A DNA stretch of 64,000 nucleotides from Thysanoteuthis rhombus (taxonomy: Eukaryota > Mollusca > Cephalopoda > Oegopsida > Thysanoteuthidae): assembly GCA_963457665.1 (NCBI GenBank), contig OY735207.1:46896196-46960195 (forward strand), in the 5' to 3' direction. The first letter of the stretch is position 1. Each line of letters begins with the position of its first letter. Below, piece after piece: positions 1 through 64,000 of the stretch. The position numbers and the translations under genes were made by a program. Under the pieces are notes generated by a model that was not told where the DNA came from, did not search any database, and saw only the letters and a list, made by a program, of their open reading frames with translations.

Positions 1-63
1 ATATGATGAAATAAATTGGACTAATTTTCCTTTTCAACGGATAAAAATTGTAAATTTGTATGA

Positions 64-66
<3 letters not shown>

Positions 67-124
<58 letters not shown>

Positions 125-199
125 GATTGTGGATTCGCTACACAAAGTAGCTCATGTTTCTGCCCTCTAGCCTGATGTGTAACACATATACTGTGTGTG

Positions 200-248
<49 letters not shown>

Positions 249-250
249 TA
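67..250. repeat. (TA)n microsatellite, two blocks
   Basis: Two (TA)n blocks (about 67-121 and 199-249) flank 75 bp of ordinary sequence that ends in a short GT run. They create spurious reading frames of alternating Ile-Tyr and code for nothing. From 250 to 1100 I see only a short (GA)n run (405-425) and no recognisable gene. Confidence 0.95.
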
Positions 251-1114
251 CCCAAATGTTCAAGAAATTTGAACAGATAGATGGAAGACATGTCTGTGAA
301 AATGAGTGGTAATTGATTGAATTCACATCAGCATTACGTGTACTTAGTCATGTGATTCTTGACGTCTAATTACGCTGTCACGTGATTAGTTCCGTATTGT
401 TATTTGGAGAGAGAGAGAGAGAGAGGGCGTGGCGACAGAGCATTTCGCCGCAAGGACTTTGAAAGAGATCCCTCATGCGTACGGGAAGGAGATGAAAGCA
501 TTGACATCAGAGAAGCGACGTACTCCATTTGGAATAGTTGTCTCAATAAATCAAACGGCCCTTGTTTCCGAGCTGAAGAAAAAAAAGCTTCTAAATTCGC
601 ACGATCTATCTGAGCACGCACGCGCACATCATTCCATTGTATCGGCGTCGGCCTTTCGTGTGTTTGAGCGAGTGTTATTCCATCGGTTGGCGCGTGCTTT
701 TGTGTTTAGATCAATGGCTTGGACCTGCATGCATTCAAGGGTGCGTGAACAAGGAGACAGAGTGTGAGTTGGTGGATGAGTGTGCACATGCGATGATGGG
801 ACGAACTCAACGACCCCAACAACTTCTTTTGATCCTCCTTTCAAACGAAACCCCGCCAAAAGTAAATTATTCAAGAATTCCCAGCCCTTTTCGCCGCTCA
901 CACTGGGTCAACGAGTCTATCATTCGATGGAGGTCGGATGTGGATAGCAACCAGCAGAATTGTTCTCGTCACTATTCTCTACTTCCGATTGATTTTAGTA
1001 ACGGAATCTAATAACACGACCGTTGAGAAAAACAAAAACAAAACAAAAACAACAGCATAGAACTAGCGTGTTTATTAATTATAAAGATGATATCTGTTAT
1101 GGAGAGGGTTAGTA

Positions 1115-1290
1115 TTTTTTTTAGAGACCGTCAACCAAAACTGTCGCCAAAACTGTCAACGTATGTTTCTTCAGTTTTCAAGTCAGTCTGGCTGGCCATG
1201 TATGTATTGTGTGCAACTGTCATATGAATGTAGCTTGATGGAAAATTCGAACATTTCTCCCTATGTCTGGGAAAAAAGTTTTGTTTTGTT
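1115..1290 (+). repeat. interspersed repeat, copy 1 (partner at 48.2 kb)
   Basis: This stretch contains a phrase built on ACCAAAACTGTC, followed by GTCAAC and then a CAGTTTT / CTGGCTGG region. The same order of phrases is found near 48,182-48,300. This suggests an old dispersed repeat of unknown class. No coding potential is seen. Confidence 0.5.
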
Positions 1291-1589
1291 TTTGAAAATC
1301 CTCCGATAGGTTCAATTGATAATGTAAATTCATGCTAAATTTGCCCTTTGAGATCTACTTAGTTATCACAGCTCAAAAAAAGGCTAGAGGAGTTATTCAT
1401 TCATAGATGACCGCTTTTTTCAATTCTTTAAAAATTGTTCACCCCCAACACAGGACATTGTTCACGAGTCGGTTTTTCTAGGGCAACAAACCAGACCTAT
1501 TATTATTTTGATGCTTTTGTCTGATCACGCTTGAAGAAAAGTCAAAGTGCAGAGTTGAAAACGTTATCGATTTTTGGCTACTGAGAGAT

Positions 1590-2065
1590 AAGGGATTCCA
1601 TGCGGAAAGAAATGCAGAAAGAAACGATGATAACGGAAAAAAAAAATTGAATTTCATTGAGAAGAACAGAAAGTAAGAGAGAGAGAAAAAAAGATTCTGA
1701 AGAGAGAAGAGATAGGCTATCTGAATAAAGAAACAAGACAAAAAAATAAGACGAAATATCAAAAACTGATGACAAAGGAGATAGAAGACGAAAAAAATAC
1801 GAAAGGAAGGGGATTTACAATGAAAATATACAAGTGAGAAAGGAAAGAAGGAAAAGAAGAAAAGGAAAGAGAAAAACAACGAAAAACCGAGAAAGAAAGA
1901 AAGAACAGAAGAGAAAAATCAAAGAAAGTTTCAGGGAGAGAAAGATGAGAGAAAAACAGTATTATCCAAGAAAGAATGGACGAAGATAGCGGACAAAAAG
2001 GAAGCAGTAGAGGAGATAAAAAAGAAAAAGAAGAGAATAGGAACGAAGGAGTATAGTCAAATAGT
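1590..2065 (+). repeat. homopurine-rich tract
   Basis: The plus strand is almost all A and G for roughly 470 bp, as degenerate GAAAG, GAGAAA and AAGAAG words without a fixed period. The minus strand therefore translates as Phe/Ser/Leu-rich nonsense. Such tracts can form triplex DNA. No gene is supported. Confidence 0.75.
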
Positions 2066-2214
2066 ACCCGAGAACAGACTGACAATAAACAAGCTACTTA
2101 GTAAGATATGAACTAACTATCTATCTAGATTACTACTATGTACATGTAGATGGGTATTTAGTCAACTTGTTGAGTTCGTAAATCTCAATGCAAGAAATGG
2201 TGCATTCAAAAATA

Positions 2215-2600
2215 GTTGGGCCGCTCAGACAAATATGTGTACATTTTGTGATAAGAGAAGAAAATTTGGTACACTTACAGCCAAAGATATTCCTAAAATA
2301 TTTGGATATTGAGCAACCATGAATTTTCAATAAATCGCCAAGGGCTGCCATTTCAAAAGTGACTGCCCGTGACAACAGTTTACAGATCAATTTTCCTATT
2401 GAAAATATATGTAATATGCTATTGAGGGAATAGATAGTTAAATTTATTCATCATACATTCGGGAAATTGCTATTTCGATAATTCATGAAGGTGATTGGAA
2501 ATTCAAAATGTCTGCTATGACTGGTATGAAAATTGTAATTGCAATAAAATTGCGTAAGCTGATCTGATATGGATGATATTAGTGTCAATATTTTCTTATA
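2215..2600 (+). repeat. interspersed repeat R, left arm of large inverted repeat
   Basis: The stretch runs from a GTTGGGCCGCTCAGACAAAT phrase, through CATGAATTTTCAATA, to GTATGAAAATTGTAATTGCA. A same-orientation copy lies at about 35,030-35,375, and an inverted copy at about 3,020-3,265. The class is unknown. It contains short frames that do not align with a known protein. Confidence 0.65.
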
Positions 2601-2639
2601 ATTGGAGATGACCATCATGTTTGGGGTCAGATGCTGGTG

Positions 2640-2975
2640 TCAGCACCATATAAGTCTTTACTGTGTAGATGGGGCTGATGATTATGTTGGGGATGATAGT
2701 GATGGTGGTGGTGGTGGCTATAGTAATGGTGATGATGTTGTCAGTGGTCATGATGATGGTGCTGATGCTAATGGTGATAAAGATAGGAATGGTGTTGGAT
2801 CACCATCACTACCACCATCATCAGTGGTAGCATCACTATCAACACCACAGCCACCATCATTTTAACCATCTTTAACCCATTAATATCATCATCACTTATA
2901 CCTGCAGTATCATCGCCTCTATTATCAGTACTATTACCACCATCATCACTATCCCCCGCCTCCACCACCATCATC
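2640..2975. repeat. GAT/GGT-rich then ATC/ACC-rich triplet tract
   Basis: The first half of the plus strand is made of GAT and GGT triplets and the second half of ATC and ACC triplets, switching at about 2,800. The two halves are complementary in composition and can fold on each other. They sit between two inverted copies of the same interspersed repeat. Confidence 0.85.
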
Positions 2976-3019
2976 AACTCTTCATCGTGCTGGTAGTTGT
3001 GATGTAGACCATAGCATCA

Positions 3020-3265
3020 TGGTGCTCATCTTGAATTGCGAGATAGAAGGATGCTTCTAGCAATTCTTTGGGAGGGCATCTTGAATTTTCGACTTGATGT
3101 ATTTTGCAAATGGCAATTTTCCAAAACTATGTACAGTAAATAAATCTTACGAATTATTTTCTCAGTATCAAATATCCATTCCTGATAAGAAAATCTATCT
3201 GAAAACAGTAGTCGATTGCAGCCATTGGCAACATATTGGAAATTCATGATGGCTCAATTTCCAAT
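3020..3265 (-). repeat. interspersed repeat R, inverted copy
   Basis: Read on the minus strand, this contains CATGAATTTCCAATATG, a GGCTGC phrase and GGAAAATTGCCATTTG, in the same order as the plus-strand copies at 2,215 and 35,030. It forms the right arm of a structure of about 1.05 kb. Confidence 0.65.
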
Positions 3266-3406
3266 TTTTCGTGTAATGTCTTTGGCAGTCAGTGTAGCAA
3301 ATATTATGTTCTCATCACAAAATACACAATTGGATTAGAGTTTTCGGCTGAGCAGCCCCACTAGAAGTAAAATACTGAGAGCACATATAACTTTACTTTT
3401 TGGAAA

Positions 3407-3409
<3 letters not shown>

Positions 3410-3445
<36 letters not shown>

Positions 3446-3845
3446 ATGAAAAAAGTGTGAGGTGTAATCGTACACTGGTGTATCCGAATACATTTACGTA
3501 CGCCAAAGTATATTTTGATCCTTCATGAACTGCATCAGTGAAGGTGTTTAGAGCTTGCTGCATGGTATTCAGCAAGAAAGGTCTTCTAAGACGACTTCAA
3601 AGGAGATTTCCATTCAATTGAACGTAAGAGGATACTTCTCAATTATTACTCTTTCTTCTGAGTTTATTGCCGGAATGTACAGCTGAAGAGATGATAATGA
3701 TAGCTCTCCTTCGGAGGCGTTATGCAATTAACAAGCAGCAAGAAAAATGCGTACCCACACATTTAATATAATTATAAAGTCTTGAAAAACACTTAACAAG
3801 AACATTTTAACATACACACACACACACGCACACACACATGCACAC

Positions 3846-3884
<39 letters not shown>

Positions 3885-3885
3885 T
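3410..3885. repeat. (TA)n and (CA)n(TA)n microsatellites
   Basis: There is a (TA)n block at about 3,410-3,442 and a compound CA/TA block at about 3,814-3,885. The sequence between them has no recognisable coding content. Confidence 0.95.
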
Positions 3886-3951
3886 CAGATCAATCTGATC
3901 GGGCCTTATGAATTTTGCTGAAGACAGTATTTTCCCTTATATTGCGTCGAT

Positions 3952-5130
3952 CAATAATAATAATAATAATAATAGTAGTTGAAAACTTCAAAGGACACCA
4001 ATCCTCTAAAACAAAGGGAAAGGTCAAACTCTTCATGCAGATGGATGACATAAAACTATTTGTGGAGGAAAAAGAAGGATTCGAAATGTTGGTCAATAAC
4101 GTTGAAGAATACATCCGTGATATTGGAATGGGGGAAGAAAAATGTGCACTATTGGTAATGTGGTGGAAAAGACTTATGGAAGTGAAAGCAATAGACCTAG
4201 GGAAGGTTTATGATGGTGAAAAGAATAGACCTACCGGACAACAAAACTATAACTATATAATCAACCACGCAAAAGTATAGCTGTATAATTAACCACACAA
4301 GACCGATGTGAATACCCGAGGACTCCCAAATATGACTCTATAAATCAAGAAGAAATAAGAGAGAAAATGAGAAAGGAATGTCTTAGGAGAATAGAATATC
4401 AGAAAGCAAGCTTCATAGCAAATATTTGATTGAAAGGATGATCACTGGACGTTAGTAATAGTAAGATACACTGGACCATTTTTGGATACACTAACAATGA
4501 ACTCCAACCAATGAAGCAGAGAACTGAGAAATCTATGACGATACACAAGACTCTACACCCCAGAGAGGACACAGATAGATTAAATTTAAAAAGAGAAGGT
4601 GGTGACAGAGGACTCATCAGCATAGATGACTGTATCCAAATGGCCAAAACGGGATTGGAAATTCATGCGTAAGCATCTTGTGAAGGTATGAGAAGCGCTC
4701 AAGACAATGCAACCAACATTTAAAAAGTTTTAATACAAACATTGAAAGTGAAAGTGGAACAAAACAAAACTTCATGGAGTATTCAAAAGATAGATTGAAA
4801 ATATCACATGTGAAAAATCATGGATATGGCTACGCAAAGGACACTCTGAAAGAGAAATAGAATCTGTATTTTTGGCTGTACATGCAAATAACTGAGTGAA
4901 TACGGAAGAGAGTGAATATTGTGAAGGTACCAGGCGTGGGTGCCGTGGAAGATGAGGAATATTGAGGTTAAAGTAGTGCCAATAATAGTAGACACACTTG
5001 CATGAAAAGAGTGCTGGACACCTGAGGAGACCTACTGACAGCCTCCAGTCATTACCACCAGACAACAGGTGGGAAAGTGCAAACCAAAGCACTGCTGTGG
5101 ACTTGCTGTCCATCAGTCTCCAAACATTTG
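3952..5130 (+). pseudogene. R4/Dong-like retrotransposon, 5'-truncated copy at 4 kb
   Basis: The copy starts right after an (AAT)n run (3,952-3,973). Its first readable part is the palm end of the reverse transcriptase, where the catalytic YMDD has become QMDD followed by IKLF. Further on come the TGPFLG-like segment and the DDTDRL / RGLISI region after the polymerase, seen near 4,460-4,640. A fragment matching the KMWNMK segment of the C-terminal domain lies near 4,950. The stretch ends in the family's 3' UTR module (5,005-5,080). Several stops and frame changes interrupt it, and a tandem duplication of about 27 bp sits at 4,245-4,300. The assignment rests on close similarity to the better copy at 45.8 kb. 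The element copies itself by target-primed reverse transcription; this copy is dead. Confidence 0.85.
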
Positions 5131-5489
5131 ACGCATGTAGAACACTAATAACAACAGTAACAACTGCAACAACAACTATATATGATTATTATCATTATCA
5201 GTCTACCTTTTAAAAAAAAAAACTTTATGAAAGCATGTAAGGACACATAGGCCTTCCTTCGGGGGATGATGCATGGGATTTTTTTTTTGAAAGAAAAAGA
5301 AATCAGAAAGTTACAGTGTTTGTTCACCTGCAACGAACTCAGATCTCAGGCAATCTGATAGAAATTAATTAGATATCTAAAAGTATCTACATTTAGAAAT
5401 AAAATATCTAAATTGGCAACATTGAGCAGAAGTAACTGGAATACCTCGAAGCCATAGTTCCATGCGACTGACGAAAATCATTTCCATAT

Positions 5490-6128
5490 GACAGTTACTG
5501 TCAAGATAGAAGATGCAAAACTCGGCAAGGTAGACCACTACATCTACCTAGGGCAACGAATTTACGTGAGATCCTCAAAAGAGGCGGAAATCAAGCGAAG
5601 AATCACTCTGGGATGGCAAGCCTTCGACAGAGAAAGCTCAACTTCCAAAAACCAGATGATCCTAATAATCCTAAAAAGATTTTTTTTAACCAATGCATCC
5701 TCCCGATAGTCACTTATGGAGTTGAAACATGGAACCTAACCAAGAGACAGACCTGCAAGCTGAGAAGTATGCATCGTGCGCACGAGAGAATCATGCTCAA
5801 CCTTACATGGAGGGACCACAAGACTGTAAAGTATATAAGGAAGAAAACGGGAGTCCCTGACATCATAGACATTATTAAAAAAAACTCAAATTGCAATGGG
5901 CAGGCCATGTTGCAAGAATGAAAGACAACCGATGGACATCACGTCTCACAACATGGATCGCCAGAGATCACATGAGAAACCGAGGCCGACAGAACGCAAG
6001 ATGGAGAGATGAATTAGACAAATTCAGGAAATACTGGCTCCACAACGCCCATGATACAGAACTGTAACGAATCCCAGGGAAGGTCTATGTCCAAAGACAG
6101 ATGTTAAAAGACTGACGATGATGATGTT
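5490..6128 (+). pseudogene. RTE-like retrotransposon 3' end, copy A
   Basis: The encoded protein is the C-terminal part of an RTE-clade endonuclease/reverse transcriptase, downstream of the catalytic palm. Readable words are DHYIYLGQRI, VTYGVETWNLTKRQTCKLR, HERIMLNLTWRDHKT and a degraded TRWRDELDKFRKYW. The frame breaks near 5,680 (T-run) and again near 5,880 (A-run). Close to the end a tryptophan codon has become a stop in the segment that reads EVWRILGK in related copies. The final LKD is followed by TGA and a short GATGATGAT tail. The frame breaks and 5' truncation show it is inactive. Its family membership is well supported by ten sister copies in the window. Confidence 0.88.
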
Positions 6129-6534
6129 GTTATATCAAACTGCTCCACATGCTACAATGTCCAGACCTTGCCAAAAATGCACCTTTGGAATGAGCTCCGC
6201 CCAAGCGATATCAAATGACATTTTCTTTACACTCGTAGTCTTATCGCATCAAGTTGAATATCTATGGGAACAAAAACGTTCAACATTGACTGCTTGCAAG
6301 GAATGCAAACTTTTGTTTACGATATAATATTTCACTCTTCTGACTTTAATACTGCAACATACGCTACAGTTGCTATGTCATTTATGAGTATTGCATCACA
6401 TTTACTTCCCAGTTTAATCATTATCAACTGACTAAATGCACAAACTAACACATCGGAACAAAGATCCAAAGCAAGCGTAGAAATTCTATCCATTTCAACT
6501 CTTGACCCAATCTTCATAACTCAGTGTGCAAGGA

Positions 6535-7010
6535 TGTCTCGCCGTAGAGCAATGGTTAGCCAACTAATCACACAAACCTTTTGAAACTCAATGTAAACTT
6601 GTAGCTTTGTACCACATTAAGTTTAATAAACGTCATTAATGGGCATCTCGTTGTAGATTTAGTGTTCAGCAAGTAAGTCACCCGAACCATCACTACCATA
6701 GTGATTACGATTCTCATCGTGTACCCAACACTTTTGGCCTTATACAATACCAAAACAGACTGTGAATATCAATGGGTGCATCACTGTACATTAATGGTTA
6801 ATAAGTTAGTCTTATTATACCGTTGTGAATTTGTTTTTCACTGAAATTCCCAAGCCGATGGCCTTGATCCAAACAAATTTAAGTGTGATTTATTGGGAGT
6901 TAGTAGTTAGGTAGTTAGTCTCAGAGACCATTCCGACTGTTGTGAGTTTGACTGTCCGACATTCGTGGCCTTGCACCAGACTAAGTTGATCTCAGTAAAC
7001 ATGATAAACG
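6535..7010 (+). repeat. cluster of four tRNA-derived SINE modules
   Basis: Four similar modules begin near 6,535, 6,640, 6,780 and 6,900. Each has a tRNA-like head (for example GAGCAATGGTTAGCCAACTA and GTTAGTAGTTAGGTAGTTAG). Where a body is legible it runs GTGGCCTTGCACCAGACTAA followed by an AT-rich tail. The same body phrase appears in reverse at 24.2-25.1, 58-59 and 63 kb. The B-box is weak in several modules. It is a repeat cluster, not a functional tRNA gene. Confidence 0.6.
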
Positions 7011-7256
7011 TTTAGTACGTTTAGGACAATTGTTTATCACACTTTTTTGATAATTTAATTTATGCTGCCGACTTGTGAATGAGCGAAAGGGTTCAACTCT
7101 CTGACAACCAGATACAAAGCATCAGAAATATTAAAGCTTGGTCCCAGAACAGTAGTAAAACAAACCTGGCTGCTGCAAGGTCAAGCTACATTCGAACTTC
7201 CATTCCGACTGGGGATTGTTACCGCAACTTCTGTATTGTATATATAACAAAAATAA

Positions 7257-7257
<1 letters not shown>

Positions 7258-7334
<77 letters not shown>

Positions 7335-7335
7335 G
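7258..7335. repeat. (CT)n(TA)n microsatellite
   Basis: A CT run with occasional TTT interruptions passes directly into a short TA run. Confidence 0.95.
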
Positions 7336-7444
7336 TATAATGTCCATCTCTTAAATGCTAACTGTCGCGTTGAAAGAGACGAAAAAGACCGAGAATAAAT
7401 GAGATGAGAATTGGGGTTGACTGCAGTTATTTGACCTTTGCATT

Positions 7445-7535
7445 ATCGGCGGGTTGTTTAGCACAGTGGTAAGTGAATTGAAGCAAATACTTATCGATGG
7501 GAGGTTCGATTCATGTAGCAGCCCCATTTTTTAAT
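7445..7535 (+). ncRNA. tRNA-like SINE head or tRNA pseudogene
   Basis: An A-box-like TTAGCACAGTGGTAAG (from about 7,458) and a B-box-like AGGTTCGATTCATG (from about 7,502) are spaced as in tRNA genes. A T-run (7,528-7,533) follows that could end RNA polymerase III transcription. Acceptor and T-stem pairing are poor, so a working tRNA is unlikely. A SINE head or tRNA pseudogene fits better. Confidence 0.55.
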
Positions 7536-7743
7536 GGTTTATTCTATTTACGGTGTCTAAATTGAATGATATATCAACTGTGTAACGACAGAAGATCATT
7601 TCAATAAGTTTCTATATAATATAACGTAATTCATAATTCATATACATATATATATATATTTATAGGAAACAATAGTCAACCACTAAACAAAAGCAGAGGA
7701 AAGAAAAAAAAACCCTACCAGCTTAGAATAGTCGACCCCGCAA

Positions 7744-7840
7744 AATGTCCCAAACAGGAATCTCAAATAAACCAAATCATTCGCCTGAAGAAGTCTAAAC
7801 AGAGCATAGGAACATAAACGTATTTGTGTAGTGAATCCTC
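7744..7840 (+). repeat. dispersed repeat with CCTGAAGAAG motif, copy 1
   Basis: The segment reads CCTGAAGAAG, a variable spacer, then AACATAAACGTATTTGTGTA. About 90 bp are shared with 15,900-15,993, which carries CCTGAAAAAG and GCAGAAACTC, then GCGTGTTTGTGCAATC. A (TA)n array starts 20 bp downstream here and ends just upstream of the second copy. Confidence 0.55.
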
Positions 7841-7856
7841 ATTCCATTATCCATTT

Positions 7857-7857
7857 A

Positions 7858-7912
<55 letters not shown>

Positions 7913-8183
7913 ATGAAATAAGCCTCTGCTTACGTGCATGATGAATTTTTGGTAAAAATATAAGACTTGTCATTTCAACTAAATGAGATAGACTGCCCCC
8001 TGACTTGGTCATGTGTTCAAATCACAATTGAGGAATGTGGATTTTACAAACTAGTTTACTCTCCTCATTCTACAGTTGGAAAATAAGGTCACTCCAGACT
8101 TTGGAGTTGAGTTTCACACACACATACAAACACATACACACACACACACACACACGCGCACACATACACAAACGCATATGCAT

Positions 8184-8214
<31 letters not shown>

Positions 8215-8250
8215 TGCGTGCACACACACACACACACACACACACACTTA
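7857..8250. repeat. (TA)n and (CA)n microsatellites
   Basis: There is a (TA)n block at 7,857-7,907 and a long interrupted (CA)n block at 8,115-8,250. His-Thr and Val-Cys frames over the latter are artefacts. Confidence 0.95.
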
Positions 8251-9249
8251 AACAAGGATACACGTAAAGTAAATTTTCGATCTATTTATATAACCGCTGC
8301 TGTTCAAATATTATAAAAAAGATGTTGTAATGAATGTATGATATAATAACATTCAACGCGTTCTTAGTGAGTTTAATAGCTGCGTATTTCCTTCCAGTGC
8401 CAGGGGTATGTGTATGGACGGGATGAAAACAATGATAACAAATACTGGTATACAGAGCAGATTGAGCTGTGTCTATTTGAAAGATTGGCGCAGCGCAATA
8501 ACCCTGTTCCCATTTCCCTGATTCACCTATGCCAATGATGTTAGGAAACGTACATGCATTCACTGGAGTCTGTCCATTTATGCACGCAACATCTCCAATA
8601 GTTCTCTATGAATTATTCTACACCGTTTGGGCCATACGATAAAGAAAATTCGATCATATTAGATCCATGGATTTTTTTTTCGATTGAGGAGAAAAAAATC
8701 ATACATTGAGTGATGTTTGTTTGCACGATATCTAAAACGAAGATCTCCACAATTTTCAATGGCCTCTTGAGGGACCTAGCGCCCTGGGCTAAGGATAAAT
8801 GATTGAATTTTGGGGACAATCCAGGATATTTTTTTTCAATCAACAGACATTTTTCGAATATTAAGAAAAGGTAACCAATGGTCCAAAATATGGAAAATCG
8901 AAACATAGTTACCTGCCCTTTATCGTAGCTATACATGAACAGATTCTTGTTCACTTTTTAGTCAGTGCATAGAGTTTGCAGAAGTATGCAATCTCAATGC
9001 TTTCTAGTTTGACATTTACTATGCCAGGCTTATTAGATACTAGCAAGAATACCCGGTGTTGCCTGGGGGAAATAATTGCAAATATAAATCAAATAAGAAA
9101 GATAAATACAGTTTTGCCAATTCAAGGCGAAAAATGAATTTTATTATTCTAATTTGACACCTAAAAGAAAATGAAACTTACAAAAAAATTGTATCGCCTG
9201 AATTTGAATTCATGGGCAAGAAATGACCCAAAGAATAGATGTGGACGGA

Positions 9250-10020
9250 TTAATTGTTCTGTATCGCCCCCTAGTCAAGAATTAAAAACGAAACTCTTCT
9301 TAGTACAAAGATAGACTGGAGGAAGAATGGTTAAGATCGGATCCGCCAGTGGGTCGGTGAAATGATGACGATCTTATTGAAAAGGAAAGCGAGAGAAAGA
9401 GTAGCCGGCTGCAAACGGTAGGGCAGAGGCATGACCTGCCAGGAGTCCTGGCGCCAATTGCGTATTTATTCACTGTCCCACCACAGCAAAATGTGACACA
9501 AGGTCGAGCTTAACTTGGGGAAAATGGGGACCATCCATCAAAAAATGGCTTCAGTCGACGTGGCTTTGGTTTGGTAAGCAACCAAAGTAACCTCCACCAC
9601 GAAAGCGTCAGGACAAGTCCCAACCTGCTCTGTTAAGTGCAACGGAGCAGTGCTGCTCCGGGGCAACGGATCCCCCGCAGCTGGGCCGAGTAATGATAGG
9701 AGAGCCTAAGGACGAGTCCAAAGGCTCCCAATGCGCGTAACAGTACGCATCCTCAGTAAAACCTCATTGGCTGTAGCACTGCACCACCGCACTCGGTCTT
9801 GATACCACCCACATCTGAATCTCCGGCCCATTCAACAGGCAAGTGTCAGTACCAGCGCCTCAGTCTCTACCATGGAACATATACAACACTTTGATCCTGA
9901 AAAGGTCAGAAAAGGGGGTGCGCGGAGGAGGAAGTGACGTTTTTGATATCTAGCTAAAAGAACAGTTTCGTATTTAATTCTCAACTAAAAGTATAGGGGG
10001 CGCTACAGTTCTAAAGTGAC
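9250..10020 (+). mobile_element. candidate non-autonomous element with inverted ends and GC-rich hairpin core
   Basis: A segment of about 55-60 bp at 9,250-9,312 (containing CGCCCCCTAGTCAAGAATTA and GAAACTCTTCTTAG) is present in inverted form at about 9,947-10,016. Between them lies a GC-richer block (about 9,380-9,860), unlike its AT-rich surroundings, that holds several short perfect hairpins. No open frame of note crosses it. It could be a non-autonomous DNA transposon or foldback element. Alternatively, it could be an unrelated GC-rich insertion, such as a LINE 5' UTR, between two inverted repeat copies. A third copy of the terminal segment lies at 10,262-10,335. Confidence 0.5.
9564..9750 (+). 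other. string of hairpins in GC-rich block
   Basis: Perfect stems seen by eye are: CTTTGGTT (9,564-9,571) with AACCAAAG (9,580-9,587); CGGAGCA (9,643-9,649) with TGCTCCG (9,654-9,660); GGG (9,661-9,663) with the C-run at 9,672-9,676; GAGCCT (9,702-9,707) with AGGCTC (9,722-9,727); and ATGCG (9,731-9,735) with CGCAT (9,746-9,750). This is more than I see in any other 190-bp stretch of the window. Function unknown. Confidence 0.55.
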
Positions 10021-10261
10021 ATCGCAGTTTTTTTTATTATAATCGTGTAGTAAATAGAGCGTTCCCTCTTAAAACCCTCTAACTAATCACTCTGGATTTT
10101 TTTTGCATGCTCTGATCCTGAATATCTTTGGGGTCCCTTTAAAAATCATTTCCGGTTGGAATGCACCATGTTAGAGGAGGGGGCGAACAATAAACGTATA
10201 GAAGACGAACATCATCCACCACAAAAGGTGAGTTGAATTGTTCTTGCTTTACAATCAACCC

Positions 10262-10335
10262 TAAGAATTTGTGGCGACCCCTATATTTCTAGTCAAGAAT
10301 TAGATACAAAACTCCTCTTTTAGTTTGGTATCTTA
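10262..10335 (+). repeat. third copy of the terminal segment
   Basis: It carries GTGGCGACCCCTATATTTCT followed by AGTCAAGAATTAGATAC and AAAACTCCTCTTTTAG, in the same orientation as the copy at 9,250. It lies back to back with the copy at 9,947-10,016. An imperfect direct duplication follows at 10,386 and 10,452 (TCAATCGCTTATTTGGCCCC). Confidence 0.55.
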
Positions 10336-10549
10336 AACTTCACGTCCTAAGATGACCTCCCGATAAAAGCCCTGAGAGCACGCAGTCAATCGCTTATTTG
10401 GCCCCAGCTTTCGAGCCGTTTATCTTATCTTCCTTTCCTTCACGTGCACATGGTCAATCGCTTATTTGGCCCCGCTATCTCGAGCCAGTCACCTTCCCCC
10501 TTTGCCTCTCTCTAAACTCGTGGCAGGCGTGGTTCCTTCTTTGACCGTG

Positions 10550-11268
10550 ACTATGAAGAGAGCAAGAAAGTCGGCCTACACGTGAACTTCAGCAAGACGA
10601 AGATCATGTGCAACAACCACATCGGAGATTTTAAAAAAAACACCAAGATCAAAATCGAGGACACAGAACTGGAGGAAGTTGATCACTACATCTACCTAGG
10701 ATAACGAATCTCCATGAGATCCTCAAAAGAAGAAATCACGCGAAGAATCATACTAGGATGGCAAGTCTTTGGCAGAGCAAGCACAACTTTAAAAAAAAGG
10801 AAGATCCCATTAATCTTAAAAAGAAGGGTGTATAAGCAATGCATCCTCCCAATAATCACTTATGGAGCTGAAACTTGGAACCTAACAAAGAGGCAGATCT
10901 GCAAATTGAGAAATATGCAACATGCACATGAAGGAACTATGCTGGGCCTCACATGGAGAGTCTACAAGACAGCACAGTACATCTGTGAAAAGACGAGAGC
11001 CAGGGACATCATTGAGTCCATCGAAAATCTCATATGGCAGTGGGCTGGCTATGTTGCAAAAATGACGGACAACCGATGGACATCGCGCCTCACGTTATGG
11101 ATCCCCCGAGATCACATGCAGAACCGAGGCCGGCAGGATATAAGATGGAGAGACGAGCTAGACGATTTCAGAGAGTACTGGCTCGGCGACGCCCATGATA
11201 GCGAAGTGTGGCGAATGCTGGGGAAGGTTTATATCCAACGACGGATGTTGAGAGACTGATGATGATGA

Positions 11269-11272
<4 letters not shown>
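10550..11272 (+). pseudogene. RTE-like retrotransposon 3' end, copy B (longest continuous frame)
   Basis: This is the best-preserved RTE fragment, with a continuous frame of 181 codons from 10,714 to 11,259. Upstream of a stop in YLG(stop)RIS, the frame also reads HVNFSKTKIMCNNH, the segment that follows the catalytic FADD in this family. The main frame contains ITYGAETWNLTKRQICKLR, a conserved W of the WAGYVAKM block, DNRWTSRLTLW, and [14 protein letters not shown] near the C-terminus. It stops at TGA in a GATGATGATG tail that runs into (TA)n. The endonuclease domain and most of the RT are missing through 5' truncation. It was once a retrotransposition protein of the RTE clade and is now inactive. 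Confidence 0.92.
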
Positions 11273-11334
<62 letters not shown>

Positions 11335-11388
11335 TCATCAGTCTCTCTACATCTTGGGGAAGGTCTATGTCCAACGACATATATATAT

Positions 11389-11436
<48 letters not shown>
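11250..11436. repeat. palindromic RTE tail around a (TA)n array, then a second (TA)n
   Basis: GAGAGACTGATGATGAT (11,250-11,266) is exactly the reverse complement of 11,331-11,347, with only (TA)n between. A piece of RTE 3' end (TTGGGGAAGGTCTATGTCC) follows in direct orientation at 11,354, then a second (TA)n at 11,384-11,436. Confidence 0.9.
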
Positions 11437-11439
<3 letters not shown>

Positions 11440-13640
11440 CTTGTCACTATTCTTCCTCGAAGTGGGTATTCGCAAAAAGTTAATAGCTACTAAATGCAAA
11501 CACTGCAACTACTGTTTTTGGTGACTATGCTAACGCTGTGTTCATTATTTTACCCCCTTTCAGCCCCTTCTTGCACCTAATATGACTTACTGCCTTGTAA
11601 ATAATCTAGCTTGGTCAACTATACAACTCATTATGACAGGCACGACTCATCAGACTCCATTCAATAGACGGACGAAAGGACATTGGATTCATTATGCCAC
11701 GTGTCCCCAACATTTTTATTCTATCTTATATCTCATACTAATTACTTCAACCTAACAGGCCTCTCCTTAACCCTTCCCCTCTCTTCTTTACACGATTGAA
11801 TGTATCAATGTTTCTGTTACATGTATTTCATTTACATTCTTCATTTGTGCATTAAATGTATCACTCATTTTTCACATCTGAGTATTTGAATGTATCTTTT
11901 TTACCCTGTTTAAAGTCTGCCACATTTGTACTTAACGTGCACGTTTTCTAAACATCTCCCTTCCTTCATCAACTTTTCACTGACGTCCACGTGGACTTTC
12001 AACTCCAACAGGCGCCCATCTCCAACGAGAGCTACTAGAACTTTGAAAGGACGGTATTTCTTGTATACCTGTTGATCTTCCAATCTGAATACATTTTAAC
12101 AAATTAATTGAAAGATATTTTACAACACTATCTGAGAGAGAAAAGTCTAATGTCGAAACACGGACTTAATGAGACTTACATTGAACTTAGGCTTATTATA
12201 AATTATGTACCTCTGTGGATTAATTATGTATAAATGTTTGTATTATTTTACTTATAAACAAGCGATTGTCATTTGGTATGGACTTGGTTATCATGTTCCA
12301 ACTTTAGAATTGAATATTTGCTGCAGCAGTTTTCTTTCACATTTCCCAAGTTTTAATGATGGCTCCTTTTTGTGGTGACATAGATGACAGCAGAACAAAG
12401 CAAGCAATCGTTTGAATACTTATACTTGTAGCGAAAACAAGTGGAAGATTTGCTGCGCTCTACGATAATTTTTTTTCTCCTATTTATACATTAATCACGC
12501 TACATCAAAACAACACTACTCAAACGTTTTCCGTACAACTAACAAACAGCACTATCGAGATGTGTTAGAATTGTCGTAGCTCCTTAAATAATGTTACTCC
12601 AAGACACATTTATATTTCGCGAATAGAAAACAAAAAACCAACTTGCTAAAAACCTGCCTATGGGACGTGTAGGTTCGTACATTTCAAAAGGTTATGCTGA
12701 ATGGTTTTGCGGAAGGCTGTCACATACAGAAAGACGGGTAGACTTTTGGTGAATTATAATTATTATATATGAAACCGTTATCGAAGGTCTATTTTCGACT
12801 CAATAACTATGAAACAATAGCCTAAAGTGTTTTCTATACTTGTAAATTATTGACGTAATGTTTTTTTCTCTCTGTGTTTGACAGAACAACGGATAATTGT
12901 TAGCTTTTGTTCGATGACGGTGACATTTTATAATGAATGCCTAATAAACGGAAAATATTTTTTATTGTTTTCTGACCGCAGTTTGAGACAGTCAGACAGA
13001 AAGACAATAACAGGTCAGTGATAATAAGGTTAATGTTCTTTCTAGTCAATCTGTCTGTTATTTCCAAACTATTATTCGTCTCGTACAAAGCAGACGTATT
13101 GATATTTACTAAGCTTGGTTAAGTATGGGAAAATACCAGACTGAGGCGCGGATGGTGTAGGAAGATTGTGTTACGCCAGTCTTTCAGGTGGGGAGGCTAA
13201 CCTAAGCTCAGACAATGTCGCTTGTCCCTAGTGGGGAATATGTAACTATTTCAGCCACAAGGCAGACACGACTGAGCTGAAATATTGTAGATCTCTGGGA
13301 TATCCTTCAGTTTAGGCATATTTTCAACAGCTGATTGCCAATCTCGGAGCATAGCATTACAAATTATTGCGCATGCTATCTCTGCTTGTTTTGAAGGTCA
13401 CGCAACATTCTGTGAACCATAATGACGATACAATCAACAAAATCGATTGAATCAATCCAGGAAAGGGCAAATAAAAAATAAAATAAAAAAAGACAGTGGG
13501 AACAAAAGTTGTATCAGTGAAGCCTTTTTCATTCATATCAGGATAAATTTTTACAGAGAGAAAACTAACGTAAAAATAAAAATCTATCCGTGCCCGGTGT
13601 TTTTAAGGATGATCACAGAAGAATATCCCATATTGATTCC
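11440..13640. other. AT-rich non-coding stretch
   Basis: No frame, tRNA-like element or clear repeat was recognised here. A somewhat GC-richer patch at 13,140-13,280 contains TCAGGTGGGGAGGCTAAC but matches nothing I know. Confidence 0.5.
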
Positions 13641-13659
13641 TATTTGAAATTAAATAAAG

Positions 13660-14062
13660 TGTCCACCCGATAGTCACCCATGTAACTACAACATGGAACT
13701 TAGCCAAGAGACTGACCTGCGGACTGAGAATCATGCAACATGCACATGAAAGAATCATGTTCAACATCACACGGAAAGACCACAAAGCAGCACAGTACAT
13801 CGAGGGAAAACATGGATCTGGGACATCATAAAAAACATTAAAAACTCAAATGGCAATTGGCTGGTCATGTTGCAAAAATGGAAGTCAACCGATGTATATC
13901 AGTACTCACAACAGGGATATCAGAGATCAAACACAGTACCGAGGCCGGCAGAATATGAGATAGCGAGACGGACTGGACAGATTCAGAATATATTGGCTCT
14001 GCGATGCCCACAATAGAGTGGTAAAAGTATGTGTCCAACTACGGACAATAACAGAATCGAAT
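13660..14062 (+). pseudogene. RTE-like retrotransposon 3' end, copy C
   Basis: Broken frames keep the order of the family: a VTTWNLAKRLTCGLR-like start, HERIMFN, a WLVMLQKW-like degraded WAGHV block, then the GRQNMR region and a YWLCDAHN match to the YWLRDAHD block. The tail is a poor GATGAT (14,060-14,070). There are several frameshifts and stops. Assignment is by similarity to copies A and B. Confidence 0.8.
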
Positions 14063-14089
14063 ATGATGATTCAAAATTTTGAATTGAAA

Positions 14090-15440
14090 ATGCGTTCCGT
14101 TTAATCTGTATTTGTGCCCTTTCGACAATTAGAAATTATATTGAATATTTCGAAATTGAAATCAAAATATAAGATGAATTTTTTTTGCTTAATTTCATGT
14201 GTATTTGTGTCCTTTCGGCAATCTCTACAATGGTATAAATTCCACTAATCTTCCTGAAATAGATTTAAGAACAATTATATCTGGAAATTGACCTTTGGTG
14301 TGAGAACATTGTATCATTGAAATCCTGAATGTTTTCGTTTTGTTTATATTCGTGGTTTGATGATATCCATAGTAATTGTGAATCACGTTAAAGGTTCATT
14401 ATATACCTGGAAATCAATATTTTTCTTCCGTCAGATAGCCTTCCTTTTGTAATTTTTCTCCTAAGGCTGTGTTTATCTTATTGCATAAATTCAACCTTTC
14501 AGTTTCCGTTCTGTATTTACTCCAACTGACAAGAACATTTTTTTTCACCTTCAGCTATGTAAGTTTCTTCACCTAATTTTCTCTTCTCGCTATATTGCTT
14601 TATTAACGTGTTTTCAAGTTCTTATTTTGCACCAGTTTGATTTACGCCGACTGACAATCGTGGTCCTGAAGGTATTAACTGTGTTCAATCCAGCAACCGC
14701 ATTGAACTGATTTTACTTTCCACTACATTGCTTCCTTTACCCAAATTCTGTCTTACACATTTCACCGTTAACATTCGTGATTTTCCTATCCGAATTTAAT
14801 AAAAATTAGAATTCTGATGAGTTCCTTTGTAGCTGCATTTTTTGCATGTTTTGTAGTTTCATGTAGAAAAAAAAAAGATTTTCAGAAAGTGAACCTCTTT
14901 CGCGATAACCATTTGTTTTTCATTTGTGTTAGATGCCCTCACGACAATTTTAGACGCTAAATTTCCCAAGACTCAATTGGATGTTGAATAGATACGTTAG
15001 CAGCTAGATATCTAGAATTTGTTGCGCTTTCATGGTAACTTTGGATAGGAAGGCGTTTTTTGAAAGAGTTCTAAGTCTCATTTTCTGCTGTTTCAGTTTA
15101 TTGTGTACCTATTTAAACTTGACTTTCTACCAATAAGGCAAAATTCTTGGCTCATTTGAACCTGTCATTTAATCAATAAGATTAAAACAGAAAACATTTT
15201 TCTTTTTTAGTTATTAATATTCGAAGTGTTGTAGGAATATGAAACACATCCCTTTTTTCTTTGTTTTATTGCATTCGTTGATACTACAACATTTTGACCG
15301 ATTCGTTCTACTGTTTTCTTCAGGTGTTGATAAAGAAAGAAGTATCTTTTTTTTCTAAAATGGGTGCAAACGGAAAGAATGACGACAATATATTGACTGG
15401 AAGAATTCATGTCGTCGAACTGACCGTAAAAGGTCTGCAT
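14090..15440. other. AT-rich non-coding stretch
   Basis: No gene recognised. Near 15,290-15,330 the minus strand carries an ACCTGAAGAA...GGTCAAAATG motif resembling the dispersed motif at 7.78 and 15.94 kb. Confidence 0.45.
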
Positions 15441-15444
15441 TATT

Positions 15445-15760
15445 TATTCTTTGTTCATCCTGGGGTAACCCTTGCACACAAAGTTGCATCCTCTAGGGCA
15501 CAGCGATGTGCGTTAGATTTGGAAATACCAAAATTCACCTGACATTAAATTCACCGTAGGTCGGCATCAGATATCCTATGTTCATCCTGGAGTCAAGTTT
15601 CCCTTTTACACAAGTTTGCATCCCTGAGGGTGCACATGTCTCTGTTAGATTTAAAATTGCCGAAATTGACCAGACCAAAAATTCTTTTTTTTCAAGTCGC
15701 CAGATCTTGGAGGTTCTTATCCTATGTACACCCTTGATTCGTTAACTTTATACACTAATT
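15445..15760 (+). repeat. degenerate tandem repeat, about 128-bp unit
   Basis: The phrase TGTTCATCCTGGGGTAACCC with GTTAGATTTGGAAATACC at 15,457-15,535 recurs as TGTTCATCCTGGAGTCAAG and GTTAGATTTAAAATTGCC at 15,582-15,662. A third, weaker start occurs at 15,722. Confidence 0.6.
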
Positions 15761-15834
15761 TCTGGTTTGTTGTAAGCAACCGTTTGGAAGTCTGTAAAAC
15801 AATTATAAACAAAGTACCATTCGACTTTATAGTA

Positions 15835-15837
<3 letters not shown>

Positions 15838-15893
<56 letters not shown>
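15838..15893. repeat. (TA)n microsatellite
   Basis: Uninterrupted TA repeat lying directly upstream of the dispersed repeat at 15,900. Confidence 0.95.
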
Positions 15894-15895
<2 letters not shown>

Positions 15896-15899
15896 TTAA

Positions 15900-15993
15900 A
15901 GGTCCTAAATAGGGATCTAAAATAAATTGAACCTTCTGCCTGAAAAAGACTGAACAAGGCAGAAACTCAAGCGTGTTTGTGCAATCAATCATT
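15900..15993 (+). repeat. dispersed repeat with CTGAAAAAG motif, copy 2
   Basis: Homologous to 7,744-7,840 (see that entry). The spacer differs, but the flanks TCTAAAATAAATT and GTGTTTGTGCAATC are matched. Confidence 0.55.
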
Positions 15994-16126
15994 TATGTCA
16001 TCATACTCTGAGATCTACTTTAACCCAATTTAATGTTTAATGTTGAATTTATCGAGCACTTCATGGAATAAATCTATCACACATTCGGTATGGCATTATA
16101 TCATATTATATTGTATTCCTGATTTG

Positions 16127-16130
<4 letters not shown>

Positions 16131-16216
<86 letters not shown>
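16131..16216. repeat. (TA)n microsatellite
   Basis: Uninterrupted TA repeat of about 85 bp. Confidence 0.95.
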
Positions 16217-16218
<2 letters not shown>

Positions 16219-16239
16219 TTACTGATGTGCCTGTACAGT

Positions 16240-16440
16240 ATAAAGGAGTAAAAGTGGAAAAAAAAACTTTTTCTCCATTTTTGACTCCTTGAAAGAGGGG
16301 AAATTCTTTCTTCACATTTGCCTCTTTAAAGGAGGGAAAAAAAACATCCCTTCATTTTGACTCTATGAGAGGAAATGTTTTTCTTTCACTTTTGATCCCT
16401 TAAAGTGGAAAATCCCTTTCGATTTTGAGCTCTTGACGAA
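16240..16440 (+). repeat. degenerate minisatellite, about 38-bp unit
   Basis: The unit TTTTGACTCCTTGAAAGAGG recurs with changes at about 16,278, 16,316, 16,354, 16,394 and 16,424, separated by A-runs and TTTC blocks. Confidence 0.65.
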
Positions 16441-16678
16441 ATATATATAAAAACGAAAAAAAAAAAAAAAGAAAGAAAGATATGCATTATGTATATGTGT
16501 ACATTGGACGGAAAGTAAAATTCCAGTTCAGCGTCATAGTTACACGAATAGACTTTCCCTTTAAAGCGCGTTTTCTCCTGAAAACCTTTTTTAAATCCTT
16601 TCCCGGGGTCTATTGAGTGTGTACATAAAATTTGGCTAGGGTGCACCCATGTTTAGATGGTTTTCATAGCGTGATAAC

Positions 16679-16802
<124 letters not shown>

Positions 16803-17039
16803 GTGAGTATGTGTGTGTATGTGTACTGTATGGTATTATGTCATAGTTATGGTGCTCACGGAGAGTATGACCCACCACTTGTTCCCTGTTTCACTCGATG
16901 GGATTGGCTCTCCGTTGATGAAGTTATTTTGTATTCTACCTGTTGCCCGAGGACCAGACTTTATTTACTTTCAGTTTCAGGTGCGTAGCGACACGTTTGT
17001 AAATATTTTATTCTTGAAAACTGACACATGAAAATTGCC

Positions 17040-18146
17040 AATTCTTTCATGTCTGGTTGGTTAAGCAAACTGTGCTTATCCGGCACAGGGAAACTCACGA
17101 TTGCAAAAAAGATTTTGAACGACCGCGCAAATTGATGGTGAACTTGATTTGAATATGAAAATGAAGAGCTGATCTGAATTTCGCTTCAAGTGTAAAGAAA
17201 TCTAAATAAGATATAAATCATTATCATTTCAAATTTTCATGACAACTTTCCAACCTTCGTCTTAATTTATTAGTTGCTATTAATTATCTTTTACTCCGGA
17301 AATAAGTAAATGGGTTTGATTGAAAAACAAAAGTTAATTAAGACGTGGATAGAAAGCACTTACAAAAATTTGAAATAGTGATGATTTAATAATGCTTTAA
17401 CTTATAAAAATTGAACAAAAAACCCGAATAATGTATTTTTGTAGAAATTATTTTTTACACGATATCACCAAAGCCAGTGTTTTTATCGAAAAAGTGCTTG
17501 AGTGCTGGGGATATTGTGATTACAAATATATTCAAAATAAATCAATATATAGCCGTTTGACACACAAAAGTGATATCAAAATAAATATGACTGAGTAGGA
17601 AAAGTAATCCACTGGAAATTGTGCAAGCAACTTGGATTTGACGATAAAGAACGATAATATAAGTTCACAAAAAGAAACTCTCACTGAATCAAAAAAGCCG
17701 TATTCTATAGAATTTTGAACGGATCACCTTGTCGGCGTTAGCAGACTAAATTTGTTCAGCGTAAACAAAGAGAAGAACGCACATAACGAAATGGATATCT
17801 CTGTAATTGCAGGCCACAGAATGAAATGGAAAGATATTTCAGGAAATATGTCAAAAACTGAATCGAATTGTTGAGAATCAATTGAACCGAGTATTGTTCT
17901 CATATCCTGCTGAGACCTTGTTCTAAATCAATCAAGGGAATTGAAAAGGCTAACTTTCATTATCGCTATTTGGGGAAGTTGCCATACTACTTAGTTAAAA
18001 AGCCATGAACTACACGAATTCAGGATCAATGCAATGATAAGCAAGAAACACCGTCTTTGCCAAAATGCTAGTAAACATCACTATGTAGTATTAAATTGAT
18101 ATAAGACAATTATTTTGCATACATGTGTGTTACATTGATGTAAAAA

Positions 18147-18150
<4 letters not shown>
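17040..18150. other. AT-rich non-coding stretch
   Basis: No gene, tRNA-like sequence or transposon remnant recognised. Confidence 0.5.
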
Positions 18151-18151
<1 letters not shown>

Positions 18152-18191
<40 letters not shown>

Positions 18192-18418
18192 TGTATTCAC
18201 TTTGCACTCATACCCTTGGAAAAAGCATGAATACATATCTACAACCACCCAACACTGGTTCAAATTGCGTACGCTGGAGCGAGTGATTCCACTCCAGGTT
18301 CTTGTTGCCTCAAAGTTAGATTCACTTGACGCAAACAGGTTGAGGAAGTAATAATGCGATACAAAAAGTTGAAACAGGGGCAACTAAGGCCTTGGTGTAC
18401 GTAAGGGCAGTACTTCAA

Positions 18419-18468
<50 letters not shown>
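18152..18468. repeat. two (TA)n arrays
   Basis: (TA)n arrays lie at 18,152-18,192 and 18,420-18,468. The 220 bp between them is unassigned. Confidence 0.95.
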
Positions 18469-18479
18469 GTATAAAATGT

Positions 18480-20950
18480 TTGTTGTGTGGATATGACGTC
18501 ATCCAACAAAATGATGGCTGACAATGAGGAAATGAATGATAAAAGATTAAGTGTGAAAATATCTAATCTTAATAAAGATTGGCTTGATGCATTTTGCTGA
18601 ACCTGAAAGAGCGTCTTCAAAGCATCTTCCGTGAGGCAAAATGTAACTGTAAACGTAGCTTTTTACAATGGCCATACGTTTCTATCTAAGTCCTTAATTA
18701 TGTAACCGAATACCTAGATGAGATGAGAAGAGCATATAGAACGATTCTTCACCTCCACTACCCGTAATACTTTGCACATAACGCCTGAAGAAGAGCATAT
18801 CAGATCCATAGAACTAAAATAAAATAATGAGGATAAAAAATCACAGGAAGACGAATTACAGTACCGAGAAATCCAACCGCCACTGACCTCAGCACGAACC
18901 TAAGAAAACTGACCGTACACATCCCCAGCAACATCATCGGGGATCTGGTCAGCAATAAAAGCCAACACGAAGCTGCTGTTTATGTAATACCATGAAAAGA
19001 TTGCAATGAAATTCACGTTGTGCAAATATCCAAACCTTTCAATAAAAGGATCTACGAGCATAGAAGAGAGACCTGAAATTTGATGAAAATACGAACAGCC
19101 TCACTGACCCCTTCAAGATGAAGATACACTCTTCCGAATGAAGGCAGAAAATTCACACAAAAACTTTTACACACACTAATCACCAACAAGTCACACACAC
19201 ACACACACACGCACATACAACCAAATAATTGTAAACAACCGACATCCAATCCCCGCCCTCATATCTTTCCACACTTTCTTTAGAGCCGAAACATATCACT
19301 TTGCTACAAATCAGCCCAACGATGATAAAAATATCCCATGGTTGACCTTTTCTTACTCACACCCGGGACGAATCTCCTCCATTATATCCTCTAAACAACC
19401 AGCAACAAAATCGTTGTGCACCCTTTTTTCTCAAGTTCAATAATTCACGCAGACATACCAACAGCTACTTTTTTTTGTTCTGTTTTCTGTTCAAAGTGCT
19501 TTTGAAGACGCAACGAAATGCACCAAGTCTATTTTTAGTATAAAAAAATCGAGATGTAACATTTGTTCTCAAATTTTCCCCATCAACAGAGCCACGTTGT
19601 GTATATATATATATATATATACATATATATATACGTGCGTGTGTATGTGTGCGTGTGTGTGTTCAAAGTAAGTTTAAAGTCAATTTTTCAAGCAACCGAA
19701 AATTCGACCAATGACTAAACAAACTTTTTCGATGTTTTTGATTTTGGTCCCACAAATGCTTCAAGGAATATTAAGCCGTTGCGAAGTTTGATGAAGGTAT
19801 TGGCTAGTTAATAAGCGTTCAAATCTTAAGAAGGCTATTAGTGTTAATACTCAATCGAAAAGATCTTACTGAAAATAGGAATAATCTGGAAGATGTCCAA
19901 CTGTAATTTTTCACCGAAATTCAACAAATTTGCCAACGAGTGATAAACATGGACAGAAGCCATGAATTAAAAAGGTTTGATAGGTTGTACATTCATTGAT
20001 TTCCAAAACGTGAATCGGATAAGATATTCAAGTAATTCTATTTTCAATAAATTCGAATTTCATTGATGAATTTTGTGATTAGTTATGTTTTGCCAGGCAT
20101 TTCTTTTATTTTTCTTGTCTGAATTGCACGAAACTCAACGGTTTTTAAGTTGTCCGAATGTCTTAGAGGAAACACTGTCATATTGATTATGATGTTTGAC
20201 CAGTCCTGATTTAATCTTATTTTTTCGGTCTGATTAGTAAATGTGTTAGTCTTAAATTGTCCAAATTCCTTTTATGAATCATTATCTTTATTGATTTTTT
20301 TTATCAGCTTTTCTCCAATACTTTTCTTTGCTTTGTATCGTCACAACCAAGCCTTATTTTTTTTTTACATTCAACAGCTGTTAAGCAAGCACCATGTATA
20401 GAAGATGAAGAATAAGCCTCCAACGAGAACTGAATTTGCATCCTGTATCCTTGGGAACATGTATGACATGTATAGTGCATTATCGATTATGCCACTAAGT
20501 CCCATAAGTAGGCAAAAGGTGAAAGAAAAAATTTGTAAAACATTATAAACAGACCTTTTGTAAACTGTGCCACAGCAAACCTATCCTGGTTCCTGTATAT
20601 CTATATCCGGCTACATGACGTATTTTGGAGAATTTTCCGACGTCACGCCTCTTAGAAAGAAATACTATATTGCCCTGAAAAAAAAAATAGACCGTGTGTC
20701 AGAAATATATAGTCCCAGGTGAAAATTAGAATTGAGTCAATAACACTTGTCTACGTTTTAATGCCTGAAATATTAGTTGCACTCATCAGTGGTTCATTCT
20801 GTTGTTATAAATTCATACTGACTAAGCTTAATCCGAAGGAAAAAAAAAGCCCACAAGTATGGTACACTCATTGAAGAACGAGTCTCACTACCGTAATAAA
20901 TCTTCTCGTCAAAGAAAAACGAAAAATACGTCTGGCAAATTAACAACTGA
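18480..20950. other. AT-rich non-coding stretch with short simple repeats
   Basis: Apart from a (CA)n run at 19,193-19,212 and a TA/GT compound at 19,602-19,660, nothing was recognised. Frames are short and show no protein similarity that I can name. Confidence 0.5.
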
Positions 20951-21089
20951 AAAGTTATGATTGTAATTTATACTACTCGGGTGTTGTTGATTTTGGAAGC
21001 TTTTGGAAGTGCAGCTGGCCTAATAGTTAACAGCACAGAAATGGGATTAGCGAATGTAGTTCACATTCAGGCAAGAATCCACCCAAAGT

Positions 21090-21390
21090 CACGGGTAAAT
21101 AGCAAGACAAATTGGACTCTGAAGCCTTGGTGTTTCGCAGCTCTAGGTAAAATAGTAGTGTTGACTGGGCTCTCTCAGACTAGTTGGCAACCAGTCTAGG
21201 AGACGGACAACTCAGATTCAAAACCAGGAGTGGAGCCTCTTAGGCTGACAGGTTCCACTCCTCCCGATGGGTCTGAGCAGGGATTACTCCTCGGTGTTGG
21301 TACCATGTAACCTAGTACAATCTGTTTTGTGTTACTTGGAGAGGAGATGGGTGCTGCGTAACTCCCATGAATGAAGAATGCCATGGACGG
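21090..21390 (+). repeat. GC-richer structured segment of unknown class
   Basis: This patch stands out from the AT-rich surroundings and holds two good hairpins. One is GACT(A)GTT with AAC(C)AGTC (21,178-21,196). The other is GGAGTGGA (21,227-21,234) with TCCACTCC (21,254-21,261), enclosing GCC/GGC. It may be part of an interspersed element. A frame at 20,957-21,199 runs into it but resembles nothing known. Confidence 0.4.
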
Positions 21391-22032
21391 GAAGTACTCA
21401 GCATTTTATCCCAAAGATCTGTTAAGGCCATGGGTTTGTACCAGAATCGGAAAAAAACACGGATTACATTAGATCGAACCTGGGCCAAATATTAAGGAAT
21501 CATCATCTCTAATAGCAGAACTGTATAAAATCTCTTAACGATGCCAGTCATATGCAGTTCGATTGATTGAAGTGTTATGTAAAACGGAGGCATTGATAAT
21601 CAATAAAAAAAAAACACCATAAAACCTGAAGTTTCCTTGACAGGATATATTTCTGTGTTATCAAATTTTGCATTTTAAAACTTGATGTTATAGAATTTCA
21701 TTGACTAGTTGTCATGGAGTATAATGTTCATGGTTGTATAAGTCCAAACAATAATTTATGAATGGAATGAAAAGAATTCAGAGAGAAAATTCACAAGAGA
21801 CACTGGATGTATACAAGTAGGTAAATCAATAAGTCCACAGCTTCTTTACCGGGAGTAGATTGGGAGCTCGAAACAGTCTGGGGGAAACGCCTGAAATCGA
21901 TCCATTGACGCAGGTTATGATTTTGGCAAGTGCAGTGAGCCCATGCAGCTGGGGTTTAGGATGCTGTAAGCCATCGAGAAAAAAATGAGGTATGAATAAT
22001 CACAGGAACATTTTGAGGCCGTTTGGAAAAAA

Positions 22033-22275
22033 ATGGGGTAATCCCTACTTATACGTCGCCTTTTTGGATCGCTATACAATGGCTACCCAGAATGTAAATT
22101 GCAAATTTTCACACACTTGCTCAGCGTTAAAAACGGTGCACAAAAGTTTTTAATATCTGGTGAGCGAGTGTGCGGAACTTGACAATTTGCAAGTGGAGTA
22201 GCCATTCTATTTCCATTTACAACTTTGCAAGCCATTTCATAGCCAACCAAAATTTGGCCCCAAATAAATGGGGAT
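22033..22275. mobile_element. MITE-like imperfect palindrome
   Basis: The left half starts GGGGTAATCCC and contains AATGGCTACCCAGAA, TTGCAAATTTTCACACAC and TTGCTCAGCG. The right half carries the reverse complements in mirrored order (GCGAGTGTGCGGAA, AATTTGCAAG, GTAGCCATT, GGGGATTACC). The whole about 240-bp segment can fold on itself around 22,145. No coding capacity. The transposon superfamily cannot be told, and no target duplication is obvious. Confidence 0.6.
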
Positions 22276-22686
22276 TACCAAATTGGGTATTAGAATATAT
22301 TCTCTAGTCAATATCAAGTATTGTTCCAGCGACTTCATGTCTCTCTTGCAAACATCTTCGAAACGAACGTGTGGCCGCCTTTGAGCTCTCTCTTTCAGGG
22401 GCTAGTTTCCCCATGCTGCAAGATCCATGTCTAACATGCTGTCATTGTTAGCAATCTAATGCGTTTCTTATTTTGGCCATTTTCTTTTACCATTTTAGCA
22501 TCTTTGGGCTATTTGGGGCGTTTTAAGGCCTTGATTATTTCGTACATTTTAGCAGTCAAACTAGCACGAAAATACTTTTTTCCATAGCTGGCAGTACTGT
22601 ATGCAGTCTACGTGGCCCAGTCCGTGTAAACAGCGTTGCCAACAAGAATGGTTTTCAGAATCATTCCACTTTTCTTTTTTAACTGT

Positions 22687-22718
22687 AAAGCAGTGCATTA
22701 CTGTTTATACACTGCTTT
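22687..22718 (+). other. short perfect hairpin
   Basis: AAAGCAGTG (22,687-22,695) pairs exactly with CACTGCTTT (22,710-22,718) across a 14-base loop. It is too short for a typical microRNA precursor. Confidence 0.5.
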
Positions 22719-24224
22719 GCGCGCCCCCATTTAGCGCTGATTCACGATCCGCTATTTCTCACTATTTTTAATTTAGTAATGTTGAATTTCCGAAATTAAT
22801 AATAATGAAAGACAACACAACTGAGAGTTTTTAGGTTATATTATATATAGTTTGATTCATGTGTCATGTTTATGAGAATAAACACAAACACAAAGACATA
22901 GAAATTTACCATATTTTATCAGGTAGCGATATATGTCGACACCTGGTATTATTTAACCAGCTCCAGAATGTTGATACCAGATGAGATAAACAACATCAAT
23001 TCATTCCATCTTGTTGAGCCTCACTATATATCTGAGAAAAATGATAGCTGGAACAATCTCTACTCATGCTATGTTATAATGAGCCAGTTTATTTTTTAAA
23101 TTTTTTTTATTTTATTTAGAGCAGCATTCTTAGAGATGTATCTATATCAAAGCATAATCTTCTTCCTTTCAATGCACCTTATTCAGAGAACCTTAATCAC
23201 AAAGATCGAGCGGTACACCCTCATATCGGAATTCAGCTTATCATAACGGTTCAGTCTTGTGATACATCCTCGTATATGCGTGTGTGTAGAGAAATGGGTC
23301 CTTGAAAAGGTCAGATTTTTCGACTATCATAATTTTAACTTCGGGAAGAAAGATCAGCCAGGTTTAACAGAAAAAATAGCTAATTTGGCAACCCTGTGTT
23401 TGGGTAATGCATCAATTATTATATAATCACATTTGCTGAAAAACAGCTTTGCTTCAAGCTCGGTATCACTCATGTTTTTGTTTGTTTTGTTTTTTTCTTT
23501 CCGTTCCCTTCGGGGTTCGATGTCTGTCTACAAAATTGGTCTGCGTGATTGGCTTGTTCATCACTGGGTTACAGTATCTTCTAACGTATCTTATATAATG
23601 ACTTGTGTGCAGCAGATGTGTTCAGGCGGGCGTGTGTATTGATGAAAGACTGAAAGACTAAAAGATTGAATTGGCATTTTTCTGAATTCAGGAAATTTTT
23701 CTTTTAAATTCAGTAGTTGAAAATTATTGAATTGAGCAAAACTTTAATTCTAGTGAGAAAAAAGTTCGTTTTTTTTTCGAAATTACCAACTGATTTCAGA
23801 TTGCATTCAGGGATTTTATTTGACAGCTTAGCTTAAGTAAACATACAGACGTTCATCATTATCCGAAAGAAGAGCGTTTCTATGAAATCTTTCATAAATC
23901 AGAATGACTTGAAGTGGAGAAGCGATCACCATTAATTCATATTGGGATTTCTTTTGGGTATTTGCTGGCCCCCAAAACCCAGCATGTTTACAAGTTTTAC
24001 GATAAGTGTAAAACCTTAACGAGCTCTCTTACGCTTCTCCGATACATTAAAACATATCTTGCTAACGAGTACACAAAATAAACCTTTTATGACATTACTA
24101 AAAGTTCATATCAGGAATCTCTGGTATCTCCTATAAACGAAAAATGTCGGATTTATGCGCATTATTACAGTTATGTTTTTCCTCTCATTCCATGCCAAGA
24201 CCAGGTAAGTGAATTTAGCGTAGT

Positions 24225-25085
24225 CTGACACAAGGCTATAAATCTGGAGTATATAGTCGGGTTACATTTACCGAGTTTAATATTATCATCATCATCATCA
24301 TCATCAGTCTTTTAACGTCTGTCGTTGGACATAGACGTTCCCCAAAATTTGCCACACTTCTCTATCATGGGCATCGCGGAGCAAGTACTTTCTGAACTTG
24401 TCTAGCTCGTCTCGCCATCTAATATTCTGCCAGCCCCGGTAGCGCATGTGATTTCGGGGGATCCATGTCGTGGGTCGTGATGTCCATCGGTTGTCTGCCA
24501 TTCACGCAACATGGCTAGCCCACTGCCATTTGAGCTTTTTAATGGATTCTATGATGTCCCTGACTCTTGTCTTTTCTCGAATGTACTGTGCTGTCTTGTG
24601 GTCTCTCAATGTGAGGCCCAGCATTATTATTTCATGTGCAATATATAATTTAATATAAAGGGTACTTAATGAGGTTATGGGGGTACAAGGTTATCAGTGT
24701 GTGGTATCTAGTGGTGTTCTTTTTAAGTAATCTAAGCCAAGTCTGATAGTGATGTTTCGTTTTTACTTTGCTCAGTTTGATATGATTCAAGGCTACAAAT
24801 GTTGAACATCAAATGAGGTTGTTTATTGAGCTTAGTGTAGCACATCTATTGGAGCGAAGCACTGAATGAGGTTATTGATTCAGGTCGCCTTAGTCTGGCA
24901 CAATAACACAGCAGTAATGCGCCAAGTCAGGATCGAACTCACTACAGATATTTGATAAACTTAGTTTAAAATCGCAGAGGCTGTGAGCGTAGGGCACTTA
25001 GTGAGGATCGGACTCGTTGAGGTAGAAAGAGTCTGCAAGGCTTGCTTGCTAATCGACATTTCACGGCAAAGCTCCAAGTGTCGGA
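24225..25085 (-). repeat. clustered tRNA-derived SINE modules (minus orientation)
   Basis: Several diverged modules lie on the minus strand. B-box-like phrases appear on the plus strand as AGGATCGAACTCAC (24,931) and GAGGATCGGACTCG (25,006), with weaker AATGAGG relics at 24,670, 24,815 and 24,866. A head TTAGCAAGCAAGCCTTGCAG ends the cluster at about 25,050. The TAGTCTGGCACAA body phrase is also present. The RTE fragment at 24,283-24,630 lies inside the cluster. Confidence 0.6.
24283..24630 (-). pseudogene. RTE-like retrotransposon 3' end, copy D
   Basis: On the minus strand, a frame of 65 codons reads DNRWTSRPTTWIPRNHMRYR, then RWRDELDKFRKYLLRDAHD, EVWQILGNVYVQRQ and LKD before TGA and a (GAT)n tail (24,283-24,306). 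Upstream, the WAGHVA-like and EKTRVRDIIESI blocks are readable in another frame. The 5' part is missing. Confidence 0.88.
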
Positions 25086-25179
25086 ATTGGTGGCTGGCAA
25101 TCTTTCTTCTTTTGTGTAAACAAACAGATATGGGCAGAGTGAAAGAGATGGATGGATAAATAGTCAGCTAATGAGGAGA

Positions 25180-25181
<2 letters not shown>

Positions 25182-25244
<63 letters not shown>
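25182..25244. repeat. (TA)n microsatellite
   Basis: Uninterrupted TA repeat lying 50 bp from the end of the downstream LTR-like repeat. Confidence 0.95.
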
Positions 25245-25247
<3 letters not shown>

Positions 25248-25296
25248 TGTAGAGAGATAATTATGAGAAAACTGATATGTGTAGATGCATATATTG

Positions 25297-25632
25297 TTAC
25301 CGAAAGTTGGGTGTATGACTCAACCTTAGATAACAAACTTCTAATATCCGAACGTTGCTTGGGTACGAGATTGTAAAAGAAAAATGACTATATTTGACCA
25401 TAAGACACAAACTACAAAAGAAACTTTTAAAAAGACTTGGATCAAGAGAAAAAGAAAAAATACACGTACGGAAGTCAAATGAAGTAAGAACTAGGAAATT
25501 AACCGTCGAGAATCAGAGAATCCTAATTAGCGGGAAGGCTGTTAGTTTGGGGACGATTCCGATCAGCTATTGGCTGAAGTGAGATTACAATTTGCATATG
25601 CTTGCGCATTGTTTCCCTGAAGGGAGGGCGGG
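25297..25632 (-). repeat. 3' LTR-like repeat of a decayed LTR retrotransposon
   Basis: About 335 bp that align end to end with 26,799-27,155 in the same orientation. Shared landmarks in order on the plus strand are ACCGAAAGTTGGG, CCTTAGATA(A/G)CAAACTTCT, GACGATTCC, and CAATTTGCATATGC. The direction is taken from the minus-strand gag fragment between them. Confidence 0.65.
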
Positions 25633-25839
25633 GATGAGCTGAATGAATGACAACTTTAAGGAAAGCAGCTGCCAAAAATCATAAATCGTGTGAAGTGAAG
25701 TTATTTTTCTGAAATACACGTCTGCGCTAAAGACACAGACAGCTTTCAATTGTTTCTATCTATTGCACTGATTTTCACAGGGGCAAGCAAACTTACCAAG
25801 AGCTGATTGAGTGTTTCCTCACCTTAAAAGCATTTATGA

Positions 25840-26165
25840 ACATAGATGAGACTCGGGAGGGCTTAACAAAGGCTGAGAAGGATGTTATACGGCAGCATTT
25901 GCTTTGGTGAGGAGACTATGGACACTGAGTACGAGTGGATTGCGTCACCATTTACGGGCAGTCGGTTTGATTCTTTGCAAGAAGAATTCACTTATTTAAA
26001 GAACGATTTGACTCTTAAGCCAGTGTTTGAATCTTTAAATATATTGACTTTTGGTTGAAGATGGTCTGCGATTCGAGGTTCAAAAACTCATGCGTTACAA
26101 GCAATACAGATTTTACTTCCATCTACAACAAATTACGCGCAACGGATGTTCACTTTCAAACAACA
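25840..26165 (+). pseudogene. hAT-type transposase C-terminal fragment
   Basis: The frame reads WIASPF, then LQEEFTYLKNDLTLKPVFES and a T-F(W) position. This matches the pattern WI..PF, then a D.TLK..F...L..FW block found just before the dimerisation region of hAT transposases, and of host proteins derived from them such as the SCAND3/ZBED5 group. A frameshift occurs at the T/G run near 26,050. After it, another frame gives HALQAIQILLPSTTNYAQRM, matching the A...LLPF.TTYLCE block with the cysteine and glutamate lost. No terminal repeats were found. It lies between two LTR-like repeats and was probably inserted into that element. Confidence 0.6.
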
Positions 26166-26600
26166 CCCTCTGCAATCAAATTTACGAGTTGATCGAAGGG
26201 GGTAGTTTCTGTTGAGGCAAGCCATACTTTTTTTTTTTTTTTTTTTTTTAATACTCTTATGTTTTTACGGGCAAACTCAACAACGAAAATATCGGAAGGG
26301 GTTTTTAAATCATCCCACAACTTCTGACGGTATCTATTAGGATTAGTAGCGTGAGTATCCAGGATAGACTGTTTAACCGAAAAATAATCCTCAATTTCGA
26401 TAAGGTTATTGAAAGCGAGAGTTGCTTTGTTCACCCGTTGAGTCTGTTGGAGATAAGGCCTTTCAGATTGTGCCTAATCCGAGTGAAGAGAAGTCCTTTC
26501 AGAATGTTAAAAGAAGCTGACGATCTGATTCTTTGAAGGTAGATACAAGATAAACGGTTTGGTTCAAGGAAAAAATTCAACCCTCTGTTCCTCGTTATCA
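26152..26600 (-). pseudogene. gag capsid fragment of a Ty3/gypsy-like LTR retrotransposon
   Basis: On the minus strand the frame from 26,434 down reads DYFSVKQSILDTHATNPNRY, then a YRQKLWDDLKTPSDIFVVEF segment. This matches the capsid C-terminal, SCAN-like pattern (A.L..Y...PE.YRQKFR..KK....YVEFAR...) shared by some gypsy Gag proteins. A run of about 21 T/A residues (26,229-26,249) adds an artificial lysine stretch in the middle. Upstream codons show an in-frame stop near 26,435 and frameshifts. The remainder of gag and all of pol are missing. Structural role: capsid assembly of the element's particles. This copy cannot function. Confidence 0.6.
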
Positions 26601-26798
26601 TATAACGTAAGTAGATTTTGTTTTTTTATTTCTAACTTCAGAAATTCAAGATGTCTATATGACGACAGTGTTCTTGTTTTTCCAAGTCCACGGCTTTTAG
26701 AGTCTTCACTCTTTGGTCAAACAATCGGAGCTGTGATAGATAACATTTCTCTTATATCCGTTCTTTCTTTTTTTTCTTCAAGCAAAAGTCTTACAACT

Positions 26799-27155
26799 TT
26801 ACCGAAAGTTGGGATTTCGAGATATAGAGGTGTATGAGAAAACCTTAGATAGCAAACTTCTTATACATCAAACAGTGCATGGATACCAGATACTAAAAGA
26901 AAAACTAAATTTGACAAATAAAGACAAAATGCAAAAAATAGTTTTTATAAGCTTTCGATTGAGAGGAGAAAACACACAGAAATGAAGTGGGAACTTTGAA
27001 ATCAACTGCTGTGAATATGAGAATCATAAATTCTCGAAATACATTTATTTTGCGGACGATTCCAAGAGGTTTTTATATATGCCTCAGATTAACTGTTAGC
27101 TAAACTGAGATTCCAATTTGCATATGCAAATCGGTGTTTTGTCAGCGACAGCCCC
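26799..27155 (-). repeat. 5' LTR-like repeat with TATA box and AATAAA
   Basis: Partner of 25,297-25,632. On the minus strand it carries ATATATAAAA (27,080-27,071 with neighbours), followed 22 bases later by AATAAA (27,049-27,044), as expected for an LTR promoter and polyadenylation signal. TG...CA ends, target duplication and a primer-binding site are not clear, so the element is old or partly misjudged. Confidence 0.6.
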
Positions 27156-27156
27156 C

Positions 27157-27162
<6 letters not shown>

Positions 27163-27190
<28 letters not shown>
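27163..27190. repeat. (TA)n microsatellite
   Basis: Short TA array directly outside the LTR-like repeat. Confidence 0.95.
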
Positions 27191-27191
<1 letters not shown>

Positions 27192-28014
27192 GGCCTGGCA
27201 TATGAAGCACTGATTAGCCTATCTATCTATATTGCATACTGGTGTGGGGCGGGAACGGTTTCATATTGTGTCGTTGCTATCTGGGTTCACATATTAATCA
27301 AACGTTATAGCCTTTCATCTCATCGAAAGAGATCGATATTTTTCGATAGAGCGTTGTATAATTTATCCCATTCTTGTAATATCGATTTAAGGCCCACCTA
27401 CTATTGCCTGATAACAAACCCGTGTTCGATGTCAATGCATCTTCATTTCGTTACGCGGTCGTCATTAAATTATGTTGAACTTTACTCATACATCCTGTTG
27501 ACTCATATGCTGTCAGAGCGGAAAATAAACGTACATTTTTGGACAACAATGACAAGGACCTTCGGATTTGTTGCTGGGTCCAATCTGCTATTTATCAGTA
27601 TTTATTTACTTGGCTGATAGCATGCATAACTTTTATTTACATTATACACTGTATAGGCGCTGTTTATGTAACCTTTGGAATCAAGGTAGGATTTATTAAA
27701 CTGATAGATCGAAACCTTTATTTTTTATAATGATTACTTATATAGTGGCATAGTAAATGAATGAAACCATACTCACGACTATATTTACGTGCCAAATGCA
27801 ATAGAACCTGATGGACGAAGGTGAGGTTTCGGCTTTTCTTATCGTAGCTCAAAGGCTTCGTCGCTACTCCACAATTCCTAAGCTTAACTCAAGTCATTTT
27901 GTTGTTGTTGTAACGAACTAAATATTTTTCGTAGTGGGAGACATCGTATTTTGCAACTTTCCGCTTCGGATTTGTAAAATTCCAGTGTTCAGTCCGTAGT
28001 ACATTGAAAATCAG

Positions 28015-28275
28015 CAAGGAAGGGATCATAAGGGGTCAGGAATTAGAGCAAGCGTCGTTGACAGAGTAAGGCTATCATATTTGTAATGTTAATATATTGT
28101 TAATGATCTACTAAAGAAATGCATTGTAAATGATTTTCCAATTATAATGCATTGAAAACCAACCAAAAAAAGATAGAAAGGACACAAGCATTACTGACAG
28201 AATACGGCTATTATCTGTATGATGTTAATACATTGTTAATGAATTTTCTCATGAAGTGTACTTGAAATTACGAAG
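28015..28275 (+). repeat. tandem repeat of about 118-bp unit, two units
   Basis: The units share GTCAGGAATTAGAGCAAGCG / GACACAAGCATTACTGACAG, ACGGCTAT, ATGTTAATA(C)ATTGTTAATGA and AAGAAATGCATTG phrases. The same unit is repeated about six times at 41.2-41.86 kb. Confidence 0.65.
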
Positions 28276-28749
28276 AAAGCTTTTGTTATTGCTATTAACG
28301 ACATCATAAATAAATAATGAACAGCGCCTTAAAACTCCAAATTTGAACCCGCAGAAGATTTTCATGAAATCGGATGCGCCTCTTGAACGGGCAAGCGTAA
28401 AATCTTCCTTTCTTTTTTCTCTCCTCTCTTCTTTGAATTTTCCATTGCGAAATCCAATGATTAATGTATTTTTTTCAGCAACAGATTAGAATTTCTGACT
28501 GAAAAAAAATCTTTGCAACTGAACTTCAGTTTCTTTGAATATTATCTGTGTTAATTTCCTGCATGGAAAGAAATAATTACTGATTTATTCCTTGCATCGC
28601 TGGCCATCTAAATTGAAGACAAGACGTGGAATCGGGCACGAGAAATGACAAAACTTCTTTATAACATTGATATGCGAGATGTGAATACACACAATCAGTT
28701 TTGTTTTAACATTTTTAGAGCATTAACGGTACAAACTGAAGTTCTGATT

Positions 28750-29260
28750 TTTCCTTCAGTCGTTTTGTGAGCAACAGCTCGGCGTAGGAGTAATACGTTC
28801 TGGTATTGCATATTTCTAACTTAGCGTACGAGATTCAGGAAAGCTGTACATGTTGTAGACTTTGGACTTCTTACGCAAATTCTAATATTCTTAATTATTA
28901 TTCTAACATTGCCTGAACGTATTCAATGGGATTTATGTCGGGGGACTGACTTGACCAAGTTGCAGTATCTTGATATTGAGCACATCTTGATTCGACGGAG
29001 AGAATTATGCTGTGCCAAAAAGCTTAAGGCTTACCGCTCATCTCATTCTTCTTATTAATATTAACCGTGGTTGAAAAGGGTTTAGTCCAGGTTACTTGTA
29101 TAAGTTGATGAAGATAACTTCCTGTTGCTCACGGGCTAATATGATTCTTTTCTGTCTCTTTAGAATATTTTGAACGTACCTCGATATAAACTGAGGGTGC
29201 CTTTTTACTTCTTGCTTATCTCTGTACAACCAGTATTAACGCAAATCGAAATACTTTCTT
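28750..29260 (-). pseudogene. Tc1/mariner-type transposase remnant
   Basis: On the minus strand, 28,975-28,905 reads W-S-S-QSPDINPIEYVQAMLE. It matches the SPDLNPIE block around the third catalytic acidic residue of Tc1 transposases. Further on, frames give weak similarity to the C-terminal segment that precedes the stop, and upstream frames (29,000-29,250) are heavily broken. No terminal repeats recognised. Confidence 0.5.
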
Positions 29261-29649
29261 AAGTTCAGTTGAAATTGTAATTTTCTCTTGATTTTACCGA
29301 TTGAAAAAAAAAGAAGCCAGGATATTGAATGTTTATTCCGTTCATTATGAATTTAAAAAGAAAATAACAATTCAACATCAATGACTGTTCGTGTAAAACT
29401 GAGTGACTACTTTTGAGAAAATTGAGAACCTCTTTGATAAAACTTTGTCTTTATTAATTATTTTAACGTTTTTGGTTATACGCCATTTTGGTTGCATTTT
29501 ATCGCATCAATCAGTTCCATTCTCCGACCGTTCAGTAAGCAGTAGCGATCGGAAAACCATTACATCTACAACTATTAGATGTAAATAAAGAGTATAGCGC
29601 GATGTCAAAATTAGATTTAAAAAAATGAAGTTATATCACTAAATATGAA

Positions 29650-29825
29650 TGGGGACTGCCGGTTAACTTTCCTGGCCTAATAAGACAGGTTTCTGAGGAT
29701 AGAGGATGCGAGTTCAAATCTCGTCCTAGGTTTCTTTTTTTCTCCCCCAAATCCACGCTGTTTGACCCTGGAATGTAAAATGGCCTGAGTGTCGCAATAA
29801 AGGAAAAAAAAAAAAAAAAAAAAAG
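29650..29825 (+). repeat. tRNA-derived SINE with poly(A) tail
   Basis: The head carries an A-box-like TGGCCTAATAAGACAGG and a good B box GAGTTCAAATCTCG, resembling a type II (Leu-like) tRNA. The body is about 75 bp and ends GTGTCGCAATAAAGG, followed by a poly(A) run (29,803-29,823). I see no clear target duplication. This looks like one fairly complete SINE of about 170 bp. Confidence 0.7.
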
Positions 29826-30098
29826 AAAAGAGGAACATAAATTAGTGAAACTAGTCCATAATCACTATTGAACGACCAACAACTCAAGACTTGTTGGTCC
29901 TTACTTTGACTACAGCATTTACTTTCAATGTTTCTGGGAGCAAAAAATTTGAATCCCTCAGATATGGTGGAGAGGCTTAAAAGAATGATATGTTTAGACA
30001 CGTTACCGCGAGAAACAGAAACACCGAGTCGTCAGTGATCAAGAAAACGATGACACGAAATGCAGCTTCTCAAGGCAACTAATTTTATTTGATAACTA

Positions 30099-30460
30099 GT
30101 AGTAGTAGTAGTAGTAGTAGTAGTATAACAACAACAACAATAATGATGATAATAATAATAAAAAATAAATAAATAAAAACAAACCCAAATGGTAGCGGAG
30201 TTATGAACTACAGCACTAATGTGATAGGCGAGGGAGAGATGAGATGTGGGCTGATGACCTGGGGAGACTTACTTTTACGCAGCTTTCAGCGATAATCACA
30301 GGGCCACTGGTGTAGAACTGTAAACCACGGTATTGCTGTGGACTATGAGAGTGTGGAGAGGAGGGCTGGAGACTTAAGGAGACTTGCTGTCACTCGATTT
30401 TCAGCAGTAACCACCAGGCAACAGGAGTGAAATTGCAGATAATAATGATAAGAATAATTC
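30099..30460 (+). pseudogene. R4/Dong-like 3' UTR-only copy
   Basis: (GTA)n, (AAC)n and (AAT)n simple repeats (30,099-30,175) are followed by about 270 bp matching the 3' UTR of the 45.8-kb element. Both UTR modules are present (CTGGGGAGACTT...TTTCAGCG and CTTAAGGAGACTTGCTGTCA...TCAGCAG), and AATAATGATAAGAATAA ends the copy. No coding part. It is either an extreme 5' truncation or a SINE that borrowed this tail. Confidence 0.75.
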
Positions 30461-30611
30461 TCAAAATGCTAATTTTATTTTCCAAGAAAATTGACGTGAA
30501 CTACTTAAAGCAGAATGCGAAATAATCTAGCAAACCATTTAAATGTTTATATAATTAATCAATATAATAATGATAATTGGTCAGTCACTCGATAGGAACT
30601 TATACGTGACC

Positions 30612-30755
30612 AACATATTTGGTAGCATGTAAATCTGTAAACTTCTGTGTCAACTCTTTTGTGTGGGATTGTTGCTTGCAAAAACATAGCCGACACTGAT
30701 TAATTCTGATCGGTGTCAGTTTTTTCTTCACGAAATCGCTTGGAAACGGGAATAG
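30612..30755 (-). repeat. inverted repeat arm with internal hairpin, left
   Basis: About 140 bp that recur inverted at 31,432-31,565. Inside, CCGACACTGATTAATTCTGA with TCGGTGTCAG is itself a hairpin. No coding capacity. Confidence 0.65.
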
Positions 30756-31431
30756 TTCGAAAATGAAATTTTTGATGATAGAAACGTTCACAGGACCAAC
30801 GTATTTGGTTGCAAGCTTGGTGACGGGTAATCTATTCAAAAATCAGAAAAAAGGGGTGATCAATGAATAATTTATTTCTCTCACCTTCTGTTTGGCAACG
30901 ATCACTAAAAATTCGGAACAGCCTGCCGATAAAATTACGACTCTCTTAGACCGCCTTAGGATCATAATTTGAACCCGCCACATTTCAATACGAAATTGAT
31001 ACAGTGACTGGAAACTCAAAACTCTAAAACTGTAACTCCATTCTATAACCATTGAACTGTATTGGAGGATAGAACGATAGAAATTAACCAGTTGCAAAAT
31101 TTCAAATTATATACTTAATGAAATTAAGATAGTTTCCAAGTGTTGAGAGGTAGATAAATTTTACCTTGATTTTCACACAGTTTATTAGATTAAAACAGAA
31201 ACCGATATTCATAATTCTATTAAGCAACGAGAGATCTTTAGGATTCATTACATTAAAAAAAAATGGAAAAAGAATTATTGATCTAGATCAGTTAATGCTG
31301 CATATCTAAAAGATGACTTGAAAAGAAAATGAACTTTTTAGTGTTTGTTGTCCAAAAAACCTCTACGGAATGAAATTGAAGAGACGGGTCTATATTTCAT
31401 TTAATTAGTTTTCCAATTTTCAGAAATGAGT

Positions 31432-31565
31432 TGTTTTCGTTTTCTAGCGATTTCGTCAAGGGGTACCTGACACTGATCGGAATCAATCAGTGTCGGTTGT
31501 GTATTTTGCTAGCCACCATTCCACACAAGAGTTGAGACAGAAGTTTACAGGTTTAAAAATGAGGT
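31432..31565 (+). repeat. inverted repeat arm with internal hairpin, right
   Basis: Mirror of 30,612-30,755. Landmarks are TAGCGATTTCGTCA, CTGACACTGATCGGAATCAA with TCAGTGTCGG, and GAGACAGAAGTTTACAG. The spacing between arms is about 680 bp. Confidence 0.65.
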
Positions 31566-32369
31566 TTATTCACTTCCAAATGAGCATGAATACAACGCAA
31601 AGTCAGGTTTATTGAGAGGCCCCAAATGCATACGTTTAGAAAACAACGTAAATTGTCTATTTCCCGCAATCAATGGCGTGGAAGCATCAGGGCCAATTTA
31701 GATGTTTTTTTTTTTAAATATTTGTCGATTCTTGAAGTCATTCTTGAATACGAAAAATTAAAAAAAAACATCCTATTGGCAACACTGGTCTTGAAAATAG
31801 TAATAATGAAAAATATCTAAAAATGGTCTCACAAATTCTAAAAATAAAGCCCCAAACACCGTCGAAATTGGCAACCTAATTCATTCAAAATTACTCCCAG
31901 TACCCATCTTTATAGTGGAATGGAGAAGCGTTATCTCTGGTCGGAATCCCCAGGACCAGGCTTGCTTAGTTTATGCCATGTCCCAGACAAAGAATTTAAT
32001 CCAACCAAGGATCAGCCACTCAAAGCCGACCCCAGCCCGAAGGCCAAGAAAAGAAACATTTAAGAAGGCCGAGTCATATCACATACTTTGTCTTGGTTAT
32101 AAATTAACAGTTTTTATAAGCTTCCCTTGAATTCAATCATCCACGATTTTTAAAGGGTCTTTTGACAATGACACCATAGTTTATTGCTAGAACCTTGCCG
32201 TCTTCTATTGGATAGCAATTTGAGTCAGACCAAGTCTCAGTCTGTAATTTCTGCAAAGAATCAAAAGTTCAACCTTAGCACAATTTATAATTTTACGACA
32301 GGAGGATAAACGCACCTGACTAAGGTTGGAAATTGTGGATCAAAATGTCGCTATGAATTACAGCCAACA

Positions 32370-32940
32370 GACCAAATAAAGGGATCAAAATTGATGGCTA
32401 ATACATAGATAACCTCAGATTTACTGACAACATAGTTTTTTTTGCCTAGAACTTAAGCTCCAGGTATTGTTGGACGATCTGAAGGCAAGGAAATAGGTCT
32501 TCAAATTAAGTTCATTAAGACCAATGTCACGTGCAACAATATGTCGAGGACAAACGCACAACGATCAAAATGGAAAAATGATGAGCTTGAAAAAGTTGAA
32601 CACACCATTCACCTGGGACAGAGAGTTTCCATGGAATCTTGAAGAGAAGAAGGAATCCAAAGAAAAAAAATCACTCTAATTCGGCGAGTTTTCGACAAAG
32701 AAAAGTCCGACATTCAAGTACAAGGAGGTCCCATTAGCTTTGAAAAGAAGTATCTGCAACCGCTTCATCCTCCTGTAGTCACTTATCAAGCCGAAACATG
32801 GAAAATAACCAAAACACTTTCTGTTTTAATCTAATAAAAACTAAAAACGATGCAACGTTCACAAAAATATACTCAACATCATAAAGACCACAGGACAGTA
32901 CAGTATACTGGAGGAAAAACAGTCAAGTCATATTATCTAC
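32370..32940 (+). pseudogene. RTE-like retrotransposon 3' end, copy E, includes the RT palm
   Basis: The copy starts further 5' than most. GIKIDG, then NLRFTDNIVFF stands where the family has the catalytic NLRFADDI, so both key aspartates are changed or shifted (FADD to FTDN). The CNN and IKME segment, an IHLGQRVSM-like block, and a VTYQAETWKITK-like block follow. The fragment fades near 32,940 before the WAGHV block. Many stops. Confidence 0.78.
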
Positions 32941-33859
32941 AAAAATATGGTATTGGTTTTATCTGGCTTAAGTATTAAATACTGGCAATACTCTGACGAA
33001 AAATATTTGTTGACGGACTATGATTTGTAAATACTTACTTTGACATGCAAGTAATAAGCTGGATATCAGAAAATCAATGTTTTAATTTAAGTTGATAAGG
33101 ATCTAGGGCAAAGTCTAGAATCACCCAGTTGTGACATGAGAAATGCCGTTGAAAAGCAGTATTGAATGATAGCTATATATGAATCACTGAAAATAACATT
33201 AAGAATGACTTTTAGAAATTGAGAAATAGTTCGGTGCGCGACTTCTATATTGCATTCAACTGATGAAATTTTGTACGAATTTTTTTTTTGCATGACTTAA
33301 AATAAGTTTTTTGTCCCTCTCTATGTGAGGAAAGTGCACGGATATATAACATACACACACACAAATATATATATGTATAGAGATAGAGGGTATGACAGAG
33401 AGACGGAGAGAGACAGAGATTATTAGCACTTCTTGTTTGTATAAGATTCTGGTACTTGGCTACGTGTATTCGGAGAAACCATTATACAAAGAGTTGGCAT
33501 CAAGGGAAATGGATCTGGTTTGTCATTTCTCACAAAACATGGTTTCTTTCCCGAAAGCAGAGTTGATTAATCTGTGGGAATAAAGAAATAGGATAAATAC
33601 TGGAAAAGATTCGGTTGCATTTTGCGAAGTTGAACGGATTGTCTTCAAGGATTTATGTTTTCTTGTGCTTTTTGTGCAAAAGAAATTTATTCTGGTGGTG
33701 TCTTCAATTGTATTTTGGCTTGGTTCCTAATAGGAACCTGTATCTATTTCAAGCTTAACCTAATTTATTAATGACACACACATTGATATATCCTCCTATG
33801 AACGATGTTGACACGTTTATATACATGTGCAGGACTCTTTCTGTCCATACAAAAACATA

Positions 33860-33885
33860 CGCAAATACATACTCATATACACGCG

Positions 33886-33965
<80 letters not shown>
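33860..33965. repeat. (CA)n(TA)n microsatellite
   Basis: CA run followed directly by a TA run. The Thr-His and Ile-Tyr frames on it are artefacts. Confidence 0.95.
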
Positions 33966-34293
33966 TACATATGCATATGAATGAATAGATAAATAAATAT
34001 ATATATGTATGTGTGAATAGATTCAAATAAAGATAAAGATATTTGTCAAACTTTGGCGTAGTTCCATCTACAGTGCTTCTCAAAAGTATATTATATCTAT
34101 TATAGAATACACAACATTCATTATTAACTTTAATTCTTTTTTAAATTCATTATGTAGTGATCTTAAGTTCGGCAGCAATACCTAGGCACATTGTCCGGTT
34201 GACAGACTAGAACCTTTTTTAATTATCAAAATACATGGTTGCTGAAAAAAAAAAGAATATTAGTAGCTTGTTTTACACTGATTTCAGTTTTCA

Positions 34294-34935
34294 ACTATTC
34301 CCAAAATGTATAATATTTTTGAAGTATTGTTTTTTTTCTAAACTTGTTCGGTTTCTTGGATCGAAGGATGATTCTTCAACTTGACCACTTAGTCGCAGAT
34401 AAAGTATATGTAATTCCCTTTGTTCTTGTAACATATGTAATAGTTTGTTGTACTTATAGGCCGACACTGGTGCACCCGTGACAAAGACAGATGTTGAACG
34501 TAGCATCTTCAGGTATGAGTCAGGGCAATACAGCAGCACACGAGAGAAATGATTTATCTTATGTCTCAAAAGATCTAAAAAGAATAAAATATGAAGCAAC
34601 ATTTGGGTTCAAAAGGCATACTGGAATAATCAACAAGACTGCTACCTGCTGAATATTTACTGGAAAGATGAAGACACCTCTTGGTCGATTCTGGAACGGA
34701 TCTGGGATATAGAATGCAACAGGTTGACTATTGGGTGAAGTCGAAAAGAATATGGGCTCATAAGCCCTCGAAAGGTTAAGAATCTTCTCCTTACCGAAAA
34801 AAAACAAAACAAAACAAAAAAAAAACAAACAAAAAAAACAAAAAAACAAACATGTAAGAGCCCTACCTGACTTCTGTAATTAACATAAGCCGTGGACTGT
34901 AAACGAAAGGTAATTTTTAGCGATGAGCGCAACAT
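34294..34935 (-). CDS. candidate three-exon host gene of unknown function
   Basis: Three minus-strand exons join in phase 0. Exon 1 is 34,935-34,867, from ATG to CAG followed by GTAGGG. Exon 2 is 34,789-34,646, after a pyrimidine-rich T/G tract and AAG, ending CAG before GTAGCA. Exon 3 is 34,557-34,294, after AAG, with TGA at 34,293-34,291. The product would be about 159 residues. The first 20 are rich in Ser, Arg, Leu and Lys with no acidic residue (MLRSSLKITFRLQST), as in mitochondrial transit peptides. Exon 2 contains YEPIFFSTSPNSQPVAFYIP and exon 3 YLKMLRSTSVFVTGAPVSAY, both of natural-looking composition, without stops and unlike the transposon families here. Introns would be only 77 and 88 bp. 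The acceptor of exon 3 is weak, and an alternative AG at 34,575 would break the frame. I do not recognise the protein. It could be a pseudogene or a longer gene with further exons. Confidence 0.35.
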
Positions 34936-35029
34936 TCACTAGGCTTCCAGTGGAGGAAATAAAGAATATCTGAAAGAAAAAGTCTGAAAAGTGTACAAAC
35001 TTTTATAATAAAACATTCTAATGGGACCG

Positions 35030-35375
35030 CTTAGCCAAATAGTTGTTCATTTTGTGATAAAAACATAGATTTCTGGACTCATATAGCTAAAGGAATTAAA
35101 GAAAATTGGATATTAAGTCATTATGAATTTTCAATATGTCACTTGTTTTCCAATCAATTTTTTATCGGATGGATATTATGCGGTATTGAGGACATGATTA
35201 TTTGATTTAGTACTGCTCTTCGTTCTTGGAAATTGCCATTTGGATAATACACGGAAGCCATTGAAAATTTAACATGGCCGTAATGACCGGCATGAAAATT
35301 GTACTTGCAATAAAACTGCGTAGACTACAACGATAGTGTTGATTTTTCAAATCTCATTCTTGATTGGAGTATTGC
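35030..35375 (+). repeat. interspersed repeat R, copy at 35 kb
   Basis: Same orientation and order of landmarks as 2,215-2,600: CATTTTGTGATAA, ATGAATTTTCAATA, TTGGAAATTGCCATTTGGAT, CGGCATGAAAATTGTACTTG and TGCAATAAAACTGCG. Confidence 0.65.
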
Positions 35376-35881
35376 AACATTATCATTAATATTAACTGGT
35401 TTCAACCGTCATCTTAAGTTTCAGTTGCTTTTAATCACAACTTTTAATAACAAATAATGACCAAAACCCTTCGAACTAAAGGGATTCGAGCAACATTGCT
35501 CGCAAAAAAAGGGAGTACGCAATATTATCATAAGATTATGTTAACTTTTATTGCCCAAATAGATAGTATACACACCACTAATATAATTTTATTGAAATAA
35601 GATATATTTTTGAAACATTTTTCGGCAACTTTTTTCAAATCTTGCAATTACTAGGTGACTAATTTGTTCCTTGCGAAGTATAAAAAACGCGAACATGAGT
35701 TAAAGATAAAAAAATAATCGAGCATTTAGCGATAAAATTAAATTAAATAGAGCTAATGAATTTCCACTCATACAAAATAATTGAATGGCGATATATTTTA
35801 ACATGCTCTGTATGTATAACAGTGAGTGAGGTACAAGCAAAAGAAAAGTGTCCAACAAGAGTACCCACAGATATGCACCCC

Positions 35882-35883
<2 letters not shown>

Positions 35884-35961
<78 letters not shown>
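35884..35961. repeat. (TA)n microsatellite
   Basis: Uninterrupted TA array, directly followed by the presumed start of the mariner remnant. Confidence 0.95.
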
Positions 35962-35964
<3 letters not shown>

Positions 35965-36965
35965 CATCTCACGAGAAATGGCCCGAAATCTGAGATGGAT
36001 GGATTGAAAGCTATTTTTGCTATTCTAAAACGCCTAAATGTCAACAATACATACTAGTAAGTGTCTGTACAGTTTGAAATGCGTAAGCGACATCGTAACA
36101 GTATGATTCAACTTATAAAATATGCAATTCTCTATGAATTCAGAAAAGGTACTAATGCGACAGAAGCAACCCAAAATATTCACGGTGTATATGGGATGTA
36201 TCCGTTAACGGAAAGGACTAACCGAAGATAGTTTGAAATATTTAGAAAGATGACCAGCCCGAGAGATGCACCACAAAGAGACTCTCTTGATTCTAATGAT
36301 TACCTGCCTTTGCCCGGACTGGCTGGAAATGGTGTTGTTACGTTTAAAGAAATGGCTCAAAAACTGAATCAAAGCCATTGAACGGTTAACCGTCATCTGC
36401 AACAACTTGGAAACGTGCCCAAAGAGCTGCAAGAAAGTTGACATCTGCACTTCCCTGCATCTCACTGTATTTTTGGACTGGATAGTAACTTGTGATGAAA
36501 AGTAAATATTTTACACAAATGTAAGGTGATGTTGACCGTGACTTAATGGAAGCAAATAGACTCGAACACAATCCAAAATGGACCTCCACCCAAGAAAATA
36601 TTTTTTTCAGTTTGGGTGGAATTCTGTTTGATGTGGTCTCCACTAATTGTTATTATGATTAAAGCGAATATCCATTGTCAGCAGTTTTAGCGATCAGACA
36701 CTGCTTTGAAGGAAAAGAGGCCAAGTTTGATCTATTGCAAAGATGTGTTGTTCCATCATGATAATTCACATCCCCGTACAGCAAAGATCACGCCCGAAAA
36801 GATTGGATTTCACACTCACCAGATGTTACACTATCCGGTTACCACCGGAGTTTACGGAACCATATTGATAGACCTGTCCTTGAAGCACACGAAGAAGTGG
36901 AAATTACCCTCTCTGCACGCCCCCTCGATTCAAAAGACTGGTAAACGAGTCTAGCAGATAATTAC
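35962..36965 (+). pseudogene. mariner transposase pseudogene
   Basis: Reading starts at ATG 36,079: YEFRKGTNATEATQNI and VYGMYPLTERTNRR match the N-terminal helix-turn-helix region of mariner transposases. It stops at TAG 36,229-36,231, where the family has tryptophan (RRW). Further frames give MAQKLNQSH and VNRHLQQLGNV, then LDWIVTCDEK with a second stop at 36,503-36,505, again in place of Trp. MDLHPRK follows. LIYCKDVLFHHDNSHPRTAK (36,721-36,783) carries the second catalytic Asp. The third catalytic block reads SPDVTLSGYH, so the Asp of the usual PSDYH is Gly. The upstream AAGGTCATCTCACGAGAAAT could be the 5' inverted terminal repeat, next to a TA array, which fits mariner's TA target. The 3' repeat was not found. 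It was a cut-and-paste DNA transposase and is now inactive. Confidence 0.85.
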
Positions 36966-37074
36966 TGCTATAAAGTATGTTCAGCTTTACTTAGCGCTCT
37001 ACACTAATGGTCTTACGCCTAAGCTAAACAAAGCTTAATCTAGACGCCTGAATGAATATATATCTGAGCGTTTC

Positions 37075-37160
37075 ACCATGCAGTTGTAGTTATGTTAATC
37101 TTGCTGATCTGTGATGAGTTCAATCCTCACCAGATTGGCTTTAAGACGGACTAAGCCCAG
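37075..37160 (+). repeat. tRNA-derived SINE head
   Basis: TGCAGTTGTAGTTATGTTAA, then a good B box GAGTTCAATCCTCACC, with the spacing of a tRNA. The body is not clearly matched to the other SINE copies. Confidence 0.5.
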
Positions 37161-37361
37161 CAAATGATTCAAGGGCCTCGTATTAGAGTATTACCACTGA
37201 AATGAGTCCGATATTTGCTGGGTGCGTCTCTTTGCGTCCTTGTGCCGTATCAAAGTAAACTTGACACTTATCGATTTCGTTTGTGTTGTTTTTTTTTTAA
37301 CTATGATGTTTCGGCTGATACCTTCTTCGGCTTCCCTCGTATGTTGCAGCTAGTAATACTT

Positions 37362-37362
37362 G

Positions 37363-37405
<43 letters not shown>

Positions 37406-37550
37406 GGGGACAATGTTTATATCACGTTTAACTGTAGTTAGATGACATTGTTATGTTGATAAGGCTTTAAACACTAGGTACCAAATTTTTGGCCTTCGCT
37501 TAGGCTCAAACACTCACTATTGACGATATATACGATCTACTTAATATCTC

Positions 37551-37585
<35 letters not shown>

Positions 37586-37586
37586 A
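37362..37586. repeat. (GATA)n and (TA)n(TG)n microsatellites
   Basis: A GATA tetranucleotide run lies at 37,362-37,404 and a TA-TG compound at 37,550-37,586. Confidence 0.95.
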
Positions 37587-38217
37587 ACTATTTCAACAGA
37601 TTTCTTTTTCATCCTCTCCCAAGAGACACCTTAAAAATTGGTCTGCTAGGAAGAGTGTACAATAGGCTACCAAAGGGGCGAGTAAATTTTACAGTGGATC
37701 CATGCACAATTATCTCCTCTACATCACAGCTATCAGTCTACACAGCTGTTTTATTTTAAAGATGAGTGGCTCGAAATGACTCGCTCTGAGGCATGTGATT
37801 CTTCCTTAAAACTCACTCAGTATAAAATGTCTTTTCCAACGATATGAAATATGCCCATATTCGATGGAAATTTTTATTTTTTTACGCCGTTTTCGATTCC
37901 CCCCAAAGTAATTAAGCTACAAAGCTAAAGAGGTTATCATATATCAATACTTTCATATTGACCCTATTAACATTCTGGTACCATTAATGTCTGGGTACCT
38001 TAGGGGTATACCAAAATCTGGGTTAGCCCTGGAACTGAGAGGATCCACATGAAAAAATAGTTTTGTATTGTTTTAATTGTTATTCCCCACACAAGTTATT
38101 TGAACGACCAATGTTTCAAATTACTTACTATGTCATTATTAGAAACCAACTGCGTTGGAAAGTAGGCTGCAATTGGTTCTTACGAAATCCTTGGTTTGAC
38201 AATCCCACGACCAAAAT

Positions 38218-38613
38218 CTATCCACCGCAAGGAAATTGAGCAAATAAGGGCGAATGAAAACATGATTGTGTGTCAAATGTCCATTGCGTGCAACAAACTG
38301 CCAAACGAGCTTTTTTTGGCCTTCCCACCGTGTCATGAAACCGAATACTTTTTTTTTTTCGTTTTTTGGTCTCCACCTTTCTGATAGCCGCAGTCGATCG
38401 GAACGAGACGTTGCAGTTTATTTTCCCCTTTAGAGGATTGTAGGATAACACAGTCGAAAATAGAAATCCCGATTTTGATGTTATTTGATTTGGGCTCAAA
38501 CTGATCCCAAATATGCCTTCCTTTAGAGATTTAACACTTGGCGGGGTTATCGAGTAGGTTGCCTCATGAAACGATCGTGCCATCATTTTTCTTGAATTTT
38601 CAGAGATAATCAC
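38218..38613 (-). other. unassigned 131-codon frame
   Basis: One of the longest frames in the window that is neither simple repeat nor a recognised transposon. It reads FHEATYSITPPSVKSLKEGI and later a Lys-rich patch caused by a T-run. I recognise no domain, start context or splice pattern. A chance frame is more likely than a gene. Confidence 0.15.
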
Positions 38614-39539
38614 ATGATACCGACGTGTATATCGTCATGAATTTTAAAATCTGATCAAAATAAATGTCTTTATTCTCTTATGTCATGTCTCTGTGCGAAA
38701 CGATTGAGTCAGACATTGGATTCGTAAGTGGCAAGCAGTAAAGTGTGTATTACAATCAAAGTGTATCTGCATGTGTGTGCGTGGAGGCCAGGGATAATGG
38801 CACAGGAAAAAGAAAGAAAAAAGAAGGAAAGAGAAAAAAAGTATAAAAATGAAATAAATAATGAAGAAGAGAAGAAGGAACAAAGAGAAACGAACGAATC
38901 CAAAAAGGTCCCATGATAGCCATGATGATTTTTGTGAAGGTCCACAAAATTATGATCATTTGAATGATGATGACAGTGTTTGCGACAGTGAATATCTTTA
39001 CACCGGAAATAATGCGGACAATAATGACGAAAATGACTGCAATTATTACGACTCGGTGGATGGTTAGCGCCTTGATAATATTGGGTTAGCAAAGAAGCTC
39101 GTTTGGTTTATCAAGTAAAAATAACTGACATTATTTTATCTCCGACATCAGGCAACTTAATAATCCTATCACCAAAGAACTTTCGATTTTTTCTTTGCAA
39201 AGAACAGCCCAAGGTGGCTTTTGCAGTAGTCTTTCAGGTAATTGACACATCTCGTAACGTAATTGCAAATGATTCTTAGCGATTCATTTGGATAGTCTGA
39301 GTATGCAGGCTATCTCCAATGTCGTATAATATTGATTCTTCTCAAGTAATATCTTAATTTTATTATTTTCGACCTCAACTGGTCTATCTGACTGTAGCGC
39401 AATATTCAGCAAGAAATTTCCAGCGCAAAACTCAGTTAACTGCTTTTGAAACATTCAATCGTTCACATTGCATTACCCATAAACTGTACGAATCTTTTTG
39501 GGCGTCTGGGTTACATTTTCCCCATCTTACGATAAGAAA

Positions 39540-39877
39540 GCTGGTTATGCAACGTGCGCATGAGAGAATCATGCTCAACCTTACATGGAGAGATCACAAG
39601 ACAGTACAGTATATAAGGAAGAAAACAGGTGTCCGTGACATCATAGAAACTATTAAAAAAAAACTCAAATGGCAATGGGCAGGCCATGTTGCAAAAATGA
39701 AAGACAACCAATGGACATCACGTCTCCCCAGAGATTACATGAGAAACTGAGGCCGACAGAACACAAGAAAGAGATGAACTGGACAGATTCAGGAAATACT
39801 GGCTCTGCGACGCTCATGATAGAGAATTCAGGGGAATCCTGGGGAAGGTCTATGTCCAACGACGGAAGTTAGAAGAC

Positions 39878-39924
<47 letters not shown>
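39540..39924 (+). pseudogene. RTE-like retrotransposon 3' end, copy F
   Basis: It is short but little diverged. QRAHERIMLNLTWRDHKTVQ, IRKKTGVRDIIETIKKK, KWQWAGHVAKMKDNQWTSRL, then a small deletion that removes the TTWIP segment, and broken frames for RDELDRFRKYWLCDAHD. It ends EDTGA-like into a long (GAT)n (39,878-39,923). It is very similar to copy A over the shared part. Confidence 0.9.
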
Positions 39925-40564
39925 CCAAGACAGTAGCTTATTTTACTCAATTGTTAAAATTAGAATCAGGATATAAATAATATGAAAGTTTTGACGATGA
40001 AAACAATATGCCCGCTTATATGGAAGCTGTCCCAATACAATTAAAAATAGATTTTCTTCTATGAAATTGTTTAGAACTAAACATATAACGAAAAAGATAG
40101 AATCAACGTTTTTTTTCCAGTTTAATAATGCTGACGATTATCTTACTAATGCTTTTAATGACAATAGTCAACACTCTTGCTTCGATCTCGAAAATAAGAA
40201 TTACGATGTTGTTCATTTAACCAGTAATAGCATGGATATGATTTATTAGACAAATACATTAGAACATTCATACACTCCTAACATTACTTATTAAGTAACG
40301 CAGTAAATTTTGGTCATTGGAAAAAATAAAACAGCAACCATGAATGTATATTTAAACCACCGAATGTACATCGGAAAGCTTTCAGTTTTTCTAATCGTTG
40401 ACAACCATCGTTACCTCAGCACTAACGAACTGAATAATTATGGGTTTCGGGGAAAAAAAAAACAGATGATTAAATATTTTTTAGATTTTAGTCCAAAAAT
40501 TTGAACGAGCTAGGTTCGAAATTCAATCTGCATATTTTCCATCGAAAATAGAAATAGATAGATA

Positions 40565-41205
40565 TTCAGATGTCAAAGACTCTAGAATTAGAATTGAAAA
40601 CGCAGAGCTGAATGAAGCAGACGACTAGATTTACCCAGGGAAACAAATCTCCACGAAATCTCCGAAATGAAGGAAATCAAGCGAACAATCACTCTAGGCT
40701 TGCAAGTCATCGGTAGAACAAGTTCAACCTTCAAAGACAAGAAAATATCACGTCCGAAAAGAAGGGTGCTCAACCAGTGCAGCCTTCCGATGATAACTTA
40801 CAGAGCTGAAACATGGAACCTAACCAAAAGATTGACCCTCTAGCTGAGAACTGTGCAACGGGCAAGCGAGAAAATCATGCTCAGCATCACGCGGAGAGAT
40901 CACAAGACAGTAAAATATATTTGAAGATATGAGTGAGCGATATCAGAGAATCCGTAAGGAAACTAAAATTGCAATGGGCTTGTCACGCAGCAAGAATATC
41001 AGACAACCGCTGGACACCACGACTAATAACATAGATCCCCAGAGATCATATACAAAACTGTTGCCCGCAGGAAGTTAGATGGTGTTACGAGTTCAGGATG
41101 TCCTGGCTCCGCGACGCCCACGATGGGAAGGTCTGGTGAATCTAGCAGAAGGACTATATCCAATGGCGGACGCTAAAAGGCTGCTGCTACTGCTGCTGAT
41201 GAATC
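40565..41205 (+). pseudogene. RTE-like retrotransposon 3' end, copy G
   Basis: Broken frames in family order: RIENAELNEADD, a YPGKQIST block, EIKRTITLGLQVIGRTSSTF, ITYRAETWNLTKRL, ERASEKIMLSITRRDHKT, NRWTPRL and FRMSWLRDAHDGKVW. The tail is CTGCTGCTACTGCTGCTGAT rather than (GAT)n. Several stops. Confidence 0.82.
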
Positions 41206-41860
41206 AAGGATTAAGGTAAGTGTTACCGACAATACAGAGCTATCATATGTATAATATTAATGCATTTTGATTGATTGTACTGAAGAAATGCATTTACTAA
41301 AGAAATGAAAGAAAAGGATTATCAGCAGTCAGGAATTAATGTAATTGTTTCTGACTGATTAAGGAAATCATGCACATAATGTAATGCTTTGAAATGTAAG
41401 TATTCAAAACCCAGAATAAAATGATTGTCAGAATTGAGGAACTGATTCTGGTATGACTGACCGATCAGTGCTATCATATTCAAAATGTAAAAATACCGGC
41501 AATCAATTTACTTTAAAAGTCCATTGAAAATCAAGGAGAAAGGAATTGTCAATGGTCGGGAATTAATAAAAGTATCGTTGTCTGATAAGGGATATCATAT
41601 ATATTATGTAGATATATTGGCAATAATTTCACTATAGAAGTGCATTGAAAATCAGGTAGATAGGAATTAATCAGGAATTAACGTAAGCGTTACTGGCCGA
41701 GTACGACCAGTGTACGTATAATGTAATTGCATTGACAATGGTTTTACCATAGGATTACAAAATAGATGATTTTCATCGAGAAAAATTGGAAATCAGAAAT
41801 AAAAGGGATTGTCAGTAGTCAGGAATGCAAGTAGGTGTTTCTAATGACGAGCTTAACGAG
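41205..41860 (+). repeat. degenerate tandem repeat, about 118-bp unit, about six units
   Basis: Unit starts are near 41,207, 41,325, 41,432, 41,550, 41,665 and 41,808. Shared phrases are GTCAGGAATTAA, GTAAGTGTTACTGAC, TATCATATGTATAAT, GCATTGACAATGATTTTAC and AAGAAATGCATTGAAAATCA. Two further units occur at 28.0-28.3 kb. The array abuts the tail of an RTE copy. Confidence 0.7.
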
Positions 41861-42244
41861 GATCGTGCTCTTGATTGCAAAGTGTAATGAGAATCGCAAA
41901 AACTGTTTCCATATGATGACGGTTCCGATAATGATATACGCAACTGATAGTGTTAGTTTTGAAGAGTGTTATGATGATTTCATATCCTTATGAAGAGGTT
42001 TAGATCCTGGATTGTTGTTCTCACAGTCATGATTTTTCGTTAATTAGATGAAGAAGCTGTAGTTACATTAGCAAAAGCCCGAGAGAGAACTGTAACCAAT
42101 CGATCAGCGAGCCAACAGGGAGTGAGAGAGGTGGGTTCCTGGTCAGTCTGTACGTGTAGGGGAGCAGCAAGTCTGTTGGTGAAGCTTGCCAGCGAGCAGC
42201 AGCTACTTTGGTCAAACTTATGGTACATTTGTTCATCTCACTCA

Positions 42245-42528
42245 AAGAGTTGGTGCATGGCCTTCATAACCAAGACTTCATCCAACTTTATGTTATAATG
42301 CTCTTCCATAGGAATTGAGCACTCTAGTGGATGAGGAATTCCTGTGTAAATAGATATATCGCTTAAATTAAGCCTTAATGACCGTCCAGTTTCTTAGTCA
42401 AGAGATAGGATATCGGCCTCCGGGTCTGTAGTGAAAGTTTCAATTCTGTACTGGATGGAAAGTCTATAGCCACACTGAAGAGATGTAATACATCAAAACA
42501 GCTGTCTGTAGATGACACAATAATTTTC

Positions 42529-42530
<2 letters not shown>
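42245..42530 (+). repeat. SINE-like family B, copy 1, ending in (TA)n
   Basis: It contains AATGCTCTTCCATAGGAATT, GAGCACTCTAGTGGATGAGG, ATATCGCTTAAATTAAGCC, a tRNA-like head TTAGTCAAGAGATAGGATAT with AGTTTCAATTCTG, and CACTGAAGAGATG. ACAGCTGTCTGTAGATGACA then runs into (TA)n at 42,531. The same blocks in the same order occur on the minus strand at 63,060-62,740. Confidence 0.7.

Positions 42531-42603
<73 letters not shown>
42531..42603. repeat. (TA)n microsatellite
   Basis: TA array with one ACAT interruption, placed exactly at the 3' end of SINE-like family B. Confidence 0.95.
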
Positions 42604-42606
<3 letters not shown>

Positions 42607-42619
42607 ATAACAAGGACAT

Positions 42620-45360
42620 ATATCCAGTGAATTTAAACATTTCATGTCGCACTCTTTATCAACCGGTCGGAGTTCTATTTGCTGTTCAAACAACTTCGTT
42701 AAGGACAACGGAATCAACTGTTGAAAGGTCAATATCGTCCATCAATTATTTAAAGCCTTTCTATAGAGACGGAGGAATTAACCCTTTCTGTGGTATACTC
42801 GATCCGAACCACGTTCTAATCGTACGTGCCAGTGAAAACGATCGATCCAGTGATGCAGCCGTGTCAAAATTGACGGGTAGCAGTTGCAGAATGATGCTTG
42901 GGATGAATAACATCTTTTTGTAGCTTTTAGATGTCATTGAAATAAACTGACGCCTCGAAATATTATTTGTATGGTTTCAAATTTTGTTCACAAGACATTG
43001 ATATTGATATAGCTTCCGTTGATCTCTTCAAGGTGATTGAGCTAATCACCATATTGCTCGCCATGATTGGCACCGAGAAGATTTTTCAAACGTTGCAAAA
43101 GTTTCAAAACTCGGTTGGTCAAGTTCTACCTTGATCATTGTATAAATATCTTCAAAGTAAATTTTTTGTAGCGACCTTCAATACTTGCAGGGTGGTAAGC
43201 GGAAGCACCCTCACAGCCAGTAATGGGTCCTATCGTGGAATAATTTGGTCTGTTTTGCTTTTTCGTCATCGAGAGCTCTTACACGAGTGGATGTTGTTTT
43301 AGTTTTGCAACTACAGCTCCAAAGATCAATTTAAAAGAGGCGTCTATTCGCATCCGTTCGTATGTTTGAACACTTGGATTAACTAGCCAATGTCCTTTAA
43401 TAGTTGCTATGTTCTCTCTTTGTAAAGTTTCGGACAAGTTATCTGTCAATGAATATAAACACTGGAAGACCAAAATAGAATGAAAATTCCTTCATTTCTA
43501 AATTGCACCGCACGATTCTCACTCTAACATCCACTGTCAATTTTTTCACAACGACACACCTTCTACAAATCTAAAAGTTGATTATAATTAACAAGAATTT
43601 TCTGAAAATACAGAGCGCAAACAATTCATCGTATTAAATAAATCTTGTCAAGTGAGCCCGCTTTGTTGTGAGCATATTCATCGGCATCAACTCCTCCTTC
43701 AATACTTTCTTGAATGGAACCAAGCATTTTTTTCTCCGTTTTGGGGAGAGCTTAACAAGAACGCATATTTCACCGACTCTTCCCATTGTATCACCGAGGA
43801 GTTTACATTTGGGTGTGAAGTCTTTCACTGATGAATTAAAAGGATACCCAAAGCTCTTGGCTGGATGGTCGAAATTAGGGAAGGAACGGCTGATTTTCCA
43901 ACCAATTTGTAGCTTTTACTATCATGCTTAGGAATTAGAATATCTTTCATTGCAGAAACTATTTTGTCACGTTTTATATCTGTCAGTTCGTAAAAGAAGC
44001 CAACTTGGACACCGAGGAAATACGTAACTGAGCAAATGCACAAAGGAACTGGCTCGTTGTTTGTGATGACAGAGTATTCATCATTCATAAGTGAAAATAA
44101 ATTATTTTTGTCTTATCTCCAGCAACTGTGTATTTCTCGAAACTCGGTTAGCCATGGTTATCAGCAATCCGCTTTGATAATACTGATGAGTGTGTGAATG
44201 ATGCTTTGCACGTAACTTCATTAACTGGGTAAAGTTGTCGTCTTACAGGGATGCATCTCCTGGAATCGCTAACCTTTGTATACCAAGAAACTGCATGAAT
44301 TACAAAACTTTATTGGGGTTTATACTTTCTTCCCGACTTTCTTTCTGGGCCTTAGTATTCAGTATTTTAACTGGATCAGCAGAATTAACGCCGGAATACA
44401 AACAACTCTCTTGAATGTTGAAACTGAATAATTCGTCGGAACAACAGAACAATTTTGATTTCTCAAAAACAGGAAGAAAGAACGAACGAGTAACAGGACG
44501 AGGATAACGTAACATTGCTATTCGTTTACAACAAAGCCATCAATTTTCATTGATAAGGAGTCCAAGTATTCTTGGATATTTGAAGAAGTCCGCATAAAAA
44601 AAGTTCTTTTTAATGAAGCCCATCCATTGTTGATATTCGGACAGTAAAAAATTACGGATTAATCTCCACACATTTCAACCATCAGATTCTAGAAATCATG
44701 CAGATTTCTTGATTAATTATAGAGAAGAAGATATCTTGTTTTGTGAGACAACAATTGTCTTTATTTACAATCTCTTTTTTTTTTCTACAGAGAGAAATTA
44801 TAAAGACAGACTAAAAATCAAGTATAATGCCCTTACATAATTATAGTGTTATTTTGGAAAAGAATGAAATTTGCTTTTAAGTGCTTTTAAGAAATGTCTG
44901 GGGAGTCTGCCCCATTAAATATAGCTATCAAGTCAACTGGAGTTAGTTGAGAAAAAAATCATGCATTTTGTATGTAATTAAAGCGAATTCACACCGTTAA
45001 AATTTAAAAATATTGAACAAAGGAATTCGAACCGAAATTTTCATGTGTTCTAATATAACAATAAGCTTTTATGCAGTATCAAAATATAGCGCATAAAATG
45101 CTCTATTTAAAGAAATTTGTTTCAATCCTGAGTTAATGAGTCAGGAGATTTTTGGAGAGTAAAATGGAAGTAAAACTGGAAACTGTCTGCTAACGCAAGA
45201 CAGGGTAATTCTGATTCGAATATGGTTGAGATAATCCACTAAATACAACTTATACCTCGACCGAGAAGAGGAAATACGAGACCACACCAATCAAATAGAA
45301 TATCACGGTCGTGGTATGCGATCTCAACGTTGATATTATTATTGATAATTTGAGGATTGT
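42620..45360. other. stretch without a recognised gene
   Basis: A 98-codon plus-strand frame (42,630-42,923; contains DPNHVLIVRASENDRSSDAA) and minus-strand frames at 43,634-44,515 (one with FYELTDIKRDKIVSAMKDIL) have natural-looking composition. However, they show no domain I know and no consistent splice pattern. They may be remnants of an unidentified transposon. Confidence 0.3.
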
Positions 45361-45367
45361 TAGCAAA

Positions 45368-45369
<2 letters not shown>

Positions 45370-45440
<71 letters not shown>
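45370..45440. repeat. (TA)n microsatellite
   Basis: TA array with a single GTAT interruption near its end. Confidence 0.95.
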
Positions 45441-45441
<1 letters not shown>

Positions 45442-45689
45442 CAGAGTTTAAGTTCTAGAACTTCTCTAGTGGCACAGCACACAAGATTTCATGACAGACT
45501 TTTTTATTTGATGAGGAGCTGCAGTCCCCGTCCCCTCTCGGACGACACCCTGGAAAAAATGGGGAACGTGATAGCGAGAGTAATACAAAGGTAAAAACCT
45601 TTGGAACGATTGCACTTAGCCTAAAAATAAGTTTTATGAACATACCACATAAATAATAGCATTGCTAAAGTCGGCTCGTATACTGAGCA

Positions 45690-45775
45690 GAGTCCTGTAT
45701 TGAGGAGATTTACTGTCCCTTGATCTCCAGTAAAATCCACCCGTCACTACTGACGTTGTAGTAGTACCAATATTG
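45690..45775 (+). repeat. R4/Dong-like 3' UTR fragment
   Basis: TGAGGAGATTTACTGTCCC, TTGATCTCCAGTAAAATCCA and CCCGTCACTACTGACG match the second UTR module of the element just downstream. The fragment ends in the (AAT)n array from which the next copy starts. Confidence 0.6.
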
Positions 45776-45778
<3 letters not shown>

Positions 45779-45818
<40 letters not shown>

Positions 45819-45821
45819 TAA
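45779..45821. repeat. (AAT)n microsatellite
   Basis: An AAT run lying between a 3' UTR fragment and the 5' end of the next R4/Dong-like copy. Confidence 0.95.
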
Positions 45822-47334
45822 TCGCTTAACAGAATCCTGAAAAACAGCAAAGGATACCACTTCTCTAAAACAAAAGGAAAGGTCAACCACTTAATGTACA
45901 TGGACGATATTAAATTGTTTGCAAAAAACAGGGGAGAGCTTGAGACTCTGTTCAACGAAGTGAGGGAATATAGTGAGGACATAGGAATGGAGTTTGGGAT
46001 AGAAAAATGCGCAATCATGGTGATGCATAAAGGAAGGCTTTCAATGACTGAGGGAATTGAACTTCCGGACAACAACAAGATTAGGGCATTGACTGCACAA
46101 GACCGATACAAGTACCTAGGTGTCCTTGAATGTGACACGATAAAACGGGAAGAGATGAAGGAGAAAATTAAGAGAGAATACCTCAGAAGGATAAGGAAAA
46201 TATTAGAAACCAAATTAAATAGCAGAAATCTAATAAAAGGAATGAACACCTGGGCTGTGTCAGTAGTTAGGTATACAGGACCATTCCTAGGATGGACAAA
46301 GGAAGAGCTCCAATCAATGGATAGGCGAACAAGGAAACTTATGACGATGCATAAAGCATTACACCCTAGGGATGATACAGATAGGCTATACGTTAAGAGA
46401 AAAGAAGGTGGTAGGGGGCTCATCAGCATAGAAGATTGTGTTCAGAGAGCTAAAGTAGTCCTAGATAGATATGTGCAAACAAATAGTGAAGAAATCATAA
46501 AGAGCGCGAGGGATAGTGCAACAAACAATAAAGTAGAAAACAATGGAACAGTACAGCAAACTAGAAAAGAAAAGTGGGAAGGGAAAAAATTGTACGGCGA
46601 GTTTAAAAGACAGATAAAAGATATAGCAGACGAGAAATCATGGACGTGGTTACGAAAGGGAAACCTTAAGAGAGAAACAGAATCGCTCATCATGGCAGCC
46701 CAAAACAAAAGCATAAGGACAAACTACATAAAAGCAAAAATCGACAGAACACAGACAAACAGCAAATGCCGCATGTGCGGTGAAAGAGATGAGACAGTAA
46801 ACCACATAACTAGTGAATGTAGCCAACTCGCCCAGAAGGAGTATAAGCATAGACACGATAGAGTAGCAACAATGATACACTGGGAACTAAGTAAACAAAT
46901 GGGATTCAACCATGGGGAAAAGTGGTATCAGCACAAGCCAGAGGCAGTTTTGGAGAATGACAACCACAAACTACTGTGGGACTTTGACATCCAAACTGAC
47001 CACCTCATCCAGGCAAGAAGGCCGGACTTAGTAATAGTAGACAAAAAAAAAGAAGGCCTGCCAAATAGTAGACGTTGCTGTACCTGCAGACCATAGAGTA
47101 AAAAAGAAGGAGGGTGAAAAAAGGGAAAAATACCAGGACGTAGCAAGGGAGTCAAAGAAAATGTGGAACATGAAAACCAGGGTAGTACCGGTCATAGTGG
47201 GAGCACTAGGAACTGTCCCCAAAACGCTGAGGGAGAGACTGGAGGAGATCGGGATTAGGGGGAGGATAGAGACCGTACAGACCACAGCACTGCTGGGAAC
47301 TGCACGGATACTGAGGAAGGTGCTAGAGATATAA
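45822..47334 (+). pseudogene. R4/Dong-like retrotransposon, best copy (RT end, zinc finger, endonuclease)
   Basis: The frame is open from the (AAT)n border. The ATG at 45,894 gives 400 codons. The YMDD catalytic motif of the reverse transcriptase is at residues 2-5, preceded in frame by LNRILKNSKGYHFSKTKG. Next come LGVLECDTIKREEMKEKI and RYTGPFLGW. The DDTDRLYVKRKEGGRGLISI segment at about residues 163-182 is typical of this clade. A CCHC finger follows (C292, C295, H304, C309). The restriction-like endonuclease begins with RPDLVIVDKK (residues 376-385). One extra base in the A9 run 47,043-47,051 shifts the frame. In the next frame the domain continues with IVDVAVPADHRV, KMWNMKTRVVPVIVGALGTV and a final ARILRKVLEI before TAA at 47,332-47,334. 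Everything upstream of the RT palm is missing. Such elements insert by target-primed reverse transcription. With truncation and one frameshift this copy is inactive but clearly young. Confidence 0.93.
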
Positions 47335-47605
47335 GGACTGCAACGAATCGTAGCTCTATCATGATATGCGAAAGAGAGAGGAGACGTTAGCTGAAGACCT
47401 GAGGAGACTTATTGTCACTCAGCCTTCAGTGATAACCACTGGGCAACCGGTGTGAAACTGTAAATCGCAGAATTACTGCGACCTATGAGTACTAGGAGAG
47501 GAGGGCTGGAGACTTGAGGAGACTTGCTGTCACTCAAACTCCAGCGGTTACCACCAGGCAACTGGTGTGAGATTCCAAATAATAATAATAATAATAATAA
47601 TGATA
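47335..47605 (+). repeat. 3' UTR of the R4/Dong-like element, with duplicated module and (AAT)n tail
   Basis: Two similar modules of about 70 bp, at 47,388-47,460 and 47,510-47,572, each read CTGRAGACYTGAGGAGACTT, a TGTCACTCA phrase, CCAG/TCAGYG, AACCACTGGGCAACCGGTGT or the variant ACCACCAGGCAACTGGTGTG. A TGCGACCTATGAGTACTAGG segment separates them. The copy ends in (AAT)n at 47,575-47,600. Confidence 0.85.
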
Positions 47606-48181
47606 AAGAAGAAGTAGTTTTCTCTAAGGATCTGTTGATTTATCTTCATTTTCTACCGACATTCGCTTGAATTTCGTAAAAACTGATATCATCCAAGAAT
47701 TAACAATTTTCATATGACCCACCCCATCTCTGCTAACAGACTTTGGTCTTTAGCTCTTCTTCCCTCGTCTCCTCGTTCTGATATGTGGTGCGTGTACATC
47801 TGTATTCAAAACCGTACATAACCGAGTTCATTCGTGTCTGCAGGAAATTCGACCGTCTTCCAATAACCGCCTTTGTCGTCGGATTGTGCGCCTGCAAAGT
47901 CTCGTGTCACCATTTGTTCATCGTGTACAATGACAAAACAGAAATAGAACCAATCACATTCGTATCCACCAACCACGGACGCTGGTCACAAATGGATCCC
48001 AGATCAACATCGACAAGGCAATAGATACCTCAGACTATTCAGAACAAAACAAAAATTAATTTGAATCCAGCCTGTTTCCTTTTCTCTCTCTCTCTCTCTT
48101 TCCCCACCCTGCTCGTTTTCCTTATTCCTCGTTTATTCTCTTATTGCACTCCATGTTTTATTCTTGTAACGCTTACTGATT

Positions 48182-48370
48182 AGAAGCCGTTAACCAAAAC
48201 TGTCACAAAATCCGTCAACATAGGTTTCCGAGCAGTTTTGGCTTGCTGGCTGGCTGGCTGGCTGGGTGGCTAACTATGTTTCTATCATAGACATGGATCG
48301 CACCAAATGAAGTACAGGATAATAGATTTCAACATTTACTCCTTAATATCTTGAGAAAAAAAAAATCACT
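48182..48370 (+). repeat. interspersed repeat, copy 2 (partner at 1.1 kb), with (GGCT)n
   Basis: ACCAAAACTGTCACAAAATC and CAACATAGGTTTC match 1,128-1,170. The GGCT run expands here to several units (48,250-48,272). Confidence 0.5.
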
Positions 48371-48379
48371 CCTGCCAAC

Positions 48380-49990
48380 GTAAAATGGGTTATTATTAAA
48401 ATAGTTGTTTTTTTTTTCTAGCGGAAAAAGACCCAAAATGCAAGAACTTTCCCGTTGATCTCCACCCCAGAAAAAAAAATTTAAAAAATCTAAACAAGCC
48501 TAAATCGTAGCTCGTTGCTTGAACTATATCCCTAATCCCTGAGCCTGGATAAACAAATTTGACGTATCAATTCAAACAGGTTACGGCAATTTTGGCCAAG
48601 CTGAAACGAAAGAAAAAGTCCCAAAATACTATGCCCTACGTGGTTACTTTTTTCTCATTACAACGTTCTGACTGCATTAACCTTTTCTCCAGAAAAAAAA
48701 ATCAGACGACTTCAATGATCCAGAACTCAACTAAAAATAGACAAGAGGTGCGAAAGTTAGAAATGTTTTGATACTCGAGATCAAATTGATGTTAAAATTT
48801 GATCCCAACTAACACCATGTATTGATGTTAAAAAAATGCAACTTGATCATTTTTTAATTTTATCTGTAGGTTCCTGTACTTTAAAATTATAGAAGATAGC
48901 TTCAGGTGAAAACTAGCGAGAAAGTCCTGCTCTTTTCACTAGGAAGATTAGTGCAATACAATCTTCATATCCGATATTTTGTCCAGCATAGCCATGTCTA
49001 AGACTGGAGTGAGCTTTCTAGATATCTACTCACCGTGAAGGAATCGTGAACTAGGCTCCGTGAACTCTTATTATATTTTTGGTCTTGTGACAAATGAGGT
49101 GAGCTTAGTAAATATTTAGTCCGTTGTATGTGATTATCTGTGATCACAAGGCCCGGAAAAGACAATTTGATCTGTCTTTAAAGAAACTTACATTGAAGGG
49201 ATTTTTAGATAATATTTTTGATGATTCTTTTATTTCGTATTTTGAAAGGTTTATCAGGTTTTAACACCTTATCTTCAGCAATACGTCCAGGGAAAGATAA
49301 TGATAAGGAAAACTTGGAATAACCTAGCGAATAATTGCAAATTTAAATTACGACAATAGAGACACCCACGTTGTGATCCGATTTTTAGGAAAATAATTTG
49401 TCTTCATTTTTAAATGAGGAATTATCATTGTTTATACACAAATTTTTTCATGTTAATGTCCTCATATCGATCGTTAATGGTTCAAAGTTTCATTTGTTAT
49501 AGACTCTGGCCCTCTGTCGATGCCTATTTTATTTGGAAACGATCCGGAAATCCGAACCAGATCCTTTATGCAATCCAATGACCTGTTCGTTCTCATTCCA
49601 CTTCCCTTCCAAGACGATAATCAACCAAGTAGTATGGATGAACTGTTCGTTTCGAAATCCCCATAACGTAATCGTATTCAACAGACTCTTAAAGAAGGCT
49701 TGAAGTTATAACAGCTAAAGCACTGTGATCTTAACAACCAAGATGAGAACACCGGTTCGGAAAAAGATCAGTGGGTGATAGAAAAAATAAGGATTTGATT
49801 TGTTTAAAAAACATATTGATGATTCTTTTTTTTTAAAATTTTGAAACCAGATTTGATATCTGAGTACATAGAAATGTTTTATACGCGGTTTACCCAAGAT
49901 CGCACAAAACAATAATCAGCAGAAGAGTGGATGGAATTTTAAGACGTTCTAACTTGCTTTTCGTTTTTCTTTACCTCTTCCAGTCCCAAC
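48380..49990. other. AT-rich non-coding stretch
   Basis: Only short frames and A- or T-runs. Nothing recognised. Confidence 0.5.
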
Positions 49991-50009
49991 TTCAAAAAGG
50001 TAGGCTTTC

Positions 50010-50690
50010 ACATAAAATTCAGTAAAACCAATACCATGTGTAACAGATATGTTGAGGACAAAGACACACTGATCAAAATCGAAAGCGCAGGGATTACGAA
50101 GGTAGATGACTACGTCTACTGAAGACAGAAAATCCCCATGAAATTCTCAAAAGGATAAGAAATCAAACAAAGAATCACTCTTGATTGGCAGGCTTTTGGA
50201 AGAGAAAGCTCTACATTCAAGAGCATGAAAATACTATTAGTTTTGAAAAGAAGGTTTTACTACCATGCGTCATCCCAATAGTCACCTACGGAGCTGAAAC
50301 ATGGAACCTAATCAAAAGACTGACTCTCAACCTAAGAACCCTATAGCATGCACGAGAAAGGATCATATCTGACATCGAACGGAGGGATTATAAGACGGCA
50401 TGGCTAATTAGAGAAATTCATTTGAAAATTCAAATGGCAATGGGAGAGGCCATGTTGCAAGGATGACTGACAACGTAGATCCCCAAGATCGTATGCAAAA
50501 TTGTGGCCGGGAAAAAAACAAAAACAAGATGGCGTTCAGAAATTCCTGACTCCCCAACGAGCACGACCAAAAGGTCTGGCGAATCTTCGGGAAGGTTCAT
50601 GTCGAACAACAGATGTTGAAAGTCTACTTTTGCTACTGTTGATGATGATGGTGATGATGATGATGATGATGATGGCGGTGGTGATGGTTA
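50010..50690 (+). pseudogene. RTE-like retrotransposon 3' end, copy H
   Basis: Starts at GFHIKFSKTNTMCNRY, the segment after the RT palm. Next come IKIESAGITKVDDYVY, EIKQRITLDWQAFGRESSTF, VTYGAETWNLIKRLTLNLR, a degraded ERIISDIERRDYKT and QMAMGEAMLQG (shifted WAGHV). The last blocks are badly broken. The end is GTTGATGATGATGGTGATGA and more GAT/GGT units (50,640-50,690). Confidence 0.82.
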
Positions 50691-51019
50691 CGTGGAGTGT
50701 TTGAGAAGAGAATATACTTGAATCTTTATTTAGCAGTCAACTGCCGACATTTGTTGTGTACGTGCGAAATAGTACGTTTCCACCACAATGTCCGTTATAG
50801 CAAAGCTGGCAGATCGATCCTTATCTTATCTAAGGGGGGAGACCTCAAATATGTGCTGCAAGCGAAGGCCATTCGTCTTTCTCCCAATACGGCCATTACT
50901 AAGACGCATCGTTTTTATTTGCATTGCCCACTGATGAAAAAGAAAAAAAAATGTAACAAACAGTTATTCAATGCTGATTTTTATTCACTCGCCAATACGG
51001 CACGGCACGTGTCCAGGTC

Positions 51020-51046
51020 GCTTCTTTTTTTTTTTTTTTTTTTTTT
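51020..51046. repeat. T-run
   Basis: A run of more than 20 T, possibly the poly(A) tail of a minus-strand retrocopy. The sequence upstream on the minus strand (51,050-51,290) was not recognised. Confidence 0.5.
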
Positions 51047-51299
51047 AATAAAAGCTTCCCAAAAAGTACTGTGTTAAACTCTCTCTTCTTTCTATTCACG
51101 TTTCTCTCTTCAATTGCCATGTTTGACATCATTACACAGCCTTCTACTTAGAGCCTCGGGCACTAATTGCCGTGGCTAAGCGACCACCGAAGACCTCATC
51201 TTGAAATCGCACGCCATATAGGCAGGAGGTAGGCAGCCTGTCACAGCTTTCTATCATGCTAGTGCCTGCTCGGGGTTCGGTAAAATGTACATTAACACG

Positions 51300-51520
51300 C
51301 GCACAAAGAAAAAAAAAACAAAACAAAAATCACACGAAGCACACGTGCACAAACACTCATAGATATACGTCTTATGCAAGCACAGACTCAGACAGACGAA
51401 CACGCGGTTAGACACTCTAACACGCACACTTGCGCTCAGACATGCACACATGCATAAACACGCGTGCATAAACACATGCACATTTACAACACACACGTAG
51501 ACACAAGCACTCAGCGTATT
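51300..51520. repeat. degenerate CA-rich stretch
   Basis: Interrupted CACA and GCACAC words over about 200 bp, an old decayed (CA)n array. Confidence 0.7.
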
Positions 51521-51654
51521 ATTTCCTGAGGACGTATGCACCTGTTCATTTTATTCAAGAATAAAACACATTCGATTTGAGCCAGGATTCGTACATTCCA
51601 TTATTAAGGTTATAATTCTTCCTTTCCTTCACTTATTTGAATAGAATCCTTTCA

Positions 51655-52000
51655 TCATCATCATCATCATCGTCAGCAGCAGCAGCAGCAGCAGCAGCGT
51701 TTTAACGTCTGTCGTTGGACCTTCTCAAAGATTCGCCAGACCTCTTGATCCTAGGCGTTTCGGTTCCAATATCTCTGAAACCTATAATAAGTCGTCACGA
51801 CATCTTATTTTCTGCCGGTCACACTTTTGGATATGATCTGTCGAGATTCACGTTGTGAGTCGAGATGTAGAGCGATTGTCTCTCATTCTTGCAACATGGC
51901 CTGCCCATTGCCATTTGAGTTCTTCCAATTGATTTTTATGATATCTCTGACATATTTTTTCTTCAATATATTGTACTGTCTCGTGATCTCTCCATGTAAT
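51655..52000 (-). pseudogene. RTE-like retrotransposon 3' end, copy I
   Basis: On the minus strand the order is YITWRDHETVQYI, the ISEIS/IKINWK region, QMAMGRPCCKNE (shifted WAGHV), DNRSTSR and the final GPTTDVKTL-like end. The tail on the plus strand is CATCATCATC followed by a CAG run, so a mixed (GAT)n/(CTG)n tail. Confidence 0.82.
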
Positions 52001-52149
52001 AATCCCGTTAGTTCATCTTCACCCTTTTCTTTATCTCTTCTTCATTCCTCTCTTTATCTTCTCCCCTCTTTCTTTAGATACACTTTTTCATTCTGATTAT
52101 TTTCTGGTCACTTTCTCTTTCCTATGTCTTTTTTTTTTGTTCGTGCTGG

Positions 52150-52440
52150 AGATCTAGTGACAGCAGGACTTCCCAAAACTCCAGTATTCTCCACAGTATT
52201 CAAACTGCTGTCTGCTTCCTAACATTTGAAGTTTTGGGCTGTTCCAAGAACTCCGATAATGATCGCCAGAACTGTAATCTTCATATTCCTCATTTTTTTT
52301 TCAGTCGTCTCTCAGGGTTTGGATAGTTTCCAGCCTTTCATTTTCTCTCATTTTACTCTATGGTTTGCTGGAACAGCATCATCCATTATCGGGAACTTTG
52401 TTAACGATAACTACATCTGGTCTCCTGGTTTGATCTAGGG
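52150..52440 (-). pseudogene. R4/Dong-like C-terminal fragment
   Basis: On the minus strand the frame gives DDAVPANHRVK, then a stop, and MRNMKITVLAIIIGVLGTAQ. This matches the IVDVAVPADHRV and KMWNMKTRVVPVIVGALGTV blocks of the 45.8-kb element. Near 52,165 the UTR phrase CTGCTGTCACTAGATCTCCAG follows. Several stops. Confidence 0.75.
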
Positions 52441-52719
52441 ATGGCTCAAGGCATAAACAAGCTAAATGGCCACCTAGGATCCCGTGACCATCAGAAGACT
52501 CCGAAGAGCAACGTAAGCCACAAAATCAATTTTTACTTAGGGTCCCTCATAGACCTGGCATGACCCTTGGCTAGTCCGTTTGGATTTCAGAAAATTATAT
52601 GCCTTTATTCTCTAATACGCATTCTGATTCGAGCTGATACCATTTGTTTACATGGTCGAAGCGAAGTCGTTTGCACAATCTATCATTTTTTTTTATATAT
52701 ATCATGCACTTGCAAACTA

Positions 52720-52840
52720 AATATCTGGTGGTTATCACTGGAGATTCAATGACAGCGAGTCCCCTAAAATGTCCTGAATCTTTCTCAGTATCCCCGTAAA
52801 CGTCCGAAACTCCGTAGCCAGGACACTCAACTCTTATTCT
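52720..52840 (-). pseudogene. R4/Dong-like 3' terminal fragment
   Basis: On the minus strand a LRKIQDI-like end of the protein is followed by GGGGACTCGCTGTCATTGAA, TCTCCAGTGATAACCACCAG. This is the second UTR module of the family. It lies 280 bp from the previous fragment in the same orientation. Confidence 0.65.
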
Positions 52841-53619
52841 AATATTTAATTCATCTTATGTTCATTTACTACTTTTAGTACAGTGCAACAATTACTATTA
52901 CGAGCATAACTAAAACCTTTATGCTCCACACTTTTCTCGGCTGTCGGACAAAGGTCCTGCTTGCATAAAAAAAAATAATAAAAGATAAATATAATTTAGA
53001 TTACTTGATGTGAATTATGCCCTTTTCTATTTAATCTCACCTCATTTTATTTTTTGTCTTCTTCACTTCCTTAACTCAGTCCTTTTTTCCTTGTCTTTTT
53101 CTCTCTCTTTCTCTTTCACTTCTAAGATTTCTTATTTCTATTCTTTTCATCTTTCTCCAACCTTTTTAACTTTCTATCCGTTCAATTTCGTCCAATCTCT
53201 CGCGTTTCTTTATTCGTCTCTTCTTCAGGTTTTTCTTGTTTGGCTTCGTGATGAGATTATTTAGTCGGCAAACAATTAGGCCCAAATTGAAAAAGCGATT
53301 TCAATTTTTTTTTGTCAGCGAGGGCAACAAGAAAACGCCAGAAAAAAAAAAAAAACATACACCCATACCATGAATACATTCGCATACATTACTGTCCTTA
53401 TTTTCTAATTTGGTAGCAAATCGATTATACAATTACTGCAACCCACTTCTACGTTAATATAGGCAGTGCATAAGAAAGTAGACAGAGGCATTTTATTCAT
53501 TTTCGGAACTCTTTCTCTGGCTCTCTACGATTAAGTGTTTGTCAATTATCCTCTTCTGTCTCTTCTGTACTATGTCTGAGAATCGTTGTTGCAAATTCTG
53601 AAATATCAATATTAATTGA

Positions 53620-53760
53620 TGCGCTTGAAAGCGTGCCAAAACATTGGAATCGATATTGGAGGAATTAGAAATTCGAGAAACAGTTGAAATTATTACAGTA
53701 ATGCTGGCGCCAGTAGAGATTCTAAGAAAGGTGCTGGAGATTCAAGGAGACTTACCGGGA
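53620..53760 (+). pseudogene. R4/Dong-like C-terminal end
   Basis: The frame reads SILEELEIRETVEIITVM, then APVEILRKVLEIQ. It matches RLEEIGIRGRIETVQTTALL and ARILRKVLEI of the best copy. The family's CAAGGAGACTT follows, and an RTE fragment begins immediately after. Confidence 0.72.
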
Positions 53761-53764
53761 AAAT

Positions 53765-54440
53765 AAATGAATCAGAATAGACAGCGAACATCTGAGCAAC
53801 ATTAGATTTGCTGACGACATCACCACTTTTGAGGTGAACCTACACGGCCTCCAACTGAGGCTAGATGAACAAAATGAAGAAGGCAAGAAAGTCGGCCGAC
53901 ACTTGAACTTCTACAAAAAAAAGGTCATGTGCAACAATCATGTCAGAAGTAAGAACAAAACAATCAAAACTGAAGATGCAGAACTAGATGAAACAAGACG
54001 ATCCCATTGGTCCTGAGAAGATGGGTATACAACTAATTCATCTTCCCGATAATCACTTATGGGGCTGAAACATGGAACCTGGCCAAGAGACTGACCTGCA
54101 GACTGAGAAACATGCAACGTGCATATGAAAGCTCACAATGCACCACTGTATCAGGTAGAAAACAGTAGTCTGAGACATCATATAATCCACTATAAAACTC
54201 AAATGGCAATGGGCTGCTCATATTGCAAGAATGACAGATAACCGATGAACGCTTCAACTCATAACATATATCCCTGGAAATTGCCTGAGCAACTGAGGCC
54301 GGCAGAATACAAGATGGAGAGACGAATTAGAAAAATTCTGAAAATATTGGCGCTGCAACGCCCACGAAAGAGAGGTATGGCAAATCTTAGGAGAGGTCTT
54401 TGTCCAATGTCAGACGTTAAAAGGCGGATGCTGCTGACTG
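53765..54440 (+). pseudogene. RTE-like retrotransposon, copy J, keeps the FADD motif
   Basis: This is the only RTE copy here with an intact catalytic motif: GIRIDSEHLSNIRFADDITT, then LHGLQLRLDEQNEEGKKVGR, HLNFYKKKVMCNNHV and TIKTEDAELDE. About 130 bp are then missing. The frame resumes in another register at IPLVLRRWVYN, and continues FPIITYGAETWNLAKRL, the HVARMTDNR region (with a stop in place of W), then RDELEKF(stop)KYWRCNAHE. It ends in GCTGCTGACTG with no long tail. Confidence 0.85.
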
Positions 54441-54812
54441 TCAATTAGTCTCCATCGATGACCATCATACCTCCTCGGGGGAAACATGCAAACGCACGTA
54501 ATAATAATAAAAAGGGTGTCGACAAAATTCTAGGTAGAATACCAGGAAATCCAAGCATCCAAGAGACATGGAAAAATTGTCCCCACGGGCACCACCCATG
54601 TCCTTTGCAAAGCACTTCCCAAGTAAATATTTTGTCTAAATTTTGAATGTCTGTTATACAACAATTTGCTGTTTCTTGTACAAGCTCCTGTATTGTCCTG
54701 TGTATTGATACCCCATTGATATGTATGGAATGAAATGAAAAGTTTCAGTGCCTACTAGGTTATTTCATCGTTGCCTGCCCTATGTTTCAAGCTAAATTCT
54801 ATTAGACAAGAA

Positions 54813-54868
54813 GAAGAAGAAGAAGAAGAAGAAGAAGAAGAAGAAGAAGAAGAAGAAGAAGAAGAAGA
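54813..54868. repeat. (GAA)n microsatellite
   Basis: AGA/GAA triplet run giving a polyglutamate frame that is not a gene by itself. It is the 5' border of the next R4/Dong-like copy. Confidence 0.95.
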
Positions 54869-55993
54869 ACTGCTGGGAGATGGAGAATTACTGAGAAATG
54901 TATCGCACATGAACAGAATACGCGGAAGATTATGGGATACATGCAAGATAAGACAACAAAAAAGAATATCCGCTGTAGTGAAAGAAATATACCAAAGGAG
55001 ACCAGCCGAAGAAGGAAGATAAAGACAAAGGATTGCCCAGTATATAATGAATCATATTTTCCAAAAACAACAAGAGGATATCTTATCAGGATTTGAAGGA
55101 TTTAGATAGAAGAAATAACATAGAACCAGACACTATGAAGGCATATATTTTTTTGGAACAACATATGGCTATGACAAAGATATGCAACGAACCAACTGAA
55201 TGGTTTAATAATATTGAAAAAGTACACGAAGACAGAGAGGAGGGAGAAAAAGAATTGAATACAGCCACACTGAAAAGCACTCAACCCCCAAAAAGCCAAC
55301 TGATTCACAGATACTAATTCAAGAAAATCACTATACTAAATGACAGACTGATTTACCAACCTCGAAGATGCCTAGTTGAAGATGAGCTCTAAGGATGAGT
55401 GACCAGAGGCAGATAAGTCCTCATCCAAAAAGACACCGAAAAATGGAATCGGATAAGCAACTACAGACCAATCAGAAGCCTACTACTAATGTGGGAAACT
55501 TTGTCGGGTCAGATAGCTGGGAGAATACATATTTCATGGAAAGAAGAAGATTATTACTAGAATAACAGAAAAAAATGCAGAAAAAGAAACAGAGGAGCGG
55601 ATGACTTGTTCTACATCAATGAAATGATTCTGAAAGAAGTTAGGAAGAGAAGACAAATGTTGCAATGGAATGAATTGATAAAAAACCCCCAAAAAACAAG
55701 CATACAACACGATCCCAAATAGCTGGATATACGACAAAACTATAACAGCAAAACTATTAGAGCATTAAACACACAAGACCTATATAATTTACATAAGGTT
55801 TCTCGAAAACATGAAGAAATGAAAGAGAAAATGATAGAGGAATATTTTAGGAGAACAAGAAAAATTCTGGAAACTAAGCTAAACAGCAGAAATACTTAGG
55901 ACCATTTCTGGGATGGACAGAGGATGAACTCTAATAAATGGATCGGTGAACTAAGAAACTTATGGCCATGCACAAGAAAGAAAGGAGAAAGGA

Positions 55994-56000
<7 letters not shown>
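54869..56000 (+). pseudogene. R4/Dong-like retrotransposon, 5' part with internal deletion
   Basis: This is the only copy with sequence upstream of the RT palm. LLGDGELLRNVSHMNRIRGR and later ISNYRPIRSLLLMWETLSGQ, the RT motif in which NYRP is characteristic, then a DDLFYINEMILKEVRKRRQ segment. Directly after WNELIKNP the frame jumps to TIRALNTQDLYNLHKV and EEYFRRTRKILETKLNSRN. The palm with YMDD has therefore been deleted. A GPFLGWTEDEL segment and MAMHKK follow, then a (GA)n run (56,003-56,040). Many stops. Confidence 0.8.
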
Positions 56001-56043
<43 letters not shown>

Positions 56044-56269
56044 TTTTAATTTTGCAGTATTGCAGGCTAGGATTTCAAAATATTATCTAATATTGCATGC
56101 TGAATACATATTTATATACATATAGATGCACACTTGGATACAACTGAAAAGTTTCAGGTGAGTCCATTTTCAGAGAGTATTTTTTTTTCATTTAAGAACT
56201 TTACATTATGATTTTTCTCCATCGATTCGAAAATTACCCACGTGCTTCTTCTTTTTTTAACGAAAATAA

Positions 56270-56560
56270 GACGTGTTTACATTACATGGCTTTAATGAAT
56301 TATACACCCCTTTTCAACATTGCCCCCTTTTTTTTAACATTAGACCCTCTTTCCAAATTGTACATCTCCCCTTTTTTTTTTAACATTAGCCGCCATTTGT
56401 TTCAACATTAGTATCCACTCTGTGAAAAAAGGTCCCTATTTTTTAACATAAGCCCTGCTATTTCTGAATTGAACCCCATTCTTCAATATTGACCCCTAGT
56501 TCAACTTCAGGCCCCTGGGCACACTTTCTTATCATCGCCCCATTTCGACATTAGCTTTTG
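56270..56560 (+). repeat. degenerate minisatellite with CCCC-TTTTT-AACATTA unit
   Basis: Units of about 30-35 bp such as CCCCCTTTTTTTTAACATTA recur about eight times with changes between 56,280 and 56,555. Confidence 0.65.
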
Positions 56561-56647
56561 CATATATGAAATGAAAAAAAAAAGCCAGTACCGACCAAGT
56601 CATAACATTGTTGCCTGCCCGGAGCTTTTAGCTGAAACAAAGTGCGT

Positions 56648-56648
56648 A

Positions 56649-56689
<41 letters not shown>

Positions 56690-56749
56690 AATATTATTAT
56701 AATTATCATCCTCATCATCATTATCATTATTATTATTATTAGTTGTAGT

Positions 56750-56827
<78 letters not shown>

Positions 56828-56890
56828 TGATCATGATCATGATGATAATAATAATGATAATAATAATGGTAATAAAAATAAAATAAAATA
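56648..56890. repeat. compound (ACT)n / (ATT)n / (AAT)n microsatellite
   Basis: ACT triplets (56,648-56,688), ATT triplets, ACT again (56,752-56,790), then AAT triplets to about 56,835 and degenerate GATAAT to 56,890. It borders the next R4/Dong-like fragment. Confidence 0.95.
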
Positions 56891-56934
56891 AAATGAAAAA
56901 TCTGGGCCAGTCAAAGTTAAGGATTTACTTCTCG

Positions 56935-57245
56935 TTAGCAGAAAGAAAGCCTGTCAGATAACGGATGCCGCTATTCCAGGAAATGGCACAGTGGATTTGA
57001 AAAAAAGGAGAGAAAAAAAAAAAGATCTGGCAAAATATCTCGACCTTGCTTGAGGGCTGAAGAGAGATTACAGAAATATGAAGGTGACATTTGTTTCCGG
57101 CGTTATTGGAGCACTTTCAACAATCCCAAAGTGCCTTGCAACAAGTTGGGTATCGCAGGTTGAACCGGAACTCTACACCGCTACAAAATTACTGCAAACA
57201 GCTGAGATTCTGTCAAGAGTGTTGAAGTACTTATGTTAGATCTAT
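56935..57245 (+). pseudogene. C-terminal fragment of a second R4/Dong-like subfamily
   Basis: CQITDAAIPGNGTVDLKKRR corresponds to CQIVDVAVPADHRVKKKEGE of the 45.8-kb element. NMKVTFVSGVIGALSTIPKC corresponds to NMKTRVVPVIVGALGTVPKT, and LLQTAEILSRVLKYL to LLGTARILRKVLEI. The differences are larger than among the other copies, so this is a different subfamily. One stop lies between the blocks. Confidence 0.78.
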
Positions 57246-58084
57246 GTGCTATATGGAGCACCGATGAATAAAGGGAATTGCCGAGGAAAAAGATTACTAT
57301 GGAAGATATATGTTTGTTGTATAAGATTAATGTACCCTATTTTTACCATTAGACCATGTATTTACAGAGAGATCTTTGTATGCACTTGAATATACATACA
57401 GCATATAATATATCACTCAAACAAAAACACTGCAATAAACATACAACTATATTAATCTCTTATTTGGTAATAACCGTATATTTTTCACAGTCCCGATTGT
57501 ATAGAAAAATTTAATAAAAGATAAATATAATTCAGATTTCGTGATGTACATTGAGCTTTTTCACATACTTAATCCAACAGGAATCATGAAATAAAATCAT
57601 CGATTGAGGTGTTTCTAAAATCTGCGAATAATCAACATTTTTACTTTATTTCTAAGTGTTATGTTTTTTTCTATCAAACTTCGTGACGGATAAAAAAAAG
57701 GCTGCCATCTTTAAATGTTAATTTCTGTTGCACAAATGCGAAATACGGTTACATTTGCCCCCTTGCCAGTAAATATGAAAATAAGCAAACAACTCCAAAA
57801 GAAAAGACTCGGTATCATTTACCTGTTAATCTTCACACGTATGTAAACTTTTTTTTTTACTTTGGAAATCAGTGGAACTGTAGGTCTTTATTGATGTATA
57901 TCTGCTGACGTAAATGCGATTTATTGATTATCGCACCACGAATGACCGACATAATATCTCTACTGTGTCAATAACGTTCTCAATGAACGTCTCACTGAGC
58001 AATGCTATGAAAGCTGAACGACTGTATCATTTCACTGCAGCTGAATGGTTTCAAAACGCTTTGGCTATAAGACTAAATTTGGCA

Positions 58085-58400
58085 CACGACGACATATTTA
58101 CGGCATCCAATTAGGATCGAATTCACTACAGCGGCATCAGTCTGCAAGACTAACTTGTTGATCACTGTTCCAAAGCAAAACAACAAAAGAACAGGTATTT
58201 ATTAAGCCAAACTGGCATAAAGCCACATGTACTGGACACCTAATTAGGATCGAACTCACTCTTGTCATATTTGGTGAGCTTTCAGTTCATAACCGGAAAG
58301 AAATTTAAATTTTATTGATGTTTTAGTAAGTATACAAGGCCATAAGTGTGGGGCACACGGTGAAGATCGATCTTATGCAATTGGTAACGAATCGCGAGAC
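58085..58400 (-). repeat. three tRNA-derived SINE modules (minus orientation)
   Basis: On the plus strand the B-box complement appears as AGGATCGAATTCAC (58,115), AGGATCGAACTCAC (58,246) and GAAGATCGATCTTATG (58,361). Between them are GGCATAAAGCCACATG and AAGGCCATAAGTGTGGGG body phrases. Unit spacing is about 115-130 bp. Confidence 0.65.
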
Positions 58401-58559
58401 TAGCTCTACTTCACATTAATGCAGTCCTAAATATGTGGATAATTACCAAGCTAAGCTAAGTCAGGAACAAAGAAATACGTATTATTATCATTCTACCAGT
58501 TAATTCCTGGATAGTGAATTTATGGGCTTGCTAACATTTTCTGTACATTGATGCGATTC

Positions 58560-58860
58560 AAAATATATAAATATCTGCAAAGCTTTAATAAGTCTGGTAC
58601 AAGGCCAGTTGAAGGAGTCATAGTATGGGTAGAGGGTATTTTTCTTCAGCAACATGTTTACCCCTGAGTGGAAGAGTTCAGTGTAACGCACAGAAAAACA
58701 AAAAGGTCACACTTCATTATGCAAGTATATTAACTCAGTCCGAATTGGTATTAGACCGTCCATACAAGGAGATCTGATGAGGATTGAACCAATTGAAAAC
58801 GACCAGCAAGATTACTTTGCTGATCATTGCTAGATGATGAACATCCTGATCAATTTTCAT
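58560..58860 (-). repeat. composite SINE-containing repeat, copy 1
   Basis: About 300 bp shared with 63,200-63,460: GGTATTTTTCTTCAGCAA, GTTTACCCCTGAGTGG, AGGTCACACTTCATTATGCA, TTGGTATTAGACCGTC, GATGAGGATTGAACC (B-box complement), GATCATTGCTAGATGA (A-box complement), ACATCCTGATC. A third, partial copy lies at 59,510-59,605. Confidence 0.72.
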
Positions 58861-58919
58861 TTATTTTTTTTTCTTCATATTGTTTATTAACTTTGCAGGT
58901 TTTTTTTTAAAAATCTTAT

Positions 58920-59360
58920 CATCGATAGTGGGAGATTCAATGAAGATCGAAAGCACAAACAGGTAGCAAGATTAACACAGTTTTCGCTATTTTCATGATA
59001 TTTATGAACATACCAGTTTTGTATCGGACTATCAATAGTGGAAGATCTAATATGCTGCCTTCATTCTTGTAAAAATAAAAAAACAAGCGAATAACTTAAA
59101 AAAAGAATATCAGCATCATTTATCTAATGATCTCCGCTAAGAACGGTGTGCTAACAACGGCAAATAAGATTAAATGATTGATCTTTGCTGCATGACGTGC
59201 ATCCTGATCTTTTGTTTTTTTTTTGCTTGTTCATTTTTTTCGAATGATTTATAAACTGTGAATAGTTTATTATCGGACCATCAATTGTATGAGATCAAAC
59301 AAGGATCGAACTAACCACTGGCCGTCAAAATTAGCTTGTTAATCATTGCCAAAAGGCATG
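58920..59360 (-). repeat. further diverged SINE modules
   Basis: B-box complements GAAGATCGAAAGCAC (58,943) and AGGATCGAACTAACC (59,306), with ATCGGACTATCAATAGTGG and ATCGGACCATCAATTGTATG repeats, and the GCATGACGTGCATCCTGATC end. Confidence 0.6.
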
Positions 59361-59509
59361 AGCCCTGGTCCATTTTGTCTCGTCTGATATACTTGTTAAT
59401 CTAAGTGTAAAAAAAAAATCGCGTTTATGTGAGGATTGAGATATTTTTCTTCTCTATCTCTTCAGACCATCTTCCCTGGATCTATTTACTTGGAAGATTG
59501 CATAGTGTG

Positions 59510-59605
59510 TAATGGTGGGTAGGAGGTGTTCTTATCGGCCAAATAGTTGTGTGGAGGAGTCAAGTGTTACGGACAGCGAACCATAAATCACACTGTTTAT
59601 GATTA
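59510..59605 (-). repeat. composite SINE-containing repeat, partial copy
   Basis: GGTGTTCTTATCGGCCAAAT, GTGGAGGAGTCAAGTG and AAATCACACTGTTTATG match the middle of the composite repeat at 58,627-58,720 and 63,247-63,330. Confidence 0.6.
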
Positions 59606-59609
59606 GAGT

Positions 59610-60360
59610 AGATTACTAGTTTTTCTCTCTCTTATCAGCGCTGTTTTTTTTTAATTTTTTATTATTATTACAATATTCTCGGTCGATACACTCTTCGACT
59701 GCTTCAACAGACGGCTGGAGATTGGAAATAAACGAGAGGCTCTCAACGAAATTTTCGCTGGCATGGCATCTTGCGCGTGGGAAGCCTGTCTTCCATGACA
59801 TTAACCACTCCTACCCCAGGGGCAGGGATGATTTGGCAAAACAAAAGCTCCAGTCATTCTATCACTACTTCCTCCCTGATTCTCTACCCTGTCTTTGTTT
59901 TAATGTCGAGTAATTGTTATTTTCAGATTTAAAGTATTTCCACCATTATGATTTTATTACTAGTTTTATCCCATCTTATTATTGGTGCCGTCCAACACAA
60001 CATTACAGCTCCTCGATCGTTACAGCAGACAGCATGAAATCAGGAATAAAGAAGTAGCTTTCGTCGTGAGTGGAACTCTTACATTCAAGGAGTCTGCCTT
60101 TCACGCACGCCGCCTTGACCATTTAGGCAAAGAACCTCCGATGATTAAGAGAAGCATACATTTTGACATGCCTTCATCTACAGTTATGTACTCTATCTTT
60201 GTTTTACTACCTCACTATAGAACAGTTATTTTTTTTGGAATTTTTCGAAGCCTTTTCGCTCTTATATCCAAATTACTAGTCACACTTCATCATATTTTTA
60301 TTACAACATGCGTTGGATTCTGAGTACGGAATCGAACTCTCTTCAGTTTGTTAACTATTA
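59610..60360. other. stretch with natural-looking but unassigned frames
   Basis: Plus-strand frames at 59,722-59,913 (contains WHLARGKPVFHDINHSYPRG) and 59,982-60,323 (contains NKEVAFVVSGTLTFKESAFH) have no stop for 63 and 113 codons but no domain I know. They could belong to a decayed transposon. Confidence 0.2.
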
Positions 60361-60764
60361 CACCATACAAAACAGTGAAGTGATGTATGCATTAACACAA
60401 TAATAAAACAAACAGCCAATGGATTCGAAGCAAAACATCCGATCTATCACGATTTGGGTTAGAGGATATGTTTGATGTTATCTCTCGTACGATAAAAATA
60501 CGTCGCATTTTCGCCCTCTCAAGAGTAAAATTAGTGGAATTTAAACCCTAAGTAATTGCAGATGGAATGCTAAATAGTGATCAACAAAGCTTGCCAGCTT
60601 CGCTGTTAGGGTTTGTTAACTTAAACTCTGGATTTGATCATAATCATAATCATCATCATCATCATGGTTTGGCTTCCCGAAGGAAGGACATCTCAACTGT
60701 ATTAGCGAATAACAGATGGAAAGAGGCGGATACATACGGTAGAGAAAAATAAAAATGCAAGACC

Positions 60765-60840
60765 TACCTCGTGGCTGAGGTGGTTGCATAACTTCCATCG
60801 GCGTCAGAGGTTAGTGTTTGAACTCCGGTGAAAGACAGAA
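60765..60840 (+). ncRNA. tRNA-like sequence, Leu/Ser type, probably a SINE head
   Basis: CTCGTGGCTGAGGTGGTTGC carries an A box like those of tRNA-Leu and tRNA-Ser. GTTTGAACTCCGG is a B box. The spacing, with a longer variable arm, fits a type II tRNA. Stem pairing is imperfect, so a pseudogene or SINE is more likely than a working tRNA. Confidence 0.45.
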
Positions 60841-61279
60841 TTTCGGATGCTGATTTTCAAGTCAAGTGCGATCTCTTTGCTTGGAAGATTGACAAAAAAC
60901 AATTGTAAGACTCTTGTTTACACAATCTAGGAATCCAAGTAACGTTTTGATTCGGACTTCGTCCAAACAACCAGCACGGTATTTACATGTTGAAAGAATT
61001 GAACCAATTATGCAAATGCTTCAATATCAAGAATGCTCATGTTATTTAGACTTCGTAAGTATCTTTCTACACGTATTTACTTAGTAAATATGTTATGTAT
61101 AATAGGTACTTAGAATACGCGAGATAGTATTTAGTTTCCATAGATTCTTTTTTATGGGGGGTCAAGCCGAAGTCTCCTTGGCCTTTTACTAAGCTAAGCT
61201 TGGTAAATAACAGTAGCAGGAATACCTGGTTGCAAGCTGAAAAAGATGCTAAGGTTGTAAATAAAAGCACTGGCGAGCG

Positions 61280-61560
61280 TAAAGGCGATAAAAAGAGAGG
61301 AAAACGTATAAAGTTGTATGAAGGGACAAGGGAGGTTGAAAGATAACGAAAAGAAAAGAGAAGGGCGTGATTGTACGTTTATACTAAAATAGGGAGAAAA
61401 AAGTTAAGAGAGAAAGGGAGAGAGAGAATGTGTAAGAGAGATCGAGAAAGAGAGAGCAAGGGGAGGAGCAAAAATCAAGAAAGCAACAATCAGGGAGAGA
61501 GAAAAGAAATGAAGAGGGAACAAAACTTTAATAAGGCATCCACTGTAGAGTTGAAACACG
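61280..61560 (+). repeat. purine-rich stretch
   Basis: Degenerate GAGAGA and GGAAAG words without period. It resembles the longer tract at 1.6-2.06 kb. No gene. Confidence 0.55.
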
Positions 61561-62316
61561 ATTACCACATGACCTCGAGCAGTCGATAATTTCTGGTGAG
61601 AAGCACCTCATGAAGGAAAACCTTTCTGTTAGCTTTCAAATAAACTTGACGGGAAACGTAGTTTAAACGCCATTAGTATCAGATCATGTGATACTGAGTG
61701 AAATAACGCTTCTAGGTAAGGGCAGCTTTCTAGCAATTTTCAAGTAAATCTGACTTGGAACAGCTGAGAAACAACACGGGGACAGACCGACCGACAGGCG
61801 AAAACGTCTCTTAAAAAGACGACTTAAAGAAAAACCATAGAAAGGCGAGAACAGACATGTCGAGGTCTTTTGACAATGAGAGACAGAAAGAAAGAGAGAC
61901 AGAAAGAAACGGAGAAATCGTATATATTTACTAAACTTCACCTAGTACAGCGCAAGGACTTTTTAAAATATTTACTAAGGTCAGCTCAGTCGGACTTACA
62001 GTCTGAACATTAGACCAAACTATCTAAAATTGCCTATCTTGTTGATCATTGCCTTACTTTGACCATCTGAAATTACCAGATGCCTTTACCACCTTGAAAT
62101 CCCTGGCAGCCATGTTGGTTTCCAAACATATTGAGCTCATGTTTCAATTGGGAGCCTTCCGAATAGTTGAGAAAGGGCTGGGACTTTGGTGCAACACTTC
62201 TTCCATACTACACACCTGAGCACAGGAGCTCTGTGTTCTAAGACTACTAAAATCGTTTGCCATGACGAAAAATGTCGTATAGTCTGGTAGAATAATATAA
62301 CTAGAGCTGAATCAAT

Positions 62317-62545
62317 GAATCATCAGTCTTTTTACGTCTGCCATTGGGCATAGACCTTCCCCAGGGCTCGCCACAACTCTCTACCATGGGCGTCGCAGAA
62401 CCAGTATTTCCTAAATCAGTCTAGTTCATCACTCCAACTCGTGTTTTGTTGGCCTCAGTTTCGCATGTGATCTCTGGGGATCCATTTTGGGAGACGTGAT
62501 GTCCATCGGTTGTCTTGCAACATGGCCTCCCCATTGCAATGGTTC
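62317..62545 (-). pseudogene. RTE-like retrotransposon 3' end, copy K
   Basis: On the minus strand: the QWGGHVAR-like block, a TDGHHVSQNGSPEITCETEA frame (shifted DNRWTSR...DHM), then WRDELD, FRKYWFCDAH and RVVASPGEGLCPMADVKR. It ends in TGATGAT without a long tail. Only about 230 bp remain. Confidence 0.82.
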
Positions 62546-62649
62546 GTAAATGAATCAATGAATACACGATTTCAATTATGCAAATATCGTATATTTGACA
62601 AGTACATAATTTAAATACGCTGTTTTCAATTGTTTCATTAAACTTTGCA

Positions 62650-62728
62650 CGAGACAAAATGAGTGAGGCACCCAGTGAAAATCAAACCCAAGCTCTGGTA
62701 AGTACCTGCAAGACTTGCTTGCTAAGCT

Positions 62729-62735
<7 letters not shown>
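62650..62735 (-). repeat. SINE module fragment
   Basis: GAGGCACCCAGTGAAAATCA and CTGCAAGACTTGCTTGCTAA match the module at 25,000-25,060. Confidence 0.55.

Positions 62736-62737
<2 letters not shown>

Positions 62738-62790
<53 letters not shown>
62738..62790. repeat. (TA)n microsatellite
   Basis: TA array placed exactly at the 3' end of SINE-like family B copy 2 (minus orientation). Confidence 0.95.
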
Positions 62791-62792
<2 letters not shown>

Positions 62793-63060
62793 GTCATCCT
62801 CAGACAGCTGTTTCGTTGTATTTCAAATCTTCAGTGTGGCTACTGACAATCCATTTCCCCATTCAGTACCAAGAGGGCAGGATTGAAACCTTCGCTTCAC
62901 TTCTGGAAGCCGGTATCCTACCACTGAGCTACGGAACTGGAGGTCAGTGGGGCTGAATTTAAGCGATATATTTATTTAGCATAAATTCCCTATCCACCAG
63001 AGTGCTCTATTCCTATGGAAGAGCATTGCATAAGCTTACAATGGATGAGTTACCTCTCTT
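62791..63060 (-). repeat. SINE-like family B, copy 2, ending in (TA)n
   Basis: On the minus strand: CAATGCTCTTCCATAGGAAT, GAGCACTCTGGTGGATAGGG, ATATCGCTTAAATTC, then a good tRNA-like head CGTAGCTCAGTGGTAGGATA with GGTTTCAATCCTGCC. CACACTGAAG and ACAGCTGTCTGAGGATGACA follow, then (TA)n. The A and B boxes are better kept than in copy 1. Confidence 0.75.
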
Positions 63061-63099
63061 AAAGAGTACTCAACCCTGAATAGAGGAGCACGAAATTAT

Positions 63100-63620
63100 A
63101 CAAAGCTTAGGTTAGTCAGGCACAAGGCCACCTGCATTACTATTTCACTTGTTAATTCACGGATATATTTGAAAACAACGTTTCAAGATAAAGATATAAT
63201 GGATTTATTTAAGTTGAGGAGTCCAGATTTTCAGATGGTGGAAGGCATTTTCATCAGCCAAAAAAATTCAACCGTTGAGTAGTCTATCATTATGGACAGA
63301 AAACAGACAGGCCACACTGTTCATTATATAAGTAGATTAACTTACCATGAGTTGGTATCAGACCATCTGTACTTGGAGATATGATGAGGATCGAACCCAC
63401 CAACAATGGTCAGCCAAATTAGCTTGATAATCATTGCTATATGACGCACATCCTGCTCCGTTTTTATTCATTTTGCTTTTATTTCCATACGGTTTATTAA
63501 TTTAGTATAATTTGGTGTCAGGCCATCAACCGTGGGGCATCCAATTAGGATTCAACCGACTAACAACCAGCGAGATTGGCATGCTAATCATTGCCATTAG
63601 GCATCTTATTAATCTAACTA
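63100..63620 (-). repeat. composite SINE-containing repeat, copy 2, plus an extra module
   Basis: The first part (63,200-63,460) matches 58,620-58,860, including GATGAGGATCGAACCCACC and ATCATTGCTATATGACGCAC. A further module at 63,515-63,605 carries GGCATCCAATTAGGATTCAA and TAATCATTGCCATTAGGCAT. Confidence 0.7.
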
Positions 63621-63641
63621 CTTGTTAATCACAGTGAAGAA

Positions 63642-63647
<6 letters not shown>

Positions 63648-63705
<58 letters not shown>
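63648..63705. repeat. (TA)n microsatellite
   Basis: TA array following the SINE cluster. Confidence 0.95.
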
Positions 63706-63708
<3 letters not shown>

Positions 63709-64000
63709 GTTTTCTGTTTTGACTTCATTCTCCGAAAAAACAATTTTGTCTTTAGTTTCGAGAACACACAATAACATTCAATGAGATATTCGGGCGATTG
63801 AAATACTTATTGATGTTTGTGTTGTTGACAGGGCGTTTTGGTTGATTCATTCTACGGCCTTCTTCCGGTGTAATATCCGAAAGTAATTTCCAACGATTGC
63901 AGTAAACAAAATATCCCTATGGCAGCCACGCTACAACTCAAGATTCGGGTAACGTCGATGTATCCCACTTTTATTGTTTGGCTTGGATTTCCATACCTGT

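What the first reader, a model, noticed from the sequence alone, without database searches (positions are those of the whole stretch)
9250..10020. Inverted terminal segments around a GC-rich block with a chain of hairpins
Segments of about 55-60 bp in opposite orientation bracket about 650 bp whose core is much richer in GC than its surroundings and holds at least five short perfect stems. It could be an undescribed non-autonomous transposon carrying a structured RNA.
Basis: partly seen in the sequence, partly recalled or inferred. Interest (0 to 1): 0.7.

Follow-up and report, generated by a model that had tools for sequence, protein, structure and literature searches.

The report
Transposon carrying a second mobile element
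A 748-base DNA-transposon-like element in a large animal-like genome carries inside it a copy of a different, much-repeated, hairpin-rich mobile element, so the "structured core" is more likely a passenger than an RNA gene of the transposon.

Summary
Window 9260-10007 (748 bp) starts TGT, ends ACA, has inverted ends of about 42-50 nt and lies between two copies of GTTC. It is 49.5% GC in a 36.6% GC window and holds six short perfect stems where 1.2 are expected. The reading is half right. A second complete copy (L010, 863 bp) has 77-bp inverted ends (90%) and its own 4-bp duplication (CGTA), so this is a non-autonomous inverted-repeat element. The GC-rich core (9462-9913) is a different repeat: 25 of 30 fetched genomic loci hold it without the host, and 10 of 15 single core-only copies have 11-19 bp direct repeats at their flanks, as a SINE-like retroposon would. 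The hairpins belong to that retroposon. So this is a composite, like the mammalian MER6 MITE with its V-SINE. A longer host form (about 1.4 kb) shares the right end but has another left end, no inverted repeat and no duplication; an LTR origin of the host stays open. Ends and duplication length resemble Ginger elements, but Ginger target preferences were not met. The genome server answered two searches only, so copy numbers, an autonomous partner and empty sites were not obtained.

The parts
9256..9259 (.). left 4-bp target-site duplication GTTC
   Evidence: identical to 10008-10011 exactly at the TGT/ACA ends
9260..9301 (+). left terminal inverted repeat, TGTATCGCCCCCTA...
   Evidence: inverted match to 9958-10007; 0 of 20,000 background pairs score as high
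9300..9461 (+). left interior of the host element, itself a repeat module
   Evidence: tested as 9300-9455: 39 scored places besides itself at 81-84% identity, 31 of the 39 starting at query base 41 (window 9300); 2101 first-look candidates, 40 scored
9462..9913 (+). SINE-like retroposon copy (the GC-rich core)
   Evidence: recurring edges near element bases 203 and 654 in genome copies; flanking duplications in core-only copies; alignment of 27 copies
9564..9587 (.). perfect 8-bp stem in the core
9625..9660 (.). two overlapping stems (6 and 7 bp) in the core
9702..9727 (.). 6-bp stem enclosing GGACGAGTCC in the core
9438..9452 (.). 6-bp stem GCCAGGAGTCCTGGC, in the host part just left of the core
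9914..9928 (+). short right interior of the host, shortened relative to L010, L012 and L016
   Evidence: comparison by eye output
9929..10007 (-). right terminal segment, TGTAGCGCCCCCTATA... read on the minus strand
   Evidence: 79-nt match to 10270-10348; same end in L010, L012, L015, L016
10008..10011 (.). right 4-bp target-site duplication GTTC
10270..10350 (+). third, solo end of the same host family, facing right, without the core
   Evidence: BLAST boundary exactly at TGT; profile E 8.3e-24, but the profile was built from this end and the right end

Best explanation
A composite mobile element. The host is a non-autonomous element with ends TGT...ACA, inverted repeats of about 50-77 bp and 4-bp target-site duplications; a transposase or integrase supplied by an unseen partner most likely inserted it by a 4-bp staggered cut (inferred). 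Its passenger is a SINE-like retroposon of about 450 bp that copies itself elsewhere through RNA and a LINE's reverse transcriptase (inferred from 11-19 bp variable duplications). The retroposon landed in an ancestor of the host near GCTGGCGCCAATGAG, and host and passenger were then multiplied together (inferred). The hairpins are the retroposon's own fold, not a device of the transposon.
For: 4-bp duplications at the ends of 2 of 2 complete TIR-form copies: window GTTC and L010 CGTA, the latter if its outermost bases (CGT...ACT) are mutated TGT...ACA. L010's own inverted ends: 77 bp, 90%; its left end matches the window's right end over 77 bp at 94%. 5 of 30 fetched loci hold host and core in the same order (L008, L010, L012, L015, L016). 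Core without host in 25 of 30 loci. Direct repeats of 11-19 bp, score 8.5 or more, at 10 of 15 single core-only copies against 8 of 210 mismatched flank pairs. In L016 the core lies between ACCGGCGCCAATGGAG and ACCGGCGCCATTGAGC inside the host, read by eye. Folding z averages -2.90 and -2.98 on the two strands over 27 core copies.
Against: The cores of the 5 composites do not form a clade (4 changes on the tree, shuffled mean 4.8; 3 of 31 inner branches well supported), which a single insertion would predict. 0 of 3 long host forms show a 4-bp duplication at the boundary I could set or an inverted repeat between their ends. 5 of 15 single core-only copies show no duplication; in a cruder test with longer flanks and 60 single-base shuffles a locus, only 5 of 30 loci beat every shuffle, L025 by its tandem neighbour. 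No promoter, tail or LINE partner of the retroposon was shown. Only the best 40 of 10,127 first-look candidates were scored.
Confidence: 0.72

Rival explanations
1. The host is derived from an LTR retroelement: the long form (TGTGATGAT... to ...CTACA, about 1.4 kb with the core) is a solo LTR, and the window copy's left end is an inverted copy of the LTR's 3' end.
For: L012 and L015 share a sharp left edge at TGTGATG and the same right end, and L012, L015 and L016 have no inverted repeat between their ends. Bao et al. suggest that Ginger1 inverted repeats may have come from LTRs in opposite orientation (PMC2836005, passage).
Against: No 4-bp duplication at L012 or L015. No gag or pol seen, but the look was narrow: frames in the first 1500 bases of L012, L015 and L016, six of them scanned in Pfam with nothing above cut-off; the far side was not examined and paired LTRs could not be sought. 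50-77 bp inverted ends with 4-bp duplications in two copies are not LTR features.
Confidence: 0.15
2. One reading: one transposon that carries its own structured RNA, from which the core-only copies later escaped.
For: The core folds better than shuffles; composite cores are scattered among core-only copies on the tree, as expected if composites were sources.
Against: Core-only copies have common edges and 11-19 bp duplications of their own; 6 of 30 loci have the core behind a quite different upstream sequence; covariation term only -1.11 of -41.28 kcal/mol, structure conservation index 0.31 and 0.28.
Confidence: 0.1
3. Chance: unrelated AT-rich segments that happen to be inverted.
For: The left arm is short and gapped; the genome is repeat-rich.
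Against: 0 of 20,000 background pairs score as high; the same arrangement in L010 with 77-bp ends.
Confidence: 0.02

Closest known systems
MER6/MER6A, Tc1/mariner MITE of mammals with a V-SINE inside (PMC6887750; abstract and passages seen)
   Same: Short non-coding inverted-repeat element with a SINE inserted in its interior; host and SINE multiplied together; internal-deletion variants.
   Different: MER6 has 24-bp inverted repeats and TA duplications; here 50-77 bp and 4-bp duplications. The core is not shown to be a V domain, and core-only copies are many in the same genome, whereas V-SINEs are absent from amniotes.
Ginger1 / Ginger2 DNA transposons (PMC2836005; passages seen)
   Same: TGT...ACA-type ends, inverted repeats of tens of bp, 4-bp duplications.
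   Different: Duplications GTTC and CGTA instead of CCGG/CCGT (Ginger1) or AT-rich RTATAY targets (Ginger2); left end TGTAT departs from TGTNR; no transposase seen.
IS481EU (PMC10045372; passages seen)
   Same: TNT..AYA or TGT..ACA ends and, in part, 4-bp duplications.
   Different: Reported there from parabasalids; inverted repeats mostly under 50 bp; many copies with about 15-bp duplications.
SINEs in general (definition recalled)
   Same: Non-coding repeat of about 450 bp, many copies, variable 11-19 bp duplications.
   Different: No Pol III head proven in the core itself; 3' tail and LINE partner unknown.

Membership tests
Non-autonomous inverted-repeat DNA transposon (MITE-like) | terminal inverted repeats | tested here: met
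   window about 42-50 nt, L010 77 nt at 90%; not in the 3 long forms
Non-autonomous inverted-repeat DNA transposon (MITE-like) | target-site duplication of fixed length | tested here: met
   4 bp in 2 of 2 complete TIR-form copies, L010 with mutated outer bases; 0 of 3 long forms
Non-autonomous inverted-repeat DNA transposon (MITE-like) | no coding capacity | tested here: met
   longest stop-to-stop frame overlapping the element 69 aa; 8 of 23 listed frames scanned against Pfam, one sub-threshold match (E 0.022, 15.2 bits, cut-off 25)
Non-autonomous inverted-repeat DNA transposon (MITE-like) | autonomous partner with the same ends | not tested
   end searches not answered (and later)
Ginger1 | CCGG or CCGT target duplication | tested here: not met
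   GTTC, CGTA in two copies against PMC2836005
Ginger1 | TGTNR terminus | tested here: inconclusive
   right TGTAG and third end TGTGG fit, left TGTAT does not
Ginger1 | Gypsy-integrase-like transposase | not tested
   no autonomous copy obtained
Ginger2 | AT-rich RTATAY target | tested here: not met
   GTTC, CGTA in two copies
SINE (core) | variable-length target-site duplications | tested here: met
   11-19 bp in 10 of 15 single copies; weaker in the cruder test
SINE (core) | Pol III-type head | tested here: inconclusive
   0 tRNA genes in the window; 6 of 30 loci share an upstream stretch with a GGTTTCGATCC-like B-box (motif recalled); the 15 single copies start without it
SINE (core) | 3' end shared with a LINE | not tested
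   no LINE library on hand
LTR (long host form) | TG...CA ends with a 4-6 bp duplication | tested here: not met
   ends fit in L015; no duplication in L012, L015, L016 at the boundary set

The most novel reading that the evidence does not exclude
The host family may show an LTR-like element in the act of becoming an inverted-repeat transposon: the long form has unlike ends, while the window copy, L010 and a partial copy in L016 have an inverted copy of the 3' end on the left and, in the two complete ones, 4-bp duplications. That would be a living example of the LTR-to-TIR route that Bao et al. only proposed for Ginger1.
Probability: 0.1. Interest if true: 0.6.

Novelty: new member of a known kind. 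Interest (0 to 1): 0.28.

Why it matters
It shows how a retroposon can spread by riding on a DNA-transposon-like element, as described for MER6, here in a genome where the retroposon is also common on its own, so the two ways of spreading can be compared directly. It also warns that a GC-rich block with hairpins inside an inverted-repeat element need not be a functional RNA.

Tried and rejected
Rfam: no match in the window at gathering scores; for 9200-10100 one chance-level match (13.7 bits, gathering 80, E 4.4). Phage and plasmid collections: one chance-level match (E 0.8) and none. Viral contigs: two specific patterns gave 0 loci; a 16-base end pattern gave 7 loci, which I took for chance and did not study. 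Pfam on 8 of 23 listed frames of the element and one LINE frame: nothing above cut-off; six frames of the long-form loci: one sub-threshold match (DUF4560, E 0.011, 16 bits, cut-off 27). Papers with literal pieces of the sequence: GCGCCCCCTA gave 9 papers whose titles have no bearing on transposons; five longer pieces gave 0 papers. Clade test of composite cores: no clade. A 13-nt repeat at 9889/10110 was taken for chance.

Covariation: RNAalifold on 27 copies gave 59 pairs, 12 with some two-sided change, covariation term -1.11 kcal/mol; column shuffles (454 of 491 columns, 40 shuffles each) gave z -4.21 (plus) and -2.48 (minus), with a structure conservation index of 0.31 and 0.28. I read this as inherited hairpins, not as a maintained RNA.

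Full report
What is there. The inverted segments exist and are not chance. The best ends are 9260 (TGTATCGCCCCC...) and 10007 (...GGGGGCGCTACA), 748 bp; a third end at 10270-10348 matches the right end over 79 nt at 78% with its edge exactly at TGT. The inverted match scores 49, above all of 20,000 sampled window pairs at the same spacing. At these ends the flanks are identical for a length of 4 and for no other length from 2 to 11: GTTC/GTTC. The element is 49.5% GC against 36.6% for the window, and 9310-9929 holds 6 perfect stems against a mean of 1.21 in 300 shuffles, none of which reaches 6. The minus strand of 9530-9800 folds at z -4.47, the plus strand at -1.92. In a coarser scan (200-nt windows, 20 shuffles each) the core's best window has z -4.46 and 15 of 426 background windows lie as low or lower; 14 of these 15 overlap a simple repeat.

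Setting. The window is repeat-rich: fragments of a LINE resembling RTE elements (assignment recalled) and many microsatellites. Its genome has 2,731,506,558 bases in 514 contigs and is unnamed. A cephalopod such as an octopus is my guess from repeat style and genome size; no call shows it.

Genome copies. Two searches of the own genome were answered. With the whole unit: 10,127 first-look candidates, the best 40 scored, 58 matches, 30 loci fetched. Most listed matches lie within about query bases 213-673, that is the core at window 9462-9913. Of the 30 loci, 5 (L008 = window, L010, L012, L015, L016) hold host sequence as well, and 25 hold the core without it in about 1.5 kb on either side. With 9260-9455: 2101 candidates, 40 scored, 39 besides the window itself, at 81-84% (no loci were cut). 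Counts are biased, since only top-scoring places were returned.

The core is its own mobile element. Its edges recur. For 15 single core-only copies I compared the flanks: 10 of 15 have direct repeats scoring 8.5 or more, 11-19 bp long (L014, L019, L020, L022, L029, L030, L031, L034, L035, L036), against 8 of 210 mismatched pairs. A cruder test with longer flanks and 60 single-base shuffles a locus found only 5 of 30 loci above every shuffle (L014, L025, L029, L030, L035). Variable duplications of this size are what LINE-driven retroposition leaves (established knowledge). Some copies stand in head-to-tail rows (L025, L026, L027, L032). Six of 30 loci (L021, L027, L028, L032, L033, L037) share another upstream stretch with a B-box-like motif (motif recalled). 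Twenty-seven copies align with 82% mean column identity.

The hairpins belong to the core. Over the 27 copies the folding z averages -2.90 (plus) and -2.98 (minus), 20 shuffles each; 17 and 19 of 27 are below -2; the window copy is weaker than average at -1.03 and -2.61. The consensus fold has little covariation and a low conservation index, although it beats column shuffles. In the alignment, L020, L022, L023 and L031 (and, decayed, L017) replace GGAGAGCC...GGCTCCC by a shorter GGGAACC...GGTTCCC-like hairpin, by eye: a hint that a hairpin there was kept, from one subfamily only. One stem, 9438-9452, lies in the host part, not in the core.

The host. L010 is 863 bp between CGTA and CGTA if its outermost bases (CGT...ACT) are mutated TGT...ACA; its own ends are inverted over 77 bp at 90%. 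A partial copy in L016 has the left end too, but its right end lies outside the locus. L012, L015 and L016 are a longer form of about 1.36-1.46 kb: same right end, another left part beginning near TGTGATGATATTGATGG in L012 and L015, no inverted repeat between the ends, no 4-bp duplication. The window copy's left end joins the shared interior at a different point than L016's partial copy (by eye), as internal-deletion derivatives of a longer element would. In L016 the core lies between ACCGGCGCCAATGGAG and ACCGGCGCCATTGAGC within the host (by eye), which looks like the duplication made when the core entered the host. In the window copy the right host part is shortened, so this mark is lost.

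Results against this reading. The five composite cores do not form a clade. The tree is star-like with 3 of 31 inner branches well supported, so one insertion is not excluded, but repeated insertions, gene conversion, or core-only copies derived from composites remain possible. The long form shows neither inverted repeat nor duplication. Five of 15 single core-only copies show no duplication.

Mechanism. Shown: two mobile-element families, one inside the other, each with its own kind of flanking duplication. Inferred: the retroposon is made by reverse transcription of an RNA by a LINE; the host is moved by an enzyme supplied in trans that cuts the target with a 4-bp stagger; the passenger multiplied with the host. 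Ends and duplication length resemble integrase-type elements (Ginger, IS481EU), but Ginger target preferences are not met, so I do not file it there.

Compared with what is known. The closest case is MER6, a mammalian MITE with a V-SINE inside (PMC6887750, abstract and passages). Searches of the held library by sequence pieces and by topic showed, in their listings, no account of this family; a 2026 repeat annotation of Octopus vulgaris lists unclassified TIR, MITE and SINE families without sequences in the passages I saw (PMC13282606), so if the organism is an octopus the parts may be in such a library already.

Noticed in passing
window 10270-10550: A solo end of the same host family faces right and runs into another GC-rich stretch with a 33-nt direct repeat (10385-10417, 10453-10486), then a LINE fragment; its other end was not found in the window.
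   Followed up: partly
window 5501-6135, 10553-11280, 13662-14018, 24274-24640, 39546-39902, 40592-41186, 49993-50396, 51652-51999, 53874-54442, 62319-62540: At least ten fragments of one LINE family in both orientations, several ending in TGA or TA repeats.
   Followed up: no
window 45894-47096: Open frame of 400 aa with reverse-transcriptase and zf-RVT similarity, both below Pfam's cut-offs: a second LINE type.
   Followed up: no
L027, G000:C7:20578171-20579731: About three and a half head-to-tail copies of the core with 73-83% identity to the window copy: the retroposon also forms small tandem rows.
   Followed up: partly
L021, L027, L028, L032, L033, L037: The core sits behind a shared upstream sequence of at least 150 nt with a tRNA-like B-box motif: another context for the same core.
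   Followed up: partly
L010, element bases 136-308: Besides its inverted ends this copy holds an internal palindrome of about 176 nt, 85% self-complementary, left of the core.
   Followed up: no
window 9190-9198: TGTATCGCC, the first nine bases of the element's left end, also occurs 70 bases upstream of it.
   Followed up: no
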